Assembly (NCBI GenBank): GCA_000992345.1
Contig: LBUA01000005.1
Coordinates: 1 to 37,797, forward strand
Length of the DNA stretch: 37,797 nucleotides
Reading direction: 5' to 3'
Origin: Parcubacteria group bacterium GW2011_GWD2_38_12
GTDB lineage: Bacteria > Patescibacteriota > Minisyncoccia > GWC2-36-17
Part shown: one piece after another, positions 1-37,797 of the stretch
How the letters are laid out: each line of letters opens with the position of its first letter
Position numbering within the stretch: the first letter of the stretch is position 1
The notes under the pieces: generated by a model
Told to the model about the DNA's origin: nothing
The model's input: the letters and a program-made list of their open reading frames with translations, nothing else
The model's database searches: none
Translations under genes and position numbers: made by a program

Positions 1-1
1 A

Positions 2-340
2 AAGAGGTTTGAGATAAACGACTTGAAGAAACTTAAGGGGTTGGCTTTTTGGGAGGGTAAAAAAATTGTACAGACGGAGATCCGTTCCCCAATTATGCCC
101 ATGGATGCCATTCCTGTTCCAGCTAGGGACCTAATGAAAATCGAAAAATGTACACACGTGTTCTCCTCAAGAGGGTGTCCTTACCGGTGTGTCTTTTGCG
201 CATCCTCACGCTTTTGGAACAAAACGAGATTTTTCTCGGCCAAATATGTCGTATCCGAGATTAAGAATTTATACGAAAATTATGGATTAACAATTATGGG
301 TGAAGGTTATGTTAAGGAAATTATTAAAACATTAGAATAA
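2..340 (+). pseudogene. Radical SAM protein fragment (B12-binding/radical SAM type), 5' truncated by window edge, C-terminally truncated
   Basis: Frame open to the left edge (..KRFEINDLKKLKGLAFWEGKK); CPYRCVFCASSRFW = CxxxCxxC radical SAM motif; stops about 50 aa after the cluster motif with a non-matching tail TIMGEGYVKEIIKTLE. Confidence 0.6.
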
Positions 341-401
341 TTAAGTGAGAAAGGATCTCGCCAGAGAGTAATTATGAGTTGGAGATGATTCCAGGACAGT
401 T

Positions 402-1559
402 TCAATAATTCCCTGTGATGGCTTCTGGTTTTTCCATTGATCTAACATCTATTTTCCAGCCGGTTAATTTCGCGGCAAGCCTTACATTTTGCCCACCCTT
501 ACCGATAGCCAATGACAATTGATCGCCGGGCACTAAAGCTGTTGCCTCCCTCCTGTCGCCAATTTCAATGTTGACAATTTTTGCGGGAGACAGAGAATTA
601 GCAATAAATTTTGATATATCTTCGGCCCACTCAATAATATCAATTTTTTCTCCGCCAAGTTCTGAAATAACCGCCATTACGCGAGTGCCTTTTTGTCCCA
701 CGCAAGATCCAATAGGATCAACCCCCTCTTGATTTGAAATTACGGCGATTTTACTGCGCGCGCCAGCTTCCCTAGCAACTGATTTTATTTCAACCGTGCC
801 AGAAGCGATTTCCGGCACTTCCAAAGAAAAAAGCTGTTCCAAAAATTTCGGATGAGATCTTGATAAAATAACTTGCGCTCCCTTGGGAGTCGTTTCCACG
901 GATATAACATAAGCTCGCGTGCGAGAACCGATGCGATATCTCTCGCCAGGAATTTGATCATACGGAAACATCACACCAGTCGCTCTGCCAAGATCAATAA
1001 AAATAGTTCTTCCTTCAACTCTCTGAATAATACCACTAATAATCCCTCCTTTTTTAGATTGATATTCGGAAAATACCGCTTCGCGCTCCGCTTCTCTTAA
1101 TCTTTGCATAATAACCTGTTTAGCGGTTTGAGCAGCAATGCGGCCAAAATCTTCGTGAGGAGTCAATTCAAAAACTATCTCCTCCTTCAATTGAGCGTCT
1201 GGTTTTATTTTCTGCGCTTCTTCAATTATGATATGCCGCTCCGGATTGAATCTAACTTTTCGTTCACCATCTTCGGATGCTTCTCCGTCTGGCATGACTT
1301 CAACTTCGATTTGCTCCTCTTCAATTTCAGTATCCTCTTTTTTAAGCATACTTTCATCAACCACAATCTTCACTTGGGACATAGCTATTTTTCCGGTTTC
1401 CATATCAAGCTTTGCCTTTATAATTTGGCCCCTTTCGCCAAAATCCTTTTTATAGGCAGCCGCAATAGCCATCTCTATGGTTTCGATGACTTTATCTTTT
1501 TGAATTCCTTTTTCCTCGGAAATCTGATTTATTGCTGACAAAAATTGTTTATAATCCAT
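402..1559 (-). CDS. nusA: Transcription termination/antitermination factor NusA
   Basis: NusA N-terminal domain, S1 and KH domains (DPIGSCVGQKGTRVMAVISELGGEKIDIIEW, LAIGKGGQNVRLAAKLTGWKIDV). Confidence 0.97.
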   Translation of the reverse strand: MDYKQFLSAINQISEEKGIQKDKVIETIEMAIAAAYKKDFGERGQIIKAKLDMETGKIAMSQVKIVVDESMLKKEDTEIEEEQIEVEVMPDGEASEDGERKVRFNPERHIIIEEAQKIKPDAQLKEEIVFELTPHEDFGRIAAQTAKQVIMQRLREAEREAVFSEYQSKKGGIISGIIQRVEGRTIFIDLGRATGVMFPYDQIPGERYRIGSRTRAYVISVETTPKGAQVILSRSHPKFLEQLFSLEVPEIASGTVEIKSVAREAGARSKIAVISNQEGVDPIGSCVGQKGTRVMAVISELGGEKIDIIEWAEDISKFIANSLSPAKIVNIEIGDRREATALVPGDQLSLAIGKGGQNVRLAAKLTGWKIDVRSMEKPEAITGNY

Positions 1560-1563
1560 AATA

Positions 1564-1630
1564 AATTAGCAACTAGCGACTAGCTATAAGTGATGAGCTA
1601 AATGCTAATCGCTAACTACTAATCGCTACC
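1564..1630. repeat. Degenerate heptad (7-nt) array upstream of nusA
   Basis: ctagcga ctagcta taagtga tgagcta aatgcta atcgcta actacta atcgcta. Confidence 0.7.
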
Positions 1631-1636
1631 CAAAAT

Positions 1637-1661
1637 AAAATCCGACCTCTCGGACGGACTT
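1637..1661 (-). repeat. 25-bp hairpin/terminator-like repeat, copy 1
   Basis: aaaatccgacctctcggacggactt; identical to 2244-2268; minus strand TCCGA-GAGG-TCGGA-TTTT. Confidence 0.8.
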
Positions 1662-1686
1662 GAAAAATCATCTCTTCAATAGATTA

Positions 1687-1715
1687 AAGATACCACCTCT
1701 TTATCTTTCAGTCAA
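1687..1715 (-). promoter_or_regulatory. Putative sigma70-type promoter upstream of nusA
   Basis: Minus strand TTGACT-N17-TATCTT. Confidence 0.55.
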
Positions 1716-1743
1716 TGATTCTGGCACAACGCAGTAATAAAAT

Positions 1744-1772
1744 TTGACATGGATACATTATATCTTTATTAT
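1744..1772 (+). promoter_or_regulatory. Putative sigma70-type promoter for DUF2061 gene leader
   Basis: TTGACA-N17-TATTAT on plus strand, divergent from nusA promoter. Confidence 0.6.
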
Positions 1773-1895
1773 CAATATTATGATATCTAAACAAAACCAA
1801 TCCCAAAAATCAAAATTTATGTGTATGACCGTTCATAAAAGAGCGGCATATTTTGCTATGAGAATGTTCTAATCTTAACTCTCAACGCAATATTT

Positions 1896-1930
1896 ATAAA
1901 AACCGCTCTTCATGTTAGAGCGGTTTTTAT
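1896..1930. terminator. Strong intrinsic terminator hairpin in leader of DUF2061 gene
   Basis: ATAAAAACCGCTC / GAGCGGTTTTTAT, 13-bp perfect stem, 9-nt loop. Confidence 0.75.
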
Positions 1931-1956
1931 ATTTTTTAATATCTAGAAACATAACT

Positions 1957-2172
1957 ATGAATGAAACACACACAAGAAGCATAATAAAAGGCATAAGCTA
2001 CAGAATTATCGGCGCATCCGTGACTACAGCAACAGTATTTGTATTCACAGGTAATACAACTGCCTCTCTGGGGATCGGCCTGACAGAGGCGTTAATAAAG
2101 ACAATAATCTTCTATTCTCATGAAAGAGTTTGGCTCAATATTAAATGGGGCAAAAAATATATAAAAAAATAA
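1957..2172 (+). CDS. DUF2061 family small membrane protein
   Basis: MNETHTRSIIKGISYRIIGASVTTATVFVFTGNTTASLGIGLTEALIKTIIFYSHERVWLNIKWGKK matches the DUF2061 pattern; start moved to ATG 1957. Confidence 0.85.
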   Translation: MNETHTRSIIKGISYRIIGASVTTATVFVFTGNTTASLGIGLTEALIKTIIFYSHERVWLNIKWGKKYIKK

Positions 2173-2243
2173 TTATAATTTGATTTTTAATATGCTATTT
2201 TAATATTTTATTTTTACTATTTAATTTTAATTCACTGATATAA

Positions 2244-2268
2244 AAAATCCGACCTCTCGGACGGACTT
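2244..2268 (-). repeat. 25-bp hairpin/terminator-like repeat, copy 2
   Basis: Identical to 1637-1661. Confidence 0.8.
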
Positions 2269-2293
2269 TAATTCGTTTCTTATTAGTAAATCC

Positions 2294-2323
2294 ATAATAA
2301 ACTTTTTTTAAAAAAATAGTCAA
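2294..2323 (-). promoter_or_regulatory. Putative sigma70-type promoter upstream of repeat copy 2
   Basis: Minus strand TTGACT-N18-TATTAT. Confidence 0.5.
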
Positions 2324-2344
2324 TACCATAGATTGTGCTTACAA

Positions 2345-2368
2345 AAAACCCCGCTTTTACGGGGTTTT
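2345..2368. terminator. Intrinsic terminator of the 51-aa ORF
   Basis: AAAACCCCG-cttttac-CGGGGTTTT hairpin with T-run. Confidence 0.75.
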
Positions 2369-2369
2369 A

Positions 2370-2525
2370 TTATTCTTTCTGACATTGCGGACATTTTATT
2401 CTCTTAAATCCCTTTAACTTCATCTTTTGTTTAAATTTCAAATTATGAGAATAATCCATCCATTCACTTTTATTATTTTGCACTTGATGATGACGGTCGC
2501 ACATCTTGATGATTTTCTTCATCAT
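2370..2525 (-). CDS. Small putative zinc-knuckle protein (51 aa), not in the ORF track
   Basis: Manual translation MMKKIIKMCDRHHQVQNNKSEWMDYSHNLKFKQKMKLKGFKRIKCPQCQKE; GGAGG upstream, TATAAT -10 on minus strand, terminator directly downstream. Confidence 0.6.
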   Translation of the reverse strand: MMKKIIKMCDRHHQVQNNKSEWMDYSHNLKFKQKMKLKGFKRIKCPQCQKE

Positions 2526-2657
2526 CCGCCTCCTTCTTTCTCATATATTTTACCAAAATTATAGTAAAATATGAATTGCTTTGAATTGCGAAATATCTTG
2601 TTTTAAAAAAACTAAAATAAATATACGTTTCTCAAAAAATAAGTCAGTTAAAATAAT

Positions 2658-3515
2658 TTATATCCTAAAAAGAATTTTGGCGTTTTTCGTAGTTTGCTTT
2701 TCCAATTCTTCAAAAGAAATCTCTTTTATTTCCGCAATTTTTTGCGCGGTGTATTTTACGTAAGATGGCTCGTTCCTTTTTCCCCGCATTGGCACCGGCG
2801 TAACATACGGCGCATCTGTCTCCACTATAATTCTATCCAAGGGAAGTTTTTTAATATCTTCATTGTGAGAATATTTCGGGAAAGTCACCACTCCGGCAAA
2901 TGAAATATAAAATCCCATTTTAAGATATTCCCCGACATTTTCCCATGCGCCATTCCCGCCAAAAAAATGCATCACACCAGGCGGATTAGTTAAAAGTTTA
3001 AAGTTAAAAGTTAAAAACTCAATTAAATCATCATGGGCATCGCGACAATGAATTATGAGGGGTTTATTTATTTTATTCGATAATTCAATATGTTTTATAA
3101 AAAGCTCTTTTTGTTTTTCCTTAATTCTTGATTCATAATTCATAATTCTATTTAATCCGCCCTCGCTTTCAGCTTCGGCGGATGCTCGTTTTTGTATCCG
3201 CTCGCTTTCCTCGCGGACAAAAATGGCATAATCCAGTCCCGTTTCCCCTATCGCCACTACTTTTTCATTTTTTGCTAATTCTAAAAATTTTTCTTCATCA
3301 AAAATCTCATTTTTATTATCATTAGGATGCAAACCAACGGCCGCATAAACTCCCTCCTTATATTCATTGGCTATCTGAACCGCCCGTTTTGAAGTCATAA
3401 AATCAGAACCGACATTTACGAGCCAAACATTTTCTTTCAGCGCCCTGTCAATGACTTCTTTATAATCATCTTTAAAATCAGGAAAATTTATATGAGTGTG
3501 GGTGTCAATTAACAT
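2658..3515 (-). CDS. tatD: TatD family metal-dependent hydrolase (with in-frame repeat-derived insertions)
   Basis: MLIDTHTHINFPDF, GLHPND, AIGETGLDY, PLIIHCRDAHDD, VETDAPYVTP motifs. Confidence 0.93.
   Translation of the reverse strand: MLIDTHTHINFPDFKDDYKEVIDRALKENVWLVNVGSDFMTSKRAVQIANEYKEGVYAAVGLHPNDNKNEIFDEEKFLELAKNEKVVAIGETGLDYAIFVREESERIQKRASAEAESEGGLNRIMNYESRIKEKQKELFIKHIELSNKINKPLIIHCRDAHDDLIEFLTFNFKLLTNPPGVMHFFGGNGAWENVGEYLKMGFYISFAGVVTFPKYSHNEDIKKLPLDRIIVETDAPYVTPVPMRGKRNEPSYVKYTAQKIAEIKEISFEELEKQTTKNAKILFRI
2988..3017. repeat. Heptad array inside tatD
   Basis: agttaaa agtttaa agttaaa agttaaa. Confidence 0.75.
3124..3217. repeat. Heptad array plus two palindromes inside tatD
   Basis: gattcat aattcat aattcta; TCCGCC(3156-3161)/GGCGGA(3177-3182); TCCGC(3197-3201)/GCGGA(3213-3217). 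Confidence 0.75.
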
Positions 3516-3567
3516 AGAAGCTCTCCTTGTTTGTTTGTTAAAAAACTATTTATCATAGATTATTATA

Positions 3568-5082
3568 TTATATTGCCTTATTTAATTCAACTCTAGGAAA
3601 AAGTTGTTTTATCTCGCCAATTTTTATTTTCTTTTCCTTCCAATTCATATCATCTATTTTCTCTTCAAAAATCACCTCAAAAATTTTATCGGAAGTTGTC
3701 GGCAAGAATGGCTTAATAAGCCAGGCAATAAAAACAACATTTTTTATTAACACAGATATTTCTGATATAAATTTATCTTGATCTTTTTTTGGCAATTCCC
3801 AAAGTTTTATTTTTTCTATTTGACGATCATTTTCACTCACAAATTGCCAAATCAATCCCAGTGCCTTTTCCAGTTCATAATTTTCCATATAGATATCATA
3901 TTCTTTCTGGATTTTCTTCTTATTTTCATCACCGAAGAGATCCTGCACGTTAATAACAGTATTTCCCAAAATACTCTCGTTTTTCTTGGCAATCATCAAA
4001 ACGCGATTCACCAAATTGCCAAGGCCTCCTGCCAAATCAGCATTATATTTTGCGTCAAATTTCTCTTTGGTAAAATCTACATCGGAAAACATAGACGCCT
4101 CAGCCAAAAAATAATACCTAAAAGCATCTGCGCCGTATTTTGTAATTATTTCAAATGGACTGACCACATTATCCAAAGATTTTGACATTTTCTGTCCAGC
4201 GCTCGTGATAAATCCATGAACCAAAATACTCTTGGGCAATTCAATGCCGGCTGCCAACAATACTGCCGGCCAAACAATAGCGTGAAATTTTAAAATATCT
4301 TTGCCTATTAAATGCGTGTCCGCCGGCCAATATTTTTTAAAATTATCAGTATTCTCCGCATAACCAATGGCGGAAATATAATTGAGCAGCGCCTCAAACC
4401 AGACATAAACATTCTGGGATTTATCTCCTGGCACGGGGATACCCCAAGACACTTGTTCGCTCGGCCTAGACACGCTCAAATCACCCATCTTGGAATCAAT
4501 CATATTCAGCGCTTCCTGCCTGCGATTTTCCGGATATATTTTTATCTTATCCTCTTGCAATATTTTTTTAACATCATCAAGGTACTTGGAAAGCTTGAAA
4601 AAATAGTTTTCCTCTTTGATTATTTCCGGCTCTTTGAGATGATACGGGCATTTCCCGTCTTCAAGTTCGCGATTTGTCTTGAACGCCTCGCAACCGACAC
4701 AATAAAGCCCTTCGTATTCTTTTTTATAAATATCGCCTTTTTCTTTTAAAATCCCCCATATTTTTTCCACGGTCGGCCAGTGCCTTTCTTTGTCAGTGGT
4801 CCTGATGAAAAAATCATTGGAAATACTAAGCACCTCTGCCAATCTTTTTATTTTCAGCGAATTTTGATTGGCAAAATCTTGCGGATCAAGCCCAGCTTTT
4901 TTAGCCGCTTCAAATATTTTCTTGCCATACTCATCAGCGCCGGTCAAGAAAAAAACGTCGTCACCCTTCAATCTCCGATAACGCGCCGAAACATCCGCCT
5001 GCACAAGCTCCCAAGCAAACCCCAAATGAGGCTCTGAATTTATATACATTAAAGAAGTAGTAATGTAGAATTTATTAGGCAT
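3568..5082 (-). CDS. metG: Methionyl-tRNA synthetase
   Basis: YITTSLMYINSEPHLG (HIGH-like), KMSKSLDN (KMSKS). Confidence 0.97.
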   Translation of the reverse strand: MPNKFYITTSLMYINSEPHLGFAWELVQADVSARYRRLKGDDVFFLTGADEYGKKIFEAAKKAGLDPQDFANQNSLKIKRLAEVLSISNDFFIRTTDKERHWPTVEKIWGILKEKGDIYKKEYEGLYCVGCEAFKTNRELEDGKCPYHLKEPEIIKEENYFFKLSKYLDDVKKILQEDKIKIYPENRRQEALNMIDSKMGDLSVSRPSEQVSWGIPVPGDKSQNVYVWFEALLNYISAIGYAENTDNFKKYWPADTHLIGKDILKFHAIVWPAVLLAAGIELPKSILVHGFITSAGQKMSKSLDNVVSPFEIITKYGADAFRYYFLAEASMFSDVDFTKEKFDAKYNADLAGGLGNLVNRVLMIAKKNESILGNTVINVQDLFGDENKKKIQKEYDIYMENYELEKALGLIWQFVSENDRQIEKIKLWELPKKDQDKFISEISVLIKNVVFIAWLIKPFLPTTSDKIFEVIFEEKIDDMNWKEKKIKIGEIKQLFPRVELNKAI

Positions 5083-5130
5083 ATAAAAAATTAAATATAA
5101 AATAGTAAAATTACATATTAAAAATAAAAA

Positions 5131-5502
5131 TTATTTTTTGCCTCTTAGGGTTAACAAACTAGATCCAAATATATTTGATATTTCATCCAATTCTTTCAAA
5201 AACCACTCAACCTCCATGGAGTCTGCTCTCTTTGTATCTCTTAGTATTATAAGCCACAACTTACTTTCATTCGCTGACTTCAGAGAGTGATTAAAAAAAT
5301 TTGCGAAATCTTTCTTACTACTGGCTGATTGCCCTTCAATATAATTTCCTATAATACTCGTGCCACTCCTCAATAATTAATCCCCTATTCTCCTAGAAAC
5401 ATTGTCGTTCGGTAATTTATCAATAAATTTAATTAATTTTAACGTAAAATCATACAGCCTTTTCTTAAATTCATTTTTAAATTTTAATTTGTCATTTTCC
5501 AT
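5131..5502 (-). pseudogene. Four-helix bundle (23S rRNA intervening-sequence protein-like) gene with in-frame TAA at 5377-5379
   Basis: Continuous frame MENDKLKFKNEFKKRLYDFTLKLIKFIDKLPNDNVSRRIGD*LLRSGTSIIGNYIEGQSASSKKDFANFFNHSLKSANESKLWL. Confidence 0.8.
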
Positions 5503-5503
5503 T

Positions 5504-6208
5504 TTAATTTTTAATATTTGATTTTATAATCACCACAAACTCTCCTTTTATTATACCACCTCTCAATTTTTCCAGAACTTCGCTTGGCGTTCCGCGGTAG
5601 ATTGTTTCGAATTTCTTTGTTAATTCCCTACAAACCATTAAATCAGTTTTCAGTTTATAGTTTTTAGTTTGTAGCAAAGAATCCAACTGTTCCAACGCCT
5701 TGATAATCCGGTGGGTGGATTCATAAAAAACTACTGTTCTTTTTTGGGACTCCTCCAAAATATTCACAAAAAATGTTTGCCTGCCCTTTTTGTGCGGCGG
5801 AAATCCCAAGAATAAAAATTCGTCAGTATCAAAACCCGATATAGAAAGTGCCGCAATTGCGGCATTAGGACCGGGAATTGGCTCAATTTTTATTTCTCCT
5901 CCCAATTCTTCCAAGACTTTCCCTATTAATCTCTGACCCGGATCAGATATCCCCGGTGTACCAGCATCCGAAACCAACGCCAAATTTTTGCCCTCCTTCA
6001 AAAGATTGATTATATAATCAATCTTTTGAAGTTTTGAATGTTGATGATAGCTAAGTATTGGCTTTTTAATTTCGTATCTTTCCAATAATATCTTTGTCAC
6101 CCTTGTATCTTCGCAAAGTACTAAATCAACCTCATTTAAAATGCGGATTGCTCGAAATGAAATATCTTCAAGATTGCCAATGGGAGTCGCGACGATGTAT
6201 AATTTCAT
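5504..6208 (-). CDS. rsmI: 16S rRNA (cytidine-2'-O)-methyltransferase RsmI
   Basis: LYIVATPIGNLEDISFRAIRIL, CEDTRVTKILL, SDAGTPGISDPG, CRELTKKFET. Confidence 0.96.
   Translation of the reverse strand: MKLYIVATPIGNLEDISFRAIRILNEVDLVLCEDTRVTKILLERYEIKKPILSYHQHSKLQKIDYIINLLKEGKNLALVSDAGTPGISDPGQRLIGKVLEELGGEIKIEPIPGPNAAIAALSISGFDTDEFLFLGFPPHKKGRQTFFVNILEESQKRTVVFYESTHRIIKALEQLDSLLQTKNYKLKTDLMVCRELTKKFETIYRGTPSEVLEKLRGGIIKGEFVVIIKSNIKN
5644..5674. repeat. Heptad array inside rsmI
   Basis: agttttc agtttat agttttt agtttgt. Confidence 0.75.
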
Positions 6209-6282
6209 AAATCAGCTCGACAGCTCTTTAGCCAAAATTGCTAACGAGTTAAATAGCGAAACCGTTAACGAGCTAATAAGCT

Positions 6283-6750
6283 ATGATATTATCTTCTCAT
6301 ATTATCACAGGCGCAGCGCTTGGCGCTAATTTTCAAAACATCTATCTAATGCCGACTGCCGCAATAGCTCTGCACTTTTTTCTGGACAAAATTCCCCATT
6401 ATGATTACACAATAAAACCATTCTCTTTTATTGTTTCCGCGAAAGTATTTGCAGACATCGGTATCAGCGCAATAACAATACTAATTATATACTTATTCTT
6501 CAATCCCAATATCAATCCTACCTATGTCATTGCTGGCATATTTTTCAGTGTATTGCCAGACGGATTCTTGCTTATTTCTTTTATTTTCCAAAATAAATGG
6601 CTGCAGAAATACCGTCAATTCCATGATTTTTTCCACTGGCAAAGCCAAAAAAATCCGGAAACAAACGGAGAAGAAAAAAAGATTCCAACTTTTTGGAATC
6701 TTTCCGCGCAACTAATTGTTATTATAATAGCGTTGTACTATCTGCTTTAA
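6283..6750 (+). CDS. Hypothetical multi-pass membrane protein
   Basis: ORF with several hydrophobic segments and HF..DKIPHYDY motif; plus strand in a minus-strand neighbourhood. Confidence 0.6.
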   Translation: MILSSHIITGAALGANFQNIYLMPTAAIALHFFLDKIPHYDYTIKPFSFIVSAKVFADIGISAITILIIYLFFNPNINPTYVIAGIFFSVLPDGFLLISFIFQNKWLQKYRQFHDFFHWQSQKNPETNGEEKKIPTFWNLSAQLIVIIIALYYLL

Positions 6751-6762
6751 TTAATTAAAAAT

Positions 6763-7788
6763 TTATATAAGTATATCCTTATTCTGCTCGCCTAAATCTC
6801 CCAATATCTCAACAATCACCGCCGCCACAGGCACAGCAAGAAGCATTCCAATAATTCCCCCTAATTCTGCTCCAACAAGCAATGCAATAATAATAATAAC
6901 GGGATTCAATCCCACCGCTTTTTTCATAACATTGGGCACAATCACATTATTTTCAAATGGCTGTAAGAACGCATAAAATACAACCGTCAGAATCCCGGTT
7001 AGAGGCGAAACCAGAAATCCCAGAATAATAGCGGGAATAGAAGCAATAATCGGACCAGCCATAGGCACAAGCTCGAATATTGCCGCAATTATAGCCAGAA
7101 CGAAAGCATATGGCACGCCAAGAATAGTTAAACCGATAAAAACCAAAACTCCGACAATTAACCCTAAAATAAGTTGGGCTTGGAGCCATTTCCCAAGCTT
7201 TCTATTAGTGCGTTGCCAAAGATCCAAGACATATGGCTCATATTGCCTCGGGGAAATAAACTGCAAAAATTTCTTCACGCCATCTTCTTGTAATGAAAGA
7301 TAAAAAGATAAAACAAAAGTTATAACCACCATCGCAACTCCGCTAAAAATATTCCTGAACAGAGAAAGAGCGCCTCCGCCGGCCATCAAAAAATAATCTT
7401 CAATCTTTACAAGCAAATCTTGGGACTTGGTCATTATCAAGTCTTGCGTAGTGAAACTTTCAAACCCGAAATAACGGCTTATTTGATTATAATGATCGGA
7501 TAGGTTCTCAATCATCTGACCAGTTTGGAAAAGTAAAAGCGGAACCACCAGATAAGAAATCCCGACGAGGATAAGAATGCCGACAATATATATTGATATG
7601 ACATTGATCATTCTTGGCAAACCAAATCTTTGAAGTTTAAAAGACCATCTATCAACAGCAGAGGTAATGATGACGGAAAAAAAAATCATTACCAAGATAT
7701 CGGAAATCAGATACGCAATCCAAATACAAAAGACAACAAACGCCGCCTTAATTAAAGTTTTAACAGAAACATCAATGGGATGTGCCAT
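6763..7788 (-). CDS. AI-2E family transporter (YdiK/PerM-like)
   Basis: Multi-TM protein with ...LSFYLSLQEDGVKKFL..., FELVPMAGPIIASIPAI, LNPVIIIIALLVGAELGGIIGMLLAVPVAA. Confidence 0.92.
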   Translation of the reverse strand: MAHPIDVSVKTLIKAAFVVFCIWIAYLISDILVMIFFSVIITSAVDRWSFKLQRFGLPRMINVISIYIVGILILVGISYLVVPLLLFQTGQMIENLSDHYNQISRYFGFESFTTQDLIMTKSQDLLVKIEDYFLMAGGGALSLFRNIFSGVAMVVITFVLSFYLSLQEDGVKKFLQFISPRQYEPYVLDLWQRTNRKLGKWLQAQLILGLIVGVLVFIGLTILGVPYAFVLAIIAAIFELVPMAGPIIASIPAIILGFLVSPLTGILTVVFYAFLQPFENNVIVPNVMKKAVGLNPVIIIIALLVGAELGGIIGMLLAVPVAAVIVEILGDLGEQNKDILI

Positions 7789-7857
7789 AATTTTCTAAAT
7801 TTTTTCTAAAATTGTATCGCGAATATAATTAACTGATTGCTATTTTTGATAATCATA

Positions 7858-9126
7858 TCATATCTTTAATATATCATCAAAAATTTTTCTATCCTTAAAC
7901 GGCCCAATGAGCGCCAAATTCATTTTCTCATTTTGGAATACTTCACGCGCAACACCTAAAATATCTCTTCTTGTTACTTTATTTATCTTTTTAAGCACTT
8001 CTTCGGGCGTCATAATTTTCCTGGTTATAATTTCTTGACCACCAACAAATGACGCCCATTCATCTGATGTTTCAAGTCCAATTAAAGTTTTGCCCTTAAA
8101 ATTATCCTTCGCCTTTTTGAGTTCTGCATCCGTTATCCCCTTTGTCTTTATTTTCTTTATTTCATCCAAAGTTTCTTCAAGCGCTTTTTTGACTTTATCA
8201 TTACCCACGCCAGCATAAATCGCCAAACATCCCGTATCCGTGGAATGGTCAGTACCACTGTGAATGGTGTAGGCAAGACCCTGTTTCTCACGAATTCTTA
8301 TAAAAAGCCGTGAACTCATCCCCTCTCCGAGTATTAAAGACAACACCGCGAGAGCAAATCTTCTTTTATCAAAAATATCAAAAGCGCGAAACGATAAACA
8401 CCAATGAGTTTGATCTGTTTGTTTGGAATTAATCAAAATTTCCGGATGATGCTGATTTTCCACCACTTTCGGTTTTTCCTGCGGATTTTGCAAATTTAAT
8501 CTTGTAAAATATTTATTGATTTTCCCTAAAATTGCTTTTTGGTCAAACTTGCCGCTAACAATTAAAACCATATTTCCCGCGCCGTATTGAGATTTATAAT
8601 ATCTCACCAGTTCTTCTCTGGAAACCGTAGAAATTATCTCTTTGGTGCCTAAAATATCCCGACCCGCTGGCTGATCGCCATACATTAATTTACCGAGTAA
8701 ATCCCACACATGTCTTCGCGGATTATCTTTCACCATATTCATCTCTTCAATAATCACGCCTCGTTCTTTGTCCATCTCTTTTTTGTCAAATTTGGAATTA
8801 AGCAACATATCCGAAACAATATCCAACGCCAAATCCAGATGAGTCCAGTCAACCTTAACCCAATATCCCGTCCGCTCTTCCCCGGTAAAAGCGTTAAAAA
8901 ATCCGCCGACTCCATCCAGCTCTTCGGAGATAGAAAGCGTGGTCGGACGTTTTTTTGTTCCCTTAAACATCATATGTTCCAAAAAATGCGAAAGACCGTT
9001 GATTTCTTTTGCCTCATATTTTGATCCGGTCGCAAAAAGAGCCAACACCGTCACACTCGTCGCGTCGCGAAAAGGCACTGTTATCACCCGCAAATCATTT
9101 TTTAAAGTTTGTTTTTTAAATGCCAT
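7858..9126 (-). CDS. M16 (pitrilysin) family zinc peptidase
   Basis: HFLEHMMFKGT (HxxEH); start likely MAFKKQTLKNDLRVI rather than the longer ORF. Confidence 0.93.
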   Translation of the reverse strand: MAFKKQTLKNDLRVITVPFRDATSVTVLALFATGSKYEAKEINGLSHFLEHMMFKGTKKRPTTLSISEELDGVGGFFNAFTGEERTGYWVKVDWTHLDLALDIVSDMLLNSKFDKKEMDKERGVIIEEMNMVKDNPRRHVWDLLGKLMYGDQPAGRDILGTKEIISTVSREELVRYYKSQYGAGNMVLIVSGKFDQKAILGKINKYFTRLNLQNPQEKPKVVENQHHPEILINSKQTDQTHWCLSFRAFDIFDKRRFALAVLSLILGEGMSSRLFIRIREKQGLAYTIHSGTDHSTDTGCLAIYAGVGNDKVKKALEETLDEIKKIKTKGITDAELKKAKDNFKGKTLIGLETSDEWASFVGGQEIITRKIMTPEEVLKKINKVTRRDILGVAREVFQNEKMNLALIGPFKDRKIFDDILKI

Positions 9127-9175
9127 GATTTTCCAAATTTTAAAACGAAATGCGCAAAATTTGGTTAAAATCATG
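9124..9175 (-). repeat. Start-codon-proximal inverted repeat, possible copy D of the structured element family
   Basis: Minus: GGGGTGCTCATGATTTTAACCAAATTTT...AAAATTTGGAAAATCATGGCA; shares GGGTGCTCAT with the rpsH/rpsZ leader elements. Confidence 0.5.
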
Positions 9176-9306
9176 AGCACCCCGCTTAAATTTTTAAACT
9201 GATATTTATTATATTGTAATTTTAGTGAGCCGCAGGCGATACCGTGAGATATATTCCGAAATAAAATTAATGTCTATTTGGAATTTAGGCGGGGTCGCCA
9301 TGATTT

Positions 9307-10635
9307 TTACTTTATTTTTTCTCTTAAATAATTTTTTAATTCGCTCGCCCTGACTCTTGTTTGCTCGAGCGTATCTCTATCGCGAACAGTGACAGTATCA
9401 TCTTTTTCAATCGTATCAAAATCTACGGTCACGCAATAGGGCGTACCGATCTCGTCTTGTCTTCTATACCTTTTGCCGATATTGCCACCATCATCCCACG
9501 CGACGCGCATTTCTAATTTTAAATCATTATAAATTTCGCGGGCTTTTTCCACAAGTTGCGGTTTATTGGCAAGTAATGGAAACACTGCCACCTTATAGGG
9601 CGCGATGATTGTTGGTAACTTCAAATAGGTGCGGATTTCGCCATTAACTTCATCTTCCGTATAAGACTCCGAGAGCACTGCGAGCAATGTCCTATCCACA
9701 CCAAATGTCGGCTCAATCACATGAGGCAAAAATCGTTCACCAGACATATCGTCAAAATATCTTAAATCCACACCGCTTTGTTCCATGTGATTTTTCAAAT
9801 CAAAATCCGCGCGATAAGCGATGCCGTAAAGTTCTTTTCTGCCAAAGGGAAAATCGTATTCAAAATCCACCGTACGCTTGGAATAATGCGCTCGTTCACC
9901 ATCTGGCACCTCCAAATGATGAATTTTATCACTGGACAACCCAATCAAATCCATCCATTGATGCATTTGGTCCAGCCAATATTCAAAAAATTCCTGCCAA
10001 TCTTTTTCCCTGACAAAATATTCTATTTCCATCTGCTCAAATTCTCTGGTGCGAAAAATAAAATTTCCGGGAGTAATCTCGTTGCGAAAAGCCCTCCCCA
10101 TTTGAGCAATGCCAAACGGAATTTTCGGATGCATAGTATCAATGATATTTTTAAAATCCACAAACATCGCCTGAGCCGTCTCGGGACGCAAATATGCAAG
10201 CGCCGACTCATCCTCTACTGGGCCAATAAAAGTCCGAAACATCAAATTGAACATTCTCGGCTCGGTCAATTCGCCCTTGCAATCCGGGCAAATTTTTGTG
10301 TCTTCCGGCAAATGATCGGAGCGAAATCTCTTTTTGCATTTTTTGCAATCCACCATCGGATCGGCAAACCCGGCGGTCGTGTGCCCCGATGCTTCCCAAA
10401 TTTTCGGATTCATTATTAGCGCCGCGTCTATTCCTTGCATATCGTCGCGACCATGAACGAAAGTTTTCCACCAGAGATTCTTGATGTTATTTTTAAGTTC
10501 CACGCCAAGCGGACCATAATCCCAGGAATTAGCAAGTCCGCCGTATATTTCCGACCCTGGAAACACAAAGCCCCTTCTTTTACATAAAGAGACAATTTTA
10601 TCCATCAAATCAGATTTTTCTGTTTTATCTGTCAT
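9307..10635 (-). CDS. glyS: Glycyl-tRNA synthetase (alpha2 type)
   Basis: GFVFPGSEIYGGLANSWDYGPLGVELKNNIK, RPETAQAMFVDFKN. Confidence 0.96.
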   Translation of the reverse strand: MTDKTEKSDLMDKIVSLCKRRGFVFPGSEIYGGLANSWDYGPLGVELKNNIKNLWWKTFVHGRDDMQGIDAALIMNPKIWEASGHTTAGFADPMVDCKKCKKRFRSDHLPEDTKICPDCKGELTEPRMFNLMFRTFIGPVEDESALAYLRPETAQAMFVDFKNIIDTMHPKIPFGIAQMGRAFRNEITPGNFIFRTREFEQMEIEYFVREKDWQEFFEYWLDQMHQWMDLIGLSSDKIHHLEVPDGERAHYSKRTVDFEYDFPFGRKELYGIAYRADFDLKNHMEQSGVDLRYFDDMSGERFLPHVIEPTFGVDRTLLAVLSESYTEDEVNGEIRTYLKLPTIIAPYKVAVFPLLANKPQLVEKAREIYNDLKLEMRVAWDDGGNIGKRYRRQDEIGTPYCVTVDFDTIEKDDTVTVRDRDTLEQTRVRASELKNYLREKIK

Positions 10636-10689
10636 GCTTTTAACTTACAACTTATAACTTTATAACTAGCAATGATTCTCTACGGCGAA

Positions 10690-12624
10690 TCATTGCGCCA
10701 CCGTCCAACCTCGATTTTCTATTATATAAGAATCTTCGAGTAAATAAGTCGTCTTTCCTTCCGATTGTTTGGAAATAACAGCGTTAGTAAACGAATCTAT
10801 GGCGCTTAAATTTGTCCCGAATATCAAATCAAGCGATCGCCCTATATCCGCAATGCCGGGAATAATGGAAATCTGAAATGCCGCTTGCATCGCCGGCATT
10901 ATAAATCCGGTGCCCGCCGGAATTTTGCCAATATTCCATACGATCTTTCCGGTCGCCTGTTCGTGAGTTATATCATAATTGGACGGACTAATTTTCCCCT
11001 CCCAAATAACACTTGGGGGCAGAGACGCTTCAATACGGGCATTATCAATATCATTAGATGTATTAGTCAGTTGCCAAACAATGTTATAGGCGGTCTTTTG
11101 AGTAAGTCGTGGAGGAATAGGGCCGAAATTTTCAATTGGAGCATTTTTATAAATCCCCCGTACGGAAACCGCAATATCGGTATTTAATTTAGCATTAACT
11201 CTATCTTCGTTGCCAATTGGTATGCCTTTTAAAGATTCTGGAATTTGATCTGATTCAATTTTAGCGTTGCTGGAAACTACAAAATTCTTATCATTGGGGC
11301 CGGAAACATCCAAGATTCTTTTTAATCTGACCGAAAAAGACACCGCTCCTTCCTCGCCGGGGCTAAGCAAAGCAAGCTGGCGCACTCCTGATGCATTCCA
11401 AATGATACTATTTGTCGCGCCCGAAAATGACCCCCATTTTATATCAAGAGTTTTAAAATCCACCACCTTTCCGTCAAGTTTTGCCGATATCACAACATTG
11501 GGAACCGCAATATCAGAAGTGTTACGGTAAGTTATCTTGTAGTTCAAAATATCTCCGGAAGAAACAGACAATTCTCTGGCATCATTCACTGTCTGGTAAA
11601 CAAATAAAATTGTAGACGAGATTACAACGGAATATTCGTTTGACGCATAGATGGTAAGCTGCTCTTTTTCACGCCTCCCGATAGCCGCTTGAAATAATTT
11701 TACTTCATTGTCCTTTCCGCTTAGCATGCCTTTTATTTTTATTTTTCCCGTTTCTCTTCCTAAGATTTTATCAAAATCCCACGTATCATTTGAAAAAGAA
11801 GGGGATGGCTCAGCGCTGGAAAATATAAATCCTTCCGGATATTTAAGTTTTAATTGCATGTCCGGAAAAATCGTTTCAGATAAATTTTGATATTCCAAAA
11901 ACAACTCCGTTTCATTGCCCGAGACAGCCCGAGGAGGCATATTCATGACAATAGAAAACGGCGTTTTACTGATAATGGATTCAAAAACGGCCTTTGACTC
12001 AAGGAGTTTGCCTTGATTAGATGAATTCTGTCCCTTTGGCTTATATTTTAAAATAGCGTTGACTGCTAATTTATCATTTTTGGCTCCAAAAAATTGCCCG
12101 CTAAAAGAGGCGCTGGCTTCCCTACCTGAAACTATATCACCGATGCGCTTCTCTATTTTTAAAACACTGGAATCTTTCGGCACAGCTCCTTTTGGCCACT
12201 CAAAAATTAAAACGGCGTTTTCCAAATCAAAATCGCTCCCATTCTGATAAGAGACAAAAAATTGAATATTCTCTCCGCTCTCCACGGTTTCGGGACCCCT
12301 GATTTTTACCAAAATATCCGACTGTCTGAAAGTGCGAAAAAAATAGATATATCCAAAAACCGCCATTCCGACGAAAATCAAAAATAAAAAAGCGGCAAAT
12401 AACCGGCTTAATAATTTTTTCTTTCTAACTTTTTTTACTGTCATATAATCTTCGGATTTTTCCTCTTCCCATCCTTTTGTAATCTGTTCCGGAACGATTT
12501 CTTTCGGCTGAAAAATTTCCGGAGCTTCCGGCCTTTCGCCAATTTGAGCCCCCGGCTGATAAAGCTTTTCCTGCAAAGATTCCAGGGGAGATCTTTTTTG
12601 ATTATTCTGATTATCCATGATCAA
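10690..12624 (-). CDS. Large hypothetical membrane-anchored protein with repeated extracellular beta-sandwich (DUF11-like) domains
   Basis: N-terminal cytoplasmic tail, one TM (LLSRLFAAFLFLIFVGMAVFGYIYFF), then repeats of VxSGxxxxYxIxYxN type. Confidence 0.6.
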   Translation of the reverse strand: MIMDNQNNQKRSPLESLQEKLYQPGAQIGERPEAPEIFQPKEIVPEQITKGWEEEKSEDYMTVKKVRKKKLLSRLFAAFLFLIFVGMAVFGYIYFFRTFRQSDILVKIRGPETVESGENIQFFVSYQNGSDFDLENAVLIFEWPKGAVPKDSSVLKIEKRIGDIVSGREASASFSGQFFGAKNDKLAVNAILKYKPKGQNSSNQGKLLESKAVFESIISKTPFSIVMNMPPRAVSGNETELFLEYQNLSETIFPDMQLKLKYPEGFIFSSAEPSPSFSNDTWDFDKILGRETGKIKIKGMLSGKDNEVKLFQAAIGRREKEQLTIYASNEYSVVISSTILFVYQTVNDARELSVSSGDILNYKITYRNTSDIAVPNVVISAKLDGKVVDFKTLDIKWGSFSGATNSIIWNASGVRQLALLSPGEEGAVSFSVRLKRILDVSGPNDKNFVVSSNAKIESDQIPESLKGIPIGNEDRVNAKLNTDIAVSVRGIYKNAPIENFGPIPPRLTQKTAYNIVWQLTNTSNDIDNARIEASLPPSVIWEGKISPSNYDITHEQATGKIVWNIGKIPAGTGFIMPAMQAAFQISIIPGIADIGRSLDLIFGTNLSAIDSFTNAVISKQSEGKTTYLLEDSYIIENRGWTVAQ

Positions 12625-13289
12625 TATAATACCAGATTCTTGAGATATTCTAAAGTTCTTTCCAAATCATTCAATTCTTTTTTTGATAATTTTAATTTCA
12701 TCATCAAATCTTTATTTTGCTTTTTAAAGACTCTCATAATCTTAATCGTTGACGATAAAATCGGAAATGCCATTGAATCATTTTTGAGCGCGCAATTTCC
12801 GCAAATAATCCCTCGTTCTTTGAAACTAAAAAAATGGTCTTTTTCTTTTAGAGTTCTTTTGCAAGAATTGCAATTTCTTAAATCCGGGGAAAATCCAGCC
12901 AATGAAATCAGACAAAATTTAAAAAAACTATTAGTTAAAGAGTCTGTGTCCTGAGAAATAAAATCCAAAATCAAATTCCAAATACTTTCATCAACATCGT
13001 CGGGTCCAATAATGTCGTCTAAAAAATCAAAAAATGATATTCGCGCGGCAGATACTCCCGTATTTTTTATCAAATTCGCTCCAGTAAGTGTCTTAAATTT
13101 TTTACCCAACACAAATTCAATATCAACTAAATCAAAAATTTGCAGATGGCTAGCCAATTTTGCGAGAGGCTTTTTCGTTCCCCGTCCCATAATCTCTATC
13201 TTCCCGGAATCCTTAGTATAAACAACGAAAATTTCATTAAACTCGCGATGGATATTCTTTTTAAGGACAATGCCTTGAGTGTGAAACAA
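12621..13289 (-). CDS. recO: DNA repair protein RecO
   Basis: HTQGIVLKKNIHREFNEIFVVYTKDSGKIEIMGRGTKK; CNSC...CGNC zinc site. Confidence 0.85.
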   Translation of the reverse strand: MFHTQGIVLKKNIHREFNEIFVVYTKDSGKIEIMGRGTKKPLAKLASHLQIFDLVDIEFVLGKKFKTLTGANLIKNTGVSAARISFFDFLDDIIGPDDVDESIWNLILDFISQDTDSLTNSFFKFCLISLAGFSPDLRNCNSCKRTLKEKDHFFSFKERGIICGNCALKNDSMAFPILSSTIKIMRVFKKQNKDLMMKLKLSKKELNDLERTLEYLKNLVLY

Positions 13290-13297
13290 ATTGGATC

Positions 13298-13378
13298 AGT
13301 TTGTAGTTTATAGTTTTTAGTTTGTAGTTATCCGCCAACTGGCGAACTAAAAACTAAGAACTAATAGCTAAAAACTAA
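13298..13378. repeat. Inverted heptad element between recO and ileS
   Basis: gtttgta gtttata gttttta gtttgta - TCCGCCAACTGGCGAA - ctaaaaa ctaagaa ctaatag ctaaaaa ctaa. Confidence 0.8.
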
Positions 13379-16300
13379 TTTTTTATTCCTATCCAAACCT
13401 TTTCTTTTCTGCCATTACCAAAATCTAAATCAAAATCGCGCTTTATTAAAAAGGCTTCATTTTCCCTGCTACATCCGTTTAACAAATTCTTAGCCAAAAC
13501 AGTCTTTTTGATTTCTTTAGCAAATTGTTCAAAAATGGTATTAATCCCGCGACTCCCGCAATAATCGATGGATACGATATCATTTGGAGTTAATTTCGCA
13601 TCTTTTCGCATATCTTGGATATTGCGTACAATGTCGCGCATTATACCCTCAGCTCGCAATTCATTATTAAGTTTTGTATTTAATGCTACTTTCAAGCCCC
13701 CCTCTTCTGCAATCCTCCAACCATCAGCTTCTTTGATTTCCTTAACCATTAAAACATTTTTAATATTCAGCTCGTCTTTTATTAATTCCATTAAATCACT
13801 CTTCAGTTTCAGTTCTTTTGTTTTCACTTTTAACTTCGCTAGCGGCTGACGCACTTTCAGCTTATTTTGAGCCCTCAACTTCAAGCCCAAAGCAACAATT
13901 TTTCTAACAAGCGCCATCTCTCCAACTAATTCTCTTTTAATTAATTTTTTATCTACCCGAGGATAATTCTCAAGATGCACACTTTTCTCATGCCCTTCTA
14001 AATTATGAAAAATATACTCTGCCAAAAACGGAGTAAATGGCGCTATTAACTTGGATAAAGAAATTAAAATATATCTGATAGTTGCCGCCGCATTTTTATA
14101 ATCCGTGGAATTTTCATCTCTAAATCTTCGGCGAGATCTCCTAATATACCAGTTAGACAAATCATCAACAAAATTATTTATCGCTCTACCAGCGGTAGTA
14201 GCGTCATAATCATCAAGGTTTTTAGTCACCTCTTCAACCAGCATATTGAATCTGGCCAAAATCCATTTGTCCAGGATATTATTTGATTTCAACTTTAAAC
14301 TTTTAACATTCAACTTTGAACTTTTCTCGCCATACAATTTATAAAAGTTTAAGGTATTAATAATAGTCATAACAAAATTTCTTTGCCTATCCTGCAAATC
14401 CTTTTCATCAAATAATTTCGATTCTCCCACCGGATTTATCGTATAGAAATACCACCTAATGACATCAGAGCCGTATTTCTCTATCACTTCCCAGGGATTT
14501 ATAACATTGCCTTTGGATTTAGACATTTTTTGCCCGGATTTATCCAAGACATGACCATTGGAAATAACATTTTTATATGGAATTCCTTTACCAAGTAATG
14601 TAGCTACGGCAAGCAACGTATAAAACCAACCTCGGGTCTGATCAATGCCCTCGCAAATAAAATCAGCCGGATAAGACAATCCCGTACCTACCGGCAGGCC
14701 AGATTTATTAATTCTCGCTTTATTCTCAAAAGGAAAATGCCATTGGGCAAAAGGCATAGCGCCGGAATCAAACCAAACATCAACAACATCAGGCACTCTT
14801 CTCATTGTTTTTTTGCAATTTTCGCAAGTAAGATCGATATTATCAATATATGGTCTGTGCAAATCCAAATTTCCTCTTTCATCCACTGGAGACGGTAAAT
14901 ACTTCTCCCTCCAAACATCGCCTGTTTTCGGATATTTCAATTTTAATTGCTTATCATAGCCCAGATGTTTTATCGCGCCCCCTAAAAGCCATAAAGGATC
15001 GCCGTGTCCGACTATTAAGATATTCTTAAACTCCATTTTGTCATCCACTTTTCTTAAAAATTCAAAAATTCTTTCTCTGACTTCATTCCAGCTCTCTCCA
15101 CCATGTGGCGCGCGTTCAAATCTGTCTTTTTTCGTCTTAAAAAAAGCGTGATACTCCCTGGAAGATTTTCCATTATAAGATCCAAAAATAACCTCTCTTA
15201 AACGAGAGTCATAAATAACCCTTTTAACTCCCAAGGCCTCAGCTATCGCTTGAGCCGTATCTTTGGTCCTTTGTAAATCAGAAGCAAAGATGATATCAAT
15301 CTTTCCTTTGTTTTCTTTTTTTAATTTTAAAACGGCTTTCTTTACCTGTTCTTCCCCCTTTTTTGTCAATTTAAAATTTTTCGGTTCCGGCCAACAGCCT
15401 ATTAATCCTTTTTGATTGTTTTCCGCCTCGGCATGGCGCATGAAAAAATAGTTGTTTCTTGGTGTTTGATTTTGTGATAAATCTTCCAGACTTGAAATAA
15501 CTTTCTTATTACCGCAACCCTGACAAATCCAAACTGGAAGAGGCGTACCCCAATATCTTTCGCGGGAAAAAGCCCAATCCTTCACATCGGAAAGCCACTC
15601 GCCGAATCTTCCGTCTCTTAAATGTCCCGGCACCCAATTCACTTTATTATTATTTACAATCAATTCATCGCGAAGCTGGCTCATTCCTACAAACCAAGTT
15701 TTTTTGGCATAATACAAAAGAGGCGTTTGGCATCTCCAGCAAAACGGATAATCGTGTTCGTATTTTTCCAATTTATATAAAATATTTTTTATTTTCAAAT
15801 ATTCTATTATCAACGGATCGGCATCTTTCACAAACATTCCCGCCCAAGGAATAATTTCCGGTTTAAATCTGCCCTGTTCATCCACAGTAAGTAAGGTTGA
15901 TAAATTATTTTTCTTTGCTGTTTGCATATCATCTTCGCCAAAAGCTGGCGCGATATGAACTATACCCGTTCCATCCTCGGTGGAAATAAAATCTGCGCCA
16001 ACAACAGTAAAATTTGGAGTTTGGAGTTTGGAGTTTGGAGTTTGGAATATTGGCTCATATTCCTCTCCAATCAATTCCCTGCCCTTAAATTCTTTTTCTA
16101 TATGATAAGAGCCTTTTATCACATTTAAGCGGCTTTTGGCTAAAATCAGGGTATCTGCAGTATCAAAATCGGGTTTCTTTATCTGGCTTGGATCATAATC
16201 TTTTGCCGCTCTAATTTGAACATAATCAATCTCCGGCCCAACCGCAAGCGCGGTATTTGCCGGCAAAGTCCAAGGAGTCGTCGTCCATACAAGGAAATTG

Positions 16301-16959
16301 GAGTTTGGAGTTTGGAGTTTGGAGTTTGGAGAATTTCGAATTTCGAATTTTACATACACCGATGGGTCTTTGACTCTCTTGTATCCCTGAGCCACCTCAT
16401 GCGAGGAGAGAGAGGTGCCACAACGAGGACAATAAGGCACTATTTTGTCGCCTTGATATAAAAGTTTTTTCTTATTTATCTCGCCGATTATCCACCATAA
16501 GCTTTCTATATATTTATTATCATAAGTGATATAAGGTTCTTTCATATTCACCCAATAAGCCGTGCGAGCGGTTATTTTTTCCCATTCATCTTTGTATTCC
16601 CAAACCGATTGTTTGCATTTTTTATTGAAAAGCGCGATACCGTATTTTTCAATCTCCGGTTTTGACTGAATGCCCATTTTTTTCTCCACCTCGAGTTCCA
16701 CGGGTAAACCATGCGTATCCCAACCGGCTTTTCTTTCTACCAAAAATCCCTGCATGGTCTTGTACCGGCAAAAAATATCCTTGAAAGCGCGCGACAAAAT
16801 ATGGTGAATACCCGGCCGGCCATTGGCAGTCGGCGGTCCGTCAAAAAACACAAACCTTTTTGATCTTGCTCTGGCTTTAAGAGATTTTTCAAAAATCTTT
16901 TTTTCTTTCCAGAATTTTAAAATTATCTCTTCTATTTTGGGGAAATTAAATTGCTCCAT
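13375..16959 (-). CDS. ileS: Isoleucyl-tRNA synthetase with inserted histidine-phosphatase domain
   Basis: GPPTANGRPGIHH, MSKSKGNVINPWEVI (KMSKS), VVDVWFDSGAMPFAQ; start taken as MEQFNFPKIEEII (16959), longer ORF start lies in an upstream hairpin. Confidence 0.95.
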   Translation of the reverse strand: MEQFNFPKIEEIILKFWKEKKIFEKSLKARARSKRFVFFDGPPTANGRPGIHHILSRAFKDIFCRYKTMQGFLVERKAGWDTHGLPVELEVEKKMGIQSKPEIEKYGIALFNKKCKQSVWEYKDEWEKITARTAYWVNMKEPYITYDNKYIESLWWIIGEINKKKLLYQGDKIVPYCPRCGTSLSSHEVAQGYKRVKDPSVYVKFEIRNSPNSKLQTPNSNFLVWTTTPWTLPANTALAVGPEIDYVQIRAAKDYDPSQIKKPDFDTADTLILAKSRLNVIKGSYHIEKEFKGRELIGEEYEPIFQTPNSKLQTPNFTVVGADFISTEDGTGIVHIAPAFGEDDMQTAKKNNLSTLLTVDEQGRFKPEIIPWAGMFVKDADPLIIEYLKIKNILYKLEKYEHDYPFCWRCQTPLLYYAKKTWFVGMSQLRDELIVNNNKVNWVPGHLRDGRFGEWLSDVKDWAFSRERYWGTPLPVWICQGCGNKKVISSLEDLSQNQTPRNNYFFMRHAEAENNQKGLIGCWPEPKNFKLTKKGEEQVKKAVLKLKKENKGKIDIIFASDLQRTKDTAQAIAEALGVKRVIYDSRLREVIFGSYNGKSSREYHAFFKTKKDRFERAPHGGESWNEVRERIFEFLRKVDDKMEFKNILIVGHGDPLWLLGGAIKHLGYDKQLKLKYPKTGDVWREKYLPSPVDERGNLDLHRPYIDNIDLTCENCKKTMRRVPDVVDVWFDSGAMPFAQWHFPFENKARINKSGLPVGTGLSYPADFICEGIDQTRGWFYTLLAVATLLGKGIPYKNVISNGHVLDKSGQKMSKSKGNVINPWEVIEKYGSDVIRWYFYTINPVGESKLFDEKDLQDRQRNFVMTIINTLNFYKLYGEKSSKLNVKSLKLKSNNILDKWILARFNMLVEEVTKNLDDYDATTAGRAINNFVDDLSNWYIRRSRRRFRDENSTDYKNAAATIRYILISLSKLIAPFTPFLAEYIFHNLEGHEKSVHLENYPRVDKKLIKRELVGEMALVRKIVALGLKLRAQNKLKVRQPLAKLKVKTKELKLKSDLMELIKDELNIKNVLMVKEIKEADGWRIAEEGGLKVALNTKLNNELRAEGIMRDIVRNIQDMRKDAKLTPNDIVSIDYCGSRGINTIFEQFAKEIKKTVLAKNLLNGCSRENEAFLIKRDFDLDFGNGRKEKVWIGIKN
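14290..14325. repeat. Heptad array inside ileS
   Basis: caacttt aaacttt taacatt caacttt gaacttt. Confidence 0.7.
14915..15456 (-). other. Histidine phosphatase (phosphoglycerate mutase-like) domain embedded in IleRS
   Basis: FFMRHAEAENN, FASDLQRTKDTAQAIAEAL, LREVIFGSYNGKSSREY, PHGGESWNEVRERI, ILIVGHGDPLWLL. Confidence 0.9.
16013..16046. repeat. TTTGGAG heptad array inside ileS
   Basis: tttggag x4 plus partial unit. Confidence 0.9.
16298..16351. repeat. TTTGGAG and GAATTTC heptad arrays inside ileS
   Basis: ttggagtttggagtttggagtttggagtttggag then gaatttcgaatttcgaatttt. Confidence 0.9.
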
Positions 16960-16996
16960 GTGTGTCATATTATCACAGTAAAACATCCCTATGCAA

Positions 16997-17028
16997 CAAA
17001 ACACCTCTACCATAGTAGAGGTGTTTTG
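16997..17028. terminator. Intrinsic terminator between argS and ileS
   Basis: CAAAACACCTCTAC-cata-GTAGAGGTGTTTTG, 14-bp perfect stem. Confidence 0.8.
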
Positions 17029-17080
17029 ATAAACTTATAACGGTAACACGCTTAGGGTTAGTTTTTAATTGTTAATTGTT

Positions 17081-17103
17081 CACCCCGAGTAAAGTCGAGG
17101 GGT
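17081..17103. repeat. REP-like palindrome CACCCCGAGTAAAGTCGAGGGGT
   Basis: CCCC-GA...TC-GAGGGG hairpin, flanked by aattgtt heptads. Confidence 0.55.
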
Positions 17104-17116
17104 TAATAAAATTATA

Positions 17117-18796
17117 TCACATTTTCTCTGGAGCAGAAACGCCAAGTATATTCAGCGTATTTTTCAGCGTTATTTTAGTTGCTTCAATCAACGCCAAACG
17201 CGCGCCGGTTAATAATTCATCATCTCCAATCACCCTGCACTCGTGATAAAAATGATGAAATTTATCCGCTAGTCCAATGGTGTAATGCGTCAACCTATGT
17301 ACTTGATAATCTCTGGAAATTTCCTCAATCAATTCCGGAAATCTCAAAAGCTCCTTTATCAGCTCTAGTTCGCTTTCGGTTGAAAGCATTTCCAAATGCG
17401 GATTTCTGATTCTTGATTCTTGATTCTTGATTCTTGCCTTTTTAAGGATGCTCTGTATCCTCGCATGCGCGTACTGCACATAAAAAACGGGATTTTTAGA
17501 CGATTGTTCTTTCATTAACTCCAAATCCAGCTCCATATGGGTATCCAAAGATTTCAAAAGATAAAAAAATCTAACACTATCAAGACCCACCTCATCAATC
17601 AATGATTTCATTGTCACCACCTTGCCTTTCCTTTTTGAAAGTTTTATCTTTTTATCACCCTCTTTCAAGGAAACCATTTGAGTTATTAAAATATCTAACA
17701 CCCCATTAAATTTCAGCATCTTAAGAGACGCTTTCATACTCTTCACATGACCTTGATGATCAGCGCCCCAAATATTTATCAGCCTGCCAAACCCCCTCTT
17801 AATTTTATTCGCGTGATACGCAATATCGGGCAAAAGATAAGTTGGAGTATGCACTTCATCTGATCGCACAAGTACTCTGTCTTTCGAATCGCCATACCCT
17901 CCTATTTTCAACCACTCCGCTCCTTCTTTTTTATAAACAAAATTATTATCTTTAAGCCACTTATGCATTTTTTCAACCAACTTTTTTTTATACAACTCAT
18001 CTTCTTCCGAAAACCAAATATCAAATTTTATTTTTAAATCTTTTTCAATGAATTTTTTAAGATCCCTTAATAACTCCCCCGCCATCAAAAAACCAGCCTC
18101 GCAATAAAGCTTTTCTTTATCTTTCGTATTTTTTATTAAAACTTTTAATTTTGAACTTTTAACTTTTAACTTTTCCTCAAGGTAATCATTAAGATATGCC
18201 TCTCCCTCGCCAACCGACGTTTGCCCCAAAGTTTTAATTTGTGTGCTGGCTTTCGCATTATTTATATAATATTCCTTTTTTACAATATACCCGGCTTTAG
18301 TCAGGACTTTAGCCAAGACATCCCCCCAAAAAGCATTACGACCATGACCTAAATGAAGTTGACCCGTAGGATTAGCTGATAAAAATTCGAGTAATACTTT
18401 TGACATACGACCCCTAACCCTTGACCCTTGAATATTCCCATACCCATCTTTTTGTTTTAAAATTTCTAAAATTTTATTTTGAATATATTTATCAAATAAA
18501 AATATATTCAAAAAACCGGGATGCACAATCTCTACCCCATTGATAATTCCGGTTTTTTCTCTTTCTTCCAAAATTAAATCACCTATTTTTGTCGCTATTT
18601 CGCAGGCATCTTGGTTTAGAATCTTGGAAAGTCGCAACGCTATATTGGAGGAATAATCTCCGTGAATTTTTTCTAGAGGCCTATCAATCTCCACTATTGG
18701 TTTGCCGTCTTTAATTAAGTCAAATGACAGAAAAATCCCGCTTTTTTGCGCCACCAGAATTGCCCTTTCTATTATTTTCCTAATATCGTCTTTCAT
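17117..18796 (-). CDS. argS: Arginyl-tRNA synthetase (with repeat-derived insertions)
   Basis: EFLSANPTGQLHLGHGRNAFWGDVLAKVL, DALR-type C-terminus; KLSKRKGKVVTMKSLIDEVG. Confidence 0.95.
   Translation of the reverse strand: MKDDIRKIIERAILVAQKSGIFLSFDLIKDGKPIVEIDRPLEKIHGDYSSNIALRLSKILNQDACEIATKIGDLILEEREKTGIINGVEIVHPGFLNIFLFDKYIQNKILEILKQKDGYGNIQGSRVRGRMSKVLLEFLSANPTGQLHLGHGRNAFWGDVLAKVLTKAGYIVKKEYYINNAKASTQIKTLGQTSVGEGEAYLNDYLEEKLKVKSSKLKVLIKNTKDKEKLYCEAGFLMAGELLRDLKKFIEKDLKIKFDIWFSEEDELYKKKLVEKMHKWLKDNNFVYKKEGAEWLKIGGYGDSKDRVLVRSDEVHTPTYLLPDIAYHANKIKRGFGRLINIWGADHQGHVKSMKASLKMLKFNGVLDILITQMVSLKEGDKKIKLSKRKGKVVTMKSLIDEVGLDSVRFFYLLKSLDTHMELDLELMKEQSSKNPVFYVQYAHARIQSILKKARIKNQESRIRNPHLEMLSTESELELIKELLRFPELIEEISRDYQVHRLTHYTIGLADKFHHFYHECRVIGDDELLTGARLALIEATKITLKNTLNILGVSAPEKM
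17407..17437. repeat. GATTCTT heptad array inside argS
   Basis: gattcttgattcttgattcttgattcttg. Confidence 0.9.
18140..18175. repeat. AACTTTT heptad array inside argS
   Basis: aactttt aattttg aactttt aactttt aactttt. Confidence 0.85.
18406..18433. repeat. Heptad array inside argS
   Basis: acgaccc ctaaccc ttgaccc ttgaata. Confidence 0.7.
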
Positions 18797-18822
18797 AAAA
18801 TCAGTCTATAAAATATCTATAA

Positions 18823-18850
18823 AAAATAAAAGTCCCCCTACTGGACTCTT
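18823..18850 (-). terminator. Intrinsic terminator downstream of tpiA
   Basis: Minus: GAGTCC-agtaggg-GGACTTTTATTTTTT. Confidence 0.55.
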
Positions 18851-18882
18851 AATAATCAAACCTTAATCGAAATAATCCCCGA

Positions 18883-19659
18883 CTAAGAATTGGCGCTTAA
18901 AACAATTTTTGCAAACTCTTCCGGATCCAGGCTAGCGCCACCAATCAAAACCCCGTCAATGCCATCATGCGAAATAAATTTCTCCACATTTAAAGCGCTG
19001 ACAGATCCCCCATATAAAACCGGCAAATTTTTTGCCGCCAATCCCAATATATTCATCGCCGTTTTTCTTATCAATACCGCGGCCATCATAGCGCCCTCGG
19101 GGGTATCTGGGGTGCCTGTGCCAATCGCCCAAACTGGCTCATAGGCAATAATAATCTTACCCACATGAGATTTTTGTACGCCATTTAATGCAGCTGCCAC
19201 TTGCTCTTCCACCACCTTGGGAATTTCATGAATATTCTCCCTATGATGCTCGCCAACGCATAGAATAATCTTGAGTCCAGCTTTTAACGCTACAGGAACT
19301 TTTTTATTTATCATCTCATCTGTTTCGTTAAGATACCTTCGTCTTTCCGAGTGACCGATAATCACATGGCTACATCCAAGATCAGAAATCATTTTCACTG
19401 AAACCTCTCCGGTAAATGCTCCTTCTTCTTCCCAAAAAACATCCTGAGCGCCTAATTTAATTTGGAGTTTAGAGTTTGGAGTTTGGAGTTTTTTTCTGAA
19501 TGAATTCAGATACACAAAAGGCGGACAGATGACAATTTCTGAACTTTTCACTTTTCCCCTTCCCCCTTTCACTAACTTTAAATAGCTGACCAAAATTTGC
19601 TCCGCTTCTTTACTGGTTTGCGGATTCATCTTCCAATTAGCAACAATGATTTTAGCCAT
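18883..19659 (-). CDS. tpiA: Triosephosphate isomerase
   Basis: VANWKMNP, GHSERRRYLNETDEMINKKV, AYEPVWAIGTG, LYGGSV. Confidence 0.97.
   Translation of the reverse strand: MAKIIVANWKMNPQTSKEAEQILVSYLKLVKGGRGKVKSSEIVICPPFVYLNSFRKKLQTPNSKLQIKLGAQDVFWEEEGAFTGEVSVKMISDLGCSHVIIGHSERRRYLNETDEMINKKVPVALKAGLKIILCVGEHHRENIHEIPKVVEEQVAAALNGVQKSHVGKIIIAYEPVWAIGTGTPDTPEGAMMAAVLIRKTAMNILGLAAKNLPVLYGGSVSALNVEKFISHDGIDGVLIGGASLDPEEFAKIVLSANS
19461..19492. repeat. TTTGGAG heptad array inside tpiA
   Basis: ttggagtttagagtttggagtttggagttt. Confidence 0.88.
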
Positions 19660-19664
19660 TTGAT

Positions 19665-20738
19665 TTATATCTTAATTTTTCTTAAAAATTTTGCCGCTTT
19701 TTCCGGCTCTATCGCCGATATTTCAATCCCCGTACCAAGCTCAAATCCCGCCCATACCGAGGTTTTTGGCACCACTTCAATATGCCAATGATAATGATCA
19801 TATTCTCCTCCAGCCACAGGCGCGGTGTGAATGAAAAAATTAAATGGCGGGTCGTTCAATCCTTTGTATAATTTTATCAGAGCCGTTCTCAGCGCCTCGG
19901 CAAGATGCAATCGATCTTCTTTTTCAGACAAAAATTTAAAAGATGATTGGTGTTTCTTGGGAAATATCCGCATTTCAAAAGCGGCCCGCGAAACAAATGG
20001 AGCAAAAACCACAAAAGCATCATTTTCAAAAATAATCCTTATTTTTTCTTTGCGCTCAAACTCAATCATTAGACAATGCACACATTGCCCCGTTTCATGA
20101 AAATGCCTTTTAGAGCCATTCAAACTTCCCGATACATCCGGAGGCACTACGGGCATCGCGATCAATTGCGAATGGGGATGACCAATGGAAGATCCGGCCT
20201 CTCTGCCATGATTGTGAAAAATAGTAATATATTGAATACAATCTTCCTCGGATAGCGCGCTAAATCTTTCATGATACGCCCTGACAAGTTCCGCAAGTTC
20301 GTCTTTGGAATATAAACTCAAGGCGTATCTTTTATGGTCTTCCAAAATAAAAAGTTCATGAAATCCGTAACCATTTGTCGTAGTATAAGGCCCAACTTTT
20401 CCAAAAACCTGACAAACTCCCTTGGACATAAAAGCGGGAAATTTATTAGGAACAACCTGCAAAAACCAATCATTGCTTTGGGGTTTAAAATATTTAAGCA
20501 TGGGTTGTTCATGCCCGGAAGATTGGGGATCTTCAAAGGGACAGGTATTTCTTGAATGAAAAAATGACGCTGGTTTGGATTTGAAGGCATCGGGTCTTTT
20601 CCCCCTCCCCGTGGCAATCACCACCCAATCTCCAGATACTATATCACGACGAAGTTCGGAAACAGAGGGCTTTGTTTTTGAAAATCTTTTATTTTGTTTT
20701 TTACGCAACACGCAATATAAACATCTAATATTTGACAT
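19665..20738 (-). CDS. galT: Galactose-1-phosphate uridylyltransferase (start uncertain)
   Basis: ELRRDIVSGDWVVIATGRGKRPDAF, FHNHGREAGSSIGHPHSQL, YHWHIEV. Confidence 0.9.
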   Translation of the reverse strand: MSNIRCLYCVLRKKQNKRFSKTKPSVSELRRDIVSGDWVVIATGRGKRPDAFKSKPASFFHSRNTCPFEDPQSSGHEQPMLKYFKPQSNDWFLQVVPNKFPAFMSKGVCQVFGKVGPYTTTNGYGFHELFILEDHKRYALSLYSKDELAELVRAYHERFSALSEEDCIQYITIFHNHGREAGSSIGHPHSQLIAMPVVPPDVSGSLNGSKRHFHETGQCVHCLMIEFERKEKIRIIFENDAFVVFAPFVSRAAFEMRIFPKKHQSSFKFLSEKEDRLHLAEALRTALIKLYKGLNDPPFNFFIHTAPVAGGEYDHYHWHIEVVPKTSVWAGFELGTGIEISAIEPEKAAKFLRKIKI

Positions 20739-20790
20739 TTAACGCTTGACTGAATTTAGTCAATTATCAAATGTCAAATGTCAAATGTTA
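20728..20790. repeat. Inverted heptad element between GT2 gene and galT
   Basis: tttgacattt ... TTGACTgaatttAGTCAA ... tcaaatgtcaaatgtcaaatgt. Confidence 0.75.
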
Positions 20791-21519
20791 TTATCTATAT
20801 TTTCCCTTAATTAAATTCCATTTTATCTGCAAAAGTTCTTTTAATGTTGAAATATAGGCGGAAGCGCCCACTTTTGATTCACCCGGATTTATCCAAACAA
20901 CCGGCACTTCTTTTATTTTATATCTGTGCTCTTTGGCAATTACTAAAATCTCAATATCAAAACCCCATCTCGTAATAGTTTGTCTCAGGAAAACATCTTG
21001 AGCCGCTTTGGCAGTAAAACATTTGAAACCCCTCTGAGTATCATGAATTTCCCAAATCGCCAACATACGTATCAGGAGCTTCGCCCAATGACCGACAAAT
21101 CTGCGATACCAAGCCGCATGTTCCTCTATTTTCGCGCCAGCAACTTCAATAGATCCAATCACAACATCATAACCCTGTTCAAAATAAGGCCAGAATTTTT
21201 CTATTTGTTCTATAGAAACAGAACTATCCGCATCACTGAATAGTCTGTATTTCCCTTTTGCTTCCAGCATGCCTTGCCTAACCACATATCCCTTACCGTG
21301 ATTTTCCTTATTATCTATCAATCTTAAATTCTTAACGGTTTTCATCGCCTCCCTGACAACATCCACAGTCCTGTCTTTTGCTCCATCATTAATGACTAAA
21401 ATTTCATAAATATAGCTTTGTTTGCTTAAATATTGATCCAATTCAACCAATGATTTTCCTATACGATGCTCTTCATTATAGGCCGGTATTACTACCGATA
21501 AATAAATTTGTTCTGACAT
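20791..21519 (-). CDS. Glycosyltransferase family 2 (dolichyl-phosphate glucosyltransferase-like)
   Basis: LSVVIPAYNEEHRIGKSL, LFSDADSSV, DTQRGFKCFTAKAAQDVF. Confidence 0.92.
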   Translation of the reverse strand: MSEQIYLSVVIPAYNEEHRIGKSLVELDQYLSKQSYIYEILVINDGAKDRTVDVVREAMKTVKNLRLIDNKENHGKGYVVRQGMLEAKGKYRLFSDADSSVSIEQIEKFWPYFEQGYDVVIGSIEVAGAKIEEHAAWYRRFVGHWAKLLIRMLAIWEIHDTQRGFKCFTAKAAQDVFLRQTITRWGFDIEILVIAKEHRYKIKEVPVVWINPGESKVGASAYISTLKELLQIKWNLIKGKYR

Positions 21520-21672
21520 GAATTTTATATCTTATCGCTTTAAGTAAATTTAAGTATTTTCATACATATATTAGATATTAAAAATTAAATATCAAATATG
21601 CGTATTAAAAATAAAGCGCTAAAATATGTTTTTATTATACCATTTTTTATATCTTGTTTGTATTTTTTATAT

Positions 21673-22062
21673 TTAATTTTTTATTTCATTTCTATCCAGC
21701 CATCCCTGTAATATCAGGGCCGCCGAACTTTCGTCAATATTCTGCTTGCCCACTCCTTGTTTACCAGCCATTTTTGAAGTCAAAATCTCATTTTCAAATT
21801 CTATCGGCAAATCAACGCCCTTGCCCAATTTTTGGGCAAATTCTTTTACTTTTTGAGTTTGCTCTGTTTCTTGCATGCTAAAAGACAATGGCAATCCCAC
21901 TATAATTTTCTCAACTTCTTGTTCGCTACAAATCTTTTTTATACTATTAATTACTTTTTTATCGTTTTCTATGGTTGAAAATGGAAACGCGAAAACCCCC
22001 CGCTCATCCGACAGGGCAATACCTATCCTTTTATCTCCGTAATCAATTCCAAGATAACGCAT
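21673..22062 (-). CDS. ruvX: Putative pre-16S rRNA nuclease / Holliday junction resolvase-like YqgF
   Basis: MRYLGIDYGDKRIGIALSDERGVFAFPF; DESSAALILQGWL. Confidence 0.95.
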   Translation of the reverse strand: MRYLGIDYGDKRIGIALSDERGVFAFPFSTIENDKKVINSIKKICSEQEVEKIIVGLPLSFSMQETEQTQKVKEFAQKLGKGVDLPIEFENEILTSKMAGKQGVGKQNIDESSAALILQGWLDRNEIKN

Positions 22063-22174
22063 AAAACATAAAACTTATAGCTTAAAACTTAAATTTTGAA
22101 ATTTAAATATATTCAGAATACAAACTTCAAGATTCAAGATATTATACGTCCATTCTATCACAAGAAATAAAAAA

Positions 22175-22204
22175 GCGGGTTATCATCTAAAGACGATAAC
22201 CCGC
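22175..22204 (-). terminator. Intrinsic terminator downstream of YdcF-like gene
   Basis: GCGGGTTATC...GATAACCCGC then T-run on minus strand. Confidence 0.8.
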
Positions 22205-22208
22205 AAAA

Positions 22209-22796
22209 CTATCCTGCGACTCGCTTATAAAGAAACATGGGCATCAACCGCAGAATTATCTCCCGTGGCCACCATTTCCAGAAGGAACGAACACGCTCCT
22301 GCGTGGAGTCCGGGTCGAACCATTTATTTTCGGGGACCTGCCTAATTTCCCTGCAAACAAAGACCTTAATCTGCGCATCCGCTTCGCAAATGGCATACTT
22401 GAGGTCTCTAATGCAACGCCAGAGATGCGGTTTGGCGGCTACCACCCACAGCTTTCTTACTCCTTGCTGCTTTGCCCATTTTATCGCCCCTCTAGCTATC
22501 CGAAGAGTCGGCGGCGGATTACCCTCTCTTTCTTCAGCGCGATACCGCCTTCCAAGAAACCTGGGCATTTGTATGTCTCGCTGGGTATAAATCGGCGCAG
22601 GCATCACAACATCTCCTTGCCGCCACTCCCCCTGACTTAATGCTTTTCGCATCGCAATCTCAGCGATGCATTGATTGGATAGCGTAAAATGTGGAGTCCC
22701 AAATGCAAATGCCACAATACCCACAGAACCGTCACCGCAACCGCCGGAATCATTTTCAATCCCTCCTTCAATCTCTCCTTCCATACCCAATCCCAT
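22209..22796 (-). CDS. Hypothetical protein, weakly YdcF/DUF218-like
   Basis: SD GGAGG before ATG 22796; AFAFGTPHFTLSNQCIAEIAMRKAL..., VRKLWVVAAKPHLWRCIRDLKY; noticeably more GC-rich than neighbours. Confidence 0.55.
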   Translation of the reverse strand: MGLGMEGEIEGGIENDSGGCGDGSVGIVAFAFGTPHFTLSNQCIAEIAMRKALSQGEWRQGDVVMPAPIYTQRDIQMPRFLGRRYRAEEREGNPPPTLRIARGAIKWAKQQGVRKLWVVAAKPHLWRCIRDLKYAICEADAQIKVFVCREIRQVPENKWFDPDSTQERVRSFWKWWPREIILRLMPMFLYKRVAG

Positions 22797-22878
22797 ATAA
22801 AACCTCCATTTTAAGAGCTATTGCCATAATTTCCTTATGGCAGGAATTTTTATTTCTATTTTACTATATACGCTACTT

Positions 22879-23646
22879 TTATAACTTTGTCAATATTTCC
22901 GGATCATTTTCCGTGATGGCAATAGTATGTTCAAAATGAGCGGATAAACTTCCATCGGAAGTACGATAGCCAAAATGATCGCTACAAGATTTAATATGAT
23001 AATCCCCTATAGTAGTCATTGGCTCAATGGCAAGCACCATTCCCACCTTGAGCTTTTCCCCTTGTCCTTTTTGTCCAAAATTGGGAATCTGTGGATCTTC
23101 ATGAACACCATAACCAACACCATGACCCACCAAATCGCGAATCACCGAAAAACCTGCCTGCTGAACATATTGCGAAATCACAAATCCAATATCTCCAATC
23201 GTATTTCCAACGACTGCTTCTTTTATTCCTTTATACAGAGACTCTTCTGTCGTACTGATTAATTTTTGCGCTTCTTTAGAAATTTCGCCAATAGCAACAG
23301 TAAAAGCCGAATCAGTGCAAAAATTTTTATACCAGATTCCGAGATCAAGGCCTAAAATATCGCCGTCTTTTAAAATTCTTTCCTGGCTGGGAACACAATG
23401 CACAATTTCATCATTTATGGAGGTGCAAAGCGTCGCAGGATATGGCGGCACATTTTTCTCGGATCTGAAATTTTTAAATGACGGCCTTGCGCCAAACTTT
23501 TTAATCAACTCTTCCGCAATCTCGTTTAATCTGGCAGTAGAAATTCCCGGCTTTGCCAAATGCGCGACATTTTGCAAAATCTCCGCTAAAATTTTTCCTC
23601 CCTCGCGGAGCTTTATTATTTCTTCTTTTTCTTTAAATGTAACCAT
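22879..23646 (-). CDS. map: Type I methionine aminopeptidase
   Basis: LCTSINDEIVHCVPS, GLDLGIWYKNFCTDSAFT, GHGVGYGVHEDPQIPN, AIEPMTT. Confidence 0.97.
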   Translation of the reverse strand: MVTFKEKEEIIKLREGGKILAEILQNVAHLAKPGISTARLNEIAEELIKKFGARPSFKNFRSEKNVPPYPATLCTSINDEIVHCVPSQERILKDGDILGLDLGIWYKNFCTDSAFTVAIGEISKEAQKLISTTEESLYKGIKEAVVGNTIGDIGFVISQYVQQAGFSVIRDLVGHGVGYGVHEDPQIPNFGQKGQGEKLKVGMVLAIEPMTTIGDYHIKSCSDHFGYRTSDGSLSAHFEHTIAITENDPEILTKL

Positions 23647-24317
23647 TATTTTAATCGAGATTTTATTATATCGGATATTTCCCCATGAACTTCTTCCGGA
23701 GTTTTACGCCCGTCAACATCAAATAATAAACCCTTTTCTCTAAAATACTCTATGGCTGGTTCGGTTTTCTTAATATATTCATCAAACCGAAGCTTAAATT
23801 TTTCCGGATCATCAATGGTCCTGATAATAATCTCTCCGCCGCATTTTTTACAGATATTGGAATCATCACCGGCAAGCAGAGGTAGGCCGCACCTGGAGCA
23901 GAGCCTTCTGGATTTTATTCTTTTAAATGCCTCTTCAAAATCAAGATTAACAAAAAAAGCGAAAAGATTGCCTCTGCCGTAAAGCGGCTCCAATTCTTTT
24001 ATTAAAACTTCTGATTCGACCAATCTTTTCGGCGAACCGGAATAAATAATTCCTTTATTTAATTTTTCCAGTTTTTTAGTTTCTTCTATCACCAAATCAA
24101 CAACCCAATCATCGGTGTTTAATAACCCGCTTTCATAAAGATATTTCTCGCGCTGAATAATGGGATTTTCCGCTTTGGCGGGATTATAAATTGCATTTTT
24201 AATAAATTCACTGGTAATAAAATGCACAAGACCAAATTCTTGAGCCAATTTTTCAGCTTGAGTAGTTTTCCCTGAGCCCGGAGGACCCATTAAAAAAATT
24301 ATAATTTTATTTTCCAT
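23646..24317 (-). CDS. adk: Adenylate kinase
   Basis: FLMGPPGSGKTTQAEKLAQEF, zinc-binding CSRCGLPLL...CKKCGG lid. Confidence 0.96.
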   Translation of the reverse strand: MENKIIIFLMGPPGSGKTTQAEKLAQEFGLVHFITSEFIKNAIYNPAKAENPIIQREKYLYESGLLNTDDWVVDLVIEETKKLEKLNKGIIYSGSPKRLVESEVLIKELEPLYGRGNLFAFFVNLDFEEAFKRIKSRRLCSRCGLPLLAGDDSNICKKCGGEIIIRTIDDPEKFKLRFDEYIKKTEPAIEYFREKGLLFDVDGRKTPEEVHGEISDIIKSRLK

Positions 24318-24358
24318 TTCTTTATTTTCGCAAAAAAAAGAATTTTAAGCAAATAAAA

Positions 24359-24387
24359 CAGCGCGCGACTTTCAAGCCGCGCGCTGC
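24359..24387 (-). terminator. GC-rich hairpin between secY and adk
   Basis: Minus: CAGCGCGCGGCTTgaAAGTCGCGCGCTGTTTTATTT. Confidence 0.6.
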
Positions 24388-24420
24388 ATTCTTGGATATT
24401 TGATTTTAGATATTTGATTT

Positions 24421-25686
24421 TTACTCATATTCCACCATCACCATCTGAGCTTGAATCTGTTTTATGATTTCAATAACTACTGAAACCGCGATAAGAAGCG
24501 ATGTGCCGCCAACCGCAAATGTAGAAATGCCGGAAACATCTTTAACGGCGAGGGGTAAAACGGCAATAATACCTAGAAATATCGCTCCACTTAGAGTAAT
24601 TCTCAACATTAAAAAATTCATAAAATCAGTTGTTGATTGGCCTGGACGGATACCCGGAATAAAACCCCCATTTTTTTGCAAATTCTCCGAAATGGTTTTC
24701 GGTTCAAATACGATAGCCGTATAGAAAAAAGTAAACAAAACAACCAATACAAAATAAGAACCGCCATAAATCCACTGATTTTGAGTTAAACTAGTGACTG
24801 TTGCCGCGGCATTTATCAGCCATGTTATTTTCGTAGCCGACAAAAATGACGCGATCATCTGCGGAAACATTAAAATAGATATGGCAAAAATTATAGGCAT
24901 CACACCGGCTTGATTTATTCTAAGCGGCAAATAAGTGGAAGCTCCGCCGTACATCTTATTACCCCTGACTCTTTTAGCATATTGGACGGGAATATTCCTT
25001 TGCGCTTCATTGACTAAAACAACGCCAACAACAACCAAAATAGTAACTATTATAAATCCTGCATAACTCAAAATTTTTCTGGAATCATAAGAAACCAAAG
25101 TTTGTTGAATTCCTATCGGAAAATTAGCAATAATGCCGGCGAAAATCAAAAGAGAAATGCCGTTGCCTATGTTTTTCTCGGAAATCAATTCGCCGATCCA
25201 CATTAAAAATACGGATCCAGCGGTAATAACTATCAAATTAGTGGACAGCGAAAAATAATCCAGATGGCCAATAACTCCTTGACTTTGCAAAAGTTTTATC
25301 AAACCGAAACCCTGAAGTATGGCCAAAGGGACTGTCATTATTCTGCTGATTTGATTAAATTTCTGTCTGCCTTGTTCTCCTGCCTCATGATACCATTCTT
25401 TCAATCTGGGAAATATCATGGTCAAAAGCTGCATTATAATGGAACCGGTAATATACGGGGCAACACCAAGCATAACAATAGATAAATTATCCAAAGCGCC
25501 TCCAGAGAATAAATTTAAAAATCCCAGGAACTGGTTGCCGCCCATCAATGATTTAAGATTCTCTTGATCAACTCCGGGAATTGTAATTTTTGCGGCAATA
25601 CGAAAAATAACAAGCATCGCCAAAACAAAAAATATCTTATTTCTAAGATCGTTATTTTTAAATACTTTTTGGATTGATTCCAGCAT
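24421..25686 (-). CDS. secY: Preprotein translocase subunit SecY
   Basis: ITGSIIMQLL, GNGISLLIFAGI, PLRINQAGVMPIIFAISI. Confidence 0.98.
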   Translation of the reverse strand: MLESIQKVFKNNDLRNKIFFVLAMLVIFRIAAKITIPGVDQENLKSLMGGNQFLGFLNLFSGGALDNLSIVMLGVAPYITGSIIMQLLTMIFPRLKEWYHEAGEQGRQKFNQISRIMTVPLAILQGFGLIKLLQSQGVIGHLDYFSLSTNLIVITAGSVFLMWIGELISEKNIGNGISLLIFAGIIANFPIGIQQTLVSYDSRKILSYAGFIIVTILVVVGVVLVNEAQRNIPVQYAKRVRGNKMYGGASTYLPLRINQAGVMPIIFAISILMFPQMIASFLSATKITWLINAAATVTSLTQNQWIYGGSYFVLVVLFTFFYTAIVFEPKTISENLQKNGGFIPGIRPGQSTTDFMNFLMLRITLSGAIFLGIIAVLPLAVKDVSGISTFAVGGTSLLIAVSVVIEIIKQIQAQMVMVEYE

Positions 25687-25766
25687 TGAGAGTGCGAAGT
25701 GAGAAGCGAAGAGCGAAAAGTGTTTTAAAAATTTCTTTTCACTTTCCCCTTTTCACTTATCTCTTT
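25687..25766. repeat. Inverted heptad element between rplO and secY
   Basis: gtgcgaa gtgagaa gcgaaga gcgaaaa gtg ... cttttca ctttccc cttttca cttatct. Confidence 0.75.
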
Positions 25767-26198
25767 TTACTTAATACTGCCTCCGGCTTTTTCTATTTTT
25801 TCTTTAGCGGATACTGAAATTTGGCAATTTTCCACCAAGAGCTTCTTATTTAAATCGCTATTGCCGAGCAATTTAACTACTGGCAATTGTCCGGTCGCTT
25901 TCTTAATGAGTCCTTTTTCAAGCAGTAATTGGGGAGTTATTTTTTCTCCGCTCTCAAAATGAGCTTCCAGTTTTTTAATATCCACAACTTGAGGCTTTTT
26001 AGATAAAACAATATTTTTAATACCTCTTTGTTTTGGAATTTTTTTCAAAAATTCGCGAAGCGCCGGACGGATTTTATGGCCGGTTCTTGATTTTTGGCCT
26101 TTAGTCCCACGGCCGGAGGTTGTGCCGCGCTTTCCTCCACGACCGATTCTTTTGCGAGGTTTATTTTTTGTTTTTGGTTTTAATTGATGTAATTGCAT
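25767..26198 (-). CDS. rplO: 50S ribosomal protein L15
   Basis: KPKTKNKPRKRIGRGGKRGTTSGRGTKGQKSRTGHK. Confidence 0.97.
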   Translation of the reverse strand: MQLHQLKPKTKNKPRKRIGRGGKRGTTSGRGTKGQKSRTGHKIRPALREFLKKIPKQRGIKNIVLSKKPQVVDIKKLEAHFESGEKITPQLLLEKGLIKKATGQLPVVKLLGNSDLNKKLLVENCQISVSAKEKIEKAGGSIK

Positions 26199-26202
26199 GA
26201 TT

Positions 26203-26763
26203 TTAACTTTTAACTTTTAACTTTTTAAGCGCCACCAGTGTCGCTTTGGCAATATTAATTTTATTAGTTGATTTCCCGATAATCTTTCCTGTCACACTGG
26301 AAAATCCCGCCAAATCACAAATAAGGCGCATAGCTCCTCCGGCAATAATACCCCTGCCTTCGGCTGACGGCTTCATGATAACTTTTCCGGCTTTAAATTT
26401 TCCGGACACTTCATGGGGAATTGTTCCTTTAATAATAGGAACAACAACAATATCTTTTTTGGCGGCCCTTACCGCTTTCTCAACGGATAATGTGACGTCA
26501 AGGCCTTTGGCTAGGCCAAAACCCACCTTTCCCTTTCTATTTCCGACAACTACCGAAGATCTAAAACTGAAACGTTTGCCTCCGCCAGTAACGCGAGTAA
26601 CGCGCCTAATCTCAAGAACCTTTTGATCAAATTCATCTCTTGGTTTTTCTGATCTACCAAAACGGCCTCCTTTTTTGGGTCCCATATGTCTCCTGGCTCC
26701 CTCATTAACTGCCGTCGTCGGAGCTTGTTCTGTTTTTTCAATTGTTTTAATTTCTTCAGCCAT
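26203..26763 (-). CDS. rpsE: 30S ribosomal protein S5
   Basis: RVTRVTGGGKRFSFRSSVVVGNRKGKVGFGLAKG. Confidence 0.98.
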   Translation of the reverse strand: MAEEIKTIEKTEQAPTTAVNEGARRHMGPKKGGRFGRSEKPRDEFDQKVLEIRRVTRVTGGGKRFSFRSSVVVGNRKGKVGFGLAKGLDVTLSVEKAVRAAKKDIVVVPIIKGTIPHEVSGKFKAGKVIMKPSAEGRGIIAGGAMRLICDLAGFSSVTGKIIGKSTNKINIAKATLVALKKLKVKS

Positions 26764-26820
26764 ATTGATTAGAGTCTATAATAAAAGTTTTCTGATTATT
26801 TATTCTTATTTTTCTATTTT

Positions 26821-27180
26821 TTAGAATTTAAGTCCCTTCTCTCTTGCCGCATCGGCTAATAATTTAATAATGCCGTGGTATTTATTGCCACCTCTATCAA
26901 AAACCACTTTTCCTATATTATTTTCTTTTGCTTTTTTTGCAATTAAAATTCCGACTGCTTTTGCTTTTTCAGAAAATGTACCTTTTGATTTAATTTCAGA
27001 ATCCGATGCCGCAGCCAAGGTCTTTCCAGCTTGATCATCAATTACTTGAACATAAATATGTTGATTTGATTTAAAAACAGAAAGCCGAGGCATCTGGCTA
27101 GATCCGCTTATTCTTGCGCGAATTCTTTTTTTTCGCGCTAACTTATTTGCTATTTTGATTTTCGATATTTTTTTCTGCAT
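26821..27180 (-). CDS. rplR: 50S ribosomal protein L18
   Basis: [37 protein letters not shown]. Confidence 0.97.
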
Positions 27181-27208
27181 GCGTTTACAGTATTATTATA
27201 TAAATTTT

Positions 27209-27754
27209 TTATGACGCGGTAGCCGTAGCTTTTTTGCCAGCTTTTCTCCTTATGACTTCACCAAGATAATGGATGCCTTTGCCCTTATATGGCTCCGGTT
27301 TTTTCTCGGCTCTAATATCGGCTGAAATTTGACCAACCAATTTCTTATCAATTCCAGAAATAATTATCACATTTTTCTCAACCTTAAAAACTATTCCCTG
27401 GGGAGCTTTGATAATAATCGGATGAGAAAAACCAAGACTCAAAACCAAATCCGCTCCCCCCAAAACCGCTTTATAACCAACGCCTTCTATCTCAAGTTTT
27501 TTCTCAAATCCCTCGGTAACTCCTTTTATCATATTATTTACAAGCGCCCGGGACAAACCCCAACAAGCAGAAGAATTTTTCGTCTGATTAAAAACAGTAA
27601 AAACAACCTGATTATCGGAGACTTCGATTTTAATCTCTTCGGGTATAATTTGCTTCAACTGCCCCCTTGACCCTTTCACAAAAACTTCTTGGCCATTTAT
27701 TTCAACCGTTACTCCCGATGGTATTTGTATTGGTAGTTTTCCTATTCTACTCAC
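27209..27754 (-). CDS. rplF: 50S ribosomal protein L6
   Basis: SRIGKLPIQIPSGVTV; GTG start at 27754 rather than the longer ORF. Confidence 0.96.
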   Translation of the reverse strand: MSRIGKLPIQIPSGVTVEINGQEVFVKGSRGQLKQIIPEEIKIEVSDNQVVFTVFNQTKNSSACWGLSRALVNNMIKGVTEGFEKKLEIEGVGYKAVLGGADLVLSLGFSHPIIIKAPQGIVFKVEKNVIIISGIDKKLVGQISADIRAEKKPEPYKGKGIHYLGEVIRRKAGKKATATAS

Positions 27755-27840
27755 GCTTCGCGAACAATTTAACAATTTAACTATCAACATTTAATCCGCC
27801 GCGGCGGATCACTTGTTAACCGTTAACTGCTAACTGTTAT
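27755..27840 (-). repeat. Heptad arrays around TCCGCCGCGGCGGA palindrome (rplF 5' spacer)
   Basis: aacaattt aacaattt ... AATCCGCCGCGGCGGAT ... gttaaccgttaactgctaactgttat. Confidence 0.75.
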
Positions 27841-28230
27841 TTAATATATTTCGCATAAAACCTCTCCGCCCAATTTTCCTGTCTTAGCTTCCTTATCCGT
27901 CAAGAGCCCTTGCGGCGTAGAAATAATCATAGAGCCAAAACCCTGCCTTACAACTTTAATATCATCTACCTTAATATATACTCTTCTTGATGGCTTGCTG
28001 ATTCTTTTTATATCGCTAATCTTTGGCTGATTATCAACATATCTGAGGGTTATCTCGATATATTTTTTAACCTTTTTGCCATTTTTTGAAAAATTGGAAA
28101 TCCAACCACCTTTTTTAAAAATCTTCGCTATTTCAAATTTCAATTTAGAAAACGGAATAAGCACCGTCTCATGACGAGCCATCTGAGCATTCTTTACTCT
28201 TATTAACATGTCTGCTATTGGATCTGTCAT
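27841..28230 (-). CDS. rpsH: 30S ribosomal protein S8
   Basis: MTDPIADMLIRVKNAQMARHETVLIPFSKLK. Confidence 0.98.
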   Translation of the reverse strand: MTDPIADMLIRVKNAQMARHETVLIPFSKLKFEIAKIFKKGGWISNFSKNGKKVKKYIEITLRYVDNQPKISDIKRISKPSRRVYIKVDDIKVVRQGFGSMIISTPQGLLTDKEAKTGKLGGEVLCEIY

Positions 28231-28409
28231 TGTTGTCTAAATTTATAAGTGGAGCCATTGTGTAGCGAAATAAATTTAGCTACAACAATGAGCACCCTGT
28301 TAAATCCTGCTCGCAGGAATTTTGCGAAGCAAAATTATTTAACAGGGCAAGGTTTTATATCCGCTTTTTTAAGTTTATAGCAGTAAACTTAAAAAAGCGG
28401 ACAAAGCCC
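28231..28409 (-). promoter_or_regulatory. Structured intergenic RNA element, copy A (rpsZ-rpsH spacer)
   Basis: 18-bp perfect hairpin 28360-28401; three-way-junction-like 28295-28347; start-proximal hairpin 28256-28290. Confidence 0.7.
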
Positions 28410-28595
28410 TTACCAGCTTGATTTTTTTACCCCCGCCAACTCTCCCTTTATTGCCATTTCTCTAAAACAAATCCTGCACAAATCAAAATCACCGATAAAT
28501 CCTCTCCTGCGTCCGCATCTAAAACAGCGATTTACTTTTCTCGTTGAAAATTTCGGTTTCTTTTTCGCTCTTGCGATTACCGATGTTTTTGCCAT
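28410..28595 (-). CDS. rpsZ: 30S ribosomal protein S14 type Z
   Basis: [48 protein letters not shown]. Confidence 0.97.
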
Positions 28596-28770
28596 AATTG
28601 TTGAAGTTTTCAAGCTCATTTTGTAGCGAAGAAAATTTCACTACAATTATGAGCACCCTATTAAATCCTGCTCTGCAGGAATTTTGCAAAGCAAAATTAT
28701 TTAACAGGGTAAGGTTTTGTATCCATACCCTCAAATTTTCATTAAAAACTTAAGGGTATGGACAAAGCCC
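28596..28770 (-). promoter_or_regulatory. Structured intergenic RNA element, copy B (rplE-rpsZ spacer)
   Basis: Same framework as copy A with different stem sequence. Confidence 0.7.
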
Positions 28771-29313
28771 TTATTTCATCAATGGGAATCCAATTAATCT
28801 AAATAACTTCTCTGCCTCTTCTTTTGATTTCGCATCTGTAACAACTGTAATACCTAAACCGAAAATCATTTTTGAAGATTCCAAAACAACTTCAGGAAAT
28901 ACAATATGCTCTTTCACGCCCAATGTCAAATTGCCAAATTTATCCACTGATGACAGTTTAATGCCCCTAAAATCTCTGGTTCTTGGTAAGACAATATTAA
29001 TCAAGCGATCAACAAAATCATACATTCTTTTTCCTCTCAAGGTGACTTTAAGACCGATTTCCAATCCCTTTCTTGTTTTAAAAGACGCTATAGCTTTTTT
29101 TGCTTTTGTTTTAATGGGATTCTGTCCGGTCATCAATGCTAAATCCCTTGCCATCGCCTCAACTGTTTTCGATTCGCGAACAATCCTGCCCGTTCCGATA
29201 TTCACCACCACTTTAGTTATTTTCGGAACAGCCATAACATTAACATAGCCAAACTCTTTTTTTAAAGCCGGGACAACTTCCTTATTATATTTTTCTAAAA
29301 TTCTATGTGCCAT
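28771..29313 (-). CDS. rplE: 50S ribosomal protein L5
   Basis: VPKITKVVVNIGTG, TGQNPIKTKAKKAIASFKTRKG. Confidence 0.97.
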   Translation of the reverse strand: MAHRILEKYNKEVVPALKKEFGYVNVMAVPKITKVVVNIGTGRIVRESKTVEAMARDLALMTGQNPIKTKAKKAIASFKTRKGLEIGLKVTLRGKRMYDFVDRLINIVLPRTRDFRGIKLSSVDKFGNLTLGVKEHIVFPEVVLESSKMIFGLGITVVTDAKSKEEAEKLFRLIGFPLMK

Positions 29314-29395
29314 CACTTCGCGAACATTTGACCAGTAACATTGGACATTTGACTAAACCTCGTCAATTGTCAATCGTCAATTGTCAATCGTTATC

Positions 29396-29701
29396 TTATA
29401 TTTCTGCTTTACATTTTTTACAAACCCTGGCTTTACCGCCTTCGCTTATCTTATATCCAACTCTTGTTGGCTTTGAACATTTCGGGCATACAAGCATAGC
29501 ATTGGAAGCGTTAAAAGGTGCTGGAAATTGAATAATGCTCCCCTTCTGTCCTTGTTTCTTCGGGCCTTGGTGCTTCTTTTTGATATTAATACCTTCCGCG
29601 ACAATCATATTTTTCATAGGATAAACCTTAGAAACTTTTGCCTGTTTCCCCTTATCTTTTCCAATCATTATTAAAATGTTGTCTTCTTTCTTTATTTTCA
29701 T
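29396..29701 (-). CDS. rplX: 50S ribosomal protein L24
   Basis: MKIKKEDNILIMIGKDKGKQAKVSKVYP. Confidence 0.96.
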   Translation of the reverse strand: MKIKKEDNILIMIGKDKGKQAKVSKVYPMKNMIVAEGINIKKKHQGPKKQGQKGSIIQFPAPFNASNAMLVCPKCSKPTRVGYKISEGGKARVCKKCKAEI

Positions 29702-29760
29702 AAATGAAGAGTGAAAAGTGAAAAGTGACTTAGAAATCTCTTTATCACTTATCTCTTTTT
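29702..29760. repeat. Inverted heptad element between rplN and rplX
   Basis: gtgaaaa gtgaaaa gtgactt ... cacttatctctttt. Confidence 0.7.
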
Positions 29761-30132
29761 TTAGAGCACTTCCGGAGCCAATGACGCAATTTTTGCAAAA
29801 CCCCTATCTTTAATTTCTTTTGCTATTGGACCAAAAATGCGACCACCCTTAGGCTCTTGAGTATTTCCCTCCAATATCACAACAGCATTTTCATCAAATC
29901 TTATATATGAACCGTCCGGTCTTTTATACGCATTTTTCTGTCTAACAATAACACATCTAACAACATCTTTTTTCTTAACCTGCTTTCTTGGTTCGGCCGA
30001 TTTTACGGAAGCCACCACAATATCGCCGATTTGGGCGTATCTCGCGCCGGAACCCCCAAGCACCTTGAAACAAGCGACTCTTTTCGCCCCGGAATTATCG
30101 GCTACATTTAGTATTGTTCTTAATTGAATCAC
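29761..30132 (-). CDS. rplN: 50S ribosomal protein L14
   Basis: [28 protein letters not shown]. Confidence 0.98.
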
Positions 30133-30212
30133 ACTTTTAGCTTTTAGCTTTTAACTTTTAGTTTTTAGTCCGCCAGTTGACAGATTCTAACAGCTAACAG
30201 TTATCAGCTAAC
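30133..30212. repeat. Inverted heptad element 5' of rplN
   Basis: cttttag x n - GTCCGCCAGTTGAC - ctaacag ctaacag ttatcag ctaacag. Confidence 0.75.
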
Positions 30213-30278
30213 AGCCCTTGCACAAGCCATTATTTTACACAAAATACTGAAAAATTCAAGTCTTTTCCCGCAAAATTA

Positions 30279-30539
30279 TTAAATCTTCCCAACCACAATC
30301 CATTTCTTATCTTTTGATAACGGCCTTGACTCTTGAATCACAACTTTATCTCCAATGTGGTATTGATTCGTCTCGTCATGCGCTTTGAATTTAGTTGTCA
30401 CATTGTAATATTTCTTATATTTTGGATGTTTTTTCCTCCTAACCACAGCCACAACAACGGTCTTTTGCATTTTATCTGAAAAAACTATCCCCTCAAGCCT
30501 TCTTTTTAATGTTTTTTGTAAGGATTTATTTTTATCCAT
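30279..30539 (-). CDS. rpsQ: 30S ribosomal protein S17
   Basis: [31 protein letters not shown]. Confidence 0.97.
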
Positions 30540-30547
30540 AATTAAAT

Positions 30548-30733
30548 TTACTTCTTATTGATTATAGTTAAAATTCTCGCTATATCTTTCCTGATTTTTT
30601 GAAATTCTGATGTATCTTTAATATTCTTCACGGATGCGCCAAATCTAAGTTCAAGCAATCTATTTTGCTTTTCTTTCAAAATCTTTATTAATTCTTCTTG
30701 ATTTTTATCCTGTAATTCTTTTTCTTTTGTCAT
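30548..30733 (-). CDS. rpmC: 50S ribosomal protein L29
   Basis: Position after rpl[49 protein letters not shown]. Confidence 0.93.
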
Positions 30734-30737
30734 AAAC

Positions 30738-31154
30738 TTAATACTCTCTTGTTACGAATTTTGTCTTTACGGGCAATTTAAATGCAGCAAGCCGCAAAGC
30801 TTCTTTGGCTACAACTAAATCAATCCCGTCCATTTCAAATAAAATTCTTCCCGGTTTTACTATTGCAACAAAATGATCCGGCGCGCCTTTTCCACCACCC
30901 ATAGTGACTTCAGGCGGTTTTTGGGTTACTGGTTTATCCGGAAAAATCCTTATCCAAACTTGGCCGCCTCTCTTAATATATCGTGTCATTGCGCGACGAG
31001 AAGCTTCAATTTGACGGGAATTAATCCAACCATGCTCAAGAGTTTTAAGCCCGTACGCTCCAAAACTCAAGGTGGTTCCGCGTGTTTCAACGCCCTTATT
31101 AAGCCTTGTTCCTTTTTGCCATTTTCTATGTTTTACTTTTTTGGGTATTAACAT
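30738..31154 (-). CDS. rplP: 50S ribosomal protein L16
   Basis: [41 protein letters not shown]. Confidence 0.98.
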
Positions 31155-31238
31155 AATTCAGAATCTAGAAAATAGAATCTAGAATTTTATTTATTTTATC
31201 TTTTTATTTTTTCTACTTTCTATTTTCTATTTTCTTTT
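31155..31238. repeat. Inverted heptad element between rpsC and rplP
   Basis: agaatct agaaaat agaatct agaattt ... tttctac tttctat tttctat tttctt. Confidence 0.75.
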
Positions 31239-31899
31239 CAAAGATTTCCCCCTTGTAAATCCAAACTTTAATTCCAATTGCTCCATAAGTACAGTGGGCC
31301 GTCTCTTTCGCATAATCAATATTTGCTCTCAATGTAGTAAGGGGGAGCCTTCCCTTTGCCAGCCATTCAGTGCGAGCAATTTCCGATCCGTCCAATCTTC
31401 CGGATACCATAATTTTTGCTCCAAGCGCTTCTTTATTTTGCATAACCTTCGCAAGCGCATGTTTTATAGTCATTCTAAAAGGAACGCGTCTTTCTAATTG
31501 TTCAGCAATATTTTGACCAACAATTCTTGCCGATATTTCCGGCTTTACAACTTCTTCAACATGCAAAGAAATATTCAATTTCGGCTTTGATTGAGATTTT
31601 AATCCCCTCACTTCCATAACGATTTTTTCTAATGAATTTTTAAGCTCCTCAAGCCCCTGTCCACCGCGACCAATAATCACACCTGGCTTTGCCGTTCTAA
31701 TAAATATATTAACAGCATCTGCGGATCTTTCTATGCTAATTTCTTCCACGCCAGACTTTGCCAGCTTTTTATCTAAAAATTTTCTGACTCCATAATCTTC
31801 TTTTAAAAATGCTTTATATTGCTTATCACTAAACCAGCGAGACTTCCAGTCTGCTATCACTCCCAACCTATATGAATATGGATTAACTTTATGAGCCAC
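31213..31899 (-). CDS. rpsC: 30S ribosomal protein S3
   Basis: AHKVNPYSYRLGVIADWKSRWF; PGVIIGRGGQGLEELK; GTG start at 31899. Confidence 0.97.
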   Translation of the reverse strand: MAHKVNPYSYRLGVIADWKSRWFSDKQYKAFLKEDYGVRKFLDKKLAKSGVEEISIERSADAVNIFIRTAKPGVIIGRGGQGLEELKNSLEKIVMEVRGLKSQSKPKLNISLHVEEVVKPEISARIVGQNIAEQLERRVPFRMTIKHALAKVMQNKEALGAKIMVSGRLDGSEIARTEWLAKGRLPLTTLRANIDYAKETAHCTYGAIGIKVWIYKGEIFEKKIENRK

Positions 31900-31946
31900 G
31901 TTTCGCAAACAATCCAACAATTTAATCCGCCGCGGCGGATTAACTG
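31900..31946. repeat. Palindrome-centred heptad element 5' of rpsC
   Basis: aacaatccaacaattt - AATCCGCCGCGGCGGAT - taactgctaactgtta. Confidence 0.75.
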
Positions 31947-32357
31947 CTAACTGTTATTTATTTTTTTAGCTGTCTTTTTTACTTTTTCTTTTTTAGTTTC
32001 TAATATCTTTTCGCCGGCTTTTTGTTCATTTTCTTTCAATATTATTGTTATGTGGCTTGTTCTCTTTCTAATCGCAAAGGCTCGGCCAAATGCCCGTGGC
32101 ATACTCCTTTTTAAAACCGGACCGCCATCAACAAAAATTTCAGAAATAATCAGCTTATCACTATCCATTTTAACGTTGTTTTTTGCATTAGCAACCGCAG
32201 AATTTAATAATTTTAAAATCGGCTCAGCTGAACGCTTGCTTAAAAAATTAAGTTGCTTTTGGGCCTGTATAATGTTCATGCCCCTGATCAAGTCAGCAAC
32301 CAATCTTACTTTTCTCGGCGATATTCTTAAATTGTTTAATTTAGCTGATACTGCCAT
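31947..32357 (-). CDS. rplV: 50S ribosomal protein L22
   Basis: [26 protein letters not shown]. Confidence 0.97.
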
Positions 32358-32374
32358 AATTATTTAAATTTTTG

Positions 32375-32477
32375 AGCCCATCTTATGGCGAAAAAAATTT
32401 AGCCATAAGATGGGCTGGTAAGATTTTGTCCGCCTTTCTAAATTTTCTTATCAAAAAATTTAGAAAGGCGGACAAAA
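32375..32477 (-). promoter_or_regulatory. Structured intergenic RNA element, copy C (rpsS-rplV spacer)
   Basis: 23-bp perfect stem 32424-32446/32455-32477; 15-bp stem 32375-32389/32402-32416. Confidence 0.75.
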
Positions 32478-32480
32478 CCC

Positions 32481-32807
32481 CTATTTTGCTGGCGTGGCCG
32501 GAGCTGGAGCTAAAGCTGGAGCCGCTGCGGCTTTTTCCAATTCTTTTTGCATTTTGCCGCCATGCTTCACGAATTTTCTGGTCAAAGAAAATTCCCCAAG
32601 CTTATGGCCAACCATTTCTTCGGTAATGAATACCTCTATATGATTTTTGCCATTATGGACCCCCAAGGTAAATCCGACCATTTCCGGAGAAATAGCGGAC
32701 CTTCGCGCCCAAGTTTTAATAACCCTTTTGTCTCCGGGTTTTAAATTTAATATCTTCTGTAATAATTTTTCGTCCACATAAGGACCTTTTTTTGAACTTC
32801 TGCTCAT
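32481..32807 (-). CDS. rpsS: 30S ribosomal protein S19
   Basis: [54 protein letters not shown]. Confidence 0.98.
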
Positions 32808-32876
32808 TTGTCTTATATCTTAAACCTTGAATCCTAAATCTTTTATTTTCTTAAGTTTCAAGCTTTAAGCTTTAAG

Positions 32877-33701
32877 TTATTTCTTAACCCTTCTTCTTAC
32901 TATAAAAATATTGGTCGTTTTTTTCTTTCTTCTGGTTTTTACTCCGAGAGCCGGTTTGCCCCATGGAGTCTTTGGATGTTTAAGGCCGATTGGTTGCCTG
33001 CCTTCACCACCACCATGAGGATGATCTACTGGATTCATAGCTGTGCCTCTTACAGACGGCCTCCTACCCATATGACGAGCCCTACCGGCTTTGCCGATAA
33101 CAACTAAATTATGATCTGGATTTGATACGAATCCAACGGAAGCCCAGCACTCTTCTACAATTTTTCTGACTTCCGAGGAAGGCATTTGTAAATGCACATA
33201 TCCTCCATCGCGAGCAAGAATTTGAGCGGCAGATCCTGCTGATCTCACAATTTGCCCTCCTTTTCCAGGCAATAATTCAACATTATGGACAAAATAACCA
33301 ACCGGAATTTTTCTAAGTGGCAAACGATTACCAACCTCAAGCGCCGCATCTTCTGATTTCGCTATAACCGTGCCGATTTTTAAATCCTTAGGAGCTAAAA
33401 TATATCTTTTCTCTCCATTCTTATAAATAACCAGGGCAATAAATGCGGTTCTGTTTGGATCATATTCAATGGCAACAACTTTTCCCGGAAAAGAAATATC
33501 CTGACGAAAATCAATAGTTCTATATAATTTTTTAACTCCTCCGCCCCTATGACGAACAGTTATTCTTCCATTAGAAGCGCGACCAACCATTCTTTTACGG
33601 CCGAAAGTCAAACCCTTTTCAGGTTTCTTTTTAGTTAAGACGCTATAGTCAACTACGGTCATAAAACGTCTCGATGGAGTTGTTGGTTTGTATGTCTTCA
33701 C
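32877..33701 (-). CDS. rplB: 50S ribosomal protein L2
   Basis: [48 protein letters not shown]. Confidence 0.98.
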
Positions 33702-33776
33702 TTCATTAGCTTTTAGCTTTTAGCTTTTAGTCCGCCAACCGGAGGATCTAACAGCTATCAGCTATCAGCTTGAATT
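33702..33776. repeat. Inverted heptad element 5' of rplB
   Basis: cttttag x3 - TCCGCCAACCGGAGGAT - ctaacag ctatcag ctatcag. Confidence 0.75.
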
Positions 33777-34202
33777 TTACTGGGCGAGTATATCAATCTT
33801 TTGCCCTTTTGGCAACGATATTATAGCTTTCTTAAATCCCGATTGTCTACCCATAGTCTTGCCAACCCTTCTTTTTTTGCCTGGCATATTAAGTAAATTA
33901 ACCGCCTCAACTTTCACGCCGTATAATTTCTCAACCACCCTCTTAATTTCTGTCTTATTAGCATTATCAAAGACTTTAAAAACATACTTATTATTTTCCG
34001 CTAAATGAGTTGATTTTTCGGTTATCAGGGGTTGCTTTAAAACACGCTCGCCTCCAGCGCTTTCACCATTAAAAGATATTCCCCTTACTTCTTTTTCCGT
34101 CTTTTTATTAAACTCGCCTTTGGGGGACTCGCTTTTTGACTTGACGACTTCTTTCTTTTTTTCCGCTCTCTTTTTATTTTTTAGAAAATCAAATAAAGAC
34201 AT
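33777..34202 (-). CDS. rplW: 50S ribosomal protein L23 with long lineage-specific N-terminal extension
   Basis: LKQPLITEKSTHLAENNKYVFKV core preceded by about 60 aa charged extension. Confidence 0.95.
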   Translation of the reverse strand: MSLFDFLKNKKRAEKKKEVVKSKSESPKGEFNKKTEKEVRGISFNGESAGGERVLKQPLITEKSTHLAENNKYVFKVFDNANKTEIKRVVEKLYGVKVEAVNLLNMPGKKRRVGKTMGRQSGFKKAIISLPKGQKIDILAQ

Positions 34203-34213
34203 AGGGGGGATTA

Positions 34214-34846
34214 TTATTTTATTAAATTCTTCTTCATTAACTGAATTTCTTCTTTTGATGTTATTATAAATTTTTTATTTAAAATATCCACAACATTCAA
34301 ATCATTAACTGAAGTTAATTTAGATCCTCCGCAATTTCTTGATGTAAGCCAAGCATTTCTATTTTCCGGATTTAAAACAAACAAAACCTTGGGTTTTGGC
34401 ATATTCAAAATCTTAGATATTACACCAGCCATAATTTTTGTTTTTGGCTCTTTCATCTTTAAATCTTCAAAAATAACCAATTGATTGTCTTTCACTTTAC
34501 TGGAAAAAGCCATAAGCAATGCTTTTCTTTTCATTTTTTTATTAATTTTCTTTTTAAAATTTCTTTCATTTCTTGGTCCAAAAGTAACGCCTCCGCCTTT
34601 CCAAATGGGTGATCTAATAGAGCCGTGCCTTGCTCGGCCAGTGCCTTTTTGTTTCCATGGTTTTTTTCCGCCACCCCTCACCTCGCCCCTTGTTTTTGTA
34701 TGGGCAATGGGGTGACGAGCGCTGGATTGCAAAGACACAACAACCTGATGCAAAAGATCGGGGTTTAATTTAACTCCAAAAATATCCTGTGGCAATTCCA
34801 TGGCGCCAACATTCTCTCCTTTTAAATTGTAGACTGGATATTCCAT
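34214..34846 (-). CDS. rplD: 50S ribosomal protein L4
   Basis: RGEVRGGGKKPWKQKGTGRARHGSIRSPIWKGGGVTFGP. Confidence 0.97.
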   Translation of the reverse strand: MEYPVYNLKGENVGAMELPQDIFGVKLNPDLLHQVVVSLQSSARHPIAHTKTRGEVRGGGKKPWKQKGTGRARHGSIRSPIWKGGGVTFGPRNERNFKKKINKKMKRKALLMAFSSKVKDNQLVIFEDLKMKEPKTKIMAGVISKILNMPKPKVLFVLNPENRNAWLTSRNCGGSKLTSVNDLNVVDILNKKFIITSKEEIQLMKKNLIK

Positions 34847-34959
34847 AATTAATTTTCAATTTTTAATTTTGTAATTTTTAAATAATTTCCAATGATTTAA
34901 TTTTTAAACATTTAGAAATTAAGATTTATTTAGAAATTAGAAATTAGAAATTTTTGAAA

Positions 34960-35577
34960 TTAAATTGAAGCCCTAATTTCAAGTAGTGTTCCTTTTCTTC
35001 CCGGGACAGCTCCTTTTAATGCAATAATATTATTCTCTGCATCCACTTTCATTATTTTAATGCCCCTCCAAGTTACTCTCTCGCCACCCATGCGGCCTGC
35101 CATTCTCTTACCCTTTACAACCCTCTGTGGCCAGACTGAACCTATGGAGCCCGCTTCTCTTTCGCTGTGTTTTTGGCCATGAGTGCGAGAACCTCCCCTA
35201 AATTGGTGTCTTTTCACAACTCCCTGGAAGCCGCGTCCTTTATTTATGCCAGAAACCGCTACTTTTTCTCCGATTTGAAAAATTGAGGCATCAATTTTAT
35301 CACCAACTTTCAAATCCAATATTTCTGCATTTCGAACTCTAAATTCTTTAAGCGCTCCAAAGAGTCCTAGTTCCTTCAAATGTCCGGATTGAGGCTTATT
35401 TAATTTCTTTTTTTCCTCAAAGCCAATTTGCGCGGCAATATATCCGTCTTTTTCAATGTTTCTAACCTGGGTTACAACGCATGGACCAACTTCAATAACC
35501 GTAACGCCAATACTTTCGCCATTATCCAAAAAAATCCTGCTCATCCCTATTTTTCTGCCTAATATAAATTTAGCCAT
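34960..35577 (-). CDS. rplC: 50S ribosomal protein L3
   Basis: ILGRKIGMSRIFLDNGESIGVTVIE; INKGRGFQGVVKRHQFRGG. Confidence 0.97.
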   Translation of the reverse strand: MAKFILGRKIGMSRIFLDNGESIGVTVIEVGPCVVTQVRNIEKDGYIAAQIGFEEKKKLNKPQSGHLKELGLFGALKEFRVRNAEILDLKVGDKIDASIFQIGEKVAVSGINKGRGFQGVVKRHQFRGGSRTHGQKHSEREAGSIGSVWPQRVVKGKRMAGRMGGERVTWRGIKIMKVDAENNIIALKGAVPGRKGTLLEIRASI

Positions 35578-35616
35578 GCCAATGTGATTAAAATCTAATA
35601 AACCCTTAAAAACAAA

Positions 35617-35637
35617 AATTGGGGTCAGGCCCCAATT
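35617..35637. repeat. REP-like palindrome AATTGGGG-tcagg-CCCCAATT
   Basis: 8-bp perfect stem with 5-nt loop in the rpsJ-rplC spacer. Confidence 0.65.
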
Positions 35638-35718
35638 CCCTGCCCATCTATAAAATTTGGGGGATATCTAAAGCACAATCTTAAAAATTAAAAAAATAAT
35701 CATTTAATTAATCATTTA

Positions 35719-35777
35719 TTAGTGCTTAGTATACAGGGAATTATTATAAAATAACTCCCTGACTACTGAGTGCTAAT
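35719..35777. repeat. Long imperfect inverted repeat with heptad texture (rpsJ-rplC spacer)
   Basis: ATTAGTGCTTAGTATACAGGGA ... TCCCTGACTACTGAGTGCTAAT. Confidence 0.7.
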
Positions 35778-35782
35778 TCACC

Positions 35783-36112
35783 TTACATCTTGATTTCAAT
35801 ATCCACCCCTGCCGGAAGATTTAAATTCATCAGAGCATCAACAATCTTCGGATTAGGATTTAAAATATCTATGATTCTTTTATGCACCCTCATTTCATAT
35901 TGATCACCAGAGCCCTTATGAACAAAGGTTGATCTATTTATGGAATATTTATGAATTGCTGTCGGCAATGGAACCGGACCAACAACCTCTGCTCCATATC
36001 TTAAAGCTGCATCAATGATTTGCTTGACACTATTATCTATGACCTTATGATCATAAGATTTAATTTTTATTCTTATTTTTTGTTTTATTTCTTCTTTAAC
36101 TTTAACAGCCAC
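35783..36112 (-). CDS. rpsJ: 30S ribosomal protein S10
   Basis: [30 protein letters not shown] start 36112. Confidence 0.97.
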
Positions 36113-36193
36113 ACTTCGCAAACATTTAACTTTTAACATTTGACATTTGACTGAATTTCGTCAATTGTCAATTGTCAATTGTCAATTGTCAAT
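36113..36193. repeat. Heptad arrays 5' of rpsJ including GTCAATT x5
   Basis: catttga catttga ctgaatttcgtcaattgtcaattgtcaattgtcaattgtcaattt. Confidence 0.85.
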
Positions 36194-37387
36194 TTAAGCA
36201 ATAACTTTCGTAACTACACCAGCGCCAACGGTTTTCCCGCCTTCACGGATAGCAAAGCGCTGTTTATCTTCAAGAGCAACTGGAGCAATCAACTTAACCT
36301 TAAAAGTAATGGTGTCTCCAGGCATTACCATCTCAACGCCAGCTGGCAATTCAACTTCGCCAGTGACATCAGTGGTTCTGATATAAAATTGCGGCTTATA
36401 ACCCTTGAAAAATGGAGTGTGCCTTCCGCCTTCTTCCTTGGTTAATATATAAACCTCGGATTCAAAATCAGTATGAGGGTTAACAGAACCTGGCTTTGCA
36501 ACAACCTGACCTCTTTCAACGTCTTCTTTTTTAAGACCGCGAAGCAATATGCCGACATTATCTCCAGCTTGAGTATCGTCTAATTGCTTATTGAACATTT
36601 CCAGTCCCGTAACTACTGTTTTTTGTGTTGGTTTTAAGCCAATAATATCCATTTCATCGCCAACCTTAGCAACGCCTCTTTCAACACGGCCGGTAACCAC
36701 AGTACCGCGGCCTTCAATGGAGAATACATCTTCAATGGCCATTAAGAATGGTTTTGCGATATCGCGAACAGGTTCTGGAACATTTTCATCAAGAGCTTTG
36801 ATGAGTTCTAGAATTTTCTGAACCCATGGATCATCAACCGATTTAGCTTCAAGAGCTTTAAGGCCCGAACCGCGAATAACAATGGCTTTATCTCCTTCAT
36901 ATTGGTATTTAGTCAAAAGCTCTCTGATTTCCGCTTCAACCAAATCAATAAGTTCCGGATCATCAACCGTATCAACTTTATTCAAAAACACAATAAGAAC
37001 CGGCACGCCAACTTGGCGAGCTAATAAAATATGCTCTCTGGTTTGAGGCATCGGACCATCAGCGGCAGATACCACTAGAATAGCTCCGTCCATTTGAGCG
37101 GCGCCAGTAATCATATTTTTAATATAATCTGCATGTCCCGGAGCATCAATATGGGCATAGTGCCTTTTATCGCTCTCATATTCAGAATGATGCAATGCAA
37201 TAGTAATGCCCCTTGCTTTTTCTTCTGGAGCTGAATCAATCTGATCAATAGATTCTAAACGAACTTTGTTGCCGGCTAAACTCAGGGAATGCAAAATAGC
37301 GGCGGTTAATGTTGTTTTTCCATGATCAACGTGTCCGATAGTGCCAACATTGACATGGGGTTTTGTGCGTTCAAATTTCTCTGCCAT
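36194..37387 (-). CDS. tuf: Elongation factor Tu
   Basis: [49 protein letters not shown]. Confidence 0.99.
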
Positions 37388-37410
37388 GTTTTTTTATTTT
37401 TTCTTTGTTA

Positions 37411-37463
37411 ACTTTCTAGTTTTTTATGGTTGATGATTTAAAAAAACTAAAAAACTATAAAGT
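37411..37463 (-). promoter_or_regulatory. Stem-loop in tuf leader
   Basis: ACTTTCTAGTTTTTTA / TAAAAAACTATAAAGT, 16-bp arms with one mismatch. Confidence 0.55.
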
Positions 37464-37515
37464 CAAATAATTTTTAATGATTACTGATTAATTTTTAATT
37501 TTAGAATTAGCTAAA

Positions 37516-37543
37516 ATAATAGCAAAATTAAATGAAATGTCAA
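37516..37543 (-). promoter_or_regulatory. Putative sigma70-type promoter of the tuf/S10 cluster
   Basis: Minus TTGACA-N16-TATTAT. Confidence 0.6.
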
Positions 37544-37560
37544 CCCCGTAATACGAAACT

Positions 37561-37797
37561 CTATACAATCGGCAAATCATCTAACGATAAATTGCTTGAT
37601 TCTTCGCTGTTCATTGTTGCGTATACTTCATCTCTCTCCGCTTCCATAATTGGTCTTTCTTGCATTAAATCCAACCCAGGGAATAATCCCTCAAAATTCG
37701 TTCCAAAATCTTTATCTGAGTTATCTTTTTCCGTAAATTTAATGTACTGCCCATAACTCATCACGACAAATTTCGGCTTTCCGCTTTCCATAATAAT
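37561..37797 (-). CDS. Phd/YefM-like antitoxin (prevent-host-death family), partial at window edge
   Basis: IIMESGKPKFVVMSYGQYIKF resembles Phd/YefM core; frame open to window end. Confidence 0.55.
   Translation of the reverse strand: MIMESGKPKFVVMSYGQYIKFTEKDNSDKDFGTNFEGLFPGLDLMQERPIMEAERDEVYATMNSEESSNLSLDDLPIV

Follow-up and report, generated by a model that had tools for sequence, protein, structure and literature searches.

The spacer between rpsS and rplV in Parcubacteria group bacterium GW2011_GWD2_38_12 is best explained, with a probability of roughly 0.78, as an internally deleted, decayed member (copy C) of a family of small mobile DNA elements, whose spread would involve a nuclease and whose transcripts would be cut by RNase III. 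The full element consists of three abutting hairpins and fits exactly between the stop codon of one gene and the start codon of the next. Such a three-hairpin element has apparently not been described before; we found no account of it in the open-access literature searched.

Copy C and other copies in the window

The window (the whole analyzed stretch of 37,797 nt, contig LBUA01000005.1) contains the S10/spc ribosomal-protein region of a 674-kb genome, with all r-protein genes on the minus strand. The rpsS-rplV spacer (123 nt) is made up of two hairpins only, from the rpsS stop up to the rplV start. The first-pass annotation, made from the sequence alone, had described a 23-bp and a 15-bp hairpin filling this spacer, and both were recovered by an inverted-repeat scan, the first with 23-nt arms matching at 100 % (32424-32446 / 32455-32477, loop of 8 nt) and the second with 19-nt arms matching at 95 % (32375-32393 / 32398-32416), of which 15 bp are perfect. 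The mRNA strand of copy C had a predicted folding energy of -69.1 kcal/mol versus a shuffle mean of -26.0 (z = -12; 0 of 200 shuffles). The loop sequence given for the second hairpin was also correct, and this loop (UAAAUUUUU, 32401-32393) is fully complementary to AAAAAUUUA (32373-32365).

Table 1. Copies of the element in the window and the parts of copy C
Feature	Position	Strand	Evidence or remark
Copy A, full element (P1, three-way-junction P2, P3/helix III)	28231..28412	-	Covariance model, E 1.5e-35
Copy B, full element	28596..28773	-	Covariance model, E 1.3e-38
Copy D, partial (P3/helix III), before peptidase-like gene	9121..9212	-	E 1.0e-11
Copy C, whole element	32358..32483	-	From rpsS stop TAG (32483-32481) to the base before rplV ATG (32357-32355)
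Copy C, P1 (H1 of the first-pass annotation)	32424..32477	-	23-bp perfect hairpin, 8-nt loop
Copy C, P3 local hairpin (second hairpin of that annotation)	32375..32416	-	Perfect 15-bp stem
Copy C, "conserved loop" UAAAUUUUUUUC	32390..32401	-	Homologous pairing covaries in other copies
Copy C, strand pairing with the loop, immediately before the start codon	32365..32373	-	Helix III

The kinship of copy C with copies A and B, claimed earlier from the loop and the framework, was borne out. A covariance model built without copy C matched it at 32352-32466 (41.8 bits, E 1.1e-8), although palindromes inflate such scores, opposite-strand echoes of true copies reaching 27-72 bits, and the score alone is not proof. 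Stronger support came from an element in a genome of another family (G017): over the 45 nt of the 3' arm and tail of copy C, which run from the loop up to the start codon, the two agree at 40 positions. The 5' arm of copy C is the perfect complement of its own 3' arm. P1 of copy C is the counterpart of the TAAGGGCTTTGTC...ACAAAACCTTA hairpin in full copies, with its usual asymmetries erased, and P2 is gone, consistent with the three-way junction having been reported as absent. We read copy C as a deletion derivative that has lost P2 and in which both leftover hairpins have become perfect palindromes, probably via intrastrand template switching. The first-pass annotation had asked whether a minimal form of this kind, with the first and last hairpins, is widespread. 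This was not supported: a pattern search of all fetched loci, limited to the patterns used, revealed no P2-less forms like copy C, and for this reason copy C looks degenerate. Short P2 forms occur at L122, L085 and L112.

Copy A begins at the TAA stop of rpsN (28412-28410) and extends to the rpsH ATG, and copy B begins at the TAA stop of rplE (28773-28771) and extends to the rpsN ATG. The left module of copy D is different (ATGGCGACCCCGCC...GCGGGG); the same ATGGCGACCCCGCC module recurs at L011 (C18), and in the region of copy D (9121-9306) the true start of the peptidase-like gene is probably ATG 9126 and not GTG 9180. When copy A was searched against the genome, ~20 further places matched, and the covariance model had several dozen matches in this genome.

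Architecture of the full element and its 3' fold

Without an ORF, the full element is ~170-250 nt long and has the order P1-P2-P3, with no unpaired bases between adjoining hairpins. On the mRNA strand, P1 of the aligned copies reads UAA(A)GGGCUUUGUC, followed by a variable stem and then ACAAAACCUU(U)A. P2 is bounded by CCC...GGG, which in this genome is CCCUGUUAAAU...AUUUAACAGGG, and here it holds two inner hairpins that correspond to the three-way junction of the first-pass annotation. On the 3' side of P2 are UGCUC, then helix III, formed by AAUUUUGU(AG)CUAAAUUUA...UAAAUUUAGACAAAAUU, and then GGCAUG or AUGGC. Covariation for P2 and helix III was analyzed in 9 related sequences only, so that the support is strong but is not a probability: 97 % of cells were paired, two-sided changes occurred in 9 pairs (27 cells), and the score was 0.291 versus 0.097 for shuffled alignments and <=0.054 for any slid version. 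Rfam searches with gathering and E-value thresholds yielded no relevant family match.

The second hairpin had been described as a unit with a conserved loop. Its local stem does exist, but its role as the unit is not supported: the loop (UAAAUUUA) is one strand of helix III, and its partner is a second UAAAUUUA located just before the start codon. The loop is conserved because it pairs with this downstream UAAAUUUA, and thus a loop-binding ligand is not needed to account for its conservation. In folding models, the dominant 3' fold of most copies is this long-range helix between the loop and the strand by the start codon, and not the local hairpin: of eleven 3' domains folded alone, eight had helix III as the minimum and the other three (copies B and C, and L100) had the local hairpin. 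Both folds make use of the strand GCUCAAUGUUGUAGC, and each partly excludes the other.

P1 and P3 carry motifs in the same order, and opposite-strand matches of P3 fall at P1. The reverse complement of P1 compared with P3 of other genomes gave 17.4, versus 13.3 for shuffled sequences and 14.2 for P1 in the sense direction, a weak identity.

Distribution, mobility and placement

The first-pass annotation had made recurrence of the loop and framework in related genomes the test of its reading, and they do recur: 106 of 289 genomes of the class, in many families, had a covariance-model match (E <= 0.001; these E-values are rough, and palindromes produce opposite-strand echoes). The class was judged to be Paceibacteria from named relatives; named Patescibacteria among the best rplE matches were Azambacteria, Sungbacteria, Moraniibacteriota and others. 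In a phylum-wide sample, high-scoring full matches were confined to this class and G551. Apart from G551, weak matches outside the class were rejected as full elements; most were P2 alone, a hairpin that is dispersed on its own in other lineages. For example, P2-only hairpins (ACCCTGTTAAAT...ATTTAACAGGGT), without P1 or P3, are dispersed in other Patescibacteria families (L360-L374), one of them at a prepilin gene, before GFTLIELLVV (L367). Phage and plasmid records gave no element match.

Occupied and empty versions of the same junction were compared in congeneric genomes, as the spacers at order-level empty sites for the three window junctions were too diverged to define the target. Three genomes of one genus, G099, G031 and G077, are ~90 % identical in this operon and differ at the rplV-rpsC, rpsC-rplP and rplX-rplE junctions. 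For example, one junction reads GCTATATAAAATAATATGGGTCAT in G031 versus GCTATATAAGGGCTTTGCTC...ACACGCATATGGGACAT in G077. At another junction of G031 the stop and start codons overlap as TAATG, and in G099 they are separated by an element that starts with TAGGGC and has a matching CCTAA partner strand. At rpsC-rplP the reading frame of G099 now ends inside the element. Altogether, seven junctions in one genus had both occupied and empty versions, with independent insertions in G099, G077 and G120; no close-range empty version of rpsS-rplV was among the sequences compared. No target-site duplication was seen at these seven sites. Instead, the native spacer was usually replaced by the element (0 to ~20 nt in the clearest pairs, longer in two more diverged pairs); as flank identity is only 70-85 % in several of the seven pairs, their empty spacers may have drifted. 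Such precise presence and absence in congeneric genomes shows the family to be mobile rather than an r-protein regulator. Given the lack of target duplication and the weak inverted symmetry of P1 and P3, it is not a textbook transposon. Two more hairpin repeat families were observed at r-protein junctions of G099: one of ~83 bp (L298:2058-2155), with dozens of copies in this genus, and one (L298:4259-4384) that fills rplV-rpsC where G077 has the three-hairpin element.

An improbable alternative is that the element is a cis-regulatory RNA of r-protein operons, in which helix III hides the start codon and the local hairpin frees it under the control of a protein or ligand. The two mutually exclusive 3' folds, a minimum-energy fold that varies among copies, the start codon in or beside helix III and the presence of three copies in one r-protein operon are all consistent with such a switch. 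However, the copies precede many unrelated genes and in a few cases lie before a tRNA gene or in a 23S-5S spacer, the same junctions lack the element in congeneric species, and there is no Rfam match. An autogenous r-protein leader was considered separately and rejected, because the element is neither confined to nor conserved in r-protein operons.

The ends of the mobile element are fitted to its neighbors. The left end is TAA(A)GGG and the right end is GGCAT(G) or abuts ATGGC, so that after insertion exactly between two cistrons the gene upstream can still use its stop and the gene downstream its start. Among the 37 copies with an upstream frame long enough to reach P1, the TAA of P1 was the in-frame stop in 32 (p = 3e-11 against a chance expectation of one third), and in five the upstream frame ran into the element. 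The location directly 5' of a start codon, about which the first-pass annotation had asked, was also found: in 54 of 65 classified copies the start codon of an open frame was in one of two fixed registers, ACAANNATGGC (19 copies) or TTGGCATG (35 copies). None of the 65 interrupted a reading frame internally. Many unrelated genes per genome are preceded by copies; among the exceptions are a copy that precedes a tRNA gene and another that lies in a 23S-5S spacer. In G023 (L138), rpsH apparently starts at a TTG from the right end of the element (TTGGCAGATCC), which replaces the native ATG.

Such zero-gap geometry with fixed stop and start registers could also mean that the hairpins bring stop and start together, so that a terminating ribosome restarts, and a mobile element might have been kept for this. 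We consider such a bridge about as improbable as the regulatory RNA, since most empty sites are 0-20-nt spacers that couple well without the element, five upstream frames read into it, and in copy C two essential genes remain separated although P2 and the greater part of helix III are gone.

GIY-YIG genes, proposed mechanism and known systems

Three copies of the element (C9 in G000, C66 in G016 and C27 in G148, the last upstream of an mraZ-like gene) contain a GIY-YIG ORF of 84-90 aa inside P2; copy C contains none. By sequence, the UPF0213 proteins 1zg2 and 1ywl are the closest relatives with a solved structure. A search of P2 gave no ORFs other than GIY-YIG, and in the elements among the fetched loci neither a transposase ORF nor a Y1 (HUH) gene was present. 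The copies in G000 and G148 align over 382 nt with 80 % identity, and this alignment covers the element and stops short of the flanking genes. As these genomes belong to different families, the sequence identity without flanks points to transfer.

These genomes have several to 15 GIY-YIG genes, most of them outside the element; many are located in rRNA, in duplicated pieces of tRNAs or within other inverted repeats at stop-start junctions. One element in G098 has a P2 whose arms (CCCCGCACCTTTTG) are also those of a GIY-YIG cassette, and P2 is therefore best regarded as a nested cassette that is either intact or has collapsed. At L064, L288 and L289, GIY-YIG genes adjoin partial duplications of the 5' parts of tRNAs, as if they inserted into tRNA genes and rebuilt them. 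At L065, L275, L276, L285, L291 and L296, they are flanked by inverted repeats of varying sequence, often CCC...GGG, several of them at stop-start junctions or in rRNA.

GIY-YIG genes are typical of introns, and the precise placement and the structure of the element would also fit an intron-like element, spliced from mRNA by itself or by an enzyme. This explanation is very unlikely: none of the 65 classified copies lies inside a reading frame, where splicing would allow it, no group I or II model matched, and copy C keeps hairpins only. Least probable of all is a transcription terminator or attenuator, or a chance palindrome, which would fit the strong intergenic hairpins, as no U-run follows either hairpin of copy C, a terminator scan of 32358-32480 was empty, and chance is excluded by z = -12 and by recurrence.

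For the mobile element, spread may depend on the GIY-YIG nuclease encoded within P2 of some copies. With P1, P2 and P3 abutting, a folded strand would present a junction open to cutting by a structure-specific GIY-YIG nuclease, and repair might then join the ends at TAA and AT(G) microhomology of the stop and start codons. In mRNA, the long stems would be cut by RNase III, the gene for which is present in this genome, thereby uncoupling the cistrons and freeing the start codon; without cutting or unwinding, helix III would mask start codons of essential genes. We tentatively consider, as a doubtful extension, a new kind of mobile element that lands at stop and start codons by pairing with its flanks, with GIY-YIG opening the junction and the spacer being exchanged. 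Its internal strands would pair with the flanking stop (UAR-GG / CC-UYA) and start (UGC-U-CANNN / NNNUG-GCA). If this were true, the element would be nearly neutral in operons as tightly packed as those of reduced genomes.

REP/REPIN sequences with RAYT, and IS200/IS605, have hairpin ends, produce no target duplication and contain an internal strand that pairs with the flank. The present element likewise has hairpin ends and no target duplication, and its internal strands would pair with the flank; in contrast to these systems, no Y1 (HUH) gene was seen within elements, and the GTAG at the hairpin foot is inconstant. Like MITEs and the pneumococcal BOX elements, which are small modular repeats (boxA-boxB-boxC) with an optional middle module (PMC3049150), it is small, non-coding, multi-copy, modular and strongly folded, the comparison with BOX being one of layout only. 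Unlike MITEs, it makes no target duplication, replaces the native spacer and has ends fitted to stop and start codons, and its linked ORF is a GIY-YIG nuclease and not a DDE transposase.

T4-like phages contain seg genes, small free-standing GIY-YIG genes that are located between conserved genes, mostly share their orientation and are tied to RNA hairpins (PMC2988022). The three copies with a GIY-YIG ORF are similar in these respects. However, the GIY-YIG gene of the present family is present in some copies only and lies within a three-hairpin element, ORF-less copies of which occupy many unlike junctions, whereas seg genes cut at a distance and are moved by repair between homologous flanks. 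Intervening sequences of 23S rRNA are long-stem inserts, sometimes with an ORF, that are removed by RNase III (PMC4990558). They resemble the element in being tolerated owing to their site and in having an ORF in some copies, but the element is in mRNA spacers, where RNase III would be expected to cut. A study of CPR bacteria reports GIY-YIG insertions in rRNA genes, judged to be outside the homing pattern (PMC11270868). These involve GIY-YIG genes in the same bacterial group; the study deals with rRNA genes only, and the parts consulted mention no intercistronic three-hairpin element. Overall, the element resembles MITEs, BOX and T4 seg genes, but it differs from MITEs in lacking target duplication and adds the stop-to-start fit.

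The tiny genomes of Patescibacteria (CPR) seem short of room for selfish DNA, yet this element enters even ribosomal operons; it is a clean case of a parasite that spares a gene-dense genome by an exact stop-start fit. It also suggests a possible role for many small GIY-YIG (UPF0213-like) proteins of Patescibacteria, and it warns that strong hairpins 5' of r-protein genes in this group need not be regulators.

Further repeat families were observed in other spacers of the operon in the window, at 27791-27840, 31921-31946, 29317-29395, 36140-36193, 30133-30278 and 33702-33776; they include ATCCGCC..GGCGGAT hairpins, GACAATTGACAATTGAC repeats and AGCTAAAAGCTAAAAGCT repeats.
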